From Flavihumibacter soli (GTDB lineage: Bacteria; Bacteroidota; Bacteroidia; Sphingobacteriales; Sphingobacteriaceae): DNA of 64,000 bases. Positions 1 through 64,000 of this stretch are shown piece by piece. The stretch's first letter is position 1. Each line of letters opens with the position of its first letter. The translations under genes were made by a program, and so were the position numbers. The stretch spans positions 1-64,000 of the forward strand of contig NZ_JAAFZB010000091.1 of NCBI RefSeq assembly GCF_010692725.1, read 5' to 3'. Below the pieces are notes generated by a model. It did not search any database, was not told the DNA's origin, and saw only the letters and a list, made by a program, of their open reading frames with translations.

Positions 1-11
1 GATTGGGATTG

Positions 12-42
12 CAAAGGTAGAAAGATTCTTGTTATCTGCAAA
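12..42 (-). promoter_or_regulatory. Promoter P1 of a tandem array, reading left
   Basis: On the minus strand the -7 element TACCTTTG (12-19) lies exactly 19 nt from a -33 TTTG (39-42), a full match to the Bacteroidota housekeeping consensus TTTG-N19-TAnnTTTG. Transcription would leave the window almost at once, so the gene served is not visible. Confidence 0.7.
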
Positions 43-167
43 TTATTTTTGAAAATAATTTCGAGCTTTCCGTTTTTCCAAATCGCTGCTGGCTTATTCG
101 CCTGCCGCTTTTTTTAACCCTTGACCAACCTTTCTGAGAACGTCCGCTTTCCTTCGATTGCGGAGTG

Positions 168-198
168 CAAAGGTAACAGCTTTTTTGTTTCTGCCAAA
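168..198 (-). promoter_or_regulatory. Promoter P2 of a tandem array, reading left
   Basis: Minus-strand TACCTTTG (168-175) and TTTG (195-198) are separated by exactly 19 nt. The promoter sits 156 bp upstream of P1 and the sequence after it resembles that after P3, so the units look like diverged tandem copies. Confidence 0.7.
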
Positions 199-336
199 AT
201 TAATTTGAAATAATTTTTGGCTCCGTTTCTCTGCTTATCCAGTCTGCCAGTTCCGGCCTGACACCTTCCCTAATTCAACCTTTAAACCTTGCTAATCTCT
301 CTAAGAACATTCCCGCCTTGCTTCCTTAGCGGGTTG

Positions 337-367
337 CAAAAGTAGAAACTTTTCCCATACCCCGCAA
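337..367 (-). promoter_or_regulatory. Promoter P3 of a tandem array, reading left
   Basis: Minus-strand TACTTTTG (337-344) is preceded by TTG (365-367) with a 20-nt spacer. It is the most upstream of three similar promoters spaced 156 and 169 bp apart. Confidence 0.6.
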
Positions 368-469
368 CAATTGTTTTAAAAAAAGCACAACACAAACCTA
401 ACACCCTGAAAAACAGCAGGAAAAACTAAAGCGACCTTTACCCGGCTGTCTATTCTAAAGGTTAAAACG

Positions 470-477
470 TAATTTTG
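470..477 (+). promoter_or_regulatory. -7 element of the methyltransferase gene
   Basis: TAATTTTG at 470-477 matches the Bacteroidota -7 consensus, without a clear -33 TTTG. The start codon is at 483, so transcription would begin at or next to the ATG and the mRNA would have almost no leader. Confidence 0.45.
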
Positions 478-482
478 ACGCT

Positions 483-1847
483 ATGAGCTCAAAACTTCCC
501 CCACCTTTTATAAGATCGCTGAAAGATAATTACGGATTAGAAGATGAATTATTGTTAGAGAGCATCGAAAAAGGGGAATTTATAACTTCAATAAGATTGA
601 ACCCATCGAAGGCCGCCGACATATATACTAATACGGAGCGCATTCCATGGTGTGAGTACGGAAGATATATAGATGAAAGGCCAAATTTTACAGCTGATCC
701 CCTGTTCCATGCCGGATGCTATTATGTCCAGGAAGCCTCGTCCATGTTTTTGGAACAAGCTCTGAAACATACAGTGGCTTTGTCAAATGATATACGCATC
801 CTTGATCTATGTGCAGCACCGGGCGGAAAGAGTACCCTGATCAGTTCTCTGATCTCTCCTGACAGTCTGCTCTTATCCAATGAGATCATTAAAACGCGCG
901 TTCCCGTTCTTACTGACAACCTAAACAAATGGGGGCCAACGAATAGTTTTGTCAGCAACAATGATCCCCGGGATTTTAAACGCCTCCCCGGTTATTTTGA
1001 CGTAATGGTTGTCGATGCACCATGTTCAGGATCCGGGATGTTCAGGAAAGATGCAGCTGCAATTGGCCAATGGTCGGAAGGGGCAGTCCAATTGTGCAGC
1101 GAACGGCAGCAAAGAATCCTGGCTGACGCCTACCCAAGCTTAAAGGAGGGCGGCATATTAGTTTATTCAACATGCTCCTATTCCCGTCAGGAAAACGAGG
1201 ATATCGCTGACTGGCTATGCGACGAATTTAATATGACTCCTGTGCGTATACCTATTACTGAAAATTGGGGAATCCAGGAAACCATCTCGGAAAAGAAAGG
1301 TGCTTATGGATACCGGTTCTACCCTCATAAGCTAAAAGGTGAAGGTCTCTACCTCGCTTGCTTCCGGAAAAATGATAAAACTGATGAGACTAAATCTAAA
1401 AGAGTAAGCCCGGGGAAGGGTAACGCTATTAATGAACCACTCTTCCAAAGCTGGTTGAATCCGGCTTCCGATCTTTTGATCCAGGTTGCGAACGATGAGC
1501 AGTTTGCCATTCGCAAGCAACACGCCCAGGATTATGAAATTCTAAAAAACAGTCTGTATCTGAAGAAATCAGGAACAAGAGTGGGAAAGATCATTGGAAA
1601 AGATCTTATTCCGCATCATGAACTGGCGCTAAGTCTTATTAATAACCCGGAAACGGCTCGAATCAATCTAGAATTAGAACAAGCATTAGAATACTTAAAG
1701 CGAAACGAGATTAAAATAGATCATGGCTTCAAGGGCTGGGCATTAGTATGCTACAAAGGCCACGCTCTTGGCTGGGCAAAATGTCTGCAAAATCGGGTCA
1801 ATAATTATTTCCCTAAGGAATTAAGAATAGTTAATCAGAAATTATAG
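483..1847 (+). CDS. rRNA (cytosine-C5) methyltransferase, NOL1/NOP2/Sun (RsmF-like) family
   Basis: This 454-residue protein is a SAM-dependent RNA m5C methyltransferase that probably modifies 16S rRNA. The SAM-binding motif DLCAAPGGKS lies near residue 110. The two catalytic cysteines are visible in DAPCSGSGMF and in STCSYSRQENE, the usual motif IV and VI pair. A C-terminal domain of about 130 residues ending near the HALGWAKC segment resembles the RNA-binding extension of RsmF/YebU, which is about this long. It stands alone, convergent with the next gene with stop codons 2 nt apart. A -7 promoter element ends only 5 nt before the ATG. The family is certain; the exact target cytosine is not. 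Confidence 0.9.
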   Translation: MSSKLPPPFIRSLKDNYGLEDELLLESIEKGEFITSIRLNPSKAADIYTNTERIPWCEYGRYIDERPNFTADPLFHAGCYYVQEASSMFLEQALKHTVALSNDIRILDLCAAPGGKSTLISSLISPDSLLLSNEIIKTRVPVLTDNLNKWGPTNSFVSNNDPRDFKRLPGYFDVMVVDAPCSGSGMFRKDAAAIGQWSEGAVQLCSERQQRILADAYPSLKEGGILVYSTCSYSRQENEDIADWLCDEFNMTPVRIPITENWGIQETISEKKGAYGYRFYPHKLKGEGLYLACFRKNDKTDETKSKRVSPGKGNAINEPLFQSWLNPASDLLIQVANDEQFAIRKQHAQDYEILKNSLYLKKSGTRVGKIIGKDLIPHHELALSLINNPETARINLELEQALEYLKRNEIKIDHGFKGWALVCYKGHALGWAKCLQNRVNNYFPKELRIVNQKL

Positions 1848-1849
1848 CA

Positions 1850-2209
1850 TTAATACTGTCCGGTCGAAAGCAATACAAGTGTGCAGGCATGCATAGCTTC
1901 TATCCCATTTTCTTCCACCAGGTCCTCAAGCTCTTTGTTCTCTGTACCGGGATTAAATATTATCCGTTTGGGTTTAGTCTGCAGTATATAGTCAAAATAT
2001 TCCGTTTGATGATTCGGCCCGATATAAAGAGTTATGGTATCTACATCTTCATATATTCTGCCCGCTCTTTCTATCGGCACCCCAGAAACTTCACCCTTCT
2101 TTATGCCTATATTAATAATACTATGCCCGTGTGCTGTTAAACGGTGAGCTGCCAGACTTGCATAGCGGCCGGGATTATTGGTAGCACCTATTATAAGTGT
2201 CTTTTTCAT
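1850..2209 (-). CDS. CoA-binding (Rossmann) domain protein, YccU-like
   Basis: A 119-residue single-domain protein. It begins with the strand-turn TLIIGATNNPGRYA typical of the CoA_binding_2 family and keeps the NIGIKKGEVSG and FNPGTEN segments expected of these small Rossmann folds. Members bind CoA and their physiological role is poorly defined. It is the last gene of a tight minus-strand group: 6 nt separate it from the DinB-like gene and another 5 nt separate that gene from the FAD oxidoreductase. Function beyond nucleotide or CoA binding cannot be stated. Confidence 0.8.
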   Translation of the reverse strand: MKKTLIIGATNNPGRYASLAAHRLTAHGHSIINIGIKKGEVSGVPIERAGRIYEDVDTITLYIGPNHQTEYFDYILQTKPKRIIFNPGTENKELEDLVEENGIEAMHACTLVLLSTGQY

Positions 2210-2215
2210 ATTACC

Positions 2216-2683
2216 TCAAAATTTTTGCAGCAGCGATATCTGTCCGGAATGATAAGCAAGGTGCTGAATAATTCCGTTGACAAGCTGGGCATAAGTATCA
2301 GCCGTTTCTTCCTCTAACCCTTCTCGGTAATCAATCGTTTTAAAATCCCAATCATCCTGGGTGAAGTTTTCGAACCGTTCCATCAATTTCCGATGCGCAT
2401 TTCTGAAGTCTTCCTTCATCTGGTTCCAGCTTTCAGCATTCTTCTGCAGAACAGGCGGCCAATCTCCGCGCTTTGGAGTTCCGGCTTCTCTACCATTCAG
2501 GCGATCCAGAGCTTCACCGGTCCAAACCGTCAGGTGTAAAACGAGCTCGGCGATTGAATGGGCACCCGGTATCCAGTATGTAAATACTTTACCAGGATCC
2601 GAAGCGTCAATGATCTCCATTGAGCTTTTGCCATGCCAGGGCTGCCCTTGAAAGGCATGATTAAACTGCTGATGAATATCCAT
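2216..2683 (-). CDS. DinB-family (four-helix bundle) protein
   Basis: This 155-residue protein has the pattern of the DinB/YfiT four-helix bundle. One histidine is in the HSIAELVLHLTVW segment near residue 45, and a C-terminal HLAYHSGQISLL supplies the later metal-binding histidines. Such proteins are often thiol transferases or metal-dependent hydrolases, but many are uncharacterised. It lies between the FAD oxidoreductase and the CoA-binding gene with gaps of 5-6 nt, so the three are probably co-transcribed. The shared substrate, if any, is unknown. Confidence 0.8.
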   Translation of the reverse strand: MDIHQQFNHAFQGQPWHGKSSMEIIDASDPGKVFTYWIPGAHSIAELVLHLTVWTGEALDRLNGREAGTPKRGDWPPVLQKNAESWNQMKEDFRNAHRKLMERFENFTQDDWDFKTIDYREGLEEETADTYAQLVNGIIQHLAYHSGQISLLQKF

Positions 2684-2688
2684 ATGAA

Positions 2689-4239
2689 CTAAAGGTTATT
2701 TTTAACAATAGCATCGGCACAATTCATACCGTCTATTGCAGCAGAAATTATGCCACCGGCATAGCCTGCCCCTTCGCCGCAAGGGTAAAGGCCCTTCACC
2801 TGGGGATGCTGTAGAGTTATTTTATCTCTCGGGATTCTTATCGGTGATGAAGTGCGGGATTCCACTCCTACAAGAATGGCTTCGTTAGTATAATAGCCTT
2901 TCATTTTTCGCCCAAAAAGAGGTAATGCCTCCCTGAGACGTTGGTGTATGAATGCAGGCAATACTGCGCTAAGATCGGCGCTTTTTGTGCCCGGCAGATA
3001 GGAATTAGGTGGCAGATTATCCGACAGTTTGCCATTTACAAAGTCAATCATACGCTGAGCAGGGGCGACAAGCTTTCCACCGCCCGCCAGAAAAGCAAGT
3101 CTTTCTACTTCACGCTGATATTTCAGTAACTTAAATGGGTCTTTGTCTGAACCCGGCGCATCCTCTAGGTTAACCTGCACAACCGTGCCTGAGTTAGCGA
3201 AGGGATTATTCCGCTTGGAGGGAGACCATCCGTTAACCACAATTTCCCCGGGTTCTGTGGAACACGGCGCAATAATACCACCTGGGCACATACAGAATGA
3301 AAAAACTCCGCGACCCTCGACTTGTTCTACAAGGCTGTAATAAGAAGGCGGAAGATATGGTCCCCGCTCAGCAGTATGATATTGAGCCTGGTCAATGACA
3401 TCCTGCGAATGCTCAATGCGTACACCCAATGCGAAGGGCTTCGCCTCTATGAGAATATTGTGCTTATGAAGCAGATCAGGTATATCATGTGCTGAGTGCC
3501 CGGTTGCAAGAATAACTGATTTTGCCAGGAATTCTTTACCATCTGCTGTCACCACCCCTTTGAATATGCCGGACTGAATGATAAAACCAGTTACTTTACA
3601 ATTAAAATGAACCTCGCCGCCTGCTTTCAAAATACTTTCACGAATTGATGTGATAATCTGCGGCAACTTGTTGGTACCGATATGCGGCCGGGCATCAATT
3701 AAAATATCAGGGGTAGCTCCATGAGCAACGAACAATTGAAGAACCTGGTTAACATCACCTCTCTTATTCGAACGTGTATAGAGTTTGCCATCCGAATAAG
3801 TGCCAGCTCCCCCTTCACCAAAACAATAATTAGATTCAGGGTTGACAATGCCTTGTTTATTTATGGCAGCCAGGTCGCGCCGACGAAGCTTAACGTCCTT
3901 GCCGCGTTCAAGAAGTATCGGCTTCAGGCCCAGTTCAATACACCGTAAGGCAGCAAACAGGCCGGCCGGACCAGCGCCGACAATCAGCACCGAATTACTT
4001 TTGCTGACATCAGGGTAATTAATATTGAAAACTTCCTGAACAGGGGTTTCCGAGATATAGATCCTGGATTTTATCCGGTACACGATCTTACGCCCCCGGG
4101 CATCGATAGACCTTTTTTGAATTTCAATATGATTGATCTGATCAGGCTGTAATTTCAGTTCTTTAGACGCAGCGCGGTAAAGTGCACTTTCGTCATTTAT
4201 TTCTTCCGGGAGAAGAACCAGTTCAATTTCTTTAACCAT
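2689..4239 (-). CDS. FAD-dependent dehydrogenase (COG2509-like)
   Basis: A 516-residue flavoprotein. The FAD-binding GxGxxG-type motif GAGPAGLFAALRC lies about 90 residues in and is followed by LLERG at the end of the second strand. Later CFGEGGAGTYSDGKLYT, the ATGHSAHD segment and the C-terminal GEGAGYAGGIISAAIDG complete the pattern of the uncharacterised FAD-dependent dehydrogenase family COG2509. The N-terminal 85 residues form the usual small extra domain. I start at ATG 4239 rather than the upstream TTG at 4275, because the -7 element TACCTTTG (4273-4280) overlaps that TTG. It leads a three-gene operon. The substrate is unknown. Confidence 0.85.
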   Translation of the reverse strand: MVKEIELVLLPEEINDESALYRAASKELKLQPDQINHIEIQKRSIDARGRKIVYRIKSRIYISETPVQEVFNINYPDVSKSNSVLIVGAGPAGLFAALRCIELGLKPILLERGKDVKLRRRDLAAINKQGIVNPESNYCFGEGGAGTYSDGKLYTRSNKRGDVNQVLQLFVAHGATPDILIDARPHIGTNKLPQIITSIRESILKAGGEVHFNCKVTGFIIQSGIFKGVVTADGKEFLAKSVILATGHSAHDIPDLLHKHNILIEAKPFALGVRIEHSQDVIDQAQYHTAERGPYLPPSYYSLVEQVEGRGVFSFCMCPGGIIAPCSTEPGEIVVNGWSPSKRNNPFANSGTVVQVNLEDAPGSDKDPFKLLKYQREVERLAFLAGGGKLVAPAQRMIDFVNGKLSDNLPPNSYLPGTKSADLSAVLPAFIHQRLREALPLFGRKMKGYYTNEAILVGVESRTSSPIRIPRDKITLQHPQVKGLYPCGEGAGYAGGIISAAIDGMNCADAIVKNNL

Positions 4240-4272
4240 AAACTTAGCCGGGTTTTTATCCCGGATTTGTAA

Positions 4273-4280
4273 CAAAGGTA
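4273..4280 (-). promoter_or_regulatory. -7 element of the FAD-dehydrogenase operon
   Basis: TACCTTTG on the minus strand, 33 nt upstream of the chosen ATG at 4239. No -33 TTTG is visible at the ideal spacing, so the call rests on the -7 element and its position. Confidence 0.45.
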
Positions 4281-4329
4281 TGAAAATTGCTTTCTAAGGT
4301 GTAAATTGTCAGAAATTTAGAATTTAATC

Positions 4330-4908
4330 ATGAAAAAAATCCTTTACATCCTTATAGCATTTATTGCTACAACCTCACTAAGTTCGTGCGGTTATAACAG
4401 TATGGTTCAGTTAGATGAGCAGGTAACCTCTCAGTGGGGGCAGGTAGAAAACGTTTACCAGCGTCGTGCGGATCTGATACCTAATTTGGTTGCTTCTGTT
4501 AAGGGCGCAGCAAATTTCGAGCAGACGACATTGACTCAGGTGATCGAAGCGAGAGCAAAGGCCACATCAGTACAGGTTGATCCAACTAAATTAACTCCCG
4601 AGGCTATTCAAAAATTCCAGGCTAGCCAGGGAGAGCTGAGTGCCGCACTTGGGCGTCTGATGGTCGTCTCTGAACGCTACCCCGAATTAAAAGCGAATCA
4701 GAATTTCCTGGAACTACAATCCCAGTTAGAATCAACCGAAAATCGCATTTCCGTCGAACGAATGAGATTTAACGAAGTTACTCAACAGTATAACACGAAA
4801 ATCCGTACGTTCCCTAATAATCTTACGGCCGGCATGTTCGGATTTGAGAAAAAAGGTTATTTCCAGGCAGAGGCTGGTGCTAACAAAGCTCCTAAGGTAG
4901 AATTTTAG
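4330..4908 (+). CDS. lemA: LemA family lipoprotein
   Basis: A 192-residue protein with a lipoprotein signal. A hydrophobic stretch ends in SLSSCG, placing the lipidated cysteine at residue 20. The mature part has the LemA hallmarks: QVENVYQRRADLIPNLVASVKG, the ARAKA helix, SQGELSAALGRL and YPELKANQNF, followed by an FNEVTQQYN helix. LemA proteins are helical, membrane-anchored and often paired with TPM-domain proteins, as here (two follow at 5007 and 5466). Their molecular role is unresolved. The family is certain from the motif string. Confidence 0.93.
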   Translation: MKKILYILIAFIATTSLSSCGYNSMVQLDEQVTSQWGQVENVYQRRADLIPNLVASVKGAANFEQTTLTQVIEARAKATSVQVDPTKLTPEAIQKFQASQGELSAALGRLMVVSERYPELKANQNFLELQSQLESTENRISVERMRFNEVTQQYNTKIRTFPNNLTAGMFGFEKKGYFQAEAGANKAPKVEF

Positions 4909-5006
4909 GAATCTATAACCGGCCCTTTGCCGAGCAATACTCTGAACCCAGATGCAGGAAAATACAGTTAAACCTCATCTGGGTTTAACTTAAGCCACAC
5001 ACAGCA

Positions 5007-5441
5007 ATGAAAATATTTAGCGAAGCGGAACAGCAGCGCATCACGGAAGCGGTAGAAGCTGCAGAACGTTTTACTTCCGGGGAGATCCGGATCTGTATAG
5101 AAAAAACATGCAGCGAACCGGTGCTGGACAGAGCGGCCAACTATTTTAAAAAGCTGGAAATGGACCAGACTGTATTGCGCAATGGTGTACTCATTTATGT
5201 GGCCACTGCAGATCATCAATTTGCCATCATTGGCGATGCCGGGATCAACCGCGTTGTCCCGCATGACTTCTGGAATGAAACCAAGAATGCGATGCTCGAA
5301 GAATTTAAAGCGGGAAACCTGGCCGGGGGCATCATCACCGGCATCAATATGGCCGGTAAGCAATTACAAACTTATTTTCCTTATCTGGATGATGATAAGA
5401 ATGAACTCCCGGATGATATTTCTTTCATGGACGGCAAATAA
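5007..5441 (+). CDS. TPM-domain protein without signal peptide
   Basis: A 144-residue protein made almost entirely of one TPM domain (TPM_phosphatase, formerly DUF477). It shows SGEIRICIE near residue 27, GVLIYVATADHQFAIIGDAGIN and a C-terminal segment ending in LPDDISF. No signal peptide or membrane segment is evident. It lies between lemA and a second, secreted TPM protein in the usual LemA-TPM-TPM arrangement of Bacteroidota. Some family members are phosphatases or photosystem assembly factors, but the bacterial role in this operon is unknown. Confidence 0.85.
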   Translation: MKIFSEAEQQRITEAVEAAERFTSGEIRICIEKTCSEPVLDRAANYFKKLEMDQTVLRNGVLIYVATADHQFAIIGDAGINRVVPHDFWNETKNAMLEEFKAGNLAGGIITGINMAGKQLQTYFPYLDDDKNELPDDISFMDGK

Positions 5442-5465
5442 GTCCAACTCTAATAGCCAGCCCTA

Positions 5466-6254
5466 ATGATTCTAAAACGATTCTTACTTCTTGTCTTTTT
5501 CATATCCGGTGCATTCGTTCTGCATGCACAAACGTTTCCCGAGAAACCGGCACGCCTTGTTAATGACTACACAAATACCCTATCACAAGCCGAAATTGCC
5601 CAGCTCGAACAAAAACTTGTAGCTTTTGATGATTCCACGAGCACTCAAATTGCGGTTGTCCTGATTAAATCACTTGACGGTTATGATGTCGCTGATTACG
5701 CTGTACGTCTCGCACAAGCCTGGGGGATAGGAGGCAGTAAAAATGATAATGGTGTTCTCCTTCTTGCTTCAATAGGTGACCGCAAAGTAACAATACAAAC
5801 AGGTTATGGTGTCGAGGGAGCGCTTCCTGATGCCATAGCACGACGTATCATTGAGAACGAGATCACTCCTAATTTCCGGACAGGTAATTATGCCCTTGGG
5901 CTTGACCAGGGTACATCCGCTATAATCTCATATACTAAAGGTGAATATAAGGAAGCCCGTAAGAAGCCGCAGCAAAGTAAGGGACCATCCGGCATCGTTG
6001 TCTTCCTGATCATTATGGCCATTATCTTACTTATTTCCCGAAAAGGTGGTGGCGGCGGTAGCCAGGTAATAGGTGGCCGCGGTGCTGCCAGCCCGTTCTG
6101 GTGGATGCTCATGGGCTCAGGCATGGGGCGCAGCAGCGGCGGAGGATTTGGCGGATTTTCCGGAGGCGGCGGCGGCTTCGGAGGAGGAGGCGGAGGATTT
6201 GGAGGCTTTGGTGGCGGAAGCTTTGGTGGCGGTGGTGCAAGCGGAAGCTGGTAG
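5466..6254 (+). CDS. Secreted TPM-domain protein with glycine-rich tail (YgcG-like)
   Basis: A 262-residue protein. It has an N-terminal signal peptide (to about residue 21, LHAQ), a TPM domain at about 25-150 (VNDYTNTLSQ, STQIAVVLIKSLDG, GVLLLASIGDRKVTIQTGYGVEG), a transmembrane helix at about 176-194 and a C-terminal tail of glycine, phenylalanine and serine repeats. This is the YgcG architecture, with the TPM domain expected on the outer face of the inner membrane. It follows the shorter TPM gene by 24 nt and probably forms one operon with lemA. The low-complexity tail also produces a long alternate reading frame that is not a gene. Confidence 0.9.
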   Translation: MILKRFLLLVFFISGAFVLHAQTFPEKPARLVNDYTNTLSQAEIAQLEQKLVAFDDSTSTQIAVVLIKSLDGYDVADYAVRLAQAWGIGGSKNDNGVLLLASIGDRKVTIQTGYGVEGALPDAIARRIIENEITPNFRTGNYALGLDQGTSAIISYTKGEYKEARKKPQQSKGPSGIVVFLIIMAIILLISRKGGGGGSQVIGGRGAASPFWWMLMGSGMGRSSGGGFGGFSGGGGGFGGGGGGFGGFGGGSFGGGGASGSW

Positions 6255-6294
6255 TTACTCCACCTCTTTTGCGTTAAGAATTATAAAATCAGTC

Positions 6295-6846
6295 ATGAAA
6301 GAACTGAACTGGAAGCTGTTATCATCCAAATATTTGTTTAAGGACAACTGGGCTACTTTAAGGGCAGACGCCTGCCAGATGCCGAATGGCAATATCATTA
6401 ACCCTTATTATGTCCTGGAATACCCCGACTGGGTTAATGTCGTCGCTCTCACCCAAGACAACGAGGTGATTGTTATTAAACAGTATCGTCATGCGGTTGG
6501 CGCGGTCATCCTGGAACTTCCCGGTGGTTGTATTGATCCGGGCGAGACGCCGGAGCAGGCCGTTAGGCGGGAACTCCTTGAAGAAACCGGTTATGATTTT
6601 CAGCATCTGGAACTACTCTCCATTCTGTATGCAAATCCTGCAACAGGGAATAACCGAACGCATTGCTTCCTGGCCACTGGTGGCAAGAAACTGCAGGAAC
6701 AATCGCTTGATGGTGGGGAAGAAATTGTGGTTGAACTTGTCAGCCTTCCTAAACTAAAGGAACTATTGATTGAAAATCAATTCGGCCAGGCACTGCATGC
6801 CAGCGGCATCTTTTATGCCCTGCTACGCTTACAAGCGCTAAGCTAG
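6295..6846 (+). CDS. NUDIX hydrolase (ADP-ribose pyrophosphatase type)
   Basis: A 183-residue protein with a complete Nudix box: GGCIDPGETPEQAVRREL followed by LEETGYD, fitting Gx5Ex7REUxEExGU. The region before the box (VVALTQDNEVIVIKQYRHAVG) is typical of ADP-sugar pyrophosphatases. The substrate is therefore likely ADP-ribose or a related nucleoside diphosphate compound, by family resemblance only. I start at ATG 6295; the frame stays open upstream only because it passes through the glycine-codon tail of the preceding gene. Its stop overlaps the stop of the convergent gene by 4 nt. Confidence 0.9.
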   Translation: MKELNWKLLSSKYLFKDNWATLRADACQMPNGNIINPYYVLEYPDWVNVVALTQDNEVIVIKQYRHAVGAVILELPGGCIDPGETPEQAVRRELLEETGYDFQHLELLSILYANPATGNNRTHCFLATGGKKLQEQSLDGGEEIVVELVSLPKLKELLIENQFGQALHASGIFYALLRLQALS

Positions 6847-7301
6847 TTACAAGCTTCCTTACGTCGTGTATCTATGAGGTAAACTATCTTCCAACCGTCA
6901 TTCTCTTTTACCATCTGGAATGAGTTTACACCGCAGTGACTGAACTTATCCCCGATATAGAATTTGTAGCTGGTCCAAACACTGGCAAGTTTAGCATCAA
7001 CCAATACCTGGTCAAATGTTATTCGTTCATCCCAAATCTCAGTATGCGGAGTTCCAACTGCCTTTAAAAAACCTTCAGCTTTTTCTGTTCTGACAACAGT
7101 GCTTCCAGCCTTTTCAGAAATGCTTTGCAAGATCATTCCCTTAGAAAATGTTCCGCTTACCATGGAGCTGTCTCCTTTCCGCATACCATCAAACAACTGG
7201 TTGATCACTTTCTTGACTGATTCCACCTCATGGGAGGTACTCTGTGCAGATACTGAGAAACTGCTGAAAGCAAGAAATATTATTAGCAGGGATTGTTTCA
7301 T
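6843..7301 (-). CDS. Secreted SnoaL/NTF2-like protein
   Basis: A 152-residue protein with a signal peptide (MKQSLLIIFLAFSSFSVSAQ, cleavage near residue 20) and a single NTF2-like cone domain. Visible features are VKKVINQLFDGMRKGDSSMV, the TFSKGMIL strand, AKLASVWTSYKFYIGD and GWKIVYLIDTRRKE at the end. This matches the DUF4440/SnoaL_3 secreted proteins common in Bacteroidota. Start ATG 7301 is preferred over an ATG five codons upstream because it begins the signal peptide. The dnaA terminator lies just upstream, so transcription is separate from dnaA. Ligand unknown. Confidence 0.8.
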   Translation of the reverse strand: MKQSLLIIFLAFSSFSVSAQSTSHEVESVKKVINQLFDGMRKGDSSMVSGTFSKGMILQSISEKAGSTVVRTEKAEGFLKAVGTPHTEIWDERITFDQVLVDAKLASVWTSYKFYIGDKFSHCGVNSFQMVKENDGWKIVYLIDTRRKEACN

Positions 7302-7315
7302 AATCGGAACATACA

Positions 7316-7347
7316 AAAAATCCCGCCAGATTTTGCCTGACGGGATT
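7316..7347 (-). terminator. Rho-independent terminator after dnaA
   Basis: On the minus strand a stem AATCCCG-T-CAG / CTG-G-CGGGATT with a 7-nt loop is followed by a T-run (complement of 7315-7320). It separates dnaA from the secreted NTF2-like gene. Confidence 0.8.
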
Positions 7348-7365
7348 CAATTCTTTCCATTTTAT

Positions 7366-8793
7366 TTAGCTCATCTTCAGCTTCTTCTGAATATCAGCCA
7401 CATAGCCTTTAAACTTTTTGTCAGTATCAATCAGATCATCAACTGTTTGACAGGCATATATCACCGTAGAGTGGTCTCTTCCACCAAAGAATGCGCCGAT
7501 AGATTTCAATGAAGTCTTCGTATGGAGCTTAGCCAGGTACATTGAGATCTGCCGGGCCTGAACAATCTCCCGTTTCCGTGTCTTTGATTTAACCATCTCA
7601 ATCGGAACTTCGAAATACTCGCATACCAGTTTCTGAATATACTCCATAGAGATCTCCTTTGAAGAATTCTTAATAAAATTCTTCAGCATGGATTTAGCCA
7701 GGTTAAGATCTATCTCCTTTTTATTCAAGGTTGACTGTGCAAGCAATGACACCATCGCTCCTTCCAGTTCCCGAACGTTATTATCTATATTATGTGCTAC
7801 GTATTCGATCACCTCTCCTGGTAATTCAATACCGTCGGAATACATCTTCTTTTTCAGAATGGCCATCCTTGTTTCCAGGTCAGGAACCTGAAGATCTGCT
7901 GAAAGTCCCCACTTGAACCTTGAAAGCAAACGCTCTTCCAGCCCTGACAAGTCCTTTGGGGCCTTATCAGAAGTAACGATCAACTGCTTGCCTGACTGGT
8001 GAAGGTGGTTAAAGATGTGAAAAAAGATATCCTGAGTTTTCTCTTTACCTGCGAAGTTGTGAACGTCATCCATTATTAATACGTCCATCGCCTGGTAAAA
8101 ATTAACGAAGTCATTAATATTGTTATTCTTCAGTGCATCAACGAACTGCTGAGTAAATTTTTCGCACGAAACGTACAAAACAAGTTTGTCAGTAAGATTC
8201 CGCTTTATCTCATTACCAATCGCCTGAACAAGGTGAGTTTTTCCCAAGCCAACGCCACCGTAAACCATTAGAGGATTAAAGGAAGTACCGCCTGGTTTAC
8301 CGGCCACCGCATATCCGGCAGAACGGGCAAGGCGATTACAGTCACCCTCTATAAAGTTCTCGAAAGTATAGTTCTGATTCAACTGTGGATCAACCTGCAG
8401 CTTTTTTAACCCAGGAATAACAAATGGGTTCTTGATATCCTTGTTCAAAGAAACAGGCATCGGCATGCTTTGATTCTTACCCTCAGCCCCGTTACCGTTC
8501 GACGGCATATTGGTTGTATATGGAATACTGTTAGATGACTTTTCTACCACAATATTATATTCAAGCCGCCCTTCTTCTCCAAGCTGCTTTTTTACCGTCT
8601 TACGCAAAAGGCCTACATAATGTTCTTCGAGCCATTCGTAGAAAAATAAGCTAGGTACCTGTATGGTTAATACATTACCTTCTAATCTTAAGGCTTTAAT
8701 CGGCTCGAACCAGGTCTTGAAGCTCTGTGCCGGTATATTGTCCTTGATGATTTGAAGACAGCTAACCCAAACATTTATACAGGTTTTTTCCAT
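7366..8793 (-). CDS. dnaA: Chromosomal replication initiator DnaA
   Basis: A 475-residue protein of normal DnaA length and domain order. Domain I occupies roughly residues 1-85 (WVSCLQIIKDNIPAQSFKTWF). A variable linker follows, rich in Asn, Ser and Pro at about 86-125. The AAA+ domain has Walker A GGVGLGKT at 179-186 and Walker B VLIMDDVHNF near 240. The C-terminal DNA-binding domain carries the signature GGRDHSTVIYACQTV from about residue 437. It binds DnaA boxes, unwinds oriC and represses its own promoter in many bacteria. Two 8-of-9 DnaA-box-like sequences lie just upstream. No dnaN or gyrB neighbour is present, so this locus need not be the origin. Confidence 0.97.
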   Translation of the reverse strand: MEKTCINVWVSCLQIIKDNIPAQSFKTWFEPIKALRLEGNVLTIQVPSLFFYEWLEEHYVGLLRKTVKKQLGEEGRLEYNIVVEKSSNSIPYTTNMPSNGNGAEGKNQSMPMPVSLNKDIKNPFVIPGLKKLQVDPQLNQNYTFENFIEGDCNRLARSAGYAVAGKPGGTSFNPLMVYGGVGLGKTHLVQAIGNEIKRNLTDKLVLYVSCEKFTQQFVDALKNNNINDFVNFYQAMDVLIMDDVHNFAGKEKTQDIFFHIFNHLHQSGKQLIVTSDKAPKDLSGLEERLLSRFKWGLSADLQVPDLETRMAILKKKMYSDGIELPGEVIEYVAHNIDNNVRELEGAMVSLLAQSTLNKKEIDLNLAKSMLKNFIKNSSKEISMEYIQKLVCEYFEVPIEMVKSKTRKREIVQARQISMYLAKLHTKTSLKSIGAFFGGRDHSTVIYACQTVDDLIDTDKKFKGYVADIQKKLKMS

Positions 8794-8836
8794 ATATATT
8801 TATAATAATCTGATTTACAACTAGTGGCGAAGGAAA

Positions 8837-8870
8837 TGTTGATAACCTTCCGGAACACCGAATATTCACA
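8837..8870. promoter_or_regulatory. Two DnaA-box-like sequences upstream of dnaA
   Basis: TTATCAACA (minus strand, 8837-8845) and ATATTCACA (plus strand, 8862-8870) each differ by one base from the consensus TTATNCACA. They lie 44-77 nt upstream of the dnaA start in a 96-bp gap. Autoregulation is a possibility; two near-matches are weak evidence. Confidence 0.35.
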
Positions 8871-8889
8871 AAAATATCCGCTTTCAAAA

Positions 8890-9837
8890 TTATATTTTTA
8901 AAATAGACTTAACTTCCTCAACAGCAGAAGAATAAGTTATTTTTTGACTGTCTGAACGCTTAAAAAGGAAATCAATCCGGCCCAAATTTATACCTGCAAA
9001 TCCAACCTGATTTATTAACGTTTCTTTACCTCTCAAATTACGTATCGACTCCGGTTTATCCAGAAAAGTATGAGTATGCCCGCCTATTATAAGATCAATA
9101 TAATTGGTGTTCTTCGCAAGCACAATATCTGAGATTTTGGTATCCGAATAACGATAGCCAAGGTGAGAAAGACAGATCACAATATCACATTTTTTGTCCT
9201 CTTTTAACAATTTCTCTAACTCCAAAGCTTTCACTAAAGGGTTCAGGTGAACGGTGTTGCCATACTGAACTTTATTTACCAGGCCGGCAAGTTCAATTCC
9301 CAGCCCGAATACACCGATCCTCAAACCATCTTTCCTGAAAATTTTATAAGGCTCAGTCTTACCATTCAGCAATGTGTCCGAAAAATCATAGTTACCGTTC
9401 AGGATCGGGAAGTTTGCATGCGGCAGTTGCTTATAGAATCCTTCCACCCCGTTATCAAAATCATGATTACCCATAATGGCGGCATCATATCCCATCATAC
9501 TCATCATTTTCATTTCAAGCTCGCCTCCGTAAAAATTAAAGTAGGGAGTCCCCTGGAAAATATCGCCAGCGTCAAAGAGTAGGACGTTCTCATTTTCTCC
9601 GCGAATTTTATTAATCAGGGCGGCCCTGGCAGCAACTCCACCCCTTCCCTGATTTCTGGAACCATCCATCGGGAAAGGATCAATCCGGCTATGCACATCG
9701 TTAGTGTGCAGTATGACGAGTTTAACCAGGTCGTCTTTTGCGTAAACGCTGTCAGACTTAATACCGAGCGCCAAAAGGGCTGCGCTGGCCGCTGTAGTTT
9801 TAAGAAAATCCCTTCTATTCCACACGGATCCTGCCAT
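8890..9837 (-). CDS. UshA-type metallophosphoesterase domain protein (5'-nucleotidase N-terminal half), Tat-exported
   Basis: A 315-residue protein with a twin-arginine signal (NRRDFLKTTAASAALLALG). The metallophosphoesterase motifs are present in order: ILHTNDVHSR, DAGDIFQG, GNHDFDNG, SHLGYR and GGHTHTF. Together these form the di-metal site of UshA-type 5'-nucleotidases. The protein ends where the substrate-binding C-terminal domain of UshA would begin. That domain is encoded by the preceding gene (9815-10591), which overlaps this one by 23 nt. The pair presumably assembles into a periplasmic nucleotide-hydrolysing enzyme, with the Tat route implying folding before export. Confidence 0.9.
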   Translation of the reverse strand: MAGSVWNRRDFLKTTAASAALLALGIKSDSVYAKDDLVKLVILHTNDVHSRIDPFPMDGSRNQGRGGVAARAALINKIRGENENVLLFDAGDIFQGTPYFNFYGGELEMKMMSMMGYDAAIMGNHDFDNGVEGFYKQLPHANFPILNGNYDFSDTLLNGKTEPYKIFRKDGLRIGVFGLGIELAGLVNKVQYGNTVHLNPLVKALELEKLLKEDKKCDIVICLSHLGYRYSDTKISDIVLAKNTNYIDLIIGGHTHTFLDKPESIRNLRGKETLINQVGFAGINLGRIDFLFKRSDSQKITYSSAVEEVKSILKI

Positions 9838-10591
9838 CGTTAACCGGGTTTAATGTTTTTCCTTCTTTTGTTTGTTTTTCAAGATAGATTAAGAGCGCAT
9901 CCCGCAGCTTAATCTCATATGTTTTTCTGTCGGTGCTTTTAAAAAAGATCTCGCCACCGTCTCCTCCGTTAGCCATATAATCGGAGGTTAAAACGGTATA
10001 GTCTTGGTTCAAGTCCAATGGTTGGCCGTTAATTACGACATCCACCGCTTTTTTTTCTTTGATCTTAAACCGGACACCTGCAAGAGGGTCACCACCGCCT
10101 GCAGCTATATAATCCAGAAATAGCTGCATGTCCGATCCTTTAAATTTCACCGTTGTCAGCAGGTTTTCAAAAGGCATCAGTTCAAATACCCGGTATAAAG
10201 GAATTTCTCCCTTTGGAAGCTGAACCCGCAATCCGCCGTAATTGGTATAAGCAACATCAAATGCTATGTCTTTCGCCCTGCCCGTGCTATACATAGCGTC
10301 GGCCATCAGGTTGTTTAATGGTCCTTCGGGCCTGCCTTTCACAATTTCAATCTCTGATATTGCGACCACTCTTTTCATCTGCGAATCCAGCTTAAGTTTA
10401 TAGGGAAGATAAAAAGCCAGAATATTCGAATCGATCGGTTGTTCGCTGGAGATTGGATACAAAGTCTTTTCGGAACTGTTAAGGACCAACCTCGTTTTAC
10501 ATCCTGACAGAACAATCAGAATACCGGCTGCTGCCAGCAAAGGCTTTTTACTAAAGAACCTGATAACCCTTATGGTTTTTATATTAAGCAT
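9815..10591 (-). CDS. 5'-nucleotidase C-terminal domain lipoprotein
   Basis: A 258-residue protein with a lipoprotein signal ending in VLSGC (cysteine near residue 31). It consists of a 5'-nucleotidase C-terminal domain: NLMADAMY, VAYTNYGGLRVQLPKGEI, RVFELMPFENLLTTVKFKG and the substrate-stacking region DYTVLTSDYMANGGDGG. In UshA this domain binds the nucleoside and follows the metallophosphoesterase domain. Here the order is reversed and split: this gene comes first in the operon and overlaps the catalytic half by 23 nt. Lipidation would tether it to a membrane while the partner is Tat-exported. Confidence 0.9.
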   Translation of the reverse strand: MLNIKTIRVIRFFSKKPLLAAAGILIVLSGCKTRLVLNSSEKTLYPISSEQPIDSNILAFYLPYKLKLDSQMKRVVAISEIEIVKGRPEGPLNNLMADAMYSTGRAKDIAFDVAYTNYGGLRVQLPKGEIPLYRVFELMPFENLLTTVKFKGSDMQLFLDYIAAGGGDPLAGVRFKIKEKKAVDVVINGQPLDLNQDYTVLTSDYMANGGDGGEIFFKSTDRKTYEIKLRDALLIYLEKQTKEGKTLNPVNDGRIRVE

Positions 10592-10596
10592 GTTTA

Positions 10597-12144
10597 TTAA
10601 TATTCTCCGAACTCTTTTCTGAACGTATCTGCGATTTCGCCTAATGTCGCATAAGATTCAACCGCAGCCAATATATAAGGCATAGTGTTATCTCCGCTCC
10701 GCACTGCCGCTGTCAGCCCGGTTAATGAATTGAGAACAGCGCCTGGGTCTCGCTCGGCTTTCAGCATAGTAAGTTTGTCTGCCTGAAGCTGCCGAATCGA
10801 GTCGTCTACGCGGAATACTTCCGGATGAATGCCCTCCTGATCGGTATATTTATTAACACCAACAAGGATCCGTTCATTATTCTCCAGGTCCGTTTGGTAC
10901 TGGTAAGCTGCCTCAGCTATCTCCTTCTGAATATAGCCGGACTCAATAGCATTAACTGAACCGCCCATTACATCAATAGTCTCGATATATTTCCATGCGG
11001 CGGATTCAATTTCATCGGTTAGGGTCTCAACAAAATAAGACCCTGCCAGTGGATCAACTGTATCGGTTACACCACTTTCAAAGGCTATGATCTGTTGTGT
11101 ACGCAAAGCAATCTTAGCTGCAGCTTCCGTGGGTAATGATAATGCCTCATCGTAGCCATTGGTATGCAAGGACTGTGTTCCGCCAAGCACCGCAGCTAAA
11201 GCCTGGGTGGTAACGCGGATAATATTATTCATCGGTTGCTGCGCCGTTAGGGTTGAGCCACCTGTTTGGGTATGAAATCTCAGCTTTTGAGCAGCTGGAT
11301 CCGAAGCACCCAGTTCCTTTGCAATGAAAGCCCACATCCGGCGGGCCGCCCTGAATTTGGCTACTTCTTCGAAAAAATTATTATGACAGTTAAAAAAGAA
11401 GGATAGCCTCTTCGCGAAGACATTGATATCAAGACCCTTGTCAATGGCTGCTTTAAGATATGATTTTCCATTAGCCAGCGTAAAGGCAAGTTCCTGAACC
11501 GCTGTTGATCCTGCTTCACGAATATGATATCCTGAAATCGAGATCGTGTTCCATTTGGGAACTTCTTTACTGCAGAACTCAAATACATCAGTGATCAACC
11601 GCATCGAAGCTTTGGGCGGATAGATGTAGGTGCCCCGCGCGGCATACTCTTTTAATATGTCGTTCTGGATCGTTCCTGATATTTGAGAAAGATCTGCGCC
11701 CTGCTTCTTTGCGAGAGCAATGTACATCGCCAGCAAGATCGGAGCCGTTGCGTTGATTGTCATCGAAGTGGTTACCTTTTGCAGGTCAATCCCGCCGAAA
11801 AGTATCTCCATATCTTTCAGGGAATCAATAGCCACTCCCACCTTTCCCACTTCTCCCTCAGCCATCTCATGATCCGAGTCGTAACCTATTTGCGTTGGAA
11901 GGTCAAACGCGACTGAAAGTCCCATCGTCCCCTGGCCGAGCAGGTAATGATATCGTTTATTCGATTCCTCTGCCGTTGAAAAGCCGGCATACTGCCGCAT
12001 TGTCCACAAACGGCCGCGATACATATCGTTCTGGATTCCGCGGGTAAAAGGAAACTGTCCCGGAAGTTCCGTCATAGGTTTCGCCCGGCAATAGACTTCC
12101 TTTATTTCTATGCCCGAGGTAGTTGTATGTTTTGGTTGTCCCAT
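10597..12144 (-). CDS. Acyl-CoA (methylmalonyl-CoA-type) mutase large subunit lacking a B12-binding domain
   Basis: A 515-residue protein covering the TIM-barrel substrate domain of the methylmalonyl-CoA mutase family: [73 protein letters not shown] and the [18 protein letters not shown] segment. A full mutase continues into a cobalamin-binding domain with DxHxxG, which is missing here; the polypeptide ends after the barrel. The B12 subunit must be supplied by another gene outside the window. The tyrosine of RQYAGFS and the arginine of SMR fit methylmalonyl-CoA rather than isobutyryl-CoA specificity, as I recall those determinants. It sits between a DUF-type gene and the nucleotidase pair with 4-5 nt gaps. 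Confidence 0.9.
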
Positions 12145-12148
12145 GGAC

Positions 12149-12682
12149 CTAAAGTGATTGCTGAACTTCGCGTTTGATTATCTGGAGTGCCACCTCATAC
12201 GGATTATCTTCCTGCAGGTTGGCAAAATGTGATAATATTACCTTACTAAGATCGATCGCTGAAGCATTTTCGGGCAGGCCGTTCACAGCATTATGAACCA
12301 TTCCGATGGTTTCTTCTTTCATTTTACGCACAACGTTCCAGGAGGTATCGCTTACATAGATCTGCTGTGTGATATTATGCTGGTACTCGGCTCGTATATC
12401 CGAGAGGATGACATTCTGCATTTCCCGGGCAGTTAATCCGGCAACGTGAAGCCGAACCAGCATATTTGAGGGGCTGATTCTTTCCAGGAATAACGTAATC
12501 CGTTCATAGGCCTGGAGCTTTAATGGCAGAGTATGAGTCAGGTTTGCCATTTTTATCGCCCGGTCGCTTTTCATTGAATCCTGTACCAGGTATTCACGTA
12601 TCACGTGCCAACCGGCAAAAAAAACCACTAAGCCTGCTATTACCAGCTTGAGGATATCCAAAAAAAAAGCTAAATCGATCAT
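12149..12682 (-). CDS. Unknown membrane-anchored protein (DUF7935-like)
   Basis: A 177-residue protein with one N-terminal transmembrane helix ([21 protein letters not shown], about residues 8-28). An amphipathic helical domain of about 145 residues follows ([46 protein letters not shown]). In Bacteroidota such proteins are often found beside acyl-CoA mutase genes, and here only 4 nt separate the two. It is the first gene of the four-gene minus-strand operon. I do not know its function; a link to mutase assembly or membrane association would be inference from position only. Confidence 0.65.
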
Positions 12683-12745
12683 GTCGTAAAATGTTATCTA
12701 TTGGTCACAAACCCATTAGGGCAAACAAAAGTCTGCATTTTACAT

Positions 12746-12753
12746 TATATTTG
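12746..12753 (+). promoter_or_regulatory. -7 element of the IscA-like gene
   Basis: TATATTTG at 12746-12753 matches TAnnTTTG and lies 23 nt upstream of the ATG at 12777. No -33 TTTG is seen at the ideal distance. Confidence 0.45.
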
Positions 12754-12776
12754 GCCTAACATTCTTGGAAAGATTT

Positions 12777-13130
12777 ATGAGTACGAACGTTGCTTCACTA
12801 ACAGCTCCGGTTACCTTAACTGAGGGAGCTGTCAAAGAGATAAAAAAACTAATTTCACAGCAGGAGCTGGGTGAAGATTATGGTCTGCGCCTTGGAGTAG
12901 AAGGGGGTGGCTGTGCCGGCATGAATTACATTTTAGGCTTCGACCAGCAGAAAGAAGGCGATCAGGAATACCTGATTGATGGCATCAAAGTTTTCATGCA
13001 CAAAGCGCACGGTCTTTACCTGGTAGGCATGCAGGTGGATTTTCAGGATGGCTTAAATGCGCGTGGTTTTACCTTCAGTAATCCGAATGCGAGCAGTACC
13101 TGTGGTTGCGGCACATCATTTTCAGTTTAA
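12777..13130 (+). CDS. Iron-sulfur cluster assembly protein, IscA/ErpA/HesB family
   Basis: A 117-residue A-type Fe-S carrier. The three conserved cysteines are present: C46 in EGGGCAGMNY and C109/C111 in STCGCGTSF. The fold landmarks LTEGAVKEIKKL, LRLGVEGGGC and FSNPNASSTCGCG leave no doubt about family. It accepts and transfers Fe-S clusters to target enzymes in the cytoplasm. I use ATG 12777; an in-frame TTG four codons upstream would lengthen it without support. It stands alone, divergent from the mutase operon and convergent with the first PagL-like gene. Confidence 0.93.
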   Translation: MSTNVASLTAPVTLTEGAVKEIKKLISQQELGEDYGLRLGVEGGGCAGMNYILGFDQQKEGDQEYLIDGIKVFMHKAHGLYLVGMQVDFQDGLNARGFTFSNPNASSTCGCGTSFSV

Positions 13131-13156
13131 GAACGTTCACGACCCGCGAACTTCAT

Positions 13157-14281
13157 TTAAAGCTTAAACACCAGGCCGTAATTGATAAAATCGGCCTGGC
13201 CTACGTGAAAATAGGTTTTTGCCTGTAGTCCCACCCGGGGTGCAACATAATACGTCAGACCGGACGTCCAAAACCATTTGATTTTTTTATGAAAGCTGTT
13301 ATAATGCAGGTATTTCCCAACCTGGGCGTTCAAAGCTAAACGCCATATCGTCATTTCAGGACCCACCGACACACCTGCACGCCACTTATCATATGATGTC
13401 GCATATTTCTGGTAGGTCTCGATACTCCTTCCCGGAGCCGGATCAAATGGTGTATAATAGTAAACCGCATCAAAACCCGATTTAAAACTTATAAGATCGT
13501 TCAGAAAAAAATTATACCCTGCGTAAAAACCACTTTTCAGTAAGCCTTTGCGGCTTTCGGAAATACCTCTCCGGCCAATACCCAGGTTCAGCTCAAAGTT
13601 ATTTCTGTTCAGCTGGTGGAAATTGCTATGATATTCCTTCTTTTCCAGGGGTATCCTTTTGAATCTAAAACCGGTGGAAACGCTAACCACATTGAGACCG
13701 GCATTGGGTATTGAATAGCCACCGTTAGAATAATGCAAAAAACCCGCACCGACAGTTAAGTCAACCTTCGGACTAACCGGCATCTGCATCAAAAGATCAA
13801 GTTTTAAAATTTCATTCAGATGGCTCCCTATAAAACGGTTGTTTCTATTCGTAAAAAAGGTTTTCGTAAGATAGGACAAACCGACCGCCGGTCGGAGAGT
13901 AAACGTGGTTTCACCTGCCTTAAGTAACCGGAAGTCGATATGAGCCGAGACACCGTAAGCCTGTCCAAAGGAATTTGCGGAAGTATCTTCGTGGCCTTTC
14001 AGATCCTGGAGATCACGAAAGATAAAAGAGATTCCGACTGCACTTGCACGGGCCAATTTTACCCAGTTATCACTTAAATGACTAAGGTCTTTATTATAGG
14101 ACAGGTCCAAACCATATAACCGGTCCTGTAAAGCATCCTTCCCGCCGATCATATGCGAGCCAACAACCACCCGGCCTTCAAAAATATACGCCGGATCCGA
14201 ATTCTGAGCACTCGCTTTATAAGAGTATAGTGTTTCCGTCAGGAGTGCAAAAAGAAAAAATATCCAGGTATGCCTTTTCAT
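13157..14281 (-). CDS. PagL-like acyloxyacyl hydrolase, copy 1
   Basis: A 374-residue outer-membrane protein with a signal peptide (to about residue 25, ASA). Alternating beta-strand sequence runs to a C-terminal Phe-containing strand (FINYGLVFKL). The motif HYSNGG at 183-188, followed by PN-x-GLN, matches the catalytic His-x-Ser and following Asn of PagL lipid A 3-O-deacylases. It is about twice the length of classical PagL, as in other Bacteroidota homologues, and the second half also looks like a barrel or repeat (residues 225-374). It is divergently oriented from the ABC permease at 14415. A near copy lies at 15948-17072. Likely role: deacylation of lipid A in the outer membrane, by family inference. 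Confidence 0.8.
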   Translation of the reverse strand: MKRHTWIFFLFALLTETLYSYKASAQNSDPAYIFEGRVVVGSHMIGGKDALQDRLYGLDLSYNKDLSHLSDNWVKLARASAVGISFIFRDLQDLKGHEDTSANSFGQAYGVSAHIDFRLLKAGETTFTLRPAVGLSYLTKTFFTNRNNRFIGSHLNEILKLDLLMQMPVSPKVDLTVGAGFLHYSNGGYSIPNAGLNVVSVSTGFRFKRIPLEKKEYHSNFHQLNRNNFELNLGIGRRGISESRKGLLKSGFYAGYNFFLNDLISFKSGFDAVYYYTPFDPAPGRSIETYQKYATSYDKWRAGVSVGPEMTIWRLALNAQVGKYLHYNSFHKKIKWFWTSGLTYYVAPRVGLQAKTYFHVGQADFINYGLVFKL

Positions 14282-14414
14282 AAAAACGCTATATATACGC
14301 TGCGAAGACTTGTGATGTGAGATTTCGGGATATCGGAGTGTGGGGATCTGAATGTGAAAATAAAAAGAGGCGGGATAAATTAAATCGTAACAAATTGCGT
14401 GTTAGTCGAGTCAA

Positions 14415-15686
14415 ATGGCCTATATATATCTATATTCGGCTATGGCAACAACAATGAGTTATTCTGAAAATGTAAAGGTAGCTTTGCAGTCTGTAAAAAG
14501 CAACAAGCTCCGGACTTTTCTAACTGCCATAATCATTGCCATAGGTTTAACTGCCCTGGTCGGAATCCTTACATCTATTGATGCTATTGAAGGCTCGCTT
14601 AACAATGCCTTTTCCAGTATGGGCGCCAACTCCTTCACAATTCGTAACCGGGGTACAGGTATCCGGATTGGCGGAAGCGGCGAAAGACCCAAACGCTTTA
14701 AACCGATCACTTACCAGGAAGCAATGACATTCAAGGAATCCTTTAGTTTCCCATCTATTGTTTCGGTCAACGCATTTGCGTCATTCGCAGCTACGGCAAA
14801 ATATGGAAATACCAAGACCAATCCCAATATCTCTGTGCTTGGAGGTGACGATTATTATCTTCTGAACGCGGGTTATAAGTTGGATATGGGACGAAATTTC
14901 TCCCAGTCGGAGCTTGAATTTGCAAGCAACGTGGTCATCATCGGTGCCGAGATCAAAACTAAATTATTTAAAGACACTGATCCGGTGAATCGCCTGATAT
15001 CTGTCGGCAGCAACAAATTCAAAGTTATCGGCGTGCTGGCAGAAAAAGGATCCAGCGTCGGTTTTGGCGGCGATAAAGTGTGCATCGTTCCCATTGCAAA
15101 AGCAAGGCAGATCATGACGATGGAAAACCCTTCCTATACCATATCAGTAATGAGTGATGATCCGCAGCAAATGGAAGCTGCTATCGGCGAAGCCACAGCA
15201 TTATTCAGAAATATCCGGAGACTAAGTGCGGGTGATGACGATAATTTTGAGATCACTAAAAGTGATGCAATTGCCCAGACGCTTGTCGACAACCTAAAAT
15301 TTGTCAGGATAGGCGGTATCACTATCGGGGCAATTACCCTTATCGGAGCAGCGATAGCGCTGATGAATATCATGATCGTGTCTGTGACAGAACGCACCCG
15401 CGAAATAGGTATTCGTAAAGCTATCGGTGCAACACCCCAGGTGATCCGGCGACAGTTTTTAATTGAGGCCACTGTGATATGTCTCATGGGAGGTATTACC
15501 GGTGTATTGTTAGGTATTCTGATCGGCAATATACTCTCGATGATCATGGGCGGTTCCTTCATCATGCCATGGATCTGGACATTTTTAGGATTGTCCTTAT
15601 GTGTGCTGGTCGGTTTATTATCAGGCTTTTACCCGGCGATGAAAGCGTCCAAGCTTGATCCCGTTGAATCATTAAGGTGGGAATAA
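14415..15686 (+). CDS. MacB/FtsX-type ABC transporter permease
   Basis: A 423-residue permease with a MacB architecture. TM1 is at about 30-55 (LRTFLTAIIIAIGLTALVGIL), followed by a large periplasmic domain at about 60-290 and three C-terminal helices (IGAITLIGAAIALMNIMIVSV, FLIEATVICLMGGITGVLLGI, FLGLSLCVLVGLLSGFYPA). The FtsX signatures ERTREIGIRKAIGA and PAMKASKLDPVESLR are intact. The start is uncertain: ATGs at 14415, 14442 and 14454 are all in frame, and most homologues would begin near SYSENVKVAL, favouring 14454. No ATPase gene is adjacent, so its nucleotide-binding partner is encoded elsewhere. A decayed copy lies at 17140-17405. Confidence 0.9.
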   Translation: MAYIYLYSAMATTMSYSENVKVALQSVKSNKLRTFLTAIIIAIGLTALVGILTSIDAIEGSLNNAFSSMGANSFTIRNRGTGIRIGGSGERPKRFKPITYQEAMTFKESFSFPSIVSVNAFASFAATAKYGNTKTNPNISVLGGDDYYLLNAGYKLDMGRNFSQSELEFASNVVIIGAEIKTKLFKDTDPVNRLISVGSNKFKVIGVLAEKGSSVGFGGDKVCIVPIAKARQIMTMENPSYTISVMSDDPQQMEAAIGEATALFRNIRRLSAGDDDNFEITKSDAIAQTLVDNLKFVRIGGITIGAITLIGAAIALMNIMIVSVTERTREIGIRKAIGATPQVIRRQFLIEATVICLMGGITGVLLGILIGNILSMIMGGSFIMPWIWTFLGLSLCVLVGLLSGFYPAMKASKLDPVESLRWE

Positions 15687-15947
15687 TATCTTCCGTATAA
15701 TCCGGTTTTTAGAATCGAATTTCAAAGCATATCACGAATAGTTCGTTATATTGAAAACCGGACCGGGCCCGGACATCAACGTGGCCGGTGTAGGTATAAG
15801 CTTGTAATCAAGGCTAAAAAATGAAATCCGTCTCTTAAGGCAGATCTGGAAAACCTGGGTAATGACATCACTTTTCATGCACAAAGGCAGGTACTCTATT
15901 AGGGGCGCGTCCCCTTGGTCTAAACCGCTTTCAGACTCAGTTGATTT
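15687..15947. other. Intergenic spacer between duplicated units
   Basis: No coding potential is apparent in this 261-bp gap between the intact permease and the second PagL-like gene. A short GC-rich hairpin AGGGG-CGCG-TCCCCT is visible near 15900-15914. I see no promoter consensus. Confidence 0.4.
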
Positions 15948-17072
15948 TTAAATTTTAAATACGAGGCCGTAGTTAATAAAATCGGCCTGACTTTTATGAA
16001 AATAAGTCTTGGCCTGTAACCCTACCCGGGGGGCGACATAATAAGTCAGACCGGATGTCCAGAACCAATTGACATCCGGATAATAGCTATTATAGTACAG
16101 ATATTTCCCAAGCTGCGCATTCAAAGCCAGGCGCCACACCGCTATTTCAGCGCCGCCCGATACACCGGCTCTCCATTTATCAAATGATGTTCCGTAATAC
16201 TGAAAAGTTTGAATATCCCTTCCGGGAGCCGGGTCAAAGGGTGTATAATAGTAAACCGCATCAAAGCCCGATTTAAGACTGATAAGATCGTTCAGAAAAA
16301 GGTTATATCCCGCATAAAGGCCACTTTTGAGTAAGCCCTTCCGGCTTTCGAACACACCTCTCCGGCCGACACCCAGGTTCAACTCAAAGTTATTCCTGTT
16401 GAGCTGGCGAAACCTTGTGTGATATTCCTTCTTTTCCGGATCTTCCCTTTTTAACCGGATGCCGGTAGAAACACTAAGCATATTGATGCCACCATTGGGT
16501 ATTACAAAACCGCCGTTAGAATAATGCAGAAAACCCGCACCGGCAGTCAGTTCAACCTTTTGGTTGACCGGCACCTGCACCAAAAGGTCGAGCTTAACAA
16601 TCTCATTCAGGTGACTGCCAATAAACCGATTGCGTTTGTCCGTAAAAAAAGTTTTTGAAAGATAGGACAAACCTATTCCGGGCCTCAATGTAAGAGAACC
16701 ACTTCCCCAGTCAGCTAACCTGAAATCCATATGGCCTGCCAGCCCGTAAGCCTGTCCGAAGGAGTTTGCTGATGTATCCTGGTAACCTTTTAGATCTTGC
16801 AGATCGCGAAAGATCACGGAAAGCCCTGCTGCGCGAACACCAGCCATTTTAACCCAATTATCGGTTATATGACTGATATCTTGCTGAAAAGAAAGATCGA
16901 CCCCATAAAGCTTATCCTGCAAAGCACTGGCTCCCCCGATCGCATGAGAACCAACCACTACACGGCCTTCAAAAGTACCGCCCTGATCAAAGAATTGGGC
17001 ACTGGCCCTGGAAACATTCAAGCCTTCTATCAGAAGAACAAGAAAAAATAAAGTAAACGAAGGCCTCGACAT
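15948..17072 (-). CDS. PagL-like acyloxyacyl hydrolase, copy 2
   Basis: A 374-residue paralogue of the gene at 13157-14281, of identical length and alignable without gaps in the parts compared. Shared blocks include FEGRVVVGSH, SANSFGQAYG, NNRFIGSHLNEI-type sequence and the FLHYSNGG motif with H183 and S185. The signal peptide (to about residue 25) and the C-terminal strand FINYGLVFKI are conserved. Most differences are conservative, so both copies appear intact and under selection. It is divergent from a permease remnant at 17140-17405, repeating the arrangement of copy 1. The likely function is lipid A deacylation at the outer membrane; functional divergence between copies cannot be judged from sequence alone. 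Confidence 0.8.
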   Translation of the reverse strand: MSRPSFTLFFLVLLIEGLNVSRASAQFFDQGGTFEGRVVVGSHAIGGASALQDKLYGVDLSFQQDISHITDNWVKMAGVRAAGLSVIFRDLQDLKGYQDTSANSFGQAYGLAGHMDFRLADWGSGSLTLRPGIGLSYLSKTFFTDKRNRFIGSHLNEIVKLDLLVQVPVNQKVELTAGAGFLHYSNGGFVIPNGGINMLSVSTGIRLKREDPEKKEYHTRFRQLNRNNFELNLGVGRRGVFESRKGLLKSGLYAGYNLFLNDLISLKSGFDAVYYYTPFDPAPGRDIQTFQYYGTSFDKWRAGVSGGAEIAVWRLALNAQLGKYLYYNSYYPDVNWFWTSGLTYYVAPRVGLQAKTYFHKSQADFINYGLVFKI

Positions 17073-17139
17073 GCAATTTTATAAAATCGATGCGAAGATG
17101 TGAAATATATTATAAGACAGCGATAATTAAATCGCAACA

Positions 17140-17405
17140 AAGCATCGGTCTTGGTGGCGATAAGGTCTGTATCGTTCCCAGTCCAAAACAAGCAGATTAT
17201 GGCGATGGAAATCCCTTATATATATCTATAATGAGTGAGGATCCGCCGCAGATGGCGGCTGTTATCGGTCAGCCACGGCATTATTCTACATGATGCCGGC
17301 AACGTGGACCTTTTGTGGGTTGTCCTTATCGTACTGGCCGGTTTTGCTATTCGGCTTTTACCCGGCTTTGAAAGCATCCAGACTCGCCCCCGTTGAGTGG
17401 AAGTA
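17140..17405 (+). pseudogene. Degenerate ABC permease remnant (copy 2)
   Basis: This stretch aligns at nucleotide level with two separate parts of the intact permease gene. The first (17140-17286) matches about 15049-15210, including GGDKVCIVP and the SEDPPQM equivalent of SDDPQQM. The second (17290-17400) matches about 15558-15670, including FYPA and the KAS segment. About 350 bp between them and everything upstream are missing, and small indels break the frame. A frame open over 17090-17293 is a by-product. It is the decayed partner of the second PagL-like gene. Confidence 0.85.
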
Positions 17406-17406
17406 A

Positions 17407-17440
17407 AACGAGAAGGCCCTGTGCGGGCCTTCGTTTTATT
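17407..17440. terminator. Bidirectional terminator
   Basis: The stem GAAGGCCC / GGGCCTTC with a short loop is flanked by T-runs in both directions (TTTTATT on plus, TCGTTTTA on minus). It ends the NTF2-like gene on the minus strand and faces the permease remnant on the plus strand. Confidence 0.7.
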
Positions 17441-17984
17441 CCTTAGTCGGCTCAGTCTTTCTTGTGAACTGCCGGATCACATCTATTTTTCCGTCTTTGT
17501 TCAGACGCCAGATCTCATGCAATTCGACCGAAGTTGTTTTTCCGTCTTTCCAGGTATCATGCTCGGTTCCCCAGATCGCTACCCAGTTTTCGTTATGCTC
17601 AACGCTTTTCAAACTCATATACGCGTGAACCTCTGACTTAACACTGGCAATAGAATTTCTATATTCCTTAACACCCGCAATCATTTTGTCACGGCCTTTA
17701 ATCACCTCTCCGTCCGCAAGGAAGATCATGGCTGTATCAGCAAGCATATCGGCATGCCGTTCAAAGGCATTGTCATCAAAATCCTTCCACATCTCAAGTA
17801 CCAATTTGCTGTTTGCCGGATCGCCCATCACAAATTGCGATGAGTACGTAGCCTTGTAAGGCATCGACAAATCCGTTTTGGAACTTTTTGACTTGACTTT
17901 AGTTTTTTCCTGTGCCTGGCACAGGCTTGTAAAAACAACACTTGCAATGAAAGTGCATACGAGCATTACTGTTAGCTTTTTCAT
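17436..17984 (-). CDS. Secreted SnoaL/DUF4440-like protein
   Basis: A 182-residue protein with a signal peptide (MKKLTVMLVCTFIASVVFTS, cleavage near CQAQ), a lysine/serine-rich linker and an NTF2-like domain. Landmarks are LVLEMWKDFDDNAFERHADMLAD, FLADGEVIKGRDKMIAGVKEYR, HNENWVAIWGTEHDTWKDG and HEIWRLNKDGKID. This is the SnoaL/DUF4440 pattern, distinct in sequence from the similar protein at 6843. It is downstream of the large outer-membrane protein gene on the same strand with a 47-nt gap. Role unknown. Confidence 0.8.
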   Translation of the reverse strand: MKKLTVMLVCTFIASVVFTSLCQAQEKTKVKSKSSKTDLSMPYKATYSSQFVMGDPANSKLVLEMWKDFDDNAFERHADMLADTAMIFLADGEVIKGRDKMIAGVKEYRNSIASVKSEVHAYMSLKSVEHNENWVAIWGTEHDTWKDGKTTSVELHEIWRLNKDGKIDVIRQFTRKTEPTKE

Positions 17985-18031
17985 AACTGCTTTATTGGTT
18001 AAGTTTGATTGTGTATGGATTTATTTGATCT

Positions 18032-20590
18032 CTAAAATCTGAATCCAAGATTTATGTATGGGTACCACCCTTCTGTAGAATAACCGGCGACTCCCCGGAT
18101 AACTATACGTCGCACAGGCGCAAAATAAAGCCCGGCCCCTACGCCCTGATGCCACTTGTTGGAATCTTCATCTTTTACAAATACCCTCCCCACATCATAT
18201 AAGGCAAGCATCCCAACCTCGCCCGGTATAACATAGCTGGCAACCTTGGCAAACCTTATTCTAAGTTCAAGATTATTATATACCATGTGCTGGCCTGCAA
18301 AGCGATATTTATGGAAACCCAGCAGGTTACCCTGACCACCTAAAAAAGCAGATTGGTAAAAAGTGGTTTCCCCGGCTGTCACCGTACCGCCTATACGGTC
18401 TGACAACACGAAGGCACCATTACTGTCGAGGGACATATATAAAGCGAGCTCGGGCATAAACTGCAGGAAAGATTCGGAATAACTATTCATTCCCATGGAA
18501 GCATTAAGCTTCATATTAAGGTAAAGGCCTTTGGTAGGCAAGACCTTATAATTTCTCCGATCATGTTCCAGACTAAAAAGCAGGCCCGCATGCTGCTTGA
18601 CCTGTGAAAGGGTAAGGCTGTCATAACTCCCCACCTCATCTGTATTGGCAATGAAGCGACCAATATTATCTTCCGGGCTAAGATCATAATATTGGTAAGT
18701 CGCCCCCACTGAAGTTGTCGTGGTCTTACTCATATTAAATCTTAAAGCTGCCTGAAGGTCGTAGAGGTCAAACCGGGCGCGGTAGAAACTTTTGTAATCG
18801 CCGGTCTTGTCAAGCTCAGTTTCGTTGCCGCGTCCAAAAAAGTTGATCACGTTGGTTGGCGAATTAGCCTCCATGTTCACTGTAATATCCGTCTTTTTCC
18901 ACACCTGCAGCCACTCGCCGCGGTAATCTATGTCGAACTGCCCGGTTGATATTGATTTAGCAAGCCCAAACCTGTGCAAGCTGCCATAAGGCAGTTTGCG
19001 GAACGCCTCATATTTAGCAGTAAGGCCAAGGCCTAAGATTAACCCGTCATCAGTGTTATACCCGAGTGTTATAAATGGAAACACCAGGTTGTACAGGTTG
19101 GTATGTACATACTCTGTATGCGAACTATCAGCCGACAGGTGCTTATTAAATCTGCCGAGCTCTCCGGAAAATTTCGCATTGTTTAAATTTTCATAGACCC
19201 GCACTTTGTGCTTCGCGCTTCCAATAAAATAATCCTTTTCGCCCTCTCCTCCCACAATTCGCAGCCGGATCTTTGCCTCGGGATTGTTTACCACAACACT
19301 ATCTTTTCCCTTCTTCGTGAATAACCTGATCTCTTTCGTAACAGCAGGGTCGAATACCTTGTGATATATTCTGTTCTTCAGCTCGCCTCCCTGAGTTTTC
19401 CTGTAAATTGAGACCAGCAGCTGCTCGTCGGCAGTATCTTTAATAGCGACAAATTCATGTTTATCAGAGGTCTGGATATCGACTATCCGGTTCAGAAAAC
19501 GGTAATACTCTTCGCTTGCCTCCGGCATGTTTTCTCTCCGTACCTTTAGTTTATCGAAAAGCTCCTGGTAACGAATAGACTTTGAGGACTGCGGGAGCGC
19601 ATCAATTGAATTTCTGATAACATCATCAGTCATTTTGGCGACGAAATCCGAAGTGATCTGCATCCACTCATCTTTACTGAACTGACTTAAGAAACGCTGA
19701 TCAAGCTTCCGGCCATTGTAAAAGAAAGTGGGTGCGTCCTTTATCTCCCCATCGAAGCCCTGGAGGAATGATAGGTAGCTGGATTTAGCAGCTACCCAGG
19801 GGAACAAACCTTCATTAACAAAGAGGGCGTCATCGCGATCGCGTGGCACAGGTACATAGTACTTGCCTTTACCTTTCCGCGTGTCTGCCCATCGCCACTG
19901 ATCTTCATGCCGGTCCCAGTCAGCGATGAAGAGGTCGAGTAAACGGGCCCGCAGAAATGTAACACTGTCAACCTGATTTTCGTTATCGGCGTCTAGATTT
20001 CCAAGCATTTTAACGGTATTATCGGAATTTCCTGCCGGCTCCCGCTCCTCCAGCAGGCATATAGTCCCGGCAAAATCCGAATATTCGCCCAAAGCAGGGT
20101 CAGGCGACACATATCCGATGACAGGATTGGCATGTGGCACTGCCACCGCCTCAGCCAGTACAGGCAGCATAAGCGCCGAATACGGATGCTGGGCTGACAT
20201 ATTATCGTTCAGCCAGTCTTTGGCAAAAGTTTCCCGCAAATCTTCCGGAAGCAGAACATCCGGATATTTTTCAATGCTTCTTAATACCCATTCTTTCCCG
20301 CTTTTATCCTTTAGTCGCAGCGAACGAGTCTGGTGACCGCCGCCCCGCTCAATTGGCGTTAAGCCCCCATGTGTCTCTGAAATTTTGATTACCTGAACTC
20401 GTGTGGGTGCCGCCCACTCCTTTCGGAAGTTTTCACCAAAAAGGGAGCGATGCGATTTGCTGACACTATCGTACCTGGCCTTTGCTCTAACATCAATACT
20501 GTCGGTTGAAATGACACCGCTTTGGGAAAGCGCAGGAGTGTTCGCGCAAAGCCATGTCAATATTAGGCACAATAATAATTTCCGGATCAT
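18032..20590 (-). CDS. BamA/TamA-like outer-membrane protein with atypical N-terminal domain
   Basis: An 852-residue protein. A signal peptide ends near residue 23. Residues about 480-852 form a surface-antigen (Omp85/BamA-like) barrel: FPFITLGYNTDDGLILGLGL, the LGGQGNLLGFHKYRFAGQHMVYNNLELR segment typical of the last strands, and a terminal aromatic FRF. Residues about 80-380 are not POTRA-like. They include GGGHQTRSLRLKD, WVLRSIEKYP, DWDRHEDQW (224-232) and PRDRDDAL (249-256), which resemble the glycine loop, catalytic loop and metal-binding Asp of atypical kinases. In Bacteroidota a similar segment often follows a metallophosphoesterase domain, absent here. The kinase resemblance is my inference. 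Confidence 0.75.
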   Translation of the reverse strand: MIRKLLLCLILTWLCANTPALSQSGVISTDSIDVRAKARYDSVSKSHRSLFGENFRKEWAAPTRVQVIKISETHGGLTPIERGGGHQTRSLRLKDKSGKEWVLRSIEKYPDVLLPEDLRETFAKDWLNDNMSAQHPYSALMLPVLAEAVAVPHANPVIGYVSPDPALGEYSDFAGTICLLEEREPAGNSDNTVKMLGNLDADNENQVDSVTFLRARLLDLFIADWDRHEDQWRWADTRKGKGKYYVPVPRDRDDALFVNEGLFPWVAAKSSYLSFLQGFDGEIKDAPTFFYNGRKLDQRFLSQFSKDEWMQITSDFVAKMTDDVIRNSIDALPQSSKSIRYQELFDKLKVRRENMPEASEEYYRFLNRIVDIQTSDKHEFVAIKDTADEQLLVSIYRKTQGGELKNRIYHKVFDPAVTKEIRLFTKKGKDSVVVNNPEAKIRLRIVGGEGEKDYFIGSAKHKVRVYENLNNAKFSGELGRFNKHLSADSSHTEYVHTNLYNLVFPFITLGYNTDDGLILGLGLTAKYEAFRKLPYGSLHRFGLAKSISTGQFDIDYRGEWLQVWKKTDITVNMEANSPTNVINFFGRGNETELDKTGDYKSFYRARFDLYDLQAALRFNMSKTTTTSVGATYQYYDLSPEDNIGRFIANTDEVGSYDSLTLSQVKQHAGLLFSLEHDRRNYKVLPTKGLYLNMKLNASMGMNSYSESFLQFMPELALYMSLDSNGAFVLSDRIGGTVTAGETTFYQSAFLGGQGNLLGFHKYRFAGQHMVYNNLELRIRFAKVASYVIPGEVGMLALYDVGRVFVKDEDSNKWHQGVGAGLYFAPVRRIVIRGVAGYSTEGWYPYINLGFRF

Positions 20591-20800
20591 AGGTCTTAAA
20601 AAGATAAAAACGTGAAATAGAAATAATTAGCTGCTGAACGAAACGAGAGGGATACCGATTAACTGTAATGAATTTAATTAAATGACATCATAATTTAACA
20701 AGAATTCTTAAATATTTTCCCGGACAGCAGATGTGGTGAGGACGTCTGGCTGCTAATAATTTATTACAAACACCGGATTTTTAAAACCTCCCGGGATTGG

Positions 20801-20808
20801 TATCTTTG
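20801..20808 (+). promoter_or_regulatory. pruA promoter
   Basis: TATCTTTG at 20801-20808 with TTTT (20778-20781) exactly 19 nt upstream, close to TTTG-N19-TAnnTTTG. The start codon follows 19 nt downstream. Confidence 0.6.
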
Positions 20809-20827
20809 CGCCGTTAAATAATCAACT

Positions 20828-22462
20828 ATGCTTAAAGGATTTTTCAATGTACCGGAACCGGTAAACGAAACAATATTAAACTATGCTCCCGGAAGTAAGG
20901 AACGTGATCTGCTGAAAGCGGCTTTAACCGAGGCTCGCTCCAAACAAATCGATGTTCCGATGTACATCAACGGCCAGGAGATCAGAAATGATAATAAAGT
21001 GGCACTGCGTCCACCGCACGATCACCAGCATATCCTGGGATACTATAACCAGGGTGACAAAACACATATTGAAGATGCGATCAATGCGGCGCTTGCTGCG
21101 AAGTCTTCCTGGGAGAATCTGGCCTGGGAACACCGCGCAGCCATCTTTTTGAAAGCTGCCGACCTGATAGCCGGCCCATACAGGTATAAACTAAACGCTG
21201 CTACCATGCTGGGCCAGTCGAAAAATGCTTTCCAGGCCGAAATTGATGCCGCATGCGAGCTTATCGACTTTCTGCGCTTCAATGTAAAGTACATGACCGA
21301 TATCTACCAGCAGCAGCCCCCGGTTTCCCCAAGAGGAACCTGGAACAGGGTTGAACAGCGCCCGCTGGAAGGATTCGTGTTCGCACTGACACCTTTTAAC
21401 TTCACCGCGATTGCAGGTAATTTGCCTACTTCAGCAGCGATGATGGGTAATGTGGTGGTATGGAAACCTTCGAACACCCAGATCTATTCAGCGAATGTGC
21501 TGATGGAAATTTTCCGGGAGGCTGGTCTTCCTGATGGCGTGATCAACCTGGTCTATGTTTCGGGACCTGATGCCGGGGAAGTAATATTCAACCATCCTGA
21601 TTTTGCAGGAATTCACTTTACAGGATCTACCGCAGTATTCCAGGACATCTGGAAAACGATCGGTAACAACATTCATAAATATAAAACCTACCCGCGTATC
21701 GTCGGTGAAACCGGCGGAAAGGATTTCATCTTTGTTCACGGCTCGGCTGATGTAGCCGCATCTGCAACCGCTATTCTCCGGGGTTCATTTGAATATCAGG
21801 GACAAAAATGTTCAGCGGCTTCCCGGGTGTATATTGCCCGTTCGGTATGGCCGGCTATCCAGGAACAGCTAACCCGCGACCTCGCAACCCTTAGGATGGG
21901 ACCAACTGAAGATTTCGGAAACTTTATCAATGCCGTCATCGATGAGAAATCATTTGATAAGCTGGCAAAATATATCGACGCCGCTAAAAACGATGCAAAC
22001 GCCGAGATCATCGCGGGCGGGAACTACGATAAGTCAAAAGGTTATTTCATCGAACCGACAGTTATCGTTACGAAGGATCCGTACTATGTAACCATGTGCG
22101 AAGAACTGTTCGGACCGGTTGTGACAATTTTCGTCTACGAAGATGAAGAATTCGAAAAAACTTTGGAGATCGTCGATAAGACCTCCATCTACGCGCTAAC
22201 CGGCGCAGTAGTGGCACAAGACCGCTACGCACTTGAAACGGCGACCCATGCTCTGCGTAATGCTGCCGGCAACTTTTATATCAATGATAAATGTACCGGT
22301 GCAGTAGTAGGCCAGCAGCCATTTGGTGGCGCCAGAGGCTCCGGCACCAATGATAAGGCAGGTTCGATGATCAATCTGCTCCGCTGGGTGTCACCACGTG
22401 CTATCAAAGAAACCTTTGACCCACCTAAAGATTACAGATATCCGTTCTTAAGCGAGGAATAA
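20828..22462 (+). CDS. pruA: L-glutamate gamma-semialdehyde (1-pyrroline-5-carboxylate) dehydrogenase
   Basis: A 544-residue aldehyde dehydrogenase matching eukaryotic-type P5C dehydrogenases in length and motifs. It shows the NAD-binding FALTPFNFTAIAGNLPTSAAMMGN, VVWKPSNTQ, the general-base glutamate in VGETGGKDF and the catalytic cysteine in FEYQGQKCSAASR. The C-terminal PFGGARGSGTNDK is also typical. It oxidises glutamate semialdehyde to glutamate in proline and ornithine catabolism. It has its own promoter and a strong terminator, so it is a single-gene transcript. No proline dehydrogenase gene is in the window. Confidence 0.96.
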   Translation: MLKGFFNVPEPVNETILNYAPGSKERDLLKAALTEARSKQIDVPMYINGQEIRNDNKVALRPPHDHQHILGYYNQGDKTHIEDAINAALAAKSSWENLAWEHRAAIFLKAADLIAGPYRYKLNAATMLGQSKNAFQAEIDAACELIDFLRFNVKYMTDIYQQQPPVSPRGTWNRVEQRPLEGFVFALTPFNFTAIAGNLPTSAAMMGNVVVWKPSNTQIYSANVLMEIFREAGLPDGVINLVYVSGPDAGEVIFNHPDFAGIHFTGSTAVFQDIWKTIGNNIHKYKTYPRIVGETGGKDFIFVHGSADVAASATAILRGSFEYQGQKCSAASRVYIARSVWPAIQEQLTRDLATLRMGPTEDFGNFINAVIDEKSFDKLAKYIDAAKNDANAEIIAGGNYDKSKGYFIEPTVIVTKDPYYVTMCEELFGPVVTIFVYEDEEFEKTLEIVDKTSIYALTGAVVAQDRYALETATHALRNAAGNFYINDKCTGAVVGQQPFGGARGSGTNDKAGSMINLLRWVSPRAIKETFDPPKDYRYPFLSEE

Positions 22463-22484
22463 ATAAGACTCACGTTAAAAAAGG

Positions 22485-22514
22485 CCGCCCGGAATAAAAT
22501 CGGGCGGTTTTTTT
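22485..22514 (+). terminator. Rho-independent terminator after pruA
   Basis: Stem CCGCCCG (22485-22491) / CGGGCGG (22501-22507) with a 9-nt loop, followed by seven T. Confidence 0.9.
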
Positions 22515-22601
22515 ATATCGGGTCCGAGTTAGCACCCATTGCCAGGAAATTCATCGGGCACCATTACGGTCCTGCATTCTGATGTCCTTCCTTGCACATT
22601 C

Positions 22602-22673
22602 GTTTAGGTCATGTTAAGGTTAGTCCGCTAATTTAGTGGACTAACCCCTAGCAGACCTAAACATGACCTAAAC
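22602..22673. repeat. Nested inverted repeat
   Basis: An outer perfect 14-bp inverted repeat (22602-22615 and 22660-22673, GTTTAGGTCATGTT and its complement) encloses an inner perfect 9-bp inverted repeat (22618-22626 and 22638-22646, GGTTAGTCC and its complement) with an 11-nt loop. The 22515-22839 gap holds no other recognisable feature or gene. Confidence 0.8.
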
Positions 22674-22839
22674 AAAAGCCCTTCCCGAACTGAAGAATTG
22701 TGACGATATTTTTGAGAGAATATTTCCCGATATGAAAACAGATCATGGATAAGCATTGATCTTAAATCACTCTACTTTTCTCATGATCTGCTTCAAAGAA
22801 AGACATCGGTATAATCAAGGCTTACTTTCCGGGCAACGA

Positions 22840-23532
22840 TTAGTCTAAGGCAAAGATCTTCCCCAGGTTTTCGGTGCCGCTGCAGGAAACTTTAAGGTCC
22901 TTCACGTAACCGCTTTTTAACTGTACCACCCAGCCGTGGATCTGGAGATCCGGCCGTTCCTTCCATGCATTTTGTACGATCGTTGTTTTGCAAAGATTGA
23001 ATACCTGCTCGATTACATTGAATTCGATCAGGCGGTTGACCCGCTCCGTTTGATCGCTGATCAGATCGATCTCATGGCTATGTAAGCGATATACGTCTTT
23101 GATATGCCGCAGCCAGTTGTCGATCAGTCCGTATTGCTTATTGCTAAGTGCAGCGGCAACGCCCCCGCAATTTTCGTGACCGGCAACAATGATATGTTTC
23201 ACCTTTAAAACATTCACAGCATAATCCAATACGCTCAGCATGTTCATATCCGAATGAACACAGACATTGGCGATATTCCGATGAACGAATACCTGCCCCG
23301 GGCGGGTATTGGTAACCTGGTTCGCAGGAACGCGGCTGTCGGAGCAGCCGATCCACAGGATATCGGGATTCTGGCCTTCGGCCAGTTTGTTAAAGAACTC
23401 GGGATCTTTTTCCAGTTCCTGGTCAACCCAGTCCCTGTTTCCCTGCAATAGGTCTTCGTAACTTCTTTGCTGATCTGCTTTACCTTGATTGGCCATAAGG
23501 GGCTTATTTATTTCCTTCGTTTGTGTTGACAT
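22840..23532 (-). CDS. Beta-class carbonic anhydrase
   Basis: A 230-residue enzyme with all zinc and catalytic-dyad residues: C63-S-D65-S-R67 in WIGCSDSRVPAN, and H119 and C122 in AGHENCGG. It interconverts CO2 and bicarbonate in the cytoplasm. It is the second gene of an operon with a SulP-family anion transporter that ends 2 nt upstream of its start codon. This suggests coupled bicarbonate uptake and interconversion. The residues before about 22 are not conserved in the family, so an internal start (for example at residue 13) is possible. Confidence 0.95.
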   Translation of the reverse strand: MSTQTKEINKPLMANQGKADQQRSYEDLLQGNRDWVDQELEKDPEFFNKLAEGQNPDILWIGCSDSRVPANQVTNTRPGQVFVHRNIANVCVHSDMNMLSVLDYAVNVLKVKHIIVAGHENCGGVAAALSNKQYGLIDNWLRHIKDVYRLHSHEIDLISDQTERVNRLIEFNVIEQVFNLCKTTIVQNAWKERPDLQIHGWVVQLKSGYVKDLKVSCSGTENLGKIFALD

Positions 23533-23534
23533 AA

Positions 23535-25142
23535 TTAGTTAATGTTTTCGGGTTTATATATCATTTCTTTTAGGGGAGGTATATCATACCTGTCCTTGAT
23601 TTTTTCCAATTTGACAATAATGGCCTTTGTATAGGCATTATGCTTGAAGTCATGAATTACTTCCAGAACATCCTGGTCTATGAACCTTGAATTTGAGCCA
23701 TCGATAATAACGTCGGACTCCATCGGAAGGTGAGTCAGTGTATACTGGATGGCTGCTTTATTTAAAAACGAAACTTCCTCAGCAAGTTTGATCCGGATGA
23801 GCTTTTTATTTCCATCCGATTCAATCTTATAAAAACAAGGATTCCGCAGGTTTGTGCGCAGGATATAAAATACACCAACCATCATTCCTATAGCGACTCC
23901 CTTCAGCAGGTCAGTGAATACAACCGCCAGCAGGGTTACCACGAATGGTACAAACTGATCACGACCGTTCGCCCACATCTTTTTGAATAGTTCCAGCTTG
24001 GCAAGTTTATATCCCGTAAAGATCAGGATCGCTGCCAGACATGAGAGTGGAATTTGATTGATTAAGCCCGGGATAAACAGCAGGGACAGAAGAAGCCACA
24101 TGCCATGATAGATCGCGCTCATTTTGGTTCGGGCACCTGAATTCACGTTGGCCGAGGATCGGACGATAACAGAGGTCATGGGTAAGCCGCCCAGCATTCC
24201 GCTGGCCATATTACCAACTCCCTGGGCTACAAGTTCCCTGTTGGTTGGAGATACCCGCTTGATCGGGTCAATCTTATCTACCGCTTCAATACCCAGCAAG
24301 GTTTCAAGGCTGGCCACTATAGCGATAGTGAACGCTACGATCCAGACATCCTTATTGGTGATCTGGGAGAAATCAGGCATCATTAGAAGATTGGTAAACT
24401 CCGTGAATGAATTCACCACCGGGATGGCAACCATTTGGTCGGCCCTCAGGGCGAGTGTGGTGCCCTGAAATGCCATGCTAAGCACAACCCCTATGATCAC
24501 CACCAGCAGTGGTGCGGGAAGAAGGCTTAACCGCTTCAGCTTTGGCCAGTAGATCATCACCAGCAAAGAGAGGGCACTGATGATTAGAGCACCATAGCTG
24601 ATCATATTGAGTGCTGAGCCGATGGCTGAGAACGTATTACCATCATCTGTCTGGAGAAAGCTTTCATCACCGATAAAGTCTGCATCATAGCCAAGCGCAT
24701 GTGGCAGTTGCTTCAATATCAATATGACCCCGATAGCAGCAAGCATACCTACTATCACAGACGATGGAAAATAATTTGCGATAGTACCTGCTTTAACAAA
24801 TCCCAAAATAATTTGCAGGATCCCGGCTAACACAACCGCCAGCAAAAAAGTCTGGTACGAGCCCAGTGAGGCAATTGCACCAAGTACAATAACAGTCAGA
24901 CCAGCTGCGGGGCCGCTTACACTTAGTTGGGCACCGCTGATGGATGAAACAACGATCCCTCCTATTATTCCGGTTAATATACCTGCAAACAAAGGGGCGC
25001 CTGAGGCTAAGGCTATACCTAAGCATAATGGCAGGGCGACCAGGAAAACGACAATACTTGCCGGTAAATCTTTCTTAAGATTTTTTTTCAAAAAGTACTT
25101 CCGCATATTCAACGGCGAAGTACTTCCGCTATTCTTATTCAT
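23535..25142 (-). CDS. SulP/SLC26-family anion transporter (probable bicarbonate transporter)
   Basis: A 535-residue integral membrane protein. It has the SulP opening DLPASIVVFLVALPLCLGIALASGAPLFAGI, the SGPAAGLTVIVLGAI anion-site region and a dozen or so hydrophobic helices. A cytoplasmic STAS-like domain follows from about residue 445, with NKAAIQYTLTHLPMESDVIIDGSNSRFIDQDVLEVI as its core. SulP proteins carry sulfate, bicarbonate or other anions. Its pairing with a carbonic anhydrase gene only 2 nt downstream argues for bicarbonate, by inference. It is the first gene of that two-gene operon. Confidence 0.9.
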   Translation of the reverse strand: MNKNSGSTSPLNMRKYFLKKNLKKDLPASIVVFLVALPLCLGIALASGAPLFAGILTGIIGGIVVSSISGAQLSVSGPAAGLTVIVLGAIASLGSYQTFLLAVVLAGILQIILGFVKAGTIANYFPSSVIVGMLAAIGVILILKQLPHALGYDADFIGDESFLQTDDGNTFSAIGSALNMISYGALIISALSLLVMIYWPKLKRLSLLPAPLLVVIIGVVLSMAFQGTTLALRADQMVAIPVVNSFTEFTNLLMMPDFSQITNKDVWIVAFTIAIVASLETLLGIEAVDKIDPIKRVSPTNRELVAQGVGNMASGMLGGLPMTSVIVRSSANVNSGARTKMSAIYHGMWLLLSLLFIPGLINQIPLSCLAAILIFTGYKLAKLELFKKMWANGRDQFVPFVVTLLAVVFTDLLKGVAIGMMVGVFYILRTNLRNPCFYKIESDGNKKLIRIKLAEEVSFLNKAAIQYTLTHLPMESDVIIDGSNSRFIDQDVLEVIHDFKHNAYTKAIIVKLEKIKDRYDIPPLKEMIYKPENIN

Positions 25143-25227
25143 ATAGAACGTTTAATCAGAATTAAAAAATTGCAATAAAGAACCGGCTGCAAAAGGATGC
25201 AGGGACAGTTTTAGAAAGAAATTTTAA

Positions 25228-25545
25228 TTAAGCGTTCGGAGGGGGAGTAGGAACAGAAGGATAGAAACTCTGAATCGGCTGGTCTTCATAGCTGAATACT
25301 TGCGAACAGAGCAGGCCGACTAGTGGTTGAGCAAAGTTAAAGTGGTGAGCATGTTGAATCTCTTCCCATTTTGCTTCGGCACCCTTAGGAGTCTGATGTT
25401 CTATCTCTAACTGCATGATGACCGAATAAACCGATTTCTCATCCATATTGACGATCAGAAGGGGTGCCACGGAAATAGCCATCTTCGCGAAGAAGATGAA
25501 AAGAAAGACAGTACTGAATATCTTTTTAGCTATTTCTTTAAACAT
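25228..25545 (-). CDS. Small membrane-associated protein of unknown function
   Basis: A 105-residue protein with a hydrophobic N-terminal segment (about 10-32, STVFLFIFFAKMAISVAPLLIV) that could be a signal or anchor. A polar domain follows with HAHHFNFAQPLVG and a proline-rich C-terminal end (YPSVPTPPPN). I do not recognise a family. It lies 86 nt upstream of the SulP gene on the same strand. The HAHHF cluster might bind a metal, but this is speculation. Coding likelihood rests on the coherent signal-plus-domain layout and the lack of an alternative. Confidence 0.55.
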   Translation of the reverse strand: MFKEIAKKIFSTVFLFIFFAKMAISVAPLLIVNMDEKSVYSVIMQLEIEHQTPKGAEAKWEEIQHAHHFNFAQPLVGLLCSQVFSYEDQPIQSFYPSVPTPPPNA

Positions 25546-25709
25546 TGGTCAACGATTGCACGTTTTTTAAACTTTGCGAAAATAATCAAAAACCGGTCCG
25601 CTGAAAGAGCCTGACAGTTTTTTTACATTACTTTGCTTAAAACGCAAACTCCTGCTTGCCCTGCTTATTGCCTGTTCAATAAATCTAGATGCAAATATAC
25701 GATGACATC

Positions 25710-25735
25710 AGCCACCTGATTTATCACAGGTGGCT
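25710..25735. repeat. Perfect 9-bp inverted repeat upstream of the carboxylase gene
   Basis: AGCCACCTG (25710-25718) and CAGGTGGCT (25727-25735) with an 8-nt loop, not followed by a T-run. It lies in the 25546-25824 intergenic region, about 90 bp before the GTG start. It could be an operator; nothing else is visible in the gap. Confidence 0.55.
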
Positions 25736-25824
25736 CACCCGGGCGGCTTGCGCTGATTTAATTTTTCTTTAACTGAATTTAGTACTTTTATCGCTGGCGG
25801 AATGCCGGTGTTAACCAAAGCAAC

Positions 25825-27366
25825 GTGGATAAAAAGATAGAATTATTACAAACCAAACGGGAAGAAGCATCATTGGGTGGTGGTACAGCCCGCATAGAAA
25901 GCCAACATAAAAAGGGCAAACTTACTGCGCGGGAAAGATTGCACTTCCTCCTCGATGAAGGCTCTTTTGAAGAGATCGGAATGCTGGTAACACACCGGTC
26001 AACTGATTTCGGAATGGAAAAGGAACGCTATGCAGGCGATGGTGTAGTGACCGGATATGGAACCGTAAACGGGCGGCTGGTTTATGTATTTTCCCAGGAC
26101 TTTACAGTTTTTGGCGGTTCCCTCTCAGAAACCCATGCAGAAAAGATCTGTAAGATCATGGACCTTGCGTTAAAAAATGGGGCACCTGTTATTGGGTTAA
26201 ACGATTCTGGAGGGGCGCGAATACAGGAAGGCGTAGTATCGTTAGGTGGTTACGCAGATATCTTTTACCGCAATACGATGGCCTCGGGAGTTGTGCCGCA
26301 AATATCTGCTATTATGGGACCGTGTGCCGGCGGAGCGGTTTATTCCCCGGCTATCACTGACTTTGTGCTGATGGTCGAGAACACGTCATATATGTTTGTT
26401 ACCGGGCCGAACGTTGTGAAAACCGTTACACATGAAGAAGTTTCATCGGAAGAACTGGGCGGAGCTTCAACACATGCAACCAAATCGGGAGTGACACATT
26501 TCGCCTGTGCCAACGAGCTGGAAGCAATAAACCATGTGAAGCAGTTGCTGAGTTATATGCCGCAAAATTGCGAAGAACAAACGCCCCGCTACGACTACGA
26601 AAGCGGAGATGAATTGCGTCCGCAGTTGAATGATATAATGCCACAAAACATTTCCCAACCATATGATATAAGGGAAATAATCTCTGAGGTAATTGATGAG
26701 TCCTCCTTTTTAGAAATTCACAAAGATTTCGCGGAGAACATCGTTGTTGGCTTTGGCCGCCTGGCAGGGCGTAGTATCGGGATTGTTGCCAATCAGCCGG
26801 CATTCTTAGCAGGCGTTCTGGATATCCACTCCTCTACAAAGGCCGCACGGTTTGTTCGTTTCTGCGACAGTTTCAATATACCCTTACTCGTATTCGAAGA
26901 TGTTCCGGGCTTTTTACCGGGCACCGATCAGGAGTGGAATGCGATCATTACGAATGGCGCTAAGTTGCTCTATGCGTTCTGCGAAGCCACTGTACCACGT
27001 ATCACCGTGATCACACGCAAAGCATATGGCGGCGCTTACGATGTGATGAATTCGAAACACATTGGTGCAGATATGAATTATGCCTGGCCGACTGCCGAGA
27101 TCGCGGTTATGGGTGCGAAGGGTGCCGCTGAAATCATCTTTAAACGGGAGATCCAGGCGGCCACCGATCCTAATGAGAAATGGCTGGAAAAGGAAAAAGA
27201 GTATTCAGATATTTTCGCCAATCCTTACCGTGCAGCCGAACGTGGCTTTATTGATGAGGTAATCGAACCTTCAGAAACGCGTCATAAGCTGATCAGGGCA
27301 TTTAAAATGCTTGAAAATAAGGTGGTGAATAATCCCCGGAAGAAGCATGGAAATATTCCCCTCTAG
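25825..27366 (+). CDS. Acyl-CoA carboxylase (propionyl-CoA type) beta subunit / methylmalonyl-CoA decarboxylase alpha
   Basis: A 513-residue carboxyltransferase with both crotonase-fold halves. The N-half has [37 protein letters not shown] and [14 protein letters not shown]; the C-half has [25 protein letters not shown] and [16 protein letters not shown], followed by [15 protein letters not shown] and a [11 protein letters not shown] segment. It transfers carboxyl between biotin and propionyl-CoA. With the mutase at 10597 it would link propionyl-CoA to succinyl-CoA, though the genes are 13 kb apart. No biotin-carrier or biotin carboxylase gene is adjacent. Translation starts with GTG at 25825. 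Confidence 0.93.
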
Positions 27367-27402
27367 TGCTGGTTTTGAGAAGTTAATATAACCAGGGATC
27401 AT

Positions 27403-28050
27403 ATGAAAAACCTTATAATTATACTCATCTGCCTGCTTGCCGTTAAACACTCAATAGCCCAGGAACCAGCTCCTAACGATCAATATAAATACTTTGATGT
27501 AAAAGGACTTCAAATAACAAAGGCTAAATTCGAAGATAGGCGAAAGACCAACATGTATCTGGACATCCCCGGCGATTCAGCGAATCATATGAAATTAATT
27601 GAGAGAGTTGAAACGGGCCAGATAAATGATGTAAAGAACCTGTACGAATTAATCGGGAATACGACCGGGAGTAAATTGGATGAAACAAAACCTTTGGTAA
27701 TCATTTACCATCCCGGTCCTGATCTATGTAATTCAGGCGGTTCATCAAGTGTGGAATTTAAAAGCAAATGGTTTAAAGAACTGGAAAGCGGAGTATTCAA
27801 GATCACTGCAAGTAAACCCGTGTATATCTATAAAGATGAGCAGGGTGTTGAAAGGTATAAGGCTTTAATGACCTGGTACAAAGATCCCGAGGGCACTATT
27901 GAGAGACTATTCTTTAGATATCATTATCCATGTTCCAGCTTTACAGTTATAGGCAAGGATGGAAATTATATCAGCTACTTCGGTGAGTTTGGGAAGGAAA
28001 GTGTTTGGGCTGCAGCAAAAAGACTAGCGAAGCCGGCAGGCAGTAAATAA
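27403..28050 (+). CDS. Secreted protein of unknown function
   Basis: A 215-residue protein with a signal peptide (MKNLIIILICLLAVKHSIAQ, cleavage after Gln20). The mature part has DETKPLVIIYHPGPDLCNSGG near residue 95 and FFRYHYPCSSFTVIGKDGNYISYFGEFG near 170-200. The single Cys in each segment could pair or bind a ligand. The arrangement is loosely reminiscent of a thioredoxin-like fold, but no CxxC is present and I make no family call. It follows the carboxylase by 36 nt on the same strand. Confidence 0.65.
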   Translation: MKNLIIILICLLAVKHSIAQEPAPNDQYKYFDVKGLQITKAKFEDRRKTNMYLDIPGDSANHMKLIERVETGQINDVKNLYELIGNTTGSKLDETKPLVIIYHPGPDLCNSGGSSSVEFKSKWFKELESGVFKITASKPVYIYKDEQGVERYKALMTWYKDPEGTIERLFFRYHYPCSSFTVIGKDGNYISYFGEFGKESVWAAAKRLAKPAGSK

Positions 28051-28087
28051 TCACTTTGCATATTATTATTCATTTAGGATTAGTTCA

Positions 28088-28507
28088 GTGCCCCATATAG
28101 AACAAATACCTCTGGAACTCGCTCTGAGAGTACGGCTTAGGGCGATGTATCCGGGTCAGAAAAGGGAAGTCGCAGAACTTGCGGACGACGCCGACGGAAT
28201 CCACTTCGGCTTGTTTGATAACAACAAGCTGATCAGCGTAGCCTCATGGTTCAGGCGAAATGAGAGTGAGGCACAGTTCAGGAAGCTGGCTACTCTGGAG
28301 GAATTCCGGAATTCAGGTTATGGGACCTCACTGATGCGATATATTATGGAATTCAGCAAAGGTGAAAATATCCGTAATCTGTGGTGTAATGCCCGGGTAA
28401 GCGCCGGAAGATTTTATAAAAAGCTTGGTTTTACAGAAACAGGGCACTCCTTCGCAAAGAATGGAATTGACTATGTGATCATGACGGTTAACTTAGGGGA
28501 TGAATAA
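28088..28507 (+). CDS. GNAT-family N-acetyltransferase
   Basis: A 139-residue acetyltransferase. The acetyl-CoA-binding motif A is LATLEEFRNSGYGTSLMRYIM (R/Q-x-x-G-x-G/A pattern as FRNSGYGTSL) near residue 75. FYKKLGFTETGHSF follows near residue 115, as in most GNATs. The start is a GTG at 28088; the next in-frame ATG would remove the first 18 residues and part of the N-terminal helix. Substrate unknown. It is downstream of the unknown secreted protein gene with a 37-nt gap. Confidence 0.85.
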   Translation: MPHIEQIPLELALRVRLRAMYPGQKREVAELADDADGIHFGLFDNNKLISVASWFRRNESEAQFRKLATLEEFRNSGYGTSLMRYIMEFSKGENIRNLWCNARVSAGRFYKKLGFTETGHSFAKNGIDYVIMTVNLGDE

Positions 28508-28661
28508 CATAGCTCTGGTCTTTGGCCGAACGCTTTTTACTGGCGTTAAGCTTCTTGCCTTGAATTCAACGATTATGTGTACAGGTCCCGGTATCGTTTG
28601 TTATAACCCTGATTAAGATGCAATTCGATGTTATTTTTACCCCAGGCAGCTATTAAGCTGT

Positions 28662-28669
28662 TATCTTTG
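28662..28669 (+). promoter_or_regulatory. -7 element of the M42 peptidase gene
   Basis: TATCTTTG at 28662-28669, 19 nt before the ATG, matches TAnnTTTG; no -33 TTTG at 19-nt spacing. Confidence 0.5.
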
Positions 28670-28688
28670 CCGGAGCACTAAATTTATT

Positions 28689-29801
28689 ATGGAAGATAAG
28701 AACGCAAAAAAAGCAAAACACGTCAGTGTAGTTACTCCGAAATCCCTCGATTTTTTTGAAAGATATATCAACAACCCCTCGCCTACAGGTTATGAATGGG
28801 AAGGCCAGCGATTATGGCTCGATTATCTGAAGCCTTATGTTGACGAGCATTTTGTAGATAACTATGGCACAGCCGTCGCAGTTATCAATCCTCAGGCACC
28901 CTACCGGGTGGTTATTGAGGCGCATGCCGATGAGATATCATGGTATGTAAATTATATTAACAAAGAAGGCCTGATCTATGTGATCCGCAATGGTGGTTCT
29001 GATCATCAGATAGCTCCCTCGAAGCGTGTGAACATTCATACTGAAAAAGGTATTGTGAAAGGCGTCTTCGGCTGGCCGGCAATACATACCCGTAACGGCG
29101 AAAAAGAAGAAGCGCCGTCATTAAAAAATATCTTCCTTGATTGCGGCTGCACGTCTGCAGAGGAAGTTGAAAAGCTTGGAATTCATGTGGGTTGTGTGAT
29201 AACTTACGAAGACGAGTTCATGATATTGAATGACCGCTATTATGTCGGCCGGGCGCTGGATAACCGGGCTGGCGGATTCATGATCGCCGAGGTTGCGCGT
29301 CTCATTAAAGAAAATAAGAAAGTGCTGCCCTTTGGATTATATATCGTTAACTCGGTTCAGGAAGAGATTGGGCTGAGAGGCGCTGAAATGATAGCAAATC
29401 GAATTAAGCCGCACCTGGCTATCGTTACAGATGTCACGCATGATACCCAGACACCTATGATCAATAAAATCACCCAGGGCGATCTGGCATGCGGCAAAGG
29501 GCCGGTCGTATCGTATGCACCGGCGGTACAAACTAACCTGAATAAGTTGCTGATCCGGACAGCAGAAAAGAACCATATTCCATTCCAGCGGCAAGCCTCA
29601 TCTCGATCTACCGGCACGGATACAGATGCATTTGCTTATTCAAACGACGGAGTAGTTTCGGCGTTAATAAGCTTGCCGCTTCGCTACATGCACACGACGG
29701 TTGAAATGATACACAAGGAAGATGTAGACAACGTGATCCGGTTAATTTATGAATCACTATTGAGCATCACCGTGGACCATGATTTCAGATCGATAAAATA
29801 A
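28689..29801 (+). CDS. M42-family metallo-aminopeptidase
   Basis: A 370-residue co-catalytic metallopeptidase. The metal ligands and catalytic residues appear in order: H in EAHADEISW, D in ALDNRAGG, the EE pair in QEEIGLRGAE, D in VTDVTHD and H in MHTTVEMI. These match M42 (FrvX/TET-like) aminopeptidases, which form large cytosolic complexes that trim peptides. The length is normal. It has its own promoter and terminator, so it is probably monocistronic. Confidence 0.93.
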   Translation: MEDKNAKKAKHVSVVTPKSLDFFERYINNPSPTGYEWEGQRLWLDYLKPYVDEHFVDNYGTAVAVINPQAPYRVVIEAHADEISWYVNYINKEGLIYVIRNGGSDHQIAPSKRVNIHTEKGIVKGVFGWPAIHTRNGEKEEAPSLKNIFLDCGCTSAEEVEKLGIHVGCVITYEDEFMILNDRYYVGRALDNRAGGFMIAEVARLIKENKKVLPFGLYIVNSVQEEIGLRGAEMIANRIKPHLAIVTDVTHDTQTPMINKITQGDLACGKGPVVSYAPAVQTNLNKLLIRTAEKNHIPFQRQASSRSTGTDTDAFAYSNDGVVSALISLPLRYMHTTVEMIHKEDVDNVIRLIYESLLSITVDHDFRSIK

Positions 29802-29805
29802 AACA

Positions 29806-29840
29806 AAGAAAGGCGGGAAACCGCCCTTCTTAAATTTTTG
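29806..29840 (+). terminator. Terminator after the M42 peptidase gene
   Basis: A nearly perfect 11-bp stem (29806-29816 / 29821-29831, one mismatch) with a 4-nt loop, followed by TAAATTTTTG. Confidence 0.75.
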
Positions 29841-29845
29841 TACTA

Positions 29846-32266
29846 ATGAATTTATTTAAAAAAGCGGGGACATTGTTTTTCCTGCTGTATGCATCCACTG
29901 CATCTTCCCAGGAAAACCTTTCCTATCAGAAACCTCCGCAATCCATATTAGCTCTTGCCGAAGCGCCAACCACGCCAACGGTTCGGATCAGTTCTGAAGG
30001 CGAATGGATGCTCTTGCTGGAGAGTCCCGGCTTGCCTTCCATAAAAGAAGTATCACAACCGGAGCTGAGACTGGCTGGCTTGCGTATCAATCCGGCTAAT
30101 AACGGGAAAAGCCGCAGTGCGTTTTACAAAGGCATTCGGGTGAAATCAGTGGAGGGAAATGATGAATTTACCTTTGAAGGCTTACCTTCAGATCCGCAAT
30201 TTTCTGATGTTACCTGGTCTCCCGATGAGACGAAGATTGCGTTCCTCAACAATACGGATAAAGGCATCGAACTTTGGTTCGGAGACCTGAAAAGCAGGAG
30301 CGCCAAAAAGGTCACAGCCCAATTTCTAAATGACACATATGGCAACACTTTTACATGGGCTCCCGACAGCAAAAGTATACTGGCGAAGTTTATAGATGAT
30401 AACAGAGCTAAGGTGCCTGAGAATTCAGCCGTACCTACGGGGCCTGTCGTGCAGGAGAGTTCAGGTAAAGCGGCACCTTCCCGCACATACCAGGACTTAT
30501 TGAAAAATCCCTACCAGGAGTCATTATTTGACTATTACTTTTCAGCTACACTGAAACGCGTAAGTCTGGATGGCGAATTAAGCAGCATACTCGGACCGGC
30601 GATATTTCGGTCCTTTGAATATTCCCCGAAAGGAGACTATATCCTGGTGGAAACAATAAAGCGTCCCTACTCTTACCTTGTCCCTGCAAACCTGTTTCCT
30701 TACACCACTGAGATCGTCAATGAAACAGGTAAAATGGTTAAAACACTATTTAGTGCTCCGCTTGCTGAAAATCTTCCGGCCGGGTTTGATGCAGTTCCAA
30801 CCGGTCCGAGAGAGTTCGGCTGGCGAGCGGATAAACCAGCTACCGTCTACTGGGTGGAAGCAATGGATAAGGGCGACCCCGCAATAAGAGTTCCCTTACG
30901 GGACATGATCTACACTATGGCAGCTCCCTTCAACAGTGCGCCGCTTAAACTCGCGGAATGTTACCTCCGGTTTAACGATATTCATTGGGCTACTGACCAG
31001 TTGGCGATCGTGACAGAACGCTGGTGGAAAACGCGGGCAGAACGCAGAGTGTATATTAAACCAGGAAATGAAACATACCGCGTAAATCTTTTCGACTTTT
31101 ACTATGAAGATGCTTATGCGGATCCCGGCGCGCTGATTACCCGGAAAAACGAATACAACAGACCAGTCCTGCTGACTGAGGGTCAAAATATCTTCACGAT
31201 AAGTGAGGGTGCTTCCCCGCAGGGAAACAGGCCCTTTGTATTTAAGTTTAATATCAAAACGAAGCTGACGGATACCTTATTCCGTTCAAGCGCGCCGTAC
31301 TATGAACGTCCTGTATTTTTTAACAACCGCAAATTTGTGATCACCAGCAGGGAGGCAGTGGATACGGTTCCAAACTATTACTATGTAGATCTGCCGGATC
31401 TGAAACACATTCCTCTGACTTCCTTTGCAGATCCATACCCGGAGCTAAAAGGGATACAGAAGCAGCTATTAAGCTATAAGCGGACAGACGGATTGACGCT
31501 GACGGGCACCTTATACCTTCCAAAAGATTACAGTACCTCTAAAGGAAGATTGCCGGTTTTAATGTGGGCCTACCCTCGTGAGTTTAAAACAACTGCGGCA
31601 GCCGGGCAGGTTAAGGGCTCACCTTATCAATTTACCCGCTTAAGCTGGGGTTCGCCGGTCTATTGGGTTACCAGGGGTTACGCTGTCCTGGATAACGCAG
31701 ACATGCCGATTGTTGGGGAAAGCAATAAGAATCCCAACGATACCTTCGTGGATCAGATCAGATATAATGCGCAGGCCGCTGTTGATAAATTAACGACGAT
31801 GGGAGTTGCTGACGCGAAAAGAATTGCTGTTGGCGGCCACTCTTACGGCGCCTTTATGACGGCGAACCTATTGGCACATACCGATCTGTTCGCAGCCGGG
31901 ATAGCGCGCAGCGGAGCTTACAATCGTAGTCTCACCCCATTCGGTTTCCAGGCAGAAGAACGAACCTATTGGGAAGCGACAGACGTTTACAATAAAATGT
32001 CACCCTTCACTTACTCTAATAAGATTAAAGAGCCATTATTGCTGATTCACGGTGAAGCGGATAATAATTCAGGCACGTTTCCATTGCAAAGCGAGCGTTT
32101 TTTTAATGCATTGAAAGGCCACGGGGCGACGACCCGGCTGGTGTTCCTTCCTGCCGAAGCACATAGTTACCGGGCAAAAGAATCGGTGCTTCATATGCTC
32201 TGGGAGATGGATCAATGGCTTGAAAAGCATGTAAAGAAAGTTTCGACGGAAACTTCATCAAAATAA
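29846..32266 (+). CDS. Secreted S9-family (prolyl oligopeptidase-like) serine peptidase
   Basis: An 806-residue protein with a signal peptide (to about residue 21, ASTASSQ). A beta-propeller region covers about 30-560 (SDVTWSPDETKIAFLNN, TFTWAPDSKSILAKF) and an alpha/beta-hydrolase domain follows. The catalytic triad is clear: Ser in GGHSYGAFMTANL, Asp in HGEADNNSGTFPLQ and His in EAHSYRAKES. It resembles Bacteroidota and plant glutamyl-type prolyl oligopeptidases. It would degrade peptides in the periplasm. It is flanked by terminators on both sides and is a single-gene unit. Confidence 0.93.
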   Translation: MNLFKKAGTLFFLLYASTASSQENLSYQKPPQSILALAEAPTTPTVRISSEGEWMLLLESPGLPSIKEVSQPELRLAGLRINPANNGKSRSAFYKGIRVKSVEGNDEFTFEGLPSDPQFSDVTWSPDETKIAFLNNTDKGIELWFGDLKSRSAKKVTAQFLNDTYGNTFTWAPDSKSILAKFIDDNRAKVPENSAVPTGPVVQESSGKAAPSRTYQDLLKNPYQESLFDYYFSATLKRVSLDGELSSILGPAIFRSFEYSPKGDYILVETIKRPYSYLVPANLFPYTTEIVNETGKMVKTLFSAPLAENLPAGFDAVPTGPREFGWRADKPATVYWVEAMDKGDPAIRVPLRDMIYTMAAPFNSAPLKLAECYLRFNDIHWATDQLAIVTERWWKTRAERRVYIKPGNETYRVNLFDFYYEDAYADPGALITRKNEYNRPVLLTEGQNIFTISEGASPQGNRPFVFKFNIKTKLTDTLFRSSAPYYERPVFFNNRKFVITSREAVDTVPNYYYVDLPDLKHIPLTSFADPYPELKGIQKQLLSYKRTDGLTLTGTLYLPKDYSTSKGRLPVLMWAYPREFKTTAAAGQVKGSPYQFTRLSWGSPVYWVTRGYAVLDNADMPIVGESNKNPNDTFVDQIRYNAQAAVDKLTTMGVADAKRIAVGGHSYGAFMTANLLAHTDLFAAGIARSGAYNRSLTPFGFQAEERTYWEATDVYNKMSPFTYSNKIKEPLLLIHGEADNNSGTFPLQSERFFNALKGHGATTRLVFLPAEAHSYRAKESVLHMLWEMDQWLEKHVKKVSTETSSK

Positions 32267-32282
32267 ATAAAAGAGAACAAGC

Positions 32283-32310
32283 GAGGCAATTCAATACGGA
32301 TTGCCTCATT
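32283..32310 (+). terminator. Terminator after the S9 peptidase gene
   Basis: Stem GAGGCAAT (32283-32290) / ATTGCCTC (32300-32307) with a 9-nt loop, followed by ATTTATTTC. Confidence 0.75.
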
Positions 32311-32354
32311 TATTTCATAATTTATGTAAATTCAGAATACATAAGCCAATCTGC

Positions 32355-33923
32355 ATGGAAAGAACAACCCTGTTTACAGAAAAGATACAGACCGGATACA
32401 CTACGCATAGCCCTGCTATTTATTTGGGAGCTGGCATTCTGGACGGAAATATAATTGCTCCCGCCGAGGTTAACTTATCATTAAAAATGATGAATCGCCA
32501 TGGCCTAATTGCTGGAGCTACCGGAACAGGTAAAACAAGGACTCTTCAGCTTATTGCTGAGCAGCTCTCGGATGCCGGAGTGCCGGTCTTTATGTTGGAT
32601 GTTAAAGGTGATCTATCAGGCCTGAATCAACCGGGTTCAACTAATCTGAAGATAGAAGAACGGGCAGTAGCGATCGGAAAGCCTTTTGAAGCGTCAGGGT
32701 TCCCCGTTGAACTTTATTCGCTATCAGGTAAACTGGGATCACAGATGAGGGCTACCGTACTGGAATTCGGCCCCGTGCTCCTATCCAAGATCCTTGGGTT
32801 GAACGAGACACAGGCGGGGGTTATGGCCGTTATTTTCAAATATGCCGATGACAACAAATTGGCACTGGTTGATCTGAACGACCTTAAAAAGGTCATTTCC
32901 TATCTTGCGGACGGCTCTGGAGCCGCCGAGATCAAAGAAACTTACGGTACTATCTCTACAGCTACCTCCGGAACCATATTGAGAAAAATAGTCGCTGTTG
33001 AGCAACAGGGCTTATCCCAGCTGTTTGGAGAACGTTCGTTTGACATCCAGGATCTTTTTAGCCGGGTTGATGGTAAAGGTGTGATCAGCCTGCTGAATAT
33101 TTCGGATGTGCAGAATCAACCCGTATTATACTCAACCTTCCTTCTTAGTCTTCTCGCTGAAATCTTCTATAGCATGCCCGAAGCTGGTGATTTGGATAAA
33201 CCGAAGCTGGTGTTTTTCTTTGATGAAGCGCATCTTTTGTTTAAGGATTCATCCAAAGCCTTCCTGGAGCAAATTGAAACTGTTATACGCTTGATCAGGT
33301 CGAAGGGCGTGGGCGTTTTCTTTTGTACCCAATCGCCCATGGACGTGCCGGAAAGTGTTTTAGCTCAGCTGGGTAACCGCGTACAGCACGCCTTGCGGGC
33401 ATTTACGCCTAATGATGTTGAAGCGCTCCGAAAGACGGTGAACACCTATCCAAAGTCTGAATTCTACGAAATTGATCGTGTACTCACATCGCTCGGTACA
33501 GGTCAGGCACTGATCACGGTATTAAATGAAAAAGGTATTCCTACCGAGGTAGTTGCTACCCATCTCATACCACCACGATCTGTAATGGGTCCGATGTCTG
33601 TGGCTGACTGCGATAGCCTTTTGCAATCAAGCCAGCTTTATCGTAAGTACAAAGAGGCATTAAACCCTGAAAGTGCTTATGAAATACTCACCAAAAGAGT
33701 GAGTGAGAAGATGGCTGAGGAAGAGACTGCGAAACAGGTAGAAGAGGATCTCAAACAGCAGAAGGAAACTGCTCGACCCGGACGAGCTGAAAAGAGCACC
33801 ATGGAAAAAGTCATAAATGCACCTATTACACGTCAGATCGGTACGGCCATCGTTCGCGGCTTGTTTGGAATGCTGACAGGCAAGAAGCCCCGCAGCAGGA
33901 GCGGCGGACTCTTCGGCTTTTAG
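32355..33923 (+). CDS. HerA-like/DUF853 ATPase
   Basis: A 522-residue P-loop ATPase of the DUF853 (YjgR) branch of HerA/FtsK-like proteins. Walker A GATGTGKTRTL is near residue 58, VFMLDVKGDLSGL follows the first strands, and Walker B is LVFFFDEAHLLFKDSS. The sensor-like QSPMDVPESVLAQLGNRVQHALRAFT segment is also typical. The C-terminus is a charged coiled-coil-like stretch rich in Glu, Lys and Gln, then a basic tail. I start at ATG 32355; the open frame extends back to 32301 through the terminator region. Members are implicated in DNA processing, but the cellular role of this branch is unknown. Confidence 0.9.
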   Translation: MERTTLFTEKIQTGYTTHSPAIYLGAGILDGNIIAPAEVNLSLKMMNRHGLIAGATGTGKTRTLQLIAEQLSDAGVPVFMLDVKGDLSGLNQPGSTNLKIEERAVAIGKPFEASGFPVELYSLSGKLGSQMRATVLEFGPVLLSKILGLNETQAGVMAVIFKYADDNKLALVDLNDLKKVISYLADGSGAAEIKETYGTISTATSGTILRKIVAVEQQGLSQLFGERSFDIQDLFSRVDGKGVISLLNISDVQNQPVLYSTFLLSLLAEIFYSMPEAGDLDKPKLVFFFDEAHLLFKDSSKAFLEQIETVIRLIRSKGVGVFFCTQSPMDVPESVLAQLGNRVQHALRAFTPNDVEALRKTVNTYPKSEFYEIDRVLTSLGTGQALITVLNEKGIPTEVVATHLIPPRSVMGPMSVADCDSLLQSSQLYRKYKEALNPESAYEILTKRVSEKMAEEETAKQVEEDLKQQKETARPGRAEKSTMEKVINAPITRQIGTAIVRGLFGMLTGKKPRSRSGGLFGF

Positions 33924-34001
33924 AGTATTTCTATTAAGTGAAAAAATTTAAACATCGGACTAAATTTTTTGTTTAAAATCTGATTGTTATTTTAGCAGTT
34001 T

Positions 34002-34048
34002 AAACCCTCATGCTAAGCTTTAAAAAGATACATGAGGGTTTCTTATTT
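34002..34048 (+). terminator. Hairpin/terminator between the HerA-like and nucleotidyltransferase genes
   Basis: Perfect stem AAACCCTCATG (34002-34012) / CATGAGGGTTT (34031-34041) with an 18-nt loop, followed by CTTATTT. It fits termination of the ATPase gene, but it could also lie in the leader of the next gene. Confidence 0.6.
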
Positions 34049-34072
34049 ACCTTAATTACGAAAAAGAAATAA

Positions 34073-34975
34073 ATGAAACCTACCTTATTAATTTTAGCTG
34101 CCGGAATGGCAAGCCGCTATGGAAGCATGAAGCAAACGGATGCATTTGGTCCGCACGGAGAAACTATTATTGAATATTCTATATATGATGCAATTCGCGC
34201 AGGTTTTGGAAAAGTCAGTTTTATTATCCGCGAGGAATTTCTTGATAGCTTCAAAGCGATATTTGAGCCGAAACTAAAGGGAAGAATTGAAATTGACTAT
34301 GTGTTTCAAAGTTACGATCTGACTCCCTTCGGAATAGATAAGACAATTGAGAGATCTAAGCCATGGGGAACGGGACATGCAGTCCTGGCAGCCAGAAACC
34401 AGATCAATGAGCCTTTCTGCGTTATTAATGCTGATGATTTTTACGGGTTTGACGCATTTGAAAAAATGGCCAGCTTCTTAAATAGTGAAGTAAGAGATGA
34501 TTATTATTCTTTGATGGGCTATGAAGTGGACAAAACCTTATCTGACTATGGATCTGTGTCACGTGGTATTTGCAAAGTCAATGCCGAGGGCAATCTTGAA
34601 GAGATCAATGAACGTACGAAGGTTTATTTGAAAGATGGAGTGATCGTTTATGAGGATGAGAATGGAAACACATTCCCCTTACACGAGGATGCCCGCGCAT
34701 CTATGAATTTCTGGGGGTTCACTCCTGCCATATTCGCTCAGACAGAAGAAATGTTCAAGCTTTTTGTAGAACAGAATGAAAATAACCCAAAGGCAGAATT
34801 CTTCATTCCGCTTATGGCTGAAGGGCTGGTTAAATCCGGGAAAGCACAGTTTAAAGTTATACCTACATCTTCAAAATGGTTCGGAGTAACTTACAAGGAG
34901 GATAAGCCAATCGTGATGAAAAGTCTGGCGGACCTATTAACAAACGGAACTTACCCTGAGCAGTTGTGGAAATAA
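34073..34975 (+). CDS. NDP-sugar-type nucleotidyltransferase
   Basis: A 300-residue member of the NTP_transferase fold. It shows LILAAGMASRYGSMKQTDAFGPHGETIIEY (the N-terminal nucleotide-binding loop, with the family's AAG-x-x-SR-x-G variant) and FCVINADDFYGFDAF, with the metal-binding ADD. SRGICKVNAEGNLEEI follows. Members of this group activate sugar phosphates with NTP. The particular sugar and nucleotide cannot be deduced and no sugar-pathway genes are nearby. It ends at a terminator shared with dnaK. Confidence 0.82.
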   Translation: MKPTLLILAAGMASRYGSMKQTDAFGPHGETIIEYSIYDAIRAGFGKVSFIIREEFLDSFKAIFEPKLKGRIEIDYVFQSYDLTPFGIDKTIERSKPWGTGHAVLAARNQINEPFCVINADDFYGFDAFEKMASFLNSEVRDDYYSLMGYEVDKTLSDYGSVSRGICKVNAEGNLEEINERTKVYLKDGVIVYEDENGNTFPLHEDARASMNFWGFTPAIFAQTEEMFKLFVEQNENNPKAEFFIPLMAEGLVKSGKAQFKVIPTSSKWFGVTYKEDKPIVMKSLADLLTNGTYPEQLWK

Positions 34976-35024
34976 CTGTGATAGAGTAAGGAGCGGCATA
35001 TAAACGCGACATATAAATTCCAAT

Positions 35025-35060
35025 AAGAAAGCCCCGGTCAAATGACCGGGGCTTTCTTTT
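35025..35060. terminator. Bidirectional terminator between nucleotidyltransferase and dnaK
   Basis: Perfect 14-bp stem (35027-35040 / 35043-35056, GAAAGCCCCGGTCA and its complement) with a 2-nt loop. TTTT follows on the plus strand and a T-rich tract on the minus. Its arms are nearly identical to those of the rplQ terminator. Confidence 0.88.
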
Positions 35061-35072
35061 ACCGAATAAAAG

Positions 35073-36986
35073 TTACTTCTTATCGTCTTCTTTTACTTCT
35101 TCGAAGTCAACATCAGTAACAGAATCAGCTGCATCCTGTCCCTGACTCTCGGTATGAGGTTCACCACCATCTGCTGGGGCACCTTGAGTAGCTTTATACA
35201 TCTCTTCAGAGGCTGCATTCCAGGCTTCCTGAAGTTCGGTTTGAGCAGAATCGATAGCATCAAAGTTTTTGGATGCATGTGCTTCCTTCAGCTTTTTGAG
35301 ACCTTCTTCGATCGGTGCTTTCTTGTCAGCAGAGATCTTATCGCCATACTCCTTAAGTTGCTTTTCAGTTGAGAATATCAAAGCATCAGCAGCATTCAGT
35401 TTTTCAACTTCCTCTTTAGCTTTTTTATCGGCTTCAGCGTTTGCTTCCGCTTCATCTCTCATTCTCTTGATCTCTTCATCAGTTAAACCGGATGAAGCCT
35501 CAATACGGATCTTCTGTTCTTTGTTTGTAGCTTTATCTTTCGCTGCTACGTGCAGGATACCATTCGCATCAATATCAAAAGTTACTTCAATCTGAGGAAC
35601 TCCGCGTGGTGCAGGTGGGATACCGTCTAAGTGGAACCGGCCAATGGTGCGGTTCTGATTAGCCATCGGACGCTCACCCTGTAAAATGTGAATTTCTACA
35701 GAAGGCTGGTTATCAGAAGCGGTTGAGAATGTCTCGGATTTCTTACTTGGGATAGTTGTATTAGCTTCAATAAGTTTAGTCATTACACCACCCATCGTTT
35801 CAATACCCAACGACAGCGGGGTAACATCGAGTAACAATACGTCTTTAACTTCTCCTGTTAATACACCACCTTGAATTGCAGCACCAATTGCTACGACCTC
35901 ATCCGGGTTTACACCTTTGGAAGGTTCTTTACCAAAGAAAGCTTTAACTGCGTCCTGAATTGCGGGAATACGAGTGGAGCCACCTACCAGAATAATCTCA
36001 TCAATATCGGAAGTCTTTAATCCGGCGTTCTTCAACGCGGTTTTACAAGGCTCAATAGTCCGTTTTACCAGGCTGTCAACTAACTGCTCAAATTTCGAAC
36101 GGGTTAAAGTTTTCACAAGGTGCTTAGGCATACCATCTCCGGCTGAGATATATGGAAGGTTGATCTCTGTTTGTGCCGCGCTGGATAACTCAATTTTAGC
36201 TTTCTCAGCAGCTTCCTTAAGACGTTGTAAGGCCATCGGATCTTTGCGAAGGTCAATTCCCTCATCACTTTTAAATTCGTCCGCTAACCAATCGATGATT
36301 GCAGCATCAAAGTCATCACCACCAAGGTGCGTGTCACCATCCGTTGATTTTACTTCGAAAACGCCGTCACCAAGCTCCAGGATAGAAACGTCATGTGTAC
36401 CACCACCACAGTCGAACACAGCGATCATCATATCCTTATGTGCTTTATCAAGTCCGTACGCCAGGGCAGCAGCAGTTGGCTCGTTTATGATACGGGCTAC
36501 TTTTAAGCCGGCAATCTCACCTGCTTCCTTAGTAGCCTGACGTTGCGCGTCATTAAAGTAAGCTGGTACGGTAATCACCGCCTCAGTCACTTCCTGACCC
36601 AAATAATCTTCAGCTGTTTTCTTCATTTTCTGAAGTACCATCGCTGAAATCTCTTGAGGGGTATACAGACGATCGTCAATCTGAACCCGTGGAGTATTAT
36701 TATCGCCTTTGACAACTTTGTAAGGAACGCGTTCTATTTCCTTTTTCACTTCATCAAAGCTGTTTCCCATGAAACGCTTTATAGAAGAAATTGTCTTCGT
36801 TGGATTAGTGATGGCCTGGCGCTTCGCAGGATCACCGACCTTGCGCTCACCGTTGTCTACAAAAGCAACAATCGATGGGGTGGTGCGCTTGCCCTCACTG
36901 TTAGGAATAACGACAGGCTCATTACCTTCCATTACTGCCACACATGAGTTTGTGGTTCCTAAGTCAATACCAATAATTTTTGACAT
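35073..36986 (-). CDS. dnaK: Molecular chaperone DnaK (Hsp70)
   Basis: A 637-residue Hsp70 of normal length. The ATPase domain starts [19 protein letters not shown]; later come [21 protein letters not shown] and [23 protein letters not shown]. The substrate-binding domain begins at about residue 390 ([32 protein letters not shown]). The C-terminal lid ends in an acidic tail ([13 protein letters not shown]). It folds and protects proteins in the cytoplasm with DnaJ and GrpE, neither of which is nearby. The upstream region contains a possible sigma-54-type promoter and direct repeats, which suggest stress regulation. Confidence 0.98.
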
Positions 36987-37034
36987 GTTATATTATTCTT
37001 TAGTTTACAATTTAATCTTCAACTATTGCTACTT

Positions 37035-37050
37035 ATCAAGCCATGTGCCA
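37035..37050 (-). promoter_or_regulatory. Sigma-54-like promoter candidate of dnaK
   Basis: TGGCAC-ATGGC-TTGAT on the minus strand resembles the sigma-54 consensus TGGCAC-N5-TTGCA, except that the -12 GC reads GA. It ends 49 nt before the dnaK start. CCTGTCAT occurs twice upstream (37069-37076 and 37116-37123). The rest of 36987-37420 shows no gene. Confidence 0.35.
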
Positions 37051-37420
37051 AGAGGTTTTGAGTACAGCATGACAGGAATCTGACAACTATTAAGGCAGAT
37101 ATTAAACAAATTAAAATGACAGGTTGGCAGAATGGCAACGATTTAGTTCCGGGACAAATGTCTATTGACTATCCTACATGACCCAATGAGATATCGACTG
37201 TCTTTACAGGGCTGAAGCGGTTTCTGCTAAGACTGCAAGAGCGTCACGCTCGGCGCGCCTCAGCTAAAAACTCATTTGATAAAATTGAAGGCCACAAAGT
37301 CCTGGCAGTCGAATGACAAAATTATATTTTTCGTAGATAGTTAAATCAAGGTTGAGGCTCATGGGAATATCGACAGGCAATTGAGATGCTTCGGGTCCAA
37401 CAAGTTTTCTAGAATCAAAT

Positions 37421-37456
37421 AAAAAAGCCCCGATCAAAAAATGACCGGGGCTTTCA
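37421..37456 (-). terminator. Terminator after rplQ
   Basis: On the minus strand GAAAGCCCCGGTCA / TGATCGGGGCTTT (one mismatch) with a short loop, followed by TTTTTTATTTG. It ends the S10-spc-alpha superoperon. Confidence 0.85.
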
Positions 37457-37472
37457 AACTTTTAGAAAGTAA

Positions 37473-38006
37473 TTATTCTCCTTTTGTTTCTTCAGTTTCA
37501 GCTGAAGCTTCCGGAGCATTTTTTACCTCTTGCTCAGATTTTACTTCTTCTTCAGCCTTAGGAGCCGCAGTTGTTGCTTTCTTAGCTTTTGAACCACGAC
37601 GACGGGTTGTTTTCTTTTCAGTAGCAGCTTCGCCGGTGGTGTATAATTCGTTGTAATCAACCAATTCGATCAGCGCCATAGATGCATTATCACCTAAACG
37701 ATTACCTAACTTTAAGATACGGGTATAACCGCCCGGACGTGTTGCAACTTTCTCAGCGATCTCGCGGAACAATATAGTCACAACCTCTTTATCTTTCAGA
37801 TAACTGAATGCAGTACGACGTGAATGCGTAGTATCAGTTTTTGATTTAGTGATTAAAGGCTCAACATAGGTACGCAAAGCTTTAGCTTTCGCTAATGTTG
37901 TAGTAATACGCTTGTGAAGTATAAGCGAAGAAGCCATGTTAGAAAGCATCGACCGGCGATGACTGTCTGTACGACTTAAGTGATTGATTTTTTTACCGTG
38001 TCTCAT
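37473..38006 (-). CDS. rplQ: 50S ribosomal protein L17 with acidic C-terminal extension
   Basis: A 177-residue L17, about 50 residues longer than the E. coli protein (127). The core is standard ([53 protein letters not shown]). From about residue 120 a basic stretch ([13 protein letters not shown]) leads to an acidic, Ala/Glu/Lys-rich tail. Such tails occur in Bacteroidota L17. It is the last gene of the ribosomal superoperon, after rpoA, and is followed by a terminator. Confidence 0.97.
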
Positions 38007-38079
38007 TTTTTTGTTGTGTTGTGCACGTGCATACCGTCAGTCAACCCTCACAGGGACCGGGAATTATGCCGTTCGCTTA

Positions 38080-39072
38080 TTATTCTTCGTCTAATTTGAA
38101 CTTTGAAAGATTCATCCCGAAAGACAATCCTTTTGATTTTACTAAATCCTGGATCTCAGTAAGTGACTTCTTACCAAAATTTCTGAATTTAAGCATATCA
38201 GCTACATCATAAGAAACCAGATCAGCTAATGAACGGATGTCAGCTGCCTTTAAGCAGTTTAACGCACGAACAGAAAGATCAAGATCAACTAATTCCATTT
38301 TAAGGATCTTACGCATATGCAGGATTTCCTCATCAACTTCCTTTGTTTCTTCTTTTGCCTGAGATTCAAACATGATGTTCTCATCAGAAAACAGCATAAA
38401 GTGATGGATCAGGATTTTAGCAGCTTCTTTTAATGCTTCTTCCGGATGAATTGAACCGTCAGTAGTGATGTCAAGAATTAATTTCTCGTAATCAGTTTTT
38501 TGCTCAACCCGGAAGTTTTCGATCGTATACTTAACGTTTTTAATAGGAGTATAAATAGAATCAATAGCGATAACACCTACAGGCGCATCAGCATTCTTGT
38601 TCTCCTCTGCTGGTATATATCCACGACCTTTGTTTACAGTAAGCTCAATTTCAAGAGTTACTGAAGACTCCATATTACAAATAACCAGATCTGAATTTAA
38701 TACGGAAAAGTTATTTGAGAATCTTGAGATATCGCCGGCTTTAAACTGATCCTGACCATTAATGATCACGAATATTTTTTCAGAATCACCAGAGTCACCA
38801 ATTTTCTGTAAACGTACCTGCTTTAAATTCAGGATGATTTCAGTAACATCTTCTACTACACCTTTAATAGTAGAAAACTCGTGAGAAACACCTGAAAGCC
38901 GTACAGAAGTAATCGCGAAACCTTCCAGGGAAGATAACAGGATACGACGTAAAGCGTTACCGATGGTAACACCAAACCCAGGCTCTAAAGGTCTGAATTC
39001 GAATGTACCGTCGAAATCCGTAGATTTCTGCATGATAACTTTATCAGGTTTCTGAAATGCTAAAATTGCCAT
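38080..39072 (-). CDS. rpoA: DNA-directed RNA polymerase subunit alpha
   Basis: A 330-residue alpha subunit (E. coli 329). The N-terminal domain carries [25 protein letters not shown]-type sequence (as [17 protein letters not shown]) for beta/beta' contact. The C-terminal domain begins near residue 250 and keeps [23 protein letters not shown] and [17 protein letters not shown], the helix-hairpin-helix that contacts UP-element DNA. It lies between rpsD and rplQ as in most bacteria. Confidence 0.98.
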
Positions 39073-39144
39073 TTAATTATTGCTAATTGTAATTGTTTAA
39101 TTTAATTGTAACAGGTCTTTCCCTGTTAAAGGGAAAGATACCGG

Positions 39145-39753
39145 TTACTTAGAGTACAACTCGACGATCAGATTTTCCTTGATATTTTCAGGAATCTCAT
39201 CGCGACTTGGATAATTCAGGAATTTACCTGTTAAGGTGTTGGCATCCCACTCTAACCAACTGTATTTATTGATTGTGCGGCCAGCTACAGAATTCGTAAT
39301 GGCTTCCAATGCTTTTGAACGCTCACGAACACCAACAACATCACCAGCACGCAGTGAGTATGAAGCGATGTTAACAATTTGACCGTTAACTGTAATATGC
39401 TTATGACCTACCAACTGACGTGCGGCTGAACGTGTAGGCGCAATACCTAAACGATAAACAGCGTTGTCTAAACGGGCTTCCAGGAATTTCAACAGGTTTT
39501 CACCTGTGATACCTTCCTTAGCAGATGCTTTGTGGAAAAGGTTTTCGAAGTAGCGCTCCAATACACCATAAGTGTATTTAACTTTCTGCTTCTCCATTAA
39601 CTGCACAGCAAATTCTGATTGCTTACCTCTTTTTCTCGAGGTACCGTGCATTCCCGGCGGGTAATTTTTTCTTTCTAATGCCTTATCAGGACCGAAAATT
39701 GGTTCTCTGAATCTACGAGCGATTTTGGACTTTGGTCCGGTATATCTAGCCAT
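39145..39753 (-). CDS. rpsD: 30S ribosomal protein S4
   Basis: A 202-residue S4 (E. coli 206) with the S4 RNA-binding domain at about 93-155 ([32 protein letters not shown]). It starts [20 protein letters not shown] and lacks the cysteine zinc knuckle of some S4 proteins. It binds 16S rRNA early in assembly and in many bacteria represses its own operon. It follows rpsK with a 75-nt gap. Confidence 0.98.
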
Positions 39754-39828
39754 GCTTGTGTGTTTTTAAAGTATCATCCCTTCCAATGCAGGGAGAATCT
39801 TAGCTTTAAAACTGATTAATTGAAATGA

Positions 39829-40218
39829 TTAAACTCTTCTTCTTTTCGGAGGACGACAGCCGTTGTGCGGAAGCGGAGTGATATCCTGGATGGTTGTCAC
39901 CTCGATACCTGAAGTCTGTAAAGTACGGATAGCTGATTCACGACCAGATCCCGGGCCTTTAACAAACACCTGCACCTTGCGCAAACCAAGATCATGTGCA
40001 ACTTTAGCACAGTCACCAGCAGCTTGCCCGGCAGCGTAAGGAGTATTTTTCTTAGAACCCTTAAATCCCATTTTACCCGCAGACGACCATGAAATAGTTT
40101 GTCCCTGAGTATTGGTTAAGGTTATAATAATATTATTAAATGTAGCGTTTACGTGAGCTTCGCCAACGGGCTCTACTATTACAATACGCTTCTTGGTTAC
40201 TTTTTTAGTCTTAGCCAT
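39829..40218 (-). CDS. rpsK: 30S ribosomal protein S11
   Basis: A 129-residue S11, exactly the E. coli length. It shows [31 protein letters not shown] and the C-terminal [18 protein letters not shown], which lies near the mRNA exit of the platform. Basic N-terminal residues 2-15 are typical. It lies 13 nt after rpsM. Confidence 0.98.
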
Positions 40219-40231
40219 GATCTATCAATTC

Positions 40232-40609
40232 TTATTTAGTAGCCTTTTTCTTGTTGGCAACAGTTTTACGTTTACCCTTACGTGTGCGTGAGTTGTTTTT
40301 CGTACGCTGTCCACGAACAGGTAATCCCTTACGGTGACGTAAACCGCGGTAACATCCGATATCCATTAAACGTTTTATGTTTAACTGAACCTCAGAACGT
40401 AAGGCACCTTCTACTTTAATTTCGTCGTTAATTAAACCACGAATTGCGGCTAACTGATCGTCGGACCATTCTTCTACCTTTACATCATAACTGATACCTG
40501 CGGTATTCAAAATGCGTTGTGCAGTTGCCCTGCCGATACCGAAAATATAAGTAAGTCCGATCTCTCCTCTTTTGTTTCTTGGTAAATCAATACCTGCTAT
40601 CCTTGCCAT
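40232..40609 (-). CDS. rpsM: 30S ribosomal protein S13
   Basis: A 125-residue S13 (E. coli 118). It begins [25 protein letters not shown], the helix-hairpin-helix that binds 16S rRNA of the head, and has [18 protein letters not shown] followed by a lysine-rich C-terminal tail that contacts P-site tRNA. It follows rpmJ in the usual alpha-operon order. Confidence 0.98.
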
Positions 40610-40689
40610 ATTTTTATTTAGCGATTTAAGATTTACGATCCAGATTTACTTTTCTCAAACTGTATCGTAAACCTATGATCAAAGTTTTC

Positions 40690-40806
40690 TTATCCCTGAC
40701 GTTGTTTATACTTAGGGTTTTTCTTGTTGATCACATAAAGTACACCCTTACGGCGAATGATCTTACAATCAGCACTACGCTTTTTTATTGATGCTCTAAC
40801 TTTCAT
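40690..40806 (-). CDS. rpmJ: 50S ribosomal protein L36 (zinc-free form)
   Basis: A 38-residue protein found by hand translation: it begins [15 protein letters not shown] and ends [10 protein letters not shown]. Length and position between infA and rpsM match rpmJ. Zinc-type L36 has three cysteines and a histidine. Here only Cys14 remains; the others are replaced by Ser, Asn and Tyr, so it is a C-minus, zinc-independent form. Confidence 0.95.
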
Positions 40807-40871
40807 CTGTTTGTTATTATTCTTTATCTGCCTGATAAACTCCCTGATCCCTAAAGATCATTCCTTTTATC

Positions 40872-41090
40872 CTATTTATACCTGTAAGTTATTCTGCCTT
40901 TACTCAGGTCATATGGTGACATCTCTAACTTTACTTTATCTCCTGGCAGGATCTTTATATAATGCATCCGCATTTTGCCTGAGATATGTGCGATGATCTC
41001 GTGTCCGTTTTCTAATTCTACCCGAAACATGGCATTAGATAATGCTTCCCTAATAATTCCGTCTTGCTCAATTGAAGCCTGTTTGGCCAT
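40872..41090 (-). CDS. infA: Translation initiation factor IF-1
   Basis: A 72-residue OB-fold protein of exactly the usual length. It shows [41 protein letters not shown] and the C-terminal [20 protein letters not shown]. It binds the ribosomal A site during initiation. It lies between map and rpmJ. Confidence 0.97.
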
Positions 41091-41183
41091 ATATTTTACT
41101 GGTCTTTACTTTTTTAACCCGTTGCTTCCCAGAGGCAAAGCCATCCGTACGGGGATGCAAAATTAAATAAAAATTTTTACTTT

Positions 41184-41969
41184 TTATTTTTTTTGTTCCA
41201 AAACTTCTTCTACAAACTTAAAAGTAGAGAGAATATCAGGTTTACCCTTTTTTATGGCAACGGTATGTTCGTAATGTGCCGATGGTTTACCATCTGAGGC
41301 ACTTACTGTCCAGCCATCACTCCAAAATTTCACCGCTGCTCTGCCGGCGTTGATCATTGGCTCTATTGCTATTACCATACCCTCCTCCAGCTTCGCACCA
41401 CTTCCACGTTTACCATAGTTGGGCACTTCCGGCTTCTCATGAAGCTTATAACCTACTCCATGTCCAACCAGCTCCTTAACTACGCCATATCCGTTCTTCT
41501 CCGCATGCTCCTGGACCGCATAAGCTATATCCCCGACGCGCATACCTACAATCGCTTTCTCTACGCCCAGATTTAAACATTCTTTGGTAACCTGCAATAA
41601 CTTTAGAGTTCCGGGATCCACCTCTCCTATCGGAAATGTATAAGCCGAATCTCCAACGAAATTGTTAAGCACCACACCGCAGTCAACCGAAACAATATCT
41701 CCGTCCTTAAGCTCATACGAGCCCGGGAAACCATGAACCACCTGATCATTTAGAGAAATGCAGAGTGAATAAGGAAACCCATTATAATTCAGGAATGCCG
41801 GAACACCGCCATGATCACGAATAAAGGTCTCAGCAAGATCATTTAAGGTGATCGTCTTCACCCCGGCCCTGATTACCTTGGCAACTTCCGCCAGGGTCTT
41901 TGAAACAAGCAAAGAACTTTCTCTTATGAGTTCTATCTCCTCGACAGACTTATAATTAATTTTTGACAT
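41184..41969 (-). CDS. map: Type I methionine aminopeptidase
   Basis: A 261-residue enzyme (E. coli 264) with the di-metal ligands D (SVDCGVVLNNFVGDSAYTFPIG), H (LVGHGVGYKLHEKPEVPNYG) and E (VIAIEPMIN; HYEHTVAIKK). It removes N-terminal methionine from new proteins. Its position between secY and infA is the common spc-operon order of Gram-negative Bacteroidota. Confidence 0.97.
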   Translation of the reverse strand: MSKINYKSVEEIELIRESSLLVSKTLAEVAKVIRAGVKTITLNDLAETFIRDHGGVPAFLNYNGFPYSLCISLNDQVVHGFPGSYELKDGDIVSVDCGVVLNNFVGDSAYTFPIGEVDPGTLKLLQVTKECLNLGVEKAIVGMRVGDIAYAVQEHAEKNGYGVVKELVGHGVGYKLHEKPEVPNYGKRGSGAKLEEGMVIAIEPMINAGRAAVKFWSDGWTVSASDGKPSAHYEHTVAIKKGKPDILSTFKFVEEVLEQKK

Positions 41970-41975
41970 CGATCC

Positions 41976-43301
41976 TTAAATAACAGGACCACCTGCTGCA
42001 ACCTGAGTGCGGCCTTTAACTCTGCCGGATTTCATTAAACCGTCATAATGACGCATCAATAAATGACTCTCAACCTGCTGCAATGTATCCAATACAACAC
42101 CTACCAGGATAAGAAGGGAAGTACCACCGTAAAAATGAGCAAACTGGCTATTCACACCCAGCACAATAGCAAGGGATGGAAGTATCGCTATGATAGCAAG
42201 GAATACAGATCCCGGAAGAGTAATCTTCGAGATCACTGAATCAATGTAATCTCCAGTTGTCTTTCCTGGCTTAACACCCGGAACAAACCCTCCATTCTTT
42301 TTCATATCATCAGACATTTGAACCGGATTAACGGTAATAGCTGTGTAGAAAAAGGTGAAGGCGATGATCATAAAAGCAAATGTCAGATTATACGTCAATG
42401 AAGTATAATCACTGAAAGAAGCTAAAAATGACGACTGAGCACTGGGGAAGAATTGACCTATGGTCGCAGGAATGAACATGATTGCCTGGGCAAAGATGAT
42501 CGGCATTACACCCGCAGCATTAACCTTTAAAGGTATGTACTGGCGAACACCACCATATTGTTTATTTCCAACTATCTTCTTAGCATACTGAACAGGGATC
42601 TTTCTGACACCCTGTACAATCAGAATTGTGAACATTACAACGAGGAATAAAGCAACCATCTCTACGATGACCGTAATTAATCCACCTTGTCCGCCCATAC
42701 GGGAGGCAAGTTCTGCTGCCGCACCGAAAGGTAGCTGTGCAATGATACCAACCATGATGATCAGTGAAATACCATTACCAATTCCTTTATCTGTTATTTT
42801 CTCTCCCAGCCACATAACGAACATGGTACCGGCTGTCAAAATGAACATTGAAGAAATAGTAAATAATGGTTCAGACATCAAACGTGCATCAGGACTGATC
42901 TGCGAGCGTACGTAGCCGATCGCCTGCAAAGCAGTAATACCGATTGTCAGATAACGCGTAAACTGGTTGAGTTTTTTACGGCCGCTTTCACCTTCCTTCT
43001 GTAATTTCTGGAAGTAAGGAACAGCAATACCCAAAAGCTGCACCACGATGGATGCAGAGATATAAGGCATTACACCTAACGCAAAAATTGAAGCTCTGGA
43101 AAAAGACCCTCCGGCGAACATGTTCAACAAACCTAACAAGCCTTCCTTAGCCTCAGACTGCAAAGTCGCATGATTTACACCAGGCAACACAATAAAGGAA
43201 CCAATTCTGTAGATTAAAAGACATAAGAGCGTGAATAAAATTCTAGCTCTTAAGTCTTCGATTTTCCAGATGTTCTGTAATGTTGTGAACAGCTTCTTCA
43301 T
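41976..43301 (-). CDS. secY: Protein translocase subunit SecY
   Basis: A 441-residue channel protein (E. coli 443) with ten predicted helices. Family landmarks are YRIGSFIVLPGVNH, the plug-region GLLGLLNMFAGGSFSRASIFALGVMPYISASIVVQLL and the cytoplasmic VQGVRKIPVQYAKKIVGN loop. It forms the membrane pore for secreted and membrane proteins. It lies 6 nt upstream of map and 3 nt after rplO. Confidence 0.97.
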   Translation of the reverse strand: MKKLFTTLQNIWKIEDLRARILFTLLCLLIYRIGSFIVLPGVNHATLQSEAKEGLLGLLNMFAGGSFSRASIFALGVMPYISASIVVQLLGIAVPYFQKLQKEGESGRKKLNQFTRYLTIGITALQAIGYVRSQISPDARLMSEPLFTISSMFILTAGTMFVMWLGEKITDKGIGNGISLIIMVGIIAQLPFGAAAELASRMGGQGGLITVIVEMVALFLVVMFTILIVQGVRKIPVQYAKKIVGNKQYGGVRQYIPLKVNAAGVMPIIFAQAIMFIPATIGQFFPSAQSSFLASFSDYTSLTYNLTFAFMIIAFTFFYTAITVNPVQMSDDMKKNGGFVPGVKPGKTTGDYIDSVISKITLPGSVFLAIIAILPSLAIVLGVNSQFAHFYGGTSLLILVGVVLDTLQQVESHLLMRHYDGLMKSGRVKGRTQVAAGGPVI

Positions 43302-43304
43302 GTA

Positions 43305-43751
43305 TTACAATTTAACTATTGCACCACCAACGGCCTCGATAGCTTTTTGAGCAGTAGCTGAAAATGCATGAGCAGTAATATCCAATTTAGCTTTTACTTC
43401 ACCACGGCCCAAAACTTTGACCAGGTCGTTTTTAGAAGCTAAACCATGTTCTCTGAACGTATCGATATCGATAGTGGTCAGGTTATATTTTTCAGCAAGT
43501 GCCTGAAGAGCATCTAAATTGATAGACACATACTCCACCCGGTTAATAGGTTTGAAACCTACTTTAGGTACGCGACGTTGCAAAGGCATTTGACCACCTT
43601 CAAAACCTACTTTGCTTTTATATCCTGAACGGGATCCGGCACCCTTGTGCCCCCGTGTCGACGTACCGCCACGGCCCGAACCGGTACCACGTCCAATACG
43701 CTTTCTATTTTTTGTTGAACCTTCTGCAGGTTGTAAGTTACTTAAGTTCAT
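43305..43751 (-). CDS. rplO: 50S ribosomal protein L15
   Basis: A 148-residue L15 (E. coli 144) with the glycine- and arginine-rich N-terminal extension RKRIGRGTGSGRGGTSTRGHKGAGSRSG that threads into 23S rRNA. LPKVGFK-type sequence (RVPKVGFKPINRVEYVSINL) follows. It precedes secY by 3 nt. Confidence 0.97.
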   Translation of the reverse strand: MNLSNLQPAEGSTKNRKRIGRGTGSGRGGTSTRGHKGAGSRSGYKSKVGFEGGQMPLQRRVPKVGFKPINRVEYVSINLDALQALAEKYNLTTIDIDTFREHGLASKNDLVKVLGRGEVKAKLDITAHAFSATAQKAIEAVGGAIVKL

Positions 43752-43753
43752 GA

Positions 43754-43933
43754 TTAGATACTTTCTACTGCTACTAAATGATTAACTTTTCTAACCATGC
43801 CAATGATGGCCGGGTTAGCTTCCACCTCTACAGAGTGATTGATTTTTCTTAAACCTAACGCTTGCATGGTTCTTTTCTGGCGCTCGCTTCTATCGATAAC
43901 GCTTTTGATCTGGGTTATTTTAATCTTAGCCAT
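43754..43933 (-). CDS. rpmD: 50S ribosomal protein L30
   Basis: A 59-residue protein found by hand translation, exactly the E. coli length. It begins MAKIKITQIKSVIDRSERQK and has QALGLRKINHSVEVE and a C-terminal VRKVNHLVAVESI. Its place between rpsE (4 nt) and rplO (2 nt) is the standard spc-operon position. Confidence 0.96.
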   Translation of the reverse strand: MAKIKITQIKSVIDRSERQKRTMQALGLRKINHSVEVEANPAIIGMVRKVNHLVAVESI

Positions 43934-43937
43934 GATA

Positions 43938-44456
43938 TTATCCGTTAAATACTTTCTTTAAATCCACACCACGGTTTTGAGCTACAGTGTAAGCATCACG
44001 TAATTGTGATAAGGCTAACACTGTTGCTTTAACCACGTTGTGCGGGTTAGATGATCCTTTTGATTTCGCAAGTACGTTGTGTACACCTGCACTTTCAAGC
44101 ACAGAACGCATCGCACCACCTGCTATAACACCGGTACCCGGCGCAGCAGGTTTAATGAAAACAAAACCACCGGAATATTTACCGTATTGCTCATGCGGAA
44201 TAGTACCGTTGATAACCGGAACCTTTACCAGGTTTTTCTTTGCATCATCAATTCCTTTAGCAATCGCTTCAGTAACCTCTTTTGCCTTACCTAAGCCGTA
44301 ACCTACCACTCCATTCTCGTCACCTACCACTACGATAGCTGAGAAACTGAATGTACGTCCACCTTTGGTAACTTTAGCAACACGCTGGATGCTCACTAAG
44401 CGATCTTTCAATTCAATCTCGCTTGTCTTTACTCTTTTTATATTGATAGTTGACAT
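43938..44456 (-). CDS. rpsE: 30S ribosomal protein S5
   Basis: A 172-residue S5 (E. coli 167). It has the S5 double-stranded-RNA-binding segment [46 protein letters not shown] and the C-terminal [40 protein letters not shown]. It helps mRNA unwinding and decoding fidelity. Confidence 0.98.
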
Positions 44457-44468
44457 CTCTGTTTCAGA

Positions 44469-44822
44469 TTAAAATATTAAACCAGCCTCACGTGCGCCTT
44501 CTGCCAATGACTTAACACGGCCGTGATATAAATAACCATTTCTGTCAAAAACAACCTGATTAACACCAGCTGCAATTGCTTTCTCAGCTACTGCTTTACC
44601 TACTGCTTTAGATTGCTCTGATTTATTGCCGTTAGCAGTAAAATCTTTTGATAAAGATGATGCTGAAACGATGGTTTTTCCGCTATTATCATCGATAATT
44701 TGAGCGTATATTCCTTTATTGCTTCTGTAAACAGATAAACGTGGACGCTCAGCAGAACCGGCTAATCTTTTTCTGATTCCTCTTTTAATTCGCTCTCTGC
44801 GAGATAATTTAATTCCTGCCAT
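44469..44822 (-). CDS. rplR: 50S ribosomal protein L18
   Basis: A 117-residue L18, same length as E. coli. It shows [29 protein letters not shown] and a C-terminal [24 protein letters not shown]. It binds 5S rRNA with L5. It starts 5 nt after rplF. Confidence 0.97.
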
Positions 44823-44827
44823 TATGA

Positions 44828-45385
44828 TTATTTTTTAGCGGCTGATTTACCAGCTTTTCTTCTTAATATTTCACCAACAAATTTCACACCTTTACCTTTG
44901 TACGGCTCTGGAGCACGTAATGAACGGATCTTGGCTGCTACTTGACCTAACAATTGCTTGTCGATGCTTTCTAATATAATTGTTGGGTTCTTACCTTTTT
45001 CTGCGGTAGTTGTTACATTGATCTCCTTCGGTAACTCAAACACATAGTGGTGAGAGTATCCTAAAACAAGATCCAACGTATTACCCTGGTTAGTTGCACG
45101 GTAACCTACACCGACTAACTCCTGCTGAGTTTTATAACCTTCAGTAACACCAATAACCATGTTATTGATCAATGAACGGTATAATCCGTGTAGTGCTTTA
45201 TGACGTTTTTGTTCTGACGGACGGTTAACGGTTAACGTACCATCTTCCTGAACAAGTGTAATATCAGCGTCAACCTGTTGTGTTAATTCACCTTTTGGTC
45301 CTTTAACAGTTACCAGATTGCTGTCTGATACACTTATAGTTACTCCACTTGGAATACTGATCGGGGCTTTTCCTATTCTTGACAT
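44828..45385 (-). CDS. rplF: 50S ribosomal protein L6
   Basis: A 185-residue L6 (E. coli 177) with two repeated alpha/beta domains: [18 protein letters not shown] at the N-terminus and [27 protein letters not shown] at the C-terminus. A recognisable purine-rich GGAGAG lies about 10 nt before its ATG. Confidence 0.97.
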
Positions 45386-45399
45386 CTTTTACTCTCCTG

Positions 45400-45798
45400 T
45401 TAATAAACGTAACATAACACTTCGCCACCGATGTTTAAATTTTTCGCTTCTTTATCAGTCATGACACCTTTAGAAGTCGAAAGGATAGCGATCCCTAAAC
45501 CATTTAATACACGCGGCATATTATCAACACCAGCGTACTTTCTTAAACCAGGTTTACTAATACGAGAAATCGTACGTATAGCAGGTATTTTAGTTATTGG
45601 GTGATACTTAAGTGCAATTTTAATTGTTCCCTGTGCATCGGTGTCCTCAAACTTGTAATTTGTGATGTAACCTTTATCAAAAAGAACTTTTGTCATTTCT
45701 TTTTTCAGGTTTGATGCAGGAATTTCAACAACCCGATGGTTGGCCTTGATGGCATTCCTTACTCTTGTAAGATAATCTGCTATTGGATCTGTATTCAT
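45400..45798 (-). CDS. rpsH: 30S ribosomal protein S8
   Basis: A 132-residue S8 (E. coli 130): MNTDPIADYLTRVRNAIKANHRVVEIPASNLKKEM and the C-terminal GIAILSTSKGVMTDKEAKNLNIGGEVLCYVY. A 138-nt gap with a strong hairpin (45875-45925) separates it from rpsN, which is unusual within this compact operon. Confidence 0.97.
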   Translation of the reverse strand: MNTDPIADYLTRVRNAIKANHRVVEIPASNLKKEMTKVLFDKGYITNYKFEDTDAQGTIKIALKYHPITKIPAIRTISRISKPGLRKYAGVDNMPRVLNGLGIAILSTSKGVMTDKEAKNLNIGGEVLCYVY

Positions 45799-45874
45799 TT
45801 TATTGTTTTATGATGGTGGTTTCCTTCTCCAAACTATTCAGAGACGACCTGCCATCGGTTAATTTTTTGAAATG

Positions 45875-45925
45875 CAAAAGTAGAAATTCAAAACGGACTT
45901 ATTCTGTTTTGAATTTCAACTTTTG
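45875..45925. repeat. Strong 20-bp-arm hairpin between rpsN and rpsH
   Basis: Arms 45875-45894 and 45906-45925 are complementary at 19 of 20 positions with an 11-nt loop. One arm contains a minus-strand TACTTTTG (-7-like), but no -33 TTTG lies 19 nt upstream, so I do not call a promoter. Confidence 0.85.
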
Positions 45926-45936
45926 ATTTATTTTTC

Positions 45937-46206
45937 TTACCAGCTCGCTTTCTTCACTCCCGGGATCTTACCGGCCAGAGCCATTTCACGGAAAGTAACG
46001 CGTGAAATACCGAACTGACGCATGTAACCACGTGGGCGACCAGTTAATTTACAACGATTGTGTAAACGTACCGGAGAGGCGTTTTTTGGTAATTTATCTA
46101 GTCCTTCGTAATCACCTGCCAATTTCATTGCAGCACGTTTATCCGCATATTTGGCAACTAATCGGGCACGTTTTACTTCACGTGCTTTTACACCTTCTTT
46201 AGCCAT
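45937..46206 (-). CDS. rpsN: 30S ribosomal protein S14 (zinc-free form)
   Basis: An 89-residue S14 ending in [45 protein letters not shown], without the CxxC pairs of zinc-type S14. It is intermediate in length (E. coli 101). Its start codon overlaps the end of rplE by 1 nt. Like L36, it is a zinc-independent version. Confidence 0.96.
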
Positions 46207-46775
46207 TATTGATTTGTATTAGGAGATTGATTCTTAAATGGTAAACCAAATTGCTTTAACAATTCTAATGCTTCAACATCAGTCTTAGCGCTGGTTACAA
46301 ATGTTATATCCATACCCATGATCTTGTTGATCTGGTCGATGTTGATCTCAGGGAAAATGATCTGCTCGGTGATACCTAAAGTATAGTTACCACGGCCGTC
46401 AAAACCCTTATCATTGATTCCTTTGAAATCACGGATACGTGGTAAAGCAACAGCGATCAAACGATCCAGGAACTCATACATGTTATTGTCACGTAAAGTT
46501 ACACGTACACCAACCGGCATACCTTTACGCAATTTGAAGTTTGAGATATCCTTCTTTGATTTGGTTGAAATTGCTTGCTGACCAGTAATGGTTGTCATCT
46601 CCTTAACAGAGTTGTCAATAAGTTTCTTGTCAGTTACTGCCGCACCAACACCCTGGTTGATGGCAATTTTCTGCAGCTTAGGAACCTGCATAACGCTTTT
46701 GTACTGGAATTTCTCCTTTAAAGCGCTAACGATCTCCTCTTTATATTTTGATTTTAATCTTGGTACGTAAGCCAT
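46206..46775 (-). CDS. rplE: 50S ribosomal protein L5
   Basis: A 189-residue L5 (E. coli 179): [41 protein letters not shown] and the C-terminal [26 protein letters not shown]. It binds 5S rRNA and contacts P-site tRNA. It overlaps rplX and rpsN by 1 nt. Confidence 0.97.
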
Positions 46776-47116
46776 TACTTAATTTCCTCCCCAGACTTTT
46801 TAGTGATGCGTACGGATTTACCTTCAGCATTCTTTTGTTTACTTACACGTGATGGTTTGCCAGATTTAGCATCTATAACCATAACGTTTGAAATATGCAG
46901 GGCAGCCTCCTTCTTAACGATACCACCGTTCGGAGTTGCGGCACTTGGCTTAGTATGTTTAGATACCATATTAGCACCTTCAACAATTACTCTGTCTTTC
47001 GCCAGCAATACTTCTAAAACCTTACCCTGAGTTCCTTTTGAATCACCGGCCATTATCTGTACCAGGTCACCTTTGCGGATCTTGAATTTAGGTTGTCCTT
47101 TTTGTTTCTTTTCCAT
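46775..47116 (-). CDS. rplX: 50S ribosomal protein L24
   Basis: A 113-residue L24 (E. coli 104) with a KOW motif near the N-terminus ([26 protein letters not shown]) and [17 protein letters not shown]. It initiates 50S assembly. It overlaps rplE by 1 nt. Confidence 0.96.
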
Positions 47117-47118
47117 TA

Positions 47119-47487
47119 TTACAATACCTCCGGTGCTAATGATACAATCTTCATGAATTGTTTCTCACGCAGCTCTCTGGCAACCGGGCCAAAGATACGT
47201 GTTCCACGCGGCTCGTCCTGTGCATTCAATAATACTGCTGCGTTATCGTCAAAGCGGATATATGATCCGTCTTTACGCCTGATCTCTTTTTTTGTTCTCA
47301 CAACAACTGCTTTAGAGACAGTTCCTTTTTTAATGTTACCTGATGGCAGCGCACTTTTTACAGTGACAACAATTTTGTCACCTATGGATGCATAACGCTT
47401 GCCGGTACCACCTAAAACACGGATAACTAAAACTTCTTTAGCTCCGCTGTTGTCAGCAACATTCAGTCTTGATTCCTGTTGTACCAT
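47119..47487 (-). CDS. rplN: 50S ribosomal protein L14
   Basis: A 122-residue L14 (E. coli 123): [67 protein letters not shown]. It forms an intersubunit bridge with L19. It lies 2 nt before rplX. Confidence 0.98.
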
Positions 47488-47488
47488 G

Positions 47489-47743
47489 TTACTTAGCTCT
47501 TTCTAAAATTTCCACTAATCTCCAATTCTTGGTCTTACTCAGCGGACGAGTTTCCATAATTAACACCGTATCGCCTATTCCGCAGGTGTTAGTCTCGTCA
47601 TGAGCCATAAATTTGGTAGTTTTCTTTACGAACTTACCATAAATCGGGTGTTTCACTTTCCGCTCTACAGCAACGACGATAGATTTCTCCATCTTGTTAC
47701 TTACCACTAACCCGGTCCTTGTTTTTCTTAATTGTCTTTCCAT
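47489..47743 (-). CDS. rpsQ: 30S ribosomal protein S17
   Basis: An 84-residue S17, same length as E. coli. It has an OB fold: [38 protein letters not shown] and the C-terminal [23 protein letters not shown]. It binds 16S rRNA in the body of the small subunit. Confidence 0.97.
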
Positions 47744-47756
47744 TTTGGACTTTGAT

Positions 47757-47984
47757 TTATTCAGAAGCGGACTCTGACTCGGCAGTTGCTTTAGCAGCCG
47801 CGTTGCGCTTAGTCAATTCTGTGTTTAAACGTGCAACATCTTTTCTAACCTTGGTAATCCGGGTTGGATTCTCAATGGAAGAAACCGTATGCGCAAATTT
47901 TAATTTAGTGAGATTAGCTTTCTCTTCATTAATTCTGGCTACAAGTTCTTCGTTTGTAAGCTCTAAAATTTCTGAGTTTTTCAT
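47757..47984 (-). CDS. rpmC: 50S ribosomal protein L29
   Basis: A 75-residue L29 (E. coli 63) starting [25 protein letters not shown] and extended by an Ala/Glu/Ser-rich tail. I start at ATG 47984; a further 15 in-frame codons upstream lack family similarity. L29 surrounds the peptide exit tunnel with L23. Confidence 0.94.
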
Positions 47985-48061
47985 TTTTCTTTGTTTATGT
48001 TGGAATCGTAAGTTGCGGATGTAATTCAACTTACAACTCTCAACTTATAACTGACAACTAG

Positions 48062-48484
48062 TTATGCTTCTACGTAATCTCTACGTGTCACGAATCTTGT
48101 TTGTACCGGTAATTTTTGTGCAGCTAATCTTAAAGCTTCTTTAGCAACTTCTAAAGGTACGCCTTCTGCTTCGAAGATCATTCTGCCTGGTCTTACTACG
48201 GCAACCCAATATTCCGGAGCACCTTTACCCTTACCCATCCTTACTTCGGCTGGTTTCTTGGTTACCGGTTTGTCAGGAAATATACGGATCCATACCTGGC
48301 CTTCACGTTTCATGAAACGTGTAACCGCGATACGGGCCGCTTCGATCTGACGACTGGTGATCCAGGCAGGCTCTAATGATTTGATTCCGAAAGAACCGAA
48401 TGCAAGCTCAGCGCCACGGGTGGCTAAGCCTTTCATTTTGCCCTTCTGCATCTTTCTGAACTTCGTTCTCTTTGGCTGTAACAT
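48062..48484 (-). CDS. rplP: 50S ribosomal protein L16
   Basis: A 140-residue L16 (E. coli 136): [53 protein letters not shown]. The [37 protein letters not shown] region lies near the A-site tRNA. It is 41 nt after rpsC. Confidence 0.98.
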
Positions 48485-48525
48485 GTTCTTATTTTTTTAT
48501 CGTTGTACGATGTCTAAATCTTTAA

Positions 48526-49410
48526 TTATTTCTTTGGTCTGAAACCACCGCCAGCGTTGCCGCCACCACGGTTCTGGCCTTGACCACCACCACGGTTCTG
48601 ACCACCCTGACCACCACCACGGTTTTGACCACCGCCGCCACGGTTATCACCGCCACGTCTGTTATCACCACCACGACGGTCAGCACCTGCGCCACCACGT
48701 CTTTCACCACCGCCAAAACCGGCCTGGGCTCCTTCTCTGCCTTTAACACCGGTTGTCTGACCGATATTTGGAGACAGATCACGCTTGCCATATACTTCAC
48801 CTTTACAGATCCATACTTTGATACCGATCTTACCGTAAGTAGTTAATGCTTCAGCTAAAGCGTAGTCAATGTCAGCACGGAAAGTATGCAATGGAGTTCT
48901 TCCATCTTTATACTGCTCGGTACGCGCCATCTCGGCACCACCTAAACGACCTGAACACATGATCTTGATTCCTTCAGCACCCATACGCATCGTTGATGCA
49001 ATAGAAGTTTTCATCGCACGACGGAAAGAGATACGTGCTTCCAATTGCTTGGCTACACCTTCTGCTACCAGCTGCGCATCAAGCTCAGGGCGTTTGATCT
49101 CGAAGATGTTGATCTGAACATCTTTCTTGGTCAGTTTCTTTAACTCTTCCTTGATCTTATCTACTTCCTGTCCACCTTTACCGATCACAATACCCGGACG
49201 GGCAGTGTGTACAGTGATAGTGATACGCTTCAAAGTACGCTCGATAACTACTTTCGATATACCGCCTTTTGAAATACGTGCAGAAAGATATTTTCTGATT
49301 TTTTCGTCTTCAACTAATTTCTCGGAGTAATCGTTTCCACCGAACCAATTAGAGTCCCAACCTTTAATGATACCTAATCTGGCACCTATTGGATTTGCTT
49401 TTTGTCCCAT
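48526..49410 (-). CDS. rpsC: 30S ribosomal protein S3 with RGG-rich C-terminal tail
   Basis: A 294-residue S3 (E. coli 233). The KH-2 domain includes [19 protein letters not shown]. The last 65 or so residues are repetitive and rich in Gly, Arg, Asn and Gln, with many RGG and NRGGG repeats and a final FRPKK. S3 forms part of the mRNA entry channel. The Gly/Arg tail is outside the conserved fold and could bind RNA. AAGGAG lies 4 nt before the ATG, an SD-like sequence uncommon in this phylum. Confidence 0.95.
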
Positions 49411-49416
49411 TTCTCC

Positions 49417-49779
49417 TTAGTTAGTTTTTGATTCTAAATTCTTACTGTCTACAATCAGTGTGACGTGGTTTGAACGCTTACGAATTCTGTGTCCACGACC
49501 CTGAGGAGCTGGTCTTAATCTTTTTAACTGACGTCCGCCGTCTACCATGATTGTTTTCACAAACAACTCATTATCTTCCGGACGCTGGCCTTCGTTCTTG
49601 GCCTCCCAGTTTTTGATCGCCGACAATAATAATTTCTCAACTCTTATTGCAGCTTCCTTATTGGTATACTTTAATATATATAAGGCTTTCTCAACTCTTT
49701 CGCCGCGGATCAGGTCTACAACCAATCTCATCTTACGTGGTGAGGTAGGGCAATTATTTAATTTTGCTATTGCTTCCAT
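49417..49779 (-). CDS. rplV: 50S ribosomal protein L22
   Basis: A 120-residue L22 (E. coli 110): [35 protein letters not shown] and the tunnel-lining loop [28 protein letters not shown]-type segment (as [18 protein letters not shown]). It lies 6 nt before rpsC. Confidence 0.97.
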
Positions 49780-49782
49780 TGC

Positions 49783-50049
49783 TTATTTTTTCTTTTCAGA
49801 GTGACCTCTAAATGTCCGGGTTGGAGAAAATTCACCTAATTTATGACCTACCATGTTTTCAGTTACATAAACCGGAATAAACTTATTTCCGTTATGAACC
49901 GCAAAGGTATGGCCTACGAAATCCGGGGATATCATTGACCGGCGTGACCAGGTTTTGATCACTGACTTTTTGTTGCCTTCATTCATCGCAGATACTTTCT
50001 TCTCTACGTTATGATCTATGTAAGGTCCTTTTCTTATTGAACGAGCCAT
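49783..50049 (-). CDS. rpsS: 30S ribosomal protein S19
   Basis: An 88-residue S19 (E. coli 92): [17 protein letters not shown], the basic [31 protein letters not shown] and the C-terminal [16 protein letters not shown]. It forms the head with S13. It overlaps rplB by 1 nt. Confidence 0.98.
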
Positions 50050-50873
50050 TATTTCTTCCTTCTCTCTATAATGTAACGATCGGATGCTTTCTTTTTGTCG
50101 CGGGTTTTGAAACCTTTCGATAACAAACCTTTTCTTGAACGAGGGTGACCACCGGATGATCTACCTTCACCACCACCCATTGGGTGATCGACAGGGTTCA
50201 TTGCAACACCTCTAACTCTTGGTCTTCTACCCAACCAACGATTCCGTCCTGCTTTACCTAACACCTCGTTAGCTTTTTCAGAGTTGGAAACCGTTCCGAT
50301 AGTAGCCATACAGGTTGCCAGGATCATGCGGGTCTCGCCTGAAGGCATCTTGATGATAGCATACTTCCCGTCACGGGCAGATAACTGGGCATATGTACCG
50401 GCACTGCGTGCGATGGTAGCACCCTGACCCGGGTTCAATTCGATGTTATGAATGATAGAACCTAAAGGGATATTTTTAAGTGGTAATGCATTACCAATTT
50501 CCGGAGCAGAAGCTTCGCCAGAAACAATCTTCTGACCTACTGTTAGTCCTTCTGGAGCAATGATATAACGCTTCTCACCATCGGCATAATTTACCAGGGC
50601 GATACGTGCGCTACGATTCGGATCGTACTCAATAGTGGCAACAGTTGCGGGGATATCGTTTTTATCGCGTTTAAAATCAATCAATCGGTATGACTTTTTA
50701 TGTCCCCCACCGAGATAACGCATAGTCATTTTACCGGAGTGGTTCCTACCACCTGATTTCTTGATAGAAGTAACCAACGACTTTTCAGGAACGTTAGTGG
50801 TTACATCAGAGTAAACTCCTCCTACTCTGAAACGAGTACCAGGGGTAACCGGTTTAAATCTTCTTACTGCCAT
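50049..50873 (-). CDS. rplB: 50S ribosomal protein L2
   Basis: A 274-residue L2 (E. coli 273). It keeps [19 protein letters not shown], the central SH3/OB folds and the C-terminal [27 protein letters not shown] with the peptidyl-transferase-proximal histidine. It is essential for subunit association. Confidence 0.98.
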
Positions 50874-50879
50874 GTCTTA

Positions 50880-51170
50880 TTAAATATTGCTGTAAAAGTC
50901 AATTGTTTCGCCATCCTTCAATGTAACAACCGCCTTTTTGTATTTAGCCGCACGGCCGGATGTGATACCTGCCTTGGTGTTACGGGATTTAATTTTACCA
51001 ACAACTACCATGGTATTGATAGCTTCGATAGTTACGCCATACATTTTTTCGATCGCTTCTTTGATCTGCAATTTGTTGGCTCTGTGATCAGCTTTGAAAG
51101 TAAAGCGGTTTAACTTCTCAGTCAATAGTGACGCTTTCTCTGTTAAGATCGGTTTCTTTAAAATTTCCAT
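50880..51170 (-). CDS. rplW: 50S ribosomal protein L23
   Basis: A 96-residue L23 (E. coli 100): EILKKPILTEKASLLTEKLNRFTFKADHRANKLQIKEAIEKMYGV. It sits at the tunnel exit and docks trigger factor and SRP. It is 6 nt before rplB. Confidence 0.97.
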   Translation of the reverse strand: MEILKKPILTEKASLLTEKLNRFTFKADHRANKLQIKEAIEKMYGVTIEAINTMVVVGKIKSRNTKAGITSGRAAKYKKAVVTLKDGETIDFYSNI

Positions 51171-51171
51171 C

Positions 51172-51801
51172 TTACTTGGCGTATGCCTCCTCCAATGTTT
51201 TAACAGTTTCTGTAGTCAGTATTAAAGTACCGGCGTTCAATACATCATATGTATTTAACTGAGCAGCGGTAACTACTTTAGACTTCTTCAGGTTTCTGCT
51301 TGATAAGTAAACATTATTATTTGCCGCAGGTAATACTAACAGCGTTTTCGCGTCAGTCAGATTCAGATCTGCTACCAGCTTCACATAATTCTTGGTTTTG
51401 ATGGAATCAAAGTTGAAATCTTCTAAAACAAGAATATTGTTATCCTGTGCTTTATAGGTCAATGCTGACTTACGAGCTAAAGACTTTAGCTTTTTGTTTA
51501 GCTTGAAACTATAATCACGTGGCTGAGGACCGAATACACGACCTCCACCATTGAACAATGGAGATTTGATAGATCCGGCACGGGCACCACCTGTACCTTT
51601 TTGTTTATATAATTTGCGGGTTGAACCTGCAATTTCATTACGTTGTTTAGACTTGTGCGTTCCCTGGCGCTGATTGGCTAAGTACTGCTTAACATCTAAG
51701 TAGATCGCGTGATCGTTCGGTTTTACCGCGAAGATCGCATCAGGAAGTTGCACCTTGGCACCTGTTTCTTTGCCTGATATGTTTATTACGTTAACTTCCA
51801 T
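51172..51801 (-). CDS. rplD: 50S ribosomal protein L4
   Basis: A 209-residue L4 (E. coli 201). It shows [44 protein letters not shown], the tunnel loop. I start at ATG 51801; an upstream in-frame TTG overlaps the end of rplC. AAGGAG abuts the ATG, too close for a normal Shine-Dalgarno spacing. Confidence 0.95.
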
Positions 51802-51805
51802 CTCC

Positions 51806-52423
51806 TTATTTATCAACGATTACGTAAGATCCTTTAGCTCCCGGGATAGAACCGCTAACTACTATTAGATTTTGTTCCGGATATACTTTCAGAACTTCAA
51901 GGTTTTGGATCTTTACTCGATCACCACCTGTACGTCCTGCCATGCGCATTCCTTTGAATACACGTGAAGGCCATGAAGAAGCTCCTAATGAACCCGGCGC
52001 TCTCAAACGATTATGCTGACCGTGAGTTTGACCACCCACACCACCAAAACCATGGCGCTTTACAACACCCTGAAAACCTTTACCTTTTGATGTACCAACG
52101 ACATCAACGAAGTCGCCTTCGGCGAAAATCTCAACGGTAACGGTATCACCAAGGCTTTTCTCATCTTCAAACGTCTTAAACTCCACAAGCTTGCGCTTTG
52201 GAGTAGTGTTTGCTTTTGCGAAATGTCCCTTCAGTGGTCCGGATGTGTTTTTCTCTTTCTTTTCGTCGAAAGCTAACTGAACAGCTGCGTAGCCGTCCTG
52301 ATCAACGGTGCGTAGTTGGGTAACTACACAAGGCCCAGCCTCGATCACTGTACAGGGAATATTTTTCCCGTCAGTGTCGAAAATGCTGGTCATTCCTACT
52401 TTTTTTCCAATAATTCCTGACAT
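51806..52423 (-). CDS. rplC: 50S ribosomal protein L3
   Basis: A 205-residue L3 (E. coli 209): [19 protein letters not shown], then the long extension [58 protein letters not shown] that reaches the peptidyl-transferase centre. It is the first gene of the operon here, because rpsJ, which normally precedes it, lies about 5 kb away with the str genes. Confidence 0.97.
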
Positions 52424-52499
52424 TTTCTATTAATTCTTTTTGTGCCCATCGAAGCAGTAGGGCTTCGTTCAAGGCATAGTAAACCCCTTTAAGGGAGGG

Positions 52500-52530
52500 C
52501 AAAGATAGAAAAGTCTTATTAATTATCAAA
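52500..52530 (-). promoter_or_regulatory. Promoter of the rplC-rplQ superoperon
   Basis: On the minus strand TTTG (52527-52530), exactly 19 nt, TATCTTTG (52500-52507): a full match to the Bacteroidota consensus. It lies about 77 nt upstream of the rplC start and is the only strong promoter I see for the 29-gene run. Confidence 0.85.
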
Positions 52531-52784
52531 CAGTTAGCGAGTTATTTTTAAAATAAATGCCATTTTGACCGCTAAATTTTTCGGAGAATACCCGCTTGTC
52601 ACAGGGTATTAGTGGCCGGGCCTGTTTGATCATGCCACTGAGGAAGGATCTAAAAGTCCTGCAAAAATCGAAAACATTTTTAATTCGCGTCGCTTTTTCC
52701 TAAAAGAAACCCAAATTTTGTGATTTCATTACAATAAATGAGAATGGCAGCGGTTAAATGATTAACTTATCAATCACCCTTATT

Positions 52785-53396
52785 ATGAATAAACAGTTAT
52801 TTACTTTCTTGTTGCTCCTATTATTTCTCCTTCCAGGTACAACGTTACTGAAGGCTCAGGATACCTTAACTTCTGCGGATAAAAGCCTGGCCGGGCAATA
52901 CCGGGAAATCATCCAGAAGTCTAAGAATAACGATCAGGGCTTCAAAATTGTTAATCCTGCCAGGCTCTCTGATTTTAATAAGAATTTTTCTGATTCACTC
53001 AGGCAGACACGTAGCAGGCTTACCGAAGCTCAGAACAAAATTGCTTCGCAAACCAAAACCATTAATGCACTTCAGGCGGACCTAGCAGGCAAGGATAAGA
53101 GTCTGACCGAATCCCGTTCCCTGGTTGATGGTATTAACCTTCTTGGTATTGTCGTAAGCAAGTCCACTTATCACTGGATCATGTGGGGGCTGGTAATACT
53201 TTTAGGGGCCGTCCTGGCATTCGTTGTCTTCCGGTCCGGAGGTTACCGCAGGGAAGCACGCTACCGGACAAAACTTTTCTCCGAACTGTCCGATGAGTTC
53301 CAGCAATTCAAAACCAAATCGAATGACAAAGAAAAGAGACTGGCGCGGGAACTTCAGACCGAAAAGAACAGGGTGGACGAGTTATTAAAACGGTAG
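52785..53396 (+). CDS. Coiled-coil membrane protein of unknown function
   Basis: A 203-residue protein. A signal peptide or anchor ends near TLLKAQ (residue about 25). A helical, heptad-like segment follows (DSLRQTRSRLTEAQNKIASQTKTINALQADL). One transmembrane helix lies at about 126-147 (YHWIMWGLVILLGAVLAFVV), then a second charged coiled coil runs to the end. I believe similar proteins in this phylum are often annotated with an RNA-methyltransferase name, but no SAM motif is present here. It lies in the segment that separates rpsJ from rplC. Start chosen at the ATG that begins the hydrophobic signal. Function unknown. Confidence 0.7.
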   Translation: MNKQLFTFLLLLLFLLPGTTLLKAQDTLTSADKSLAGQYREIIQKSKNNDQGFKIVNPARLSDFNKNFSDSLRQTRSRLTEAQNKIASQTKTINALQADLAGKDKSLTESRSLVDGINLLGIVVSKSTYHWIMWGLVILLGAVLAFVVFRSGGYRREARYRTKLFSELSDEFQQFKTKSNDKEKRLARELQTEKNRVDELLKR

Positions 53397-53549
53397 CTGT
53401 TTGTGACTCAGTGAATTTGGGAAGTGCCCTTAAATTTATACAGTTTATTCTATTGAGTAATCTCCGGGAAGACCCCACAGTGCCGTTAACTCCATTTTTA
53501 AGTTTTGGTAGCATACTTGTCTTAAGCAGTTGAACCAAAAAACTTAATT

Positions 53550-54086
53550 ATGAAAACGATACATGGATTATTACTAGCTGCTACTATGACTACAGCTTTT
53601 GCCGCCTGTAACAACGACCGTACTGCGGACTCAGATGCCAACTCAGATACGGAAATGACATCAAACGGTACTACAGCCTCCGTGGTTGAGCCAGGTACTT
53701 ACGTTGACCTCAACACGGGCAAGGAAGTTTATATCATCCGGGACGAGACCACAGGTTATGCCACTGATTCAATCGCTAAAGTGCCTGTAGAGTTCTATGT
53801 AAATACTTCAACCAGCGATACCCTGTTCAGAACCGGACAAGTGGTAAACAATATGCTGGTACAGGAAGAGGGCAAATGGAAGCTGGATGACACCAAAGTT
53901 AAGGTAGATGGCGACGAGATTAAGATCAAAGACGGCGATTCGAAAGTAAAGATCGACGGTGAAGATTCGAAGGTGAAGGATGGTGACTATAAGAAAAAAG
54001 TAGACGGTGATGAAGTGAAAATCAAAGACGGTGATTCTAAAACCAAAATTGAAGACGGTGAAGTGAAAAAGAAAACAGATAATTAA
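53550..54086 (+). CDS. Lipoprotein with charged C-terminal repeats, unknown function
   Basis: A 178-residue protein with a lipoprotein signal ending FAAC (cysteine 20). A Ser/Thr/Asp/Asn linker covers about 21-45. A small domain follows (YVDLNTGKEVYIIRDETTG, KVPVEFYVNTSTSDTLF). From about residue 115 a tail repeats units such as DGDEIKIKDGDSKVKI and VDGDEVKIKDGDSKTKI, alternating Lys and Asp/Gly in a possible beta pattern. No family recognised. It is followed by a strong terminator. Codon use looks similar to its neighbours. Confidence 0.75.
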   Translation: MKTIHGLLLAATMTTAFAACNNDRTADSDANSDTEMTSNGTTASVVEPGTYVDLNTGKEVYIIRDETTGYATDSIAKVPVEFYVNTSTSDTLFRTGQVVNNMLVQEEGKWKLDDTKVKVDGDEIKIKDGDSKVKIDGEDSKVKDGDYKKKVDGDEVKIKDGDSKTKIEDGEVKKKTDN

Positions 54087-54103
54087 TACTGCCACTACCA
54101 GTT

Positions 54104-54137
54104 AAAAAAAGCCTTCCGGCAACGGAAGGCTTTTTTT
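54104..54137 (+). terminator. Terminator after the repeat-tailed lipoprotein gene
   Basis: Perfect 15-bp stem (A-run, GCCTTCCG / CGGAAGGC, T-run) with a 4-nt loop. It is bidirectional in form. Confidence 0.9.
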
Positions 54138-54341
54138 ATTTAAGAACATCGGCAGGCTTGCGCTGCTGTCCTTTTCTGATCCCATAACTTATCGCCTGGA
54201 TTAAAAATCTGAAGAACGTCAGCGCGGGATGCAATCCTGCTTTTTACTAACTTTATTCGAAGACAGTTATTACACTCTTCCGGCGTAGAGCCGCGAACCC
54301 CAACCCTGATAAAGTTCATTGTAAATGACAGGCAAAAAAAT

Positions 54342-55829
54342 ATGCGCTTCATTTTGACGCTTTCTCTTCTTGTTTTCGCGCTGGACAATATTCAGGGACA
54401 GCCGCTTGCCTTAACAAAGGAACAGGCAACTGAAGATTTCAATTGGTTGCGGTTTGCGTTAGAGTATGTACATCCAAGATTGTACAAGTATGATGACAAG
54501 AGAACTGTGGATGCACGGTTTGATAGCCTGAGTAGACAAATTAACAATGAAATCTCGGGATTAGATTTTCTCGCTCTTGTAAGTAAGACCAACGCCACGG
54601 TCCGTTGCGGACACCTGTATACTATTCCCCAGGAACAATTGGCAAAGGAAATTTTGGAGAAAAAAGTATTGCCTTTTCATATCAAAACATTGGAGGATAA
54701 ATTTTATATCCTAAATGATTGCAGCAATTTTTCAATCCCAAACGGCTCTCGGATTTTATCCATCAATGGCAAAAGCGACAAAGAAATATTTAATACGATA
54801 ATACAGGGAATAGCTTCAGATGGATATATCCAAACCAGGAAGCTAAGATTGATGGAGAGATATTTCAATTACCTGTTTCATGGATTTAACCTGTACTATC
54901 ACCTTCATGTTGACAGGGGTAATACCTTTAAGATCGAATACATAGAGTATGGAACAAATAAGGAAAAAGCAATCAAGGTAAACGGTATCTCAATTGATGA
55001 GCGACAAAAGTTATTACTGAAAAAATACTCCGTTGACGAACAGATATGGTTTAAAACGTCCTCACCAAAATTTGAAATTAACAAACAAAATGATTTCGCA
55101 TCACTGACAGTCTCCCGGTCATTTTATGACCAAACCATTGACCCGAATTTTGATTCACTACTCAATTCAGCTTTCTACAGAATAAAAAATGAAAAGATTA
55201 ATAACCTCATTCTTGATTTAAGAAATAATGAAGGCGGTGACGAGCATCAGCAAAGAGAGTTGATCTCGTATTTGTATAACAAGCCATTTAGACTCTACCA
55301 GAACATTTTACTGAGTCATTTAGATTTTCGACCACTAAAAAATGTCATCATAGAAAGAGACACATCAAATCTCTTTTTCAACAATGACGATGAATATATG
55401 CGAAGAATCAATGATAATTTATGGATTAACAATTATGAATACAGCGATAACCTTATATTGAAACAGCCAAAGGACAATGCTTTCACAGGTAAAATATATG
55501 TGCTAATGAATGGCATCACATTTTCAAGTGCTGCTGCTCTGGTTTCTGATTTAAAGAAGACCACGGATGCAATTTTCATCGGCGAGGAAGCAGGAGGAGC
55601 ATATGAGGGCCCCACTGGCGGAGACAACATCGTCATCCAACTGCCGAACAGCAAAATAATGGTTCGAATTTCTCCAAACATCCAGATTGGATATATGTAT
55701 CAGAAACATCCGATCGGACGCGGGGTTCTGCCAACACATCCAATTAAGTATACAATCAGAGACGTTGTGGAAGGCAAGGATCTGGAAATAGAACTGGCAA
55801 GAACCCTGATCCAGCGAAAAAAGTTTTAA
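54342..55829 (+). CDS. Secreted S41-family peptidase
   Basis: A 495-residue protein with a signal peptide (to about residue 20, DNIQGQ). An N-terminal helical part includes FALEYVHPRLYKYD and a S41 C-terminal-processing-like catalytic domain at about 240-460 shows INNLILDLRNNEGGDEHQ and IYVLMNGITFSSAAALVSDLK. The catalytic serine is in FSSAA and GEEAGGAYEGPTGGD follows. No clear PDZ domain is visible. The gene looks visibly more AT-rich than its neighbours. It is flanked by terminators. Peptide-degrading role is inferred from the family. Confidence 0.85.
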   Translation: MRFILTLSLLVFALDNIQGQPLALTKEQATEDFNWLRFALEYVHPRLYKYDDKRTVDARFDSLSRQINNEISGLDFLALVSKTNATVRCGHLYTIPQEQLAKEILEKKVLPFHIKTLEDKFYILNDCSNFSIPNGSRILSINGKSDKEIFNTIIQGIASDGYIQTRKLRLMERYFNYLFHGFNLYYHLHVDRGNTFKIEYIEYGTNKEKAIKVNGISIDERQKLLLKKYSVDEQIWFKTSSPKFEINKQNDFASLTVSRSFYDQTIDPNFDSLLNSAFYRIKNEKINNLILDLRNNEGGDEHQQRELISYLYNKPFRLYQNILLSHLDFRPLKNVIIERDTSNLFFNNDDEYMRRINDNLWINNYEYSDNLILKQPKDNAFTGKIYVLMNGITFSSAAALVSDLKKTTDAIFIGEEAGGAYEGPTGGDNIVIQLPNSKIMVRISPNIQIGYMYQKHPIGRGVLPTHPIKYTIRDVVEGKDLEIELARTLIQRKKF

Positions 55830-55872
55830 ATGACAGTTCGCAGAACCTTGAACTTCCCCTCATTATAAATAA

Positions 55873-55901
55873 AATACCTCTCCTGTAATAGAAGAGGTAT
55901 T
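55873..55901. terminator. Bidirectional terminator between the S41 and prephenate dehydrogenase genes
   Basis: Perfect 9-bp stem AATACCTCT (55873-55881) / AGAGGTATT (55893-55901), followed by CTTATTTTC on the plus strand and by a T-rich tract on the minus. Confidence 0.75.
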
Positions 55902-55913
55902 CTTATTTTCAAT

Positions 55914-57173
55914 CTATTCCACCTGCAGCCGGCGAATCAATTCAGCGCTCTTCTCTCTACCATGAACAAGGCGGTCTGCAAAGAATTCCTTTGTTTGATC
56001 GAAGTGTTGCTTATATCCTTCTATGTCTCCGTAAAATATGATGGATGACCATTCGCGAACCGCCGAATGGAACTCCAGGTCATCATTGCGGATACTTTTA
56101 TCAAACAGAGCCGTTTCAATTGACTCTTCCAACAGATCTTCATTTTTAAATAAGTACTCAGCAATTCCAAGTCGCAGCCTAAAAGGAGGAGTTTGACAAA
56201 TCAGATTATCGTAGGGGTTCACACCCAAATGAGCCCAGGCATCAACCATACTCAACAAGCTCAGGTGCGAATTAGGCTTACCATGCCCGGATTGACCGGA
56301 AAGTGAAAACTCTTTCATGATCTTATCGTCGAGCATCAAAGGCACGCGGCTTTCATGAAACACAAACTCCCTTGCTTTGTACAAGCGCTCACGAAACTCG
56401 GTTTCTTCCTCTTTGATCATCATTTTAAAGAGGTCTGATTCAGACTGTGCATACCGTTTAACATGCAGGCGCGCATGCGGGTTAAGTATGGCAAGGCCAC
56501 TATAGATATGAGATTTATAGCTGAAGATCCTGAGCGTAGTTAATATTTTAACATTATCTATACCGCCTACATAAGAAGCATTCTCCCATGGGAAGAAGCC
56601 TGCACCTTTCCACGCGGTGCCCATACTTTCGAACCCAACATGAGTAACTGCCTGTGTATCGGCCACTATCTTATCATGCTCCTGGTAATCCGTTATCTCT
56701 ACAATATCCGATCCTAATGATGCCAGGACATCAGTCATCCGCTGATAAGCCTCATTACTCGTCCTGTGCGGAATAACAATCAGCTTTTGTCCACTCGGAT
56801 CAAAACCAGGCCCATGAAGAGAGTGACAGGTTATAATGTGAACATCCGACGGTAAGTATTGCTCAAACGCTTTGATCTCCGGATGTTTCACAGAGGTTTG
56901 GCCAGCCACGATGGCGCCATACTTCGTGGATGCACCATACAACTGAACCACCTGCGAAATCCTCTCCGCTTCAACGGAGTAAAAGATAATATCACATCGT
57001 CGCGATACTTCTTTGCCGTCTGCCAGCAACGTAACGTCTAAAGGACCAAGGGTGGCTTCCAGCAGTTCGCGGTGCTGGGGCAGGTCAGAGCCGAAAACGG
57101 GATATCCAGCTTTAGCGAAAGCTTTTGCATAAAGAAGGCCCATATCACCTAGGCCGATAATGCCTATATTCAT
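55914..57173 (-). CDS. Prephenate dehydrogenase, fungal TYR1-like
   Basis: A 419-residue protein. The NAD(P)-binding motif IGIIGLGDMGLLYAKAF starts at residue 3 and SLHGP is near residue 120. A TADTQAVTH-type motif (as VADTQAVTHVGFESMGTAW) lies near 180. The second half has NPHARLHVKRYAQSESDLFKMMI, PNSHLSLLSMVDAWAHLGVNPYDNLICQTPPFRLRLG and DDLEFHSAVREWSSI. These blocks match yeast Tyr1 as I recall it, far more closely than E. coli TyrA. It would convert prephenate to 4-hydroxyphenylpyruvate for tyrosine synthesis. The start is taken at ATG 57173, not at 57209. Confidence 0.85.
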   Translation of the reverse strand: MNIGIIGLGDMGLLYAKAFAKAGYPVFGSDLPQHRELLEATLGPLDVTLLADGKEVSRRCDIIFYSVEAERISQVVQLYGASTKYGAIVAGQTSVKHPEIKAFEQYLPSDVHIITCHSLHGPGFDPSGQKLIVIPHRTSNEAYQRMTDVLASLGSDIVEITDYQEHDKIVADTQAVTHVGFESMGTAWKGAGFFPWENASYVGGIDNVKILTTLRIFSYKSHIYSGLAILNPHARLHVKRYAQSESDLFKMMIKEEETEFRERLYKAREFVFHESRVPLMLDDKIMKEFSLSGQSGHGKPNSHLSLLSMVDAWAHLGVNPYDNLICQTPPFRLRLGIAEYLFKNEDLLEESIETALFDKSIRNDDLEFHSAVREWSSIIFYGDIEGYKQHFDQTKEFFADRLVHGREKSAELIRRLQVE

Positions 57174-57320
57174 TCTGCTAAGATAAGATGAGTTTAGAGA
57201 ACCGGCCACAGTTTAATGTCTTTGCCGGATTGATTACGGGGGAAATAATCTTCCTGGGGCAAAGGGAAATAATTTTAGAGGATTAAATAGTTAAGCTCAT
57301 CAAGTTGCACCTACCACCTA

Positions 57321-57360
57321 AAAAAACAAAAAATCCATTCAGGAAAAACCTGAATGGATT
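57321..57360 (-). terminator. Terminator after rpsJ
   Basis: On the minus strand a perfect 12-bp stem (AATCCATTCAGG / CCTGAATGGATT, 57332-57343 and 57349-57360) with a 5-nt loop, followed by a T-rich tract. It closes the str operon, so rpsJ is not co-transcribed with rplC. Confidence 0.88.
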
Positions 57361-57387
57361 CGAAATTTTATCAAAAAAAAATCCTGA

Positions 57388-57693
57388 TTAAACTTTGATC
57401 TCTACTTCTACTCCGCTTGGCAATTCAAGCTTCATTAAGGCATCAACAGTTTTAGAGTTAGAACTGTAGATATCTAACAAGCGCTTGTAAGCACACAACT
57501 GGAATTGCTCACGCGCTTTTTTGTTCACGTGCGGTGAACGTAAAACTGTGTAGATCTTCTTTTCAGTTGGCAATGGAATTGGTCCACTTACTACCGCGCC
57601 TGTAGGCTTAACGGTTTTCACGATTTTCTCAGCAGATTTATCTACCAGGTTATAATCGTAAGATTTTAATTTGATTCTGATACGTTGGCTCAT
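57388..57693 (-). CDS. rpsJ: 30S ribosomal protein S10
   Basis: A 101-residue S10 (E. coli 103): [58 protein letters not shown]. It is normally followed by rplC. Here it ends the str operon after fusA, with a terminator behind it and about 5 kb of unrelated genes before rplC. Confidence 0.98.
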
Positions 57694-57827
57694 CTTGTTT
57701 TTGTTAAGACCTGCGTTAGAGCTATTAATAACGCAAGCTGATTATTCAATTTGTCAATTTGTTAATTTGTCTTTAGCCGATTCGTCAATCATTGACAAAT
57801 CGACAAATCAGCTAATAGACAAATTAA
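57694..57827. repeat. AT-rich repeat region between fusA and rpsJ
   Basis: Multiple copies of ATTTGTC and its complement occur in this 134-bp gap. They include an almost perfect palindrome at 57779-57801 (11-bp arms, one mismatch). I see no gene or promoter consensus. Confidence 0.6.
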
Positions 57828-59933
57828 TTAAGCGTTCGCTTTTTTACCTTTTACTTTGGCAATTACTTCTTCCTGAACGTTTCTTGGCGCCTCAGCGTAG
57901 TGATCAAACTCCATTGTAGAAGTTGCACGGCCTGAAGTGATCGTACGTAACTGAGTTACGTAACCAAACATTTCTGAAAGAGGTACAGTAGCCTTGATAA
58001 CCTGAGCGCCTGCACGTGAATCCATACCTAAAAGTTGGCCACGACGACGGTTCATATCACCAATAACATCACCCATGTTTTCTTCCGGTGTAAGGATCTC
58101 GATCTTCATGATCGGCTCCATCAATACCGGCTTACATTTTGGCAATGCCTCACGGAAAGCAGACTTAGCACAGATCTCGAAAGACAATGCATCTGAATCG
58201 ACTGCGTGGAAGGATCCGTCTATTAAACGAACTTTCATATCCTGAAGCGGATAGCCTGCAAGCACACCATTCACCATCGCAGCATTAAATCCTTTCTCTA
58301 CTGAAGGAATGAATTCACGAGGGATTGAACCACCTGAAATTTCATTCACGAACTGCAGACCAGTTTTACCTTCGTCGTTCGGAGATATAATAACCTGGAT
58401 ATCGGCGAATTTACCGCGACCACCAGTTTGTTTCTTATAAGTTTCGCGGTGCTGAGTAGTACCGGTAATTGCTTCCTTGTAAGATACCTGTGGCGCACCC
58501 TGGTTAACTTCAACCTTAAACTCACGTTTCAAACGGTCCATGATGATATCAAGGTGAAGCTCACCCATTCCTGAGATTACCGTCTGACCAGTTTCCTCGT
58601 CAGTCTGTACACGGAAGGTAGGATCCTCTTCAGATAATTTACCTAAAGCCATACCTAACTTATCAACGTCTGCCTGAGTTTTAGGCTCGATAGCGAGACC
58701 GATAACCGGCTCAGGGAAATTCATTGATTCAAGGATGATAGGATGTTTCTCATCACACAGTGTATCACCGGTTTTGATATCCTTAAATCCAACTACTGCA
58801 GCAATATCACCTGCTCCAACGTTAGGGATAGGGTTTTGCTTATTCGCATGCATCTGGAAGATACGTGATATCCGCTCCTTGTTTCCTGATCTTACGTTGT
58901 AAACATAAGAACCAGCATCAAGATTACCGGAGTATACACGGATAAAGCATAAACGACCTACGAATGGATCCGTAGCAATCTTGAATGCTAAAGCTGCGAA
59001 AGGCTCTTTTTCTGATGGCTGACGAACAATTTCTTCGCCTGTATCAGGATGCGTTCCTGTGATACCATCTACGTCCATAGGTGAAGGAAGAAGTTCCATC
59101 ACATAATCAAGCATGGTTTGAACACCTTTGTTCTTGAAAGATGAACCGCATACCATAGGTACGATCTTAGCGTCAAGAACTGCCTGACGTAAAGCGTCTA
59201 AAACTTCACGCTCAGTGATGGTTTCTGGAGCTTCAAAGAATTTCTCCATCAAACCTTCATCATATTCCGCTACAGATTCAAGAAGTTTCTCTCTCCACTC
59301 AGTCGCTTCCGCAACCATATCCTCTGGAATAGGAACTTCGGTAAAGGTCATACCTTTATCGTGCTCGTTCCAAACAATACCACGGAAGTTGATCAGATCA
59401 ACCACACCTTTAAAGCTGTCTTCAGCACCGATAGGTAATTGCAGGGGAACTGCATTAGAACCAAGCATGTCTTTAACCTGCTTAACAACTTTTAAGAAGT
59501 CAGCACCTGAACGGTCCATCTTGTTAACGAAACCAATACGGGCAACGTTATAGTTATTAGCTAAACGCCAGTTAGTTTCAGACTGAGGCTCAACACCATC
59601 AACTGCAGAAAACAAGAATACTAAGCCATCCAATACACGTAATGAACGGTTTACCTCTACGGTAAAGTCAACGTGTCCCGGAGTATCGATAATGTTGATA
59701 TGATAGTTCTGATTTCTGTACTTCCAGCTAACTGTAGTTGCAGCAGACGTGATTGTTATCCCACGTTCAGCTTCCTGAACCATCCAGTCCATGGTAGAAG
59801 CACCTTCGTGCACTTCACCAATCTTGTGGTTCACACCTGCATAATAAAGAATCCGCTCGGTTGTTGTGGTTTTACCCGCATCAATGTGAGCCGCAATTCC
59901 AATATTTCTTGTGTATTTTAAATCTCTTGACAT
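57828..59933 (-). CDS. fusA: Translation elongation factor G
   Basis: A 701-residue EF-G (E. coli 704). The G domain has [13 protein letters not shown] (P-loop), DTPGHVDF and NKMDRSGAD. The tip of domain IV and the C-terminal domain ([26 protein letters not shown]) are complete. It drives translocation using GTP. It lies between rpsG (12 nt) and rpsJ (134 nt). Confidence 0.98.
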
Positions 59934-59945
59934 TGTATTGTTTTA

Positions 59946-60413
59946 TTAGAATCTAAAATGAGAGAAAGCTTTGTTAGCCTCCGCCATTTTATGGGTGTCT
60001 TCTTTTTTCTTCACTGCGGCACCTTCACCCTTAGAAGCAGATATGATCTCTCCGGCCAGTTTCTCCATCATAGTTTTTTCACCACGACGACGAGAGTAGC
60101 TGATCAACCATTTCATTCCCAAAGCAATTTTACGCTCCGGACGAACCTCGGTTGGAACCTGAAAGTTTGCACCACCAACACGACGAGATTTAACCTCAAC
60201 AGCCGGCATTACATTGTTCAAAGCCTTTTTCCAGGCCTCTAATCCGTTTTCACTTGTTTTTTTCTCTACCAGCTCAACAGCATCGTAGAAGATTGAGTAC
60301 GCGATAGATTTCTTACCATCGTACATCATATTATTTACAAACCGGGTCACCATTATGTCGTTAAACTTTGGATCTGGCAGTAAGATTCTCTTTTTTGGTT
60401 TTGACTTTCTCAT
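59946..60413 (-). CDS. rpsG: 30S ribosomal protein S7
   Basis: A 155-residue S7 in the length range of most bacteria (E. coli 179). It begins [38 protein letters not shown] and has [23 protein letters not shown]. It nucleates assembly of the 30S head. It follows rpsL by 21 nt. Confidence 0.98.
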
Positions 60414-60434
60414 TGTTGCTTTACCTCCGTTTAA

Positions 60435-60848
60435 TTATTTCTTTTTACCCTTAGTTGGAGCTGCTGCTACCTGACCTGGTTTTGGTTTTTTCGTACCGTA
60501 CTTAGAACGACGTTGGTTACGACCGGCAACACCTGAAGTATCCAATGCACCACGGATGATGTGGTAACGTACACCTGGTAAATCTTTCACACGTCCGCCG
60601 CGGATCAACACGATTGAGTGTTCCTGCAGGTTGTGGCCCTCTCCCGGAATATAAGCATTCACTTCTTTTCCGTTTGTTAAGCGCACACGTGCAACTTTAC
60701 GCATTGCTGAGTTTGGTTTTTTAGGGGTAGTGGTATACACACGTGTGCACACTCCTCTTCGCTGTGGACAGCTGTCCAACGCTGGGGATTTACTCTTATC
60801 CTCCAGAGCTACTCTACCTTTTCTAACTAATTGTTGGATAGTAGGCAT
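60435..60848 (-). CDS. rpsL: 30S ribosomal protein S12
   Basis: A 137-residue S12 (E. coli 124), with 13 extra residues at the C-terminus ([15 protein letters not shown]). The conserved [12 protein letters not shown] loop, with the two lysines linked to streptomycin sensitivity, is wild-type, as is [12 protein letters not shown]. It is the first gene of the str operon. Confidence 0.98.
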
Positions 60849-60896
60849 TTTTTCCTTTTAGTGATTTGATATTTTTGTCCCTTAATTTAAGGACTG

Positions 60897-60926
60897 CAAA
60901 AGTAGGAAGTTTATTTTGATTATCAA
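60897..60926 (-). promoter_or_regulatory. str operon promoter
   Basis: On the minus strand TTG (60924-60926), 19 nt, TACTTTTG (60897-60904). The leader to the rpsL start is about 45 nt. Confidence 0.85.
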
Positions 60927-60973
60927 GTGGTTGTGCAAGAATTTTTTAAAGGCGGGAAGATGAATCCGAGTAG

Positions 60974-61132
60974 CTGTCTGGAGTTAACGGTTTCGGAGTG
61001 GACCGTCAACAAGTCTTCCGTGAAAATGAGGACTATGTGCAGCATTCAATGAATGCTGCTTCCGTGCAATACGGATCGATACCCCTTGATGAAACCTTGA
61101 AGGAGCCGGACTTTCCCTTGCCTTTTCCTTAA
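60974..61132 (+). other. Short open stretch, possible gene remnant
   Basis: The frame is open for about 52 codons, with a possible GTG start at 60998 (44 codons). The translation (GFGVDRQQVFRENEDY, then VQHSMNAASVQYGSIPLDE) looks protein-like but I recognise no family. It lies in the gap between rpsL and the NamZ gene. It could be a gene remnant, a small protein, or chance. Confidence 0.25.
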
Positions 61133-61225
61133 TTTCAGAATATTGTTAGCTTAGCAACGTAATGGCGGACCGGATTGGCAATTTGCTTTTGAAGGTCCTC
61201 CCAAACATTAGAAATCCATTGAAAC

Positions 61226-62455
61226 ATGAAAAAATCAGGCTTACTGCTATTTGCTGCAATGCTTATTATGACTCAAAGCGTTCTGCTGGCTTCTGGTTCC
61301 GAGGAGAACATCAACTCTCCGAAGAAAGGGATTACGACAGGCGCTGATCAGACGGATAAATATCTTGGCTATCTCAAGGGAAAGCGGGTGGCAATGGTAG
61401 CAAACCAAACCTCCATTATTGGTAACAAACTGAGTGTAGACAGCCTGCTAAGCCTGGGTGTAAATATTGTCAAGGTATTCGGGCCCGAACATGGCTTTCG
61501 AGGTAACGCAAGCAACGGTGCCAGGGTCGGCGATGAAGTGGACTCAAAAACCGGGATCCCTATCATTTCCCTTTACGGAAGGAACGAAAAGCCTACAAAA
61601 CAACAGTTAGCCGACGTTGACCTTGTCATCTTCGATATCCAGGATGTAGGATGCCGTTTTTACACAAACATCAACACGTTGGAGTATGTGATGGAGGCCT
61701 GCGCAGAAAACAATAAAGAACTGATGATCTTCGATCGGCCAAATCCCAATGGCTACGTGATCGATGGCCCGACATTGGAGGACAAATACAAATCAGGAAT
61801 TGGTATTCACCGGATCCCAATGACTCATGCCATGACTATCGGGGAGTTTGCACAAATGCTGAACGGAGAAAATTATATTGAGAACGGAAAATGCAGGCTG
61901 AAAATCATCAAGCTTGCCAACTACGACCACTCGATGGAGTACGATCTTCCGGTCAACCCTTCTCCCAATCTGAATACCCAGCAATCAATACTGCTATACC
62001 CAAGCCTTTGCTGGTTCGAAGGAACGATCATCAACGAAGGCAGAGGCACAAAGTCGCCATTCGCAATTCTGGGGGCACCAGGGTTAAAGGGCCGTTATGA
62101 ATTTTCTTATAAACCGGTATCAATTCCCGGAATGAGCGAGTCCCCGCAGCACAAAGACCAGCAATGCTATGGGATCGATCTGCGTGAATATGATACGGAT
62201 AAGTTGCGAAAATCGGGACAGGTTAACCTGGGCTGGCTGATAGAATTATACAATGCTTATCCTGAAAAAGATAAGTTTTTCCCTGTTAACGCTCAAACAG
62301 GTAGAGCAACCTTTGACCTTCGCTCGGGCAATGCGAAGTTGCGGGAACAGATCATCGCCGGGGTGCCGGAGTCGGAGATCAGGAAAAGCTGGGAACCGGG
62401 ATTAAAAGCGTTTAAGCAAATGCGCGCAAAATACCTGCTCTACCCGGATAAATAA
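61226..62455 (+). CDS. namZ: Exo-beta-N-acetylmuramidase NamZ-type (DUF1343) protein
   Basis: A 409-residue protein with a signal peptide (MKKSGLLLFAAMLIMTQSVLLAS). It carries family DUF1343 landmarks: KRVAMVANQTSIIG, VKVFGPEHGFRGNASNGARV, IISLYGRNEKPT, LVIFDIQDVGCRFYTNINTLEYVMEA, IFDRPNPNG and CWFEGTIINEGRGTKSPFAILGAP. NamZ enzymes (GH171) remove N-acetylmuramic acid from peptidoglycan fragments, so a role in cell-wall recycling or scavenging is likely. It stands alone, with no sugar transporter beside it. Confidence 0.9.
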   Translation: MKKSGLLLFAAMLIMTQSVLLASGSEENINSPKKGITTGADQTDKYLGYLKGKRVAMVANQTSIIGNKLSVDSLLSLGVNIVKVFGPEHGFRGNASNGARVGDEVDSKTGIPIISLYGRNEKPTKQQLADVDLVIFDIQDVGCRFYTNINTLEYVMEACAENNKELMIFDRPNPNGYVIDGPTLEDKYKSGIGIHRIPMTHAMTIGEFAQMLNGENYIENGKCRLKIIKLANYDHSMEYDLPVNPSPNLNTQQSILLYPSLCWFEGTIINEGRGTKSPFAILGAPGLKGRYEFSYKPVSIPGMSESPQHKDQQCYGIDLREYDTDKLRKSGQVNLGWLIELYNAYPEKDKFFPVNAQTGRATFDLRSGNAKLREQIIAGVPESEIRKSWEPGLKAFKQMRAKYLLYPDK

Positions 62456-62546
62456 TTCGGGAGTTCTGATTCGGCTGCCTGAACAGCTGCTTCGATGACC
62501 TAAAAAGCTTTAAGACTGACTCTGGTTTTATTAGAGGAGTCATTAT

Positions 62547-63140
62547 CTATTGGCCAGCCTCCTCATGAACTAATTTTTTCTCGATCCGGCGGTCGGGCAG
62601 GAACCAGATAATTGCAACCAGGATGTAAAGTCCGAAGCTGACCCATGAATTAAATAGGGCCAGCAACATCGCTGTCACATAAATAAATACTGACAATTTC
62701 CCTTTATTGCCTTTCCCTACTGCCTGAGCCAGTTCCGATTTTGAGCCGTGGTGTTTGATGAGCACATTCGACAGAATTGAATACGCCAGTGCGTTCATCA
62801 ACAGTACGAACCCATAGAGGAACACCGGCCATTTTGAAAAATGGTTCTCTCCCATCCAGCCTGTAACGAATGGGATCAGTGAAAGCCAGAAAAGCAAATG
62901 AAGGTTTGCCCATAAAGTAATCCCGTTAACGGAGTGCACGGTCTGAAGCATATGATGGTGATTATTCCAGTATATGCCAATATAGGCGAAGCTCAGGCAA
63001 TAACTGATAAAGACCGGCACCAGGGGTTGCAGTGATGCAAGATCGGCACCATGCGGAGCTTTCATTTCCAGCACCATAATTGTGATAATAATGGCGATCA
63101 CTCCATCACTGAAAGCTTCAAGCCGTCCTTTTCCCATCAT
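62547..63140 (-). CDS. TMEM175-family potassium channel-like protein
   Basis: A 197-residue membrane protein with the TMEM175 signature R-x3-FSDGV-x-AI near residue 6 (RLEAFSDGVIAIIITIMVLEMK). About five hydrophobic helices follow, including FISYCLSFAYIGIYWNNHHHMLQ. Bacterial TMEM175 proteins are tetrameric, weakly K+-selective channels with the FSD motif in TM1. The length is typical. Two adjacent ATGs are possible starts. Function is by family inference. Confidence 0.85.
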   Translation of the reverse strand: MMGKGRLEAFSDGVIAIIITIMVLEMKAPHGADLASLQPLVPVFISYCLSFAYIGIYWNNHHHMLQTVHSVNGITLWANLHLLFWLSLIPFVTGWMGENHFSKWPVFLYGFVLLMNALAYSILSNVLIKHHGSKSELAQAVGKGNKGKLSVFIYVTAMLLALFNSWVSFGLYILVAIIWFLPDRRIEKKLVHEEAGQ

Positions 63141-63237
63141 GCACTAAATTTATAAAATTTATTAAAACATGGTGAAACTATAATTCAGACCACCATGTTC
63201 TCCTGCAAGAGCTACCATCTACGAATAGAATCAGGGC

Positions 63238-63867
63238 ATGGAATTAAAAAAAATTTTTAACGGTATCGTCCGGGAGTTTAAAGTCCTGACTGGCGATAAA
63301 CCCAAAAACAGGGAGTACAGTAATGAAAATTCCTTTCCGGATGAAGGAAGTGCTAAAAAGGCATTCGAGGAGTCAAAGCGGAAGCTGTTTGATGTAAATG
63401 GCTGGTCGGCCATGGAAGGCATCAATTCGAAATTTACACTCTATTCGAAAGAAGGCAAGCTTGCAAATCATGGGCTAAAGCCGGGCTATTTTATCAGGAT
63501 CGAATTACCTGGGCCGCCCGTCGAAAACTGGGTCCGGATCACTGCTGTGAAGAACGAACCGGAGCTTGCTGAGTTTACAGTGCACCCGAGCGAAAAGCCA
63601 GCGGAGAAATCAAATCCGGACGCCGAAGTAAAGCACTTTTTCGCTAAGGAAGCCAGCAGTACTTTCCGGGTAACCAGGACAGGGAGCGTATTGCATGCTT
63701 TTGAGATCGGTCGCAATGAACTGATCAACAACCAGGGAGAGGAATCAGGTGATCGCCAGCTTTTAAATACCCTGATAGCAGAAGGCGGCTGGGCAGGTTT
63801 TCAGAAGATTCAGTGGGATAAGCTAACAAAATACCTGGTACACTCAGATGATGTTGAGACAAAATAG
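63238..63867 (+). CDS. Conserved protein of unknown function
   Basis: A 209-residue soluble protein without a signal peptide. Blocks such as DVNGWSAMEGINSKFTLYSKEGKLAN, PGYFIRIELPGPPVENWVRI and KHFFAKEASSTFRVTRTG look like compact beta-rich domains. I do not recognise a family. It is divergent from the TMEM175 gene, with a 97-nt gap. The coherent reading frame supports it as a real gene. Confidence 0.6.
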   Translation: MELKKIFNGIVREFKVLTGDKPKNREYSNENSFPDEGSAKKAFEESKRKLFDVNGWSAMEGINSKFTLYSKEGKLANHGLKPGYFIRIELPGPPVENWVRITAVKNEPELAEFTVHPSEKPAEKSNPDAEVKHFFAKEASSTFRVTRTGSVLHAFEIGRNELINNQGEESGDRQLLNTLIAEGGWAGFQKIQWDKLTKYLVHSDDVETK

Positions 63868-64000
63868 AAGCGTCACCGGTGCATTCTGATGTCATCAGGG
63901 GTAAACCTTCGTGCGAAAAAATAATCTAATCTGTGGAATGGGCATCAGGAATGCATCCTAATGAAAGATTATTCTTAGCTAAAATTTACTCCATGAAAAA

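Follow-up and report, generated by a model that had tools for sequence, protein, structure and literature searches.

A predicted Tyr1-type prephenate dehydrogenase gene at the S10–L3 junction of Sphingobacteriaceae, with relatives in yeast and DPANN archaea

The gene and its locus

The window, a 64,000-nt stretch of Flavihumibacter soli DNA, contains a gene for a predicted Tyr1-type prephenate dehydrogenase, placed where the str and S10 clusters join, between rpsJ and rplC (Table 1). The frame is open over exactly the listed interval of the minus strand and comprises 419 codons and a stop. The ORF tool extends it up to a GTG at 57209; the start is the ATG of 57173 in all relatives. The GC content of the gene is 0.46 versus 0.436 for the window, a composition that is not foreign, and a recent acquisition was rejected on this ground. 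Contamination or assembly error was rejected as well, given the complete genome, the location within a ribosomal cluster, and the orthologues found in 62 of the sampled Sphingobacteriaceae.

Table 1. Features of the rpsJ–rplC slot in the window and of the Tyr1-type protein
Feature	Position	Strand	Remarks
rplC (ribosomal protein L3)	51806..52423	-	downstream flank of the slot
Conserved neighbour	52758..53396	+	about 200 aa, signal-peptide-like start; no Pfam match
Lipoprotein-like ORF	53550-54086		tail of short acidic/lysine repeats (KVKIDGEDSKVKDGD...)
S41-family peptidase	54342-55829		between the conserved neighbour and the Tyr1-type gene
Intrinsic-terminator-like hairpin	55871..55903	-	directly 3′ of the stop of the Tyr1-type gene; -17.7 kcal/mol, z -5.1
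Tyr1-type prephenate dehydrogenase gene (predicted)	55914..57173	-	419 aa; ORF, motifs, alignment, structure model
Intrinsic-terminator-like hairpin with T run	57331..57361	-	gap between rpsJ and the gene; -20.2 kcal/mol, z -4.4
rpsJ (ribosomal protein S10)	57388..57693	-	upstream flank of the slot
Rossmann glycine motif	near residues 4-12		of the 419-aa protein
Ser94 and His117	residues 94 and 117		Ser94 in GQTSVK, His117 in CHSLHGP
HDKIVADTQAVTH	residues 166-178		of the Tyr1-type protein

Hairpins with T-rich tails lie on both sides of the gene, which is therefore probably its own transcription unit, outside the str operon mRNA. Co-transcription with rpsJ is unlikely, because a strong hairpin followed by a T run separates the two genes.

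The S10–L3 position is common to at least eight genera, and the slot holds the gene in G000, G002, G062, G014, G001, G011, G041, G018, G108, G013 and G022, the stretch examined stopping short of L3 in G014, G041 and G022. In most relatives, the opposite-strand neighbour accompanies the gene in the slot. In three genomes (G050, G100 and G071), the neighbour is kept in the slot and the Tyr1-type gene is gone, while in two others (G120 and G552) the slot holds the neighbour alone and the Tyr1-type gene lies elsewhere in the genome. The G552 sequence groups with the genus of the window, not with the other members of its own genus (g14), a placement suggestive of transfer within Sphingobacteriaceae.

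The protein encoded by the conserved neighbour looks secreted and is conserved at the rpsJ–rplC junction across Sphingobacteriaceae. The window additionally carries a lipoprotein-like ORF and an S41-family peptidase gene, the latter not found in the S10–L3 slot of the relatives examined.

Protein, active site and probable place in tyrosine synthesis

The sequence-only reading had listed a series of motifs shared with yeast Tyr1, and all of them are found in the protein (IGLGDMGLLYA, SLHGP, ADTQAVTH, NPHA, PNSHLSLL, GVNPYDNLIC, and DLEF followed by REWSS). It had also described the protein as matching yeast Tyr1 over almost its full length and as unlike the usual short bacterial TyrA, and the second description holds, as does the first provided that the yeast sequence used is right. 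For the comparison with Saccharomyces cerevisiae Tyr1 we used a provisional sequence, its 452 aa agreeing with the known length. BLASTP aligns the window protein with residues 16–437 of this provisional sequence, with 201 identities in 423 columns (48%, E 2e-138). No NCBIfam prephenate dehydrogenase model reaches its cut-off on the window protein; all score far below, the best being NF006411 with 90 bits versus a cut-off of 464. The Pfam PDH_N model gives 23.6 bits versus a gathering score of 26.5, a cut-off just passed by some Tyr1-type orthologues within Sphingobacteriaceae. With no fitting NCBIfam model and a PDH_N score below gathering, annotation by models only could call the organism a tyrosine auxotroph. 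By its sequence, we assign the window protein to the Tyr1-type enzymes, a known family that has an unusual three-domain distribution.

The AlphaFold2 model of the protein, computed from a 25-row alignment, has a TyrA fold, with a pLDDT of 91.4 and a pTM of 0.88. Each of its ten best structural matches in the PDB is a prephenate or an arogenate dehydrogenase (Z 20.8–22.8); these matches cover mostly residues 1–280, the remainder of the model forming a helical extension. A PDB search by sequence returned no close relative of the window protein, and matched soybean PDH1 and Sinorhizobium cyclohexadienyl dehydrogenase weakly. An aspartate, D30, ends the second strand both in the window protein and in the provisional yeast Tyr1 sequence, so the sequence does not decide between NAD and NADP. 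Residues Ser94 and His117 are invariant in the alignment of relatives and align with Ser101 and His124 of soybean PDH1, the catalytic residues of that enzyme (PMC5681985). At the position of residue 222 of soybean PDH1, an acidic residue gives arogenate preference and characterises the arogenate-specific TyrA of clade I (PMC5681985). The stretch of the window protein aligned with this position, RIFSYKSH, has no Asp or Glu, the exact column being uncertain owing to a local gap, and would fit prephenate as the substrate.

The genome (4.44 Mb, 100% complete) contains one copy of the Tyr1-type gene. A PDH_N search, positive in all 14 control genomes, returned from this genome only the Tyr1-type gene and a weak match of about 283 aa, both scoring below the cut-off; the check for a second tyrA that the sequence-only reading had proposed thus found none. 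Elsewhere in the genome lies a run of pathway genes, aroB, pheA, a DAHP synthase/chorismate mutase fusion, aroA and aroC, in which pheA, encoding prephenate dehydratase, is located away from the Tyr1-type gene, and from which tyrA is absent. The presence of this run indicates that prephenate is made and that phenylalanine can be made, and no candidate other than the Tyr1-type gene was found for the branch to tyrosine. As the sole prephenate dehydrogenase candidate in a complete genome with a tyrA-free cluster, the Tyr1-type protein very probably performs the step from prephenate to hydroxyphenylpyruvate. Specifically, the enzyme would be monofunctional, with an N-terminal Rossmann domain that binds NAD(P)+, and would oxidatively decarboxylate prephenate to 4-hydroxyphenylpyruvate, which an aminotransferase would then convert to tyrosine.

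Three genomes of the window's genus (G067, G042 and G056) have neither a Tyr1-type gene nor a TyrA over the cut-off. They may be tyrosine auxotrophs or users of phenylalanine hydroxylase, a tyrosine route in some bacteria according to the GapMind study, which used fitness data to report on how a Pedobacter strain makes amino acids (PMC7311316).

Distribution across three domains and possible origin

Full-length Tyr1-type relatives, 60–78% identical to the window protein, are present in 62 of 121 sampled Sphingobacteriaceae genomes. An ordinary TyrA, counted as a protein of about 280 aa with more than 98 bits to PDH_N, is present in 36; 23 genomes have neither type, and none has both (Fisher p 2e-15, a value inflated by kinship). 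Among 395 Bacteroidota genomes sampled across the phylum, full-length matches occur only in Sphingobacteriaceae, a family-limited distribution which indicates that the gene was acquired. On a ribosomal-protein species tree, built by a quick method, the Tyr1 label needs about 10 changes, with the TyrA-bearing genera g5 and g8 basal and the TyrA-bearing genera g4, g16, g17, g18 and g20 nested inside.

The case for a single entry rests on the common position and on the one gene clade; given the roughly 10 label changes, it would require numerous losses or a time when genomes carried both genes. A single gain with a phase of coexistence and subsequent differential loss fits the species tree, the one clade and the common position; in the nested TyrA-bearing genera, either TyrA persisted beside the Tyr1 type until the two were sorted, or it came back later. 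Judged from these sequences, the gene probably entered once from outside Bacteroidota and displaced TyrA. One copy would have entered an ancestor within Sphingobacteriaceae, in or next to the rpsJ–rplC junction, and the incoming gene would have displaced the ordinary TyrA of about 280 aa; afterwards its inheritance would have been largely vertical, apart from losses and some transfers between members of the family. Plasmid- or virus-borne spread was also considered and set aside, there being no plasmid match and only weak Rossmann-fold matches on viral contigs.

Beyond Bacteroidota, GTDB genomes were scanned and 259 relatives obtained, which were ordered by their similarity to the provisional yeast sequence; the best 80 comprise six from DPANN archaea (L090, L100, L102, L110, L114 and L120) and otherwise proteins from Sphingobacteriaceae or Bacteroidetes MAGs. 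Further bacterial groups may be represented in the 179 relatives beyond the best 80. The DPANN proteins are 48–50% identical to the provisional yeast Tyr1 and 60–67% identical to the window protein (48–49% and 61–67% for the six), and PDH_N matches no other gene in the genomes of the six. Neighbours in these and other DPANN loci include genes for type II methionine aminopeptidase, DNA polymerase II small subunit, TFIIB, aIF2-gamma, S6e and EF1-alpha, which speaks against stray bacterial contigs. Binning errors were rejected for L110, L100, L120, L238, L240, L243 and L244, all of which have archaeal genes beside the Tyr1-type gene; for L299 (Pacearchaeota, G600), an archaeal XerA-like recombinase gene adjoining the gene is weaker evidence of a genuine contig. 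Profile searches in two archaeal phyla gave matches above 500 bits in 6 of 327 and 2 of 245 genomes, within a graded series of DPANN relatives from 700 down to about 180 bits. DPANN carriers of the gene or of intermediates include G600–G605, G629, G694, G825, G837, G866, G912, G1023 and G1146. Chorismate synthase is missing from 14 of the 15 DPANN carriers searched, too many for assembly gaps alone, and the enzyme thus seems detached there from de novo synthesis; these archaea would either obtain prephenate from partners or use the enzyme on another substrate.

A gene for a small Lrp/AsnC-family regulator adjoins the Tyr1-type gene in three separate DPANN loci (L114:7441-7893, L240:9013-9462 and L241:8282-8752). 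In two others (L243:5363-8651 and L244:2730-5874), the Tyr1-type gene has EF1-alpha and rpsJ of the archaeal str cluster as divergently oriented neighbours, and in Sphingobacteriaceae it comes right after rpsJ; this proximity may be coincidence or a trace of transfer. G694 carries, besides its 514-bit relative, a second and very divergent one (175 bits; L236:4591-5900, L183), which forms a long-branched subfamily with the form of G837.

We built trees with C20 mixture models, with yeast represented by the single provisional sequence, which has a long branch. The Sphingobacteriaceae sequences form one clade in two trees (94/100 and 100/100) and are joined with yeast and the DPANN set of high similarity at 99/99 and 100/98, while the DPANN intermediates L181, L182, L208 and L209 and the PRK08655-like rows branch outside the joined clade. 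Placement within ordinary bacterial TyrA, which had been named as the outcome that would speak against the Tyr1 assignment, did not occur, in a tree that itself holds no ordinary TyrA. AU tests of the order of yeast, DPANN and Sphingobacteriaceae rejected none of four arrangements, namely yeast with Sphingobacteriaceae (p 0.165), DPANN monophyletic (p 0.194), Sphingobacteriaceae outside (p 0.358), and yeast outside (p 0.447).

The distribution calls for inter-domain transfer, with direction and partners left unsettled by the AU tests; the donor could have been fungi, DPANN archaea or an unsampled lineage. The sequence-only reading had suggested an ancient exchange between fungi and Bacteroidota. 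What stands of that reading is a Tyr1-type protein that is the only prephenate dehydrogenase of its genome and whose distribution indicates acquisition, while the exchange itself, with DPANN at 60–67% versus yeast at 48%, DPANN as close to yeast (48–50%) as the bacterial proteins are, and the order unsettled, is neither shown nor excluded. A direct passage of TYR1 between a fungus and an ancestral sphingobacterium, in one direction or the other, followed by its transfer to DPANN, would account for the 44–48% identity of the yeast (provisional sequence) and bacterial proteins over the full length and for the non-rejection of a yeast–Sphingobacteriaceae clade that leaves out DPANN; soils are inhabited by both fungi and Sphingobacteriaceae. 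We nevertheless regard it as unlikely, since the DPANN proteins are closer than yeast to the bacterial ones and the best trees put DPANN between or around yeast and the bacteria, with L181, L182, L208 and L209 outside all. Somewhat better favoured, though still tentative, is the idea that DPANN archaea, or their archaeal hosts, were a reservoir from which Sphingobacteriaceae and a fungal lineage drew the gene independently. The graded DPANN diversity, the DPANN identity of the deepest branches (those below the 99/99 or 100/98 node) and the archaeal neighbours argue for such a reservoir, but the gene is very sparse in these archaea, the missing chorismate synthase is expected of recipients and not of donors, a single DPANN clade is not rejected, and the rooting rests on long branches. 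The more specific proposal that the fungal and Sphingobacteriaceae enzymes came by separate inter-domain transfers from a DPANN-associated enzyme, with DPANN running that enzyme as an isolated last step on prephenate from their partners, is to our mind rather doubtful.

The biochemical assignment has its own competitor, namely a TyrA-fold oxidoreductase acting on another substrate, with tyrosine made by a different route, for example through phenylalanine hydroxylase. Such a substrate, or imported prephenate, might explain the DPANN carriers that mostly lack chorismate synthase, and some close relatives of the window genome do have neither Tyr1 type nor TyrA. We hold this to be highly improbable, because the gene strictly excludes TyrA across the family, sits in a genome whose chorismate/prephenate pathway is complete, and encodes a protein that conserves the Ser/His pair and is 48% identical to an enzyme of known function (the provisional yeast sequence). 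Taken together, the evidence gives us good confidence in the joint reading of a monofunctional Tyr1-type prephenate dehydrogenase that would have entered once from outside, displaced TyrA, and since been inherited mostly vertically.

Relation to known TyrA enzymes

In earlier work, fungal TyrA shares a clade with sequences of some archaea, of gamma-proteobacteria and of Chloroflexi (Schenck et al. 2017, PMC5681985), and yeast TyrA forms a cohesive cluster; the B. thetaiotaomicron tyrA is listed in an aromatic operon (Song et al. 2005, PMC1173090). Our literature search, of partial coverage and hence weak evidence, did not turn up a description of Tyr1-type proteins from Sphingobacteriaceae or from DPANN archaea. 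New here are the close DPANN relatives on genuine contigs and the deeper-branching intermediates. What makes the finding interesting is the history of displacement together with the link to DPANN. For a core amino-acid step, a large group of common bacteria, among them Mucilaginibacter, Pedobacter and Daejeonella, appears to rely on a yeast-type enzyme, and the displacement of TyrA is traceable genome by genome, as a clean cross-domain replacement of a core metabolic gene. In addition, the DPANN relatives are concrete candidate sources for the origin of fungal TYR1, a separate group among TyrA proteins, and make the history wider than a simple swap between fungus and bacterium.

The ordinary TyrA of Sphingobacteriaceae (NF006307/PRK08507) belongs to the same fold family, presumably carries out the same metabolic step, and fills this role in sister genera; it is of a different, shorter subfamily, never found in one genome with the Tyr1 type, and its gene adjoins an aminotransferase gene in 3 of 4 genomes inspected. 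The PRK08655-type prephenate dehydrogenase (NF006411) matches residues 5–285 far below its family cut-off, leaving the C-terminal region unmatched. Soybean PDH1 (5whx/5t9e) and the Sinorhizobium cyclohexadienyl dehydrogenase (4wji) superimpose with Z 21.6–22.8 over 243–271 residues and have the catalytic Ser/His in common with the window protein, but are only 18–20% identical to it and lack its helical C-terminal part beyond about residue 280. The DPANN proteins (L090, L100, L102, L110, L114, L120 and L243–L245) share its length and motifs at the identity given above, and differ in that their carriers are mostly without chorismate synthase and their genes are flanked by archaeal informational genes. 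Yeast Tyr1, the NADP+-dependent prephenate dehydrogenase of the fungal TyrA group, is, in the provisional sequence, collinear with the window protein over its whole length, with the same motifs and a common C-terminal region that is absent from ordinary TyrA. Compared with it, the window protein lacks the yeast-type N-terminal extension and has a shorter loop near residue 296, and its gene has a bacterial host and a place at the S10–L3 junction.
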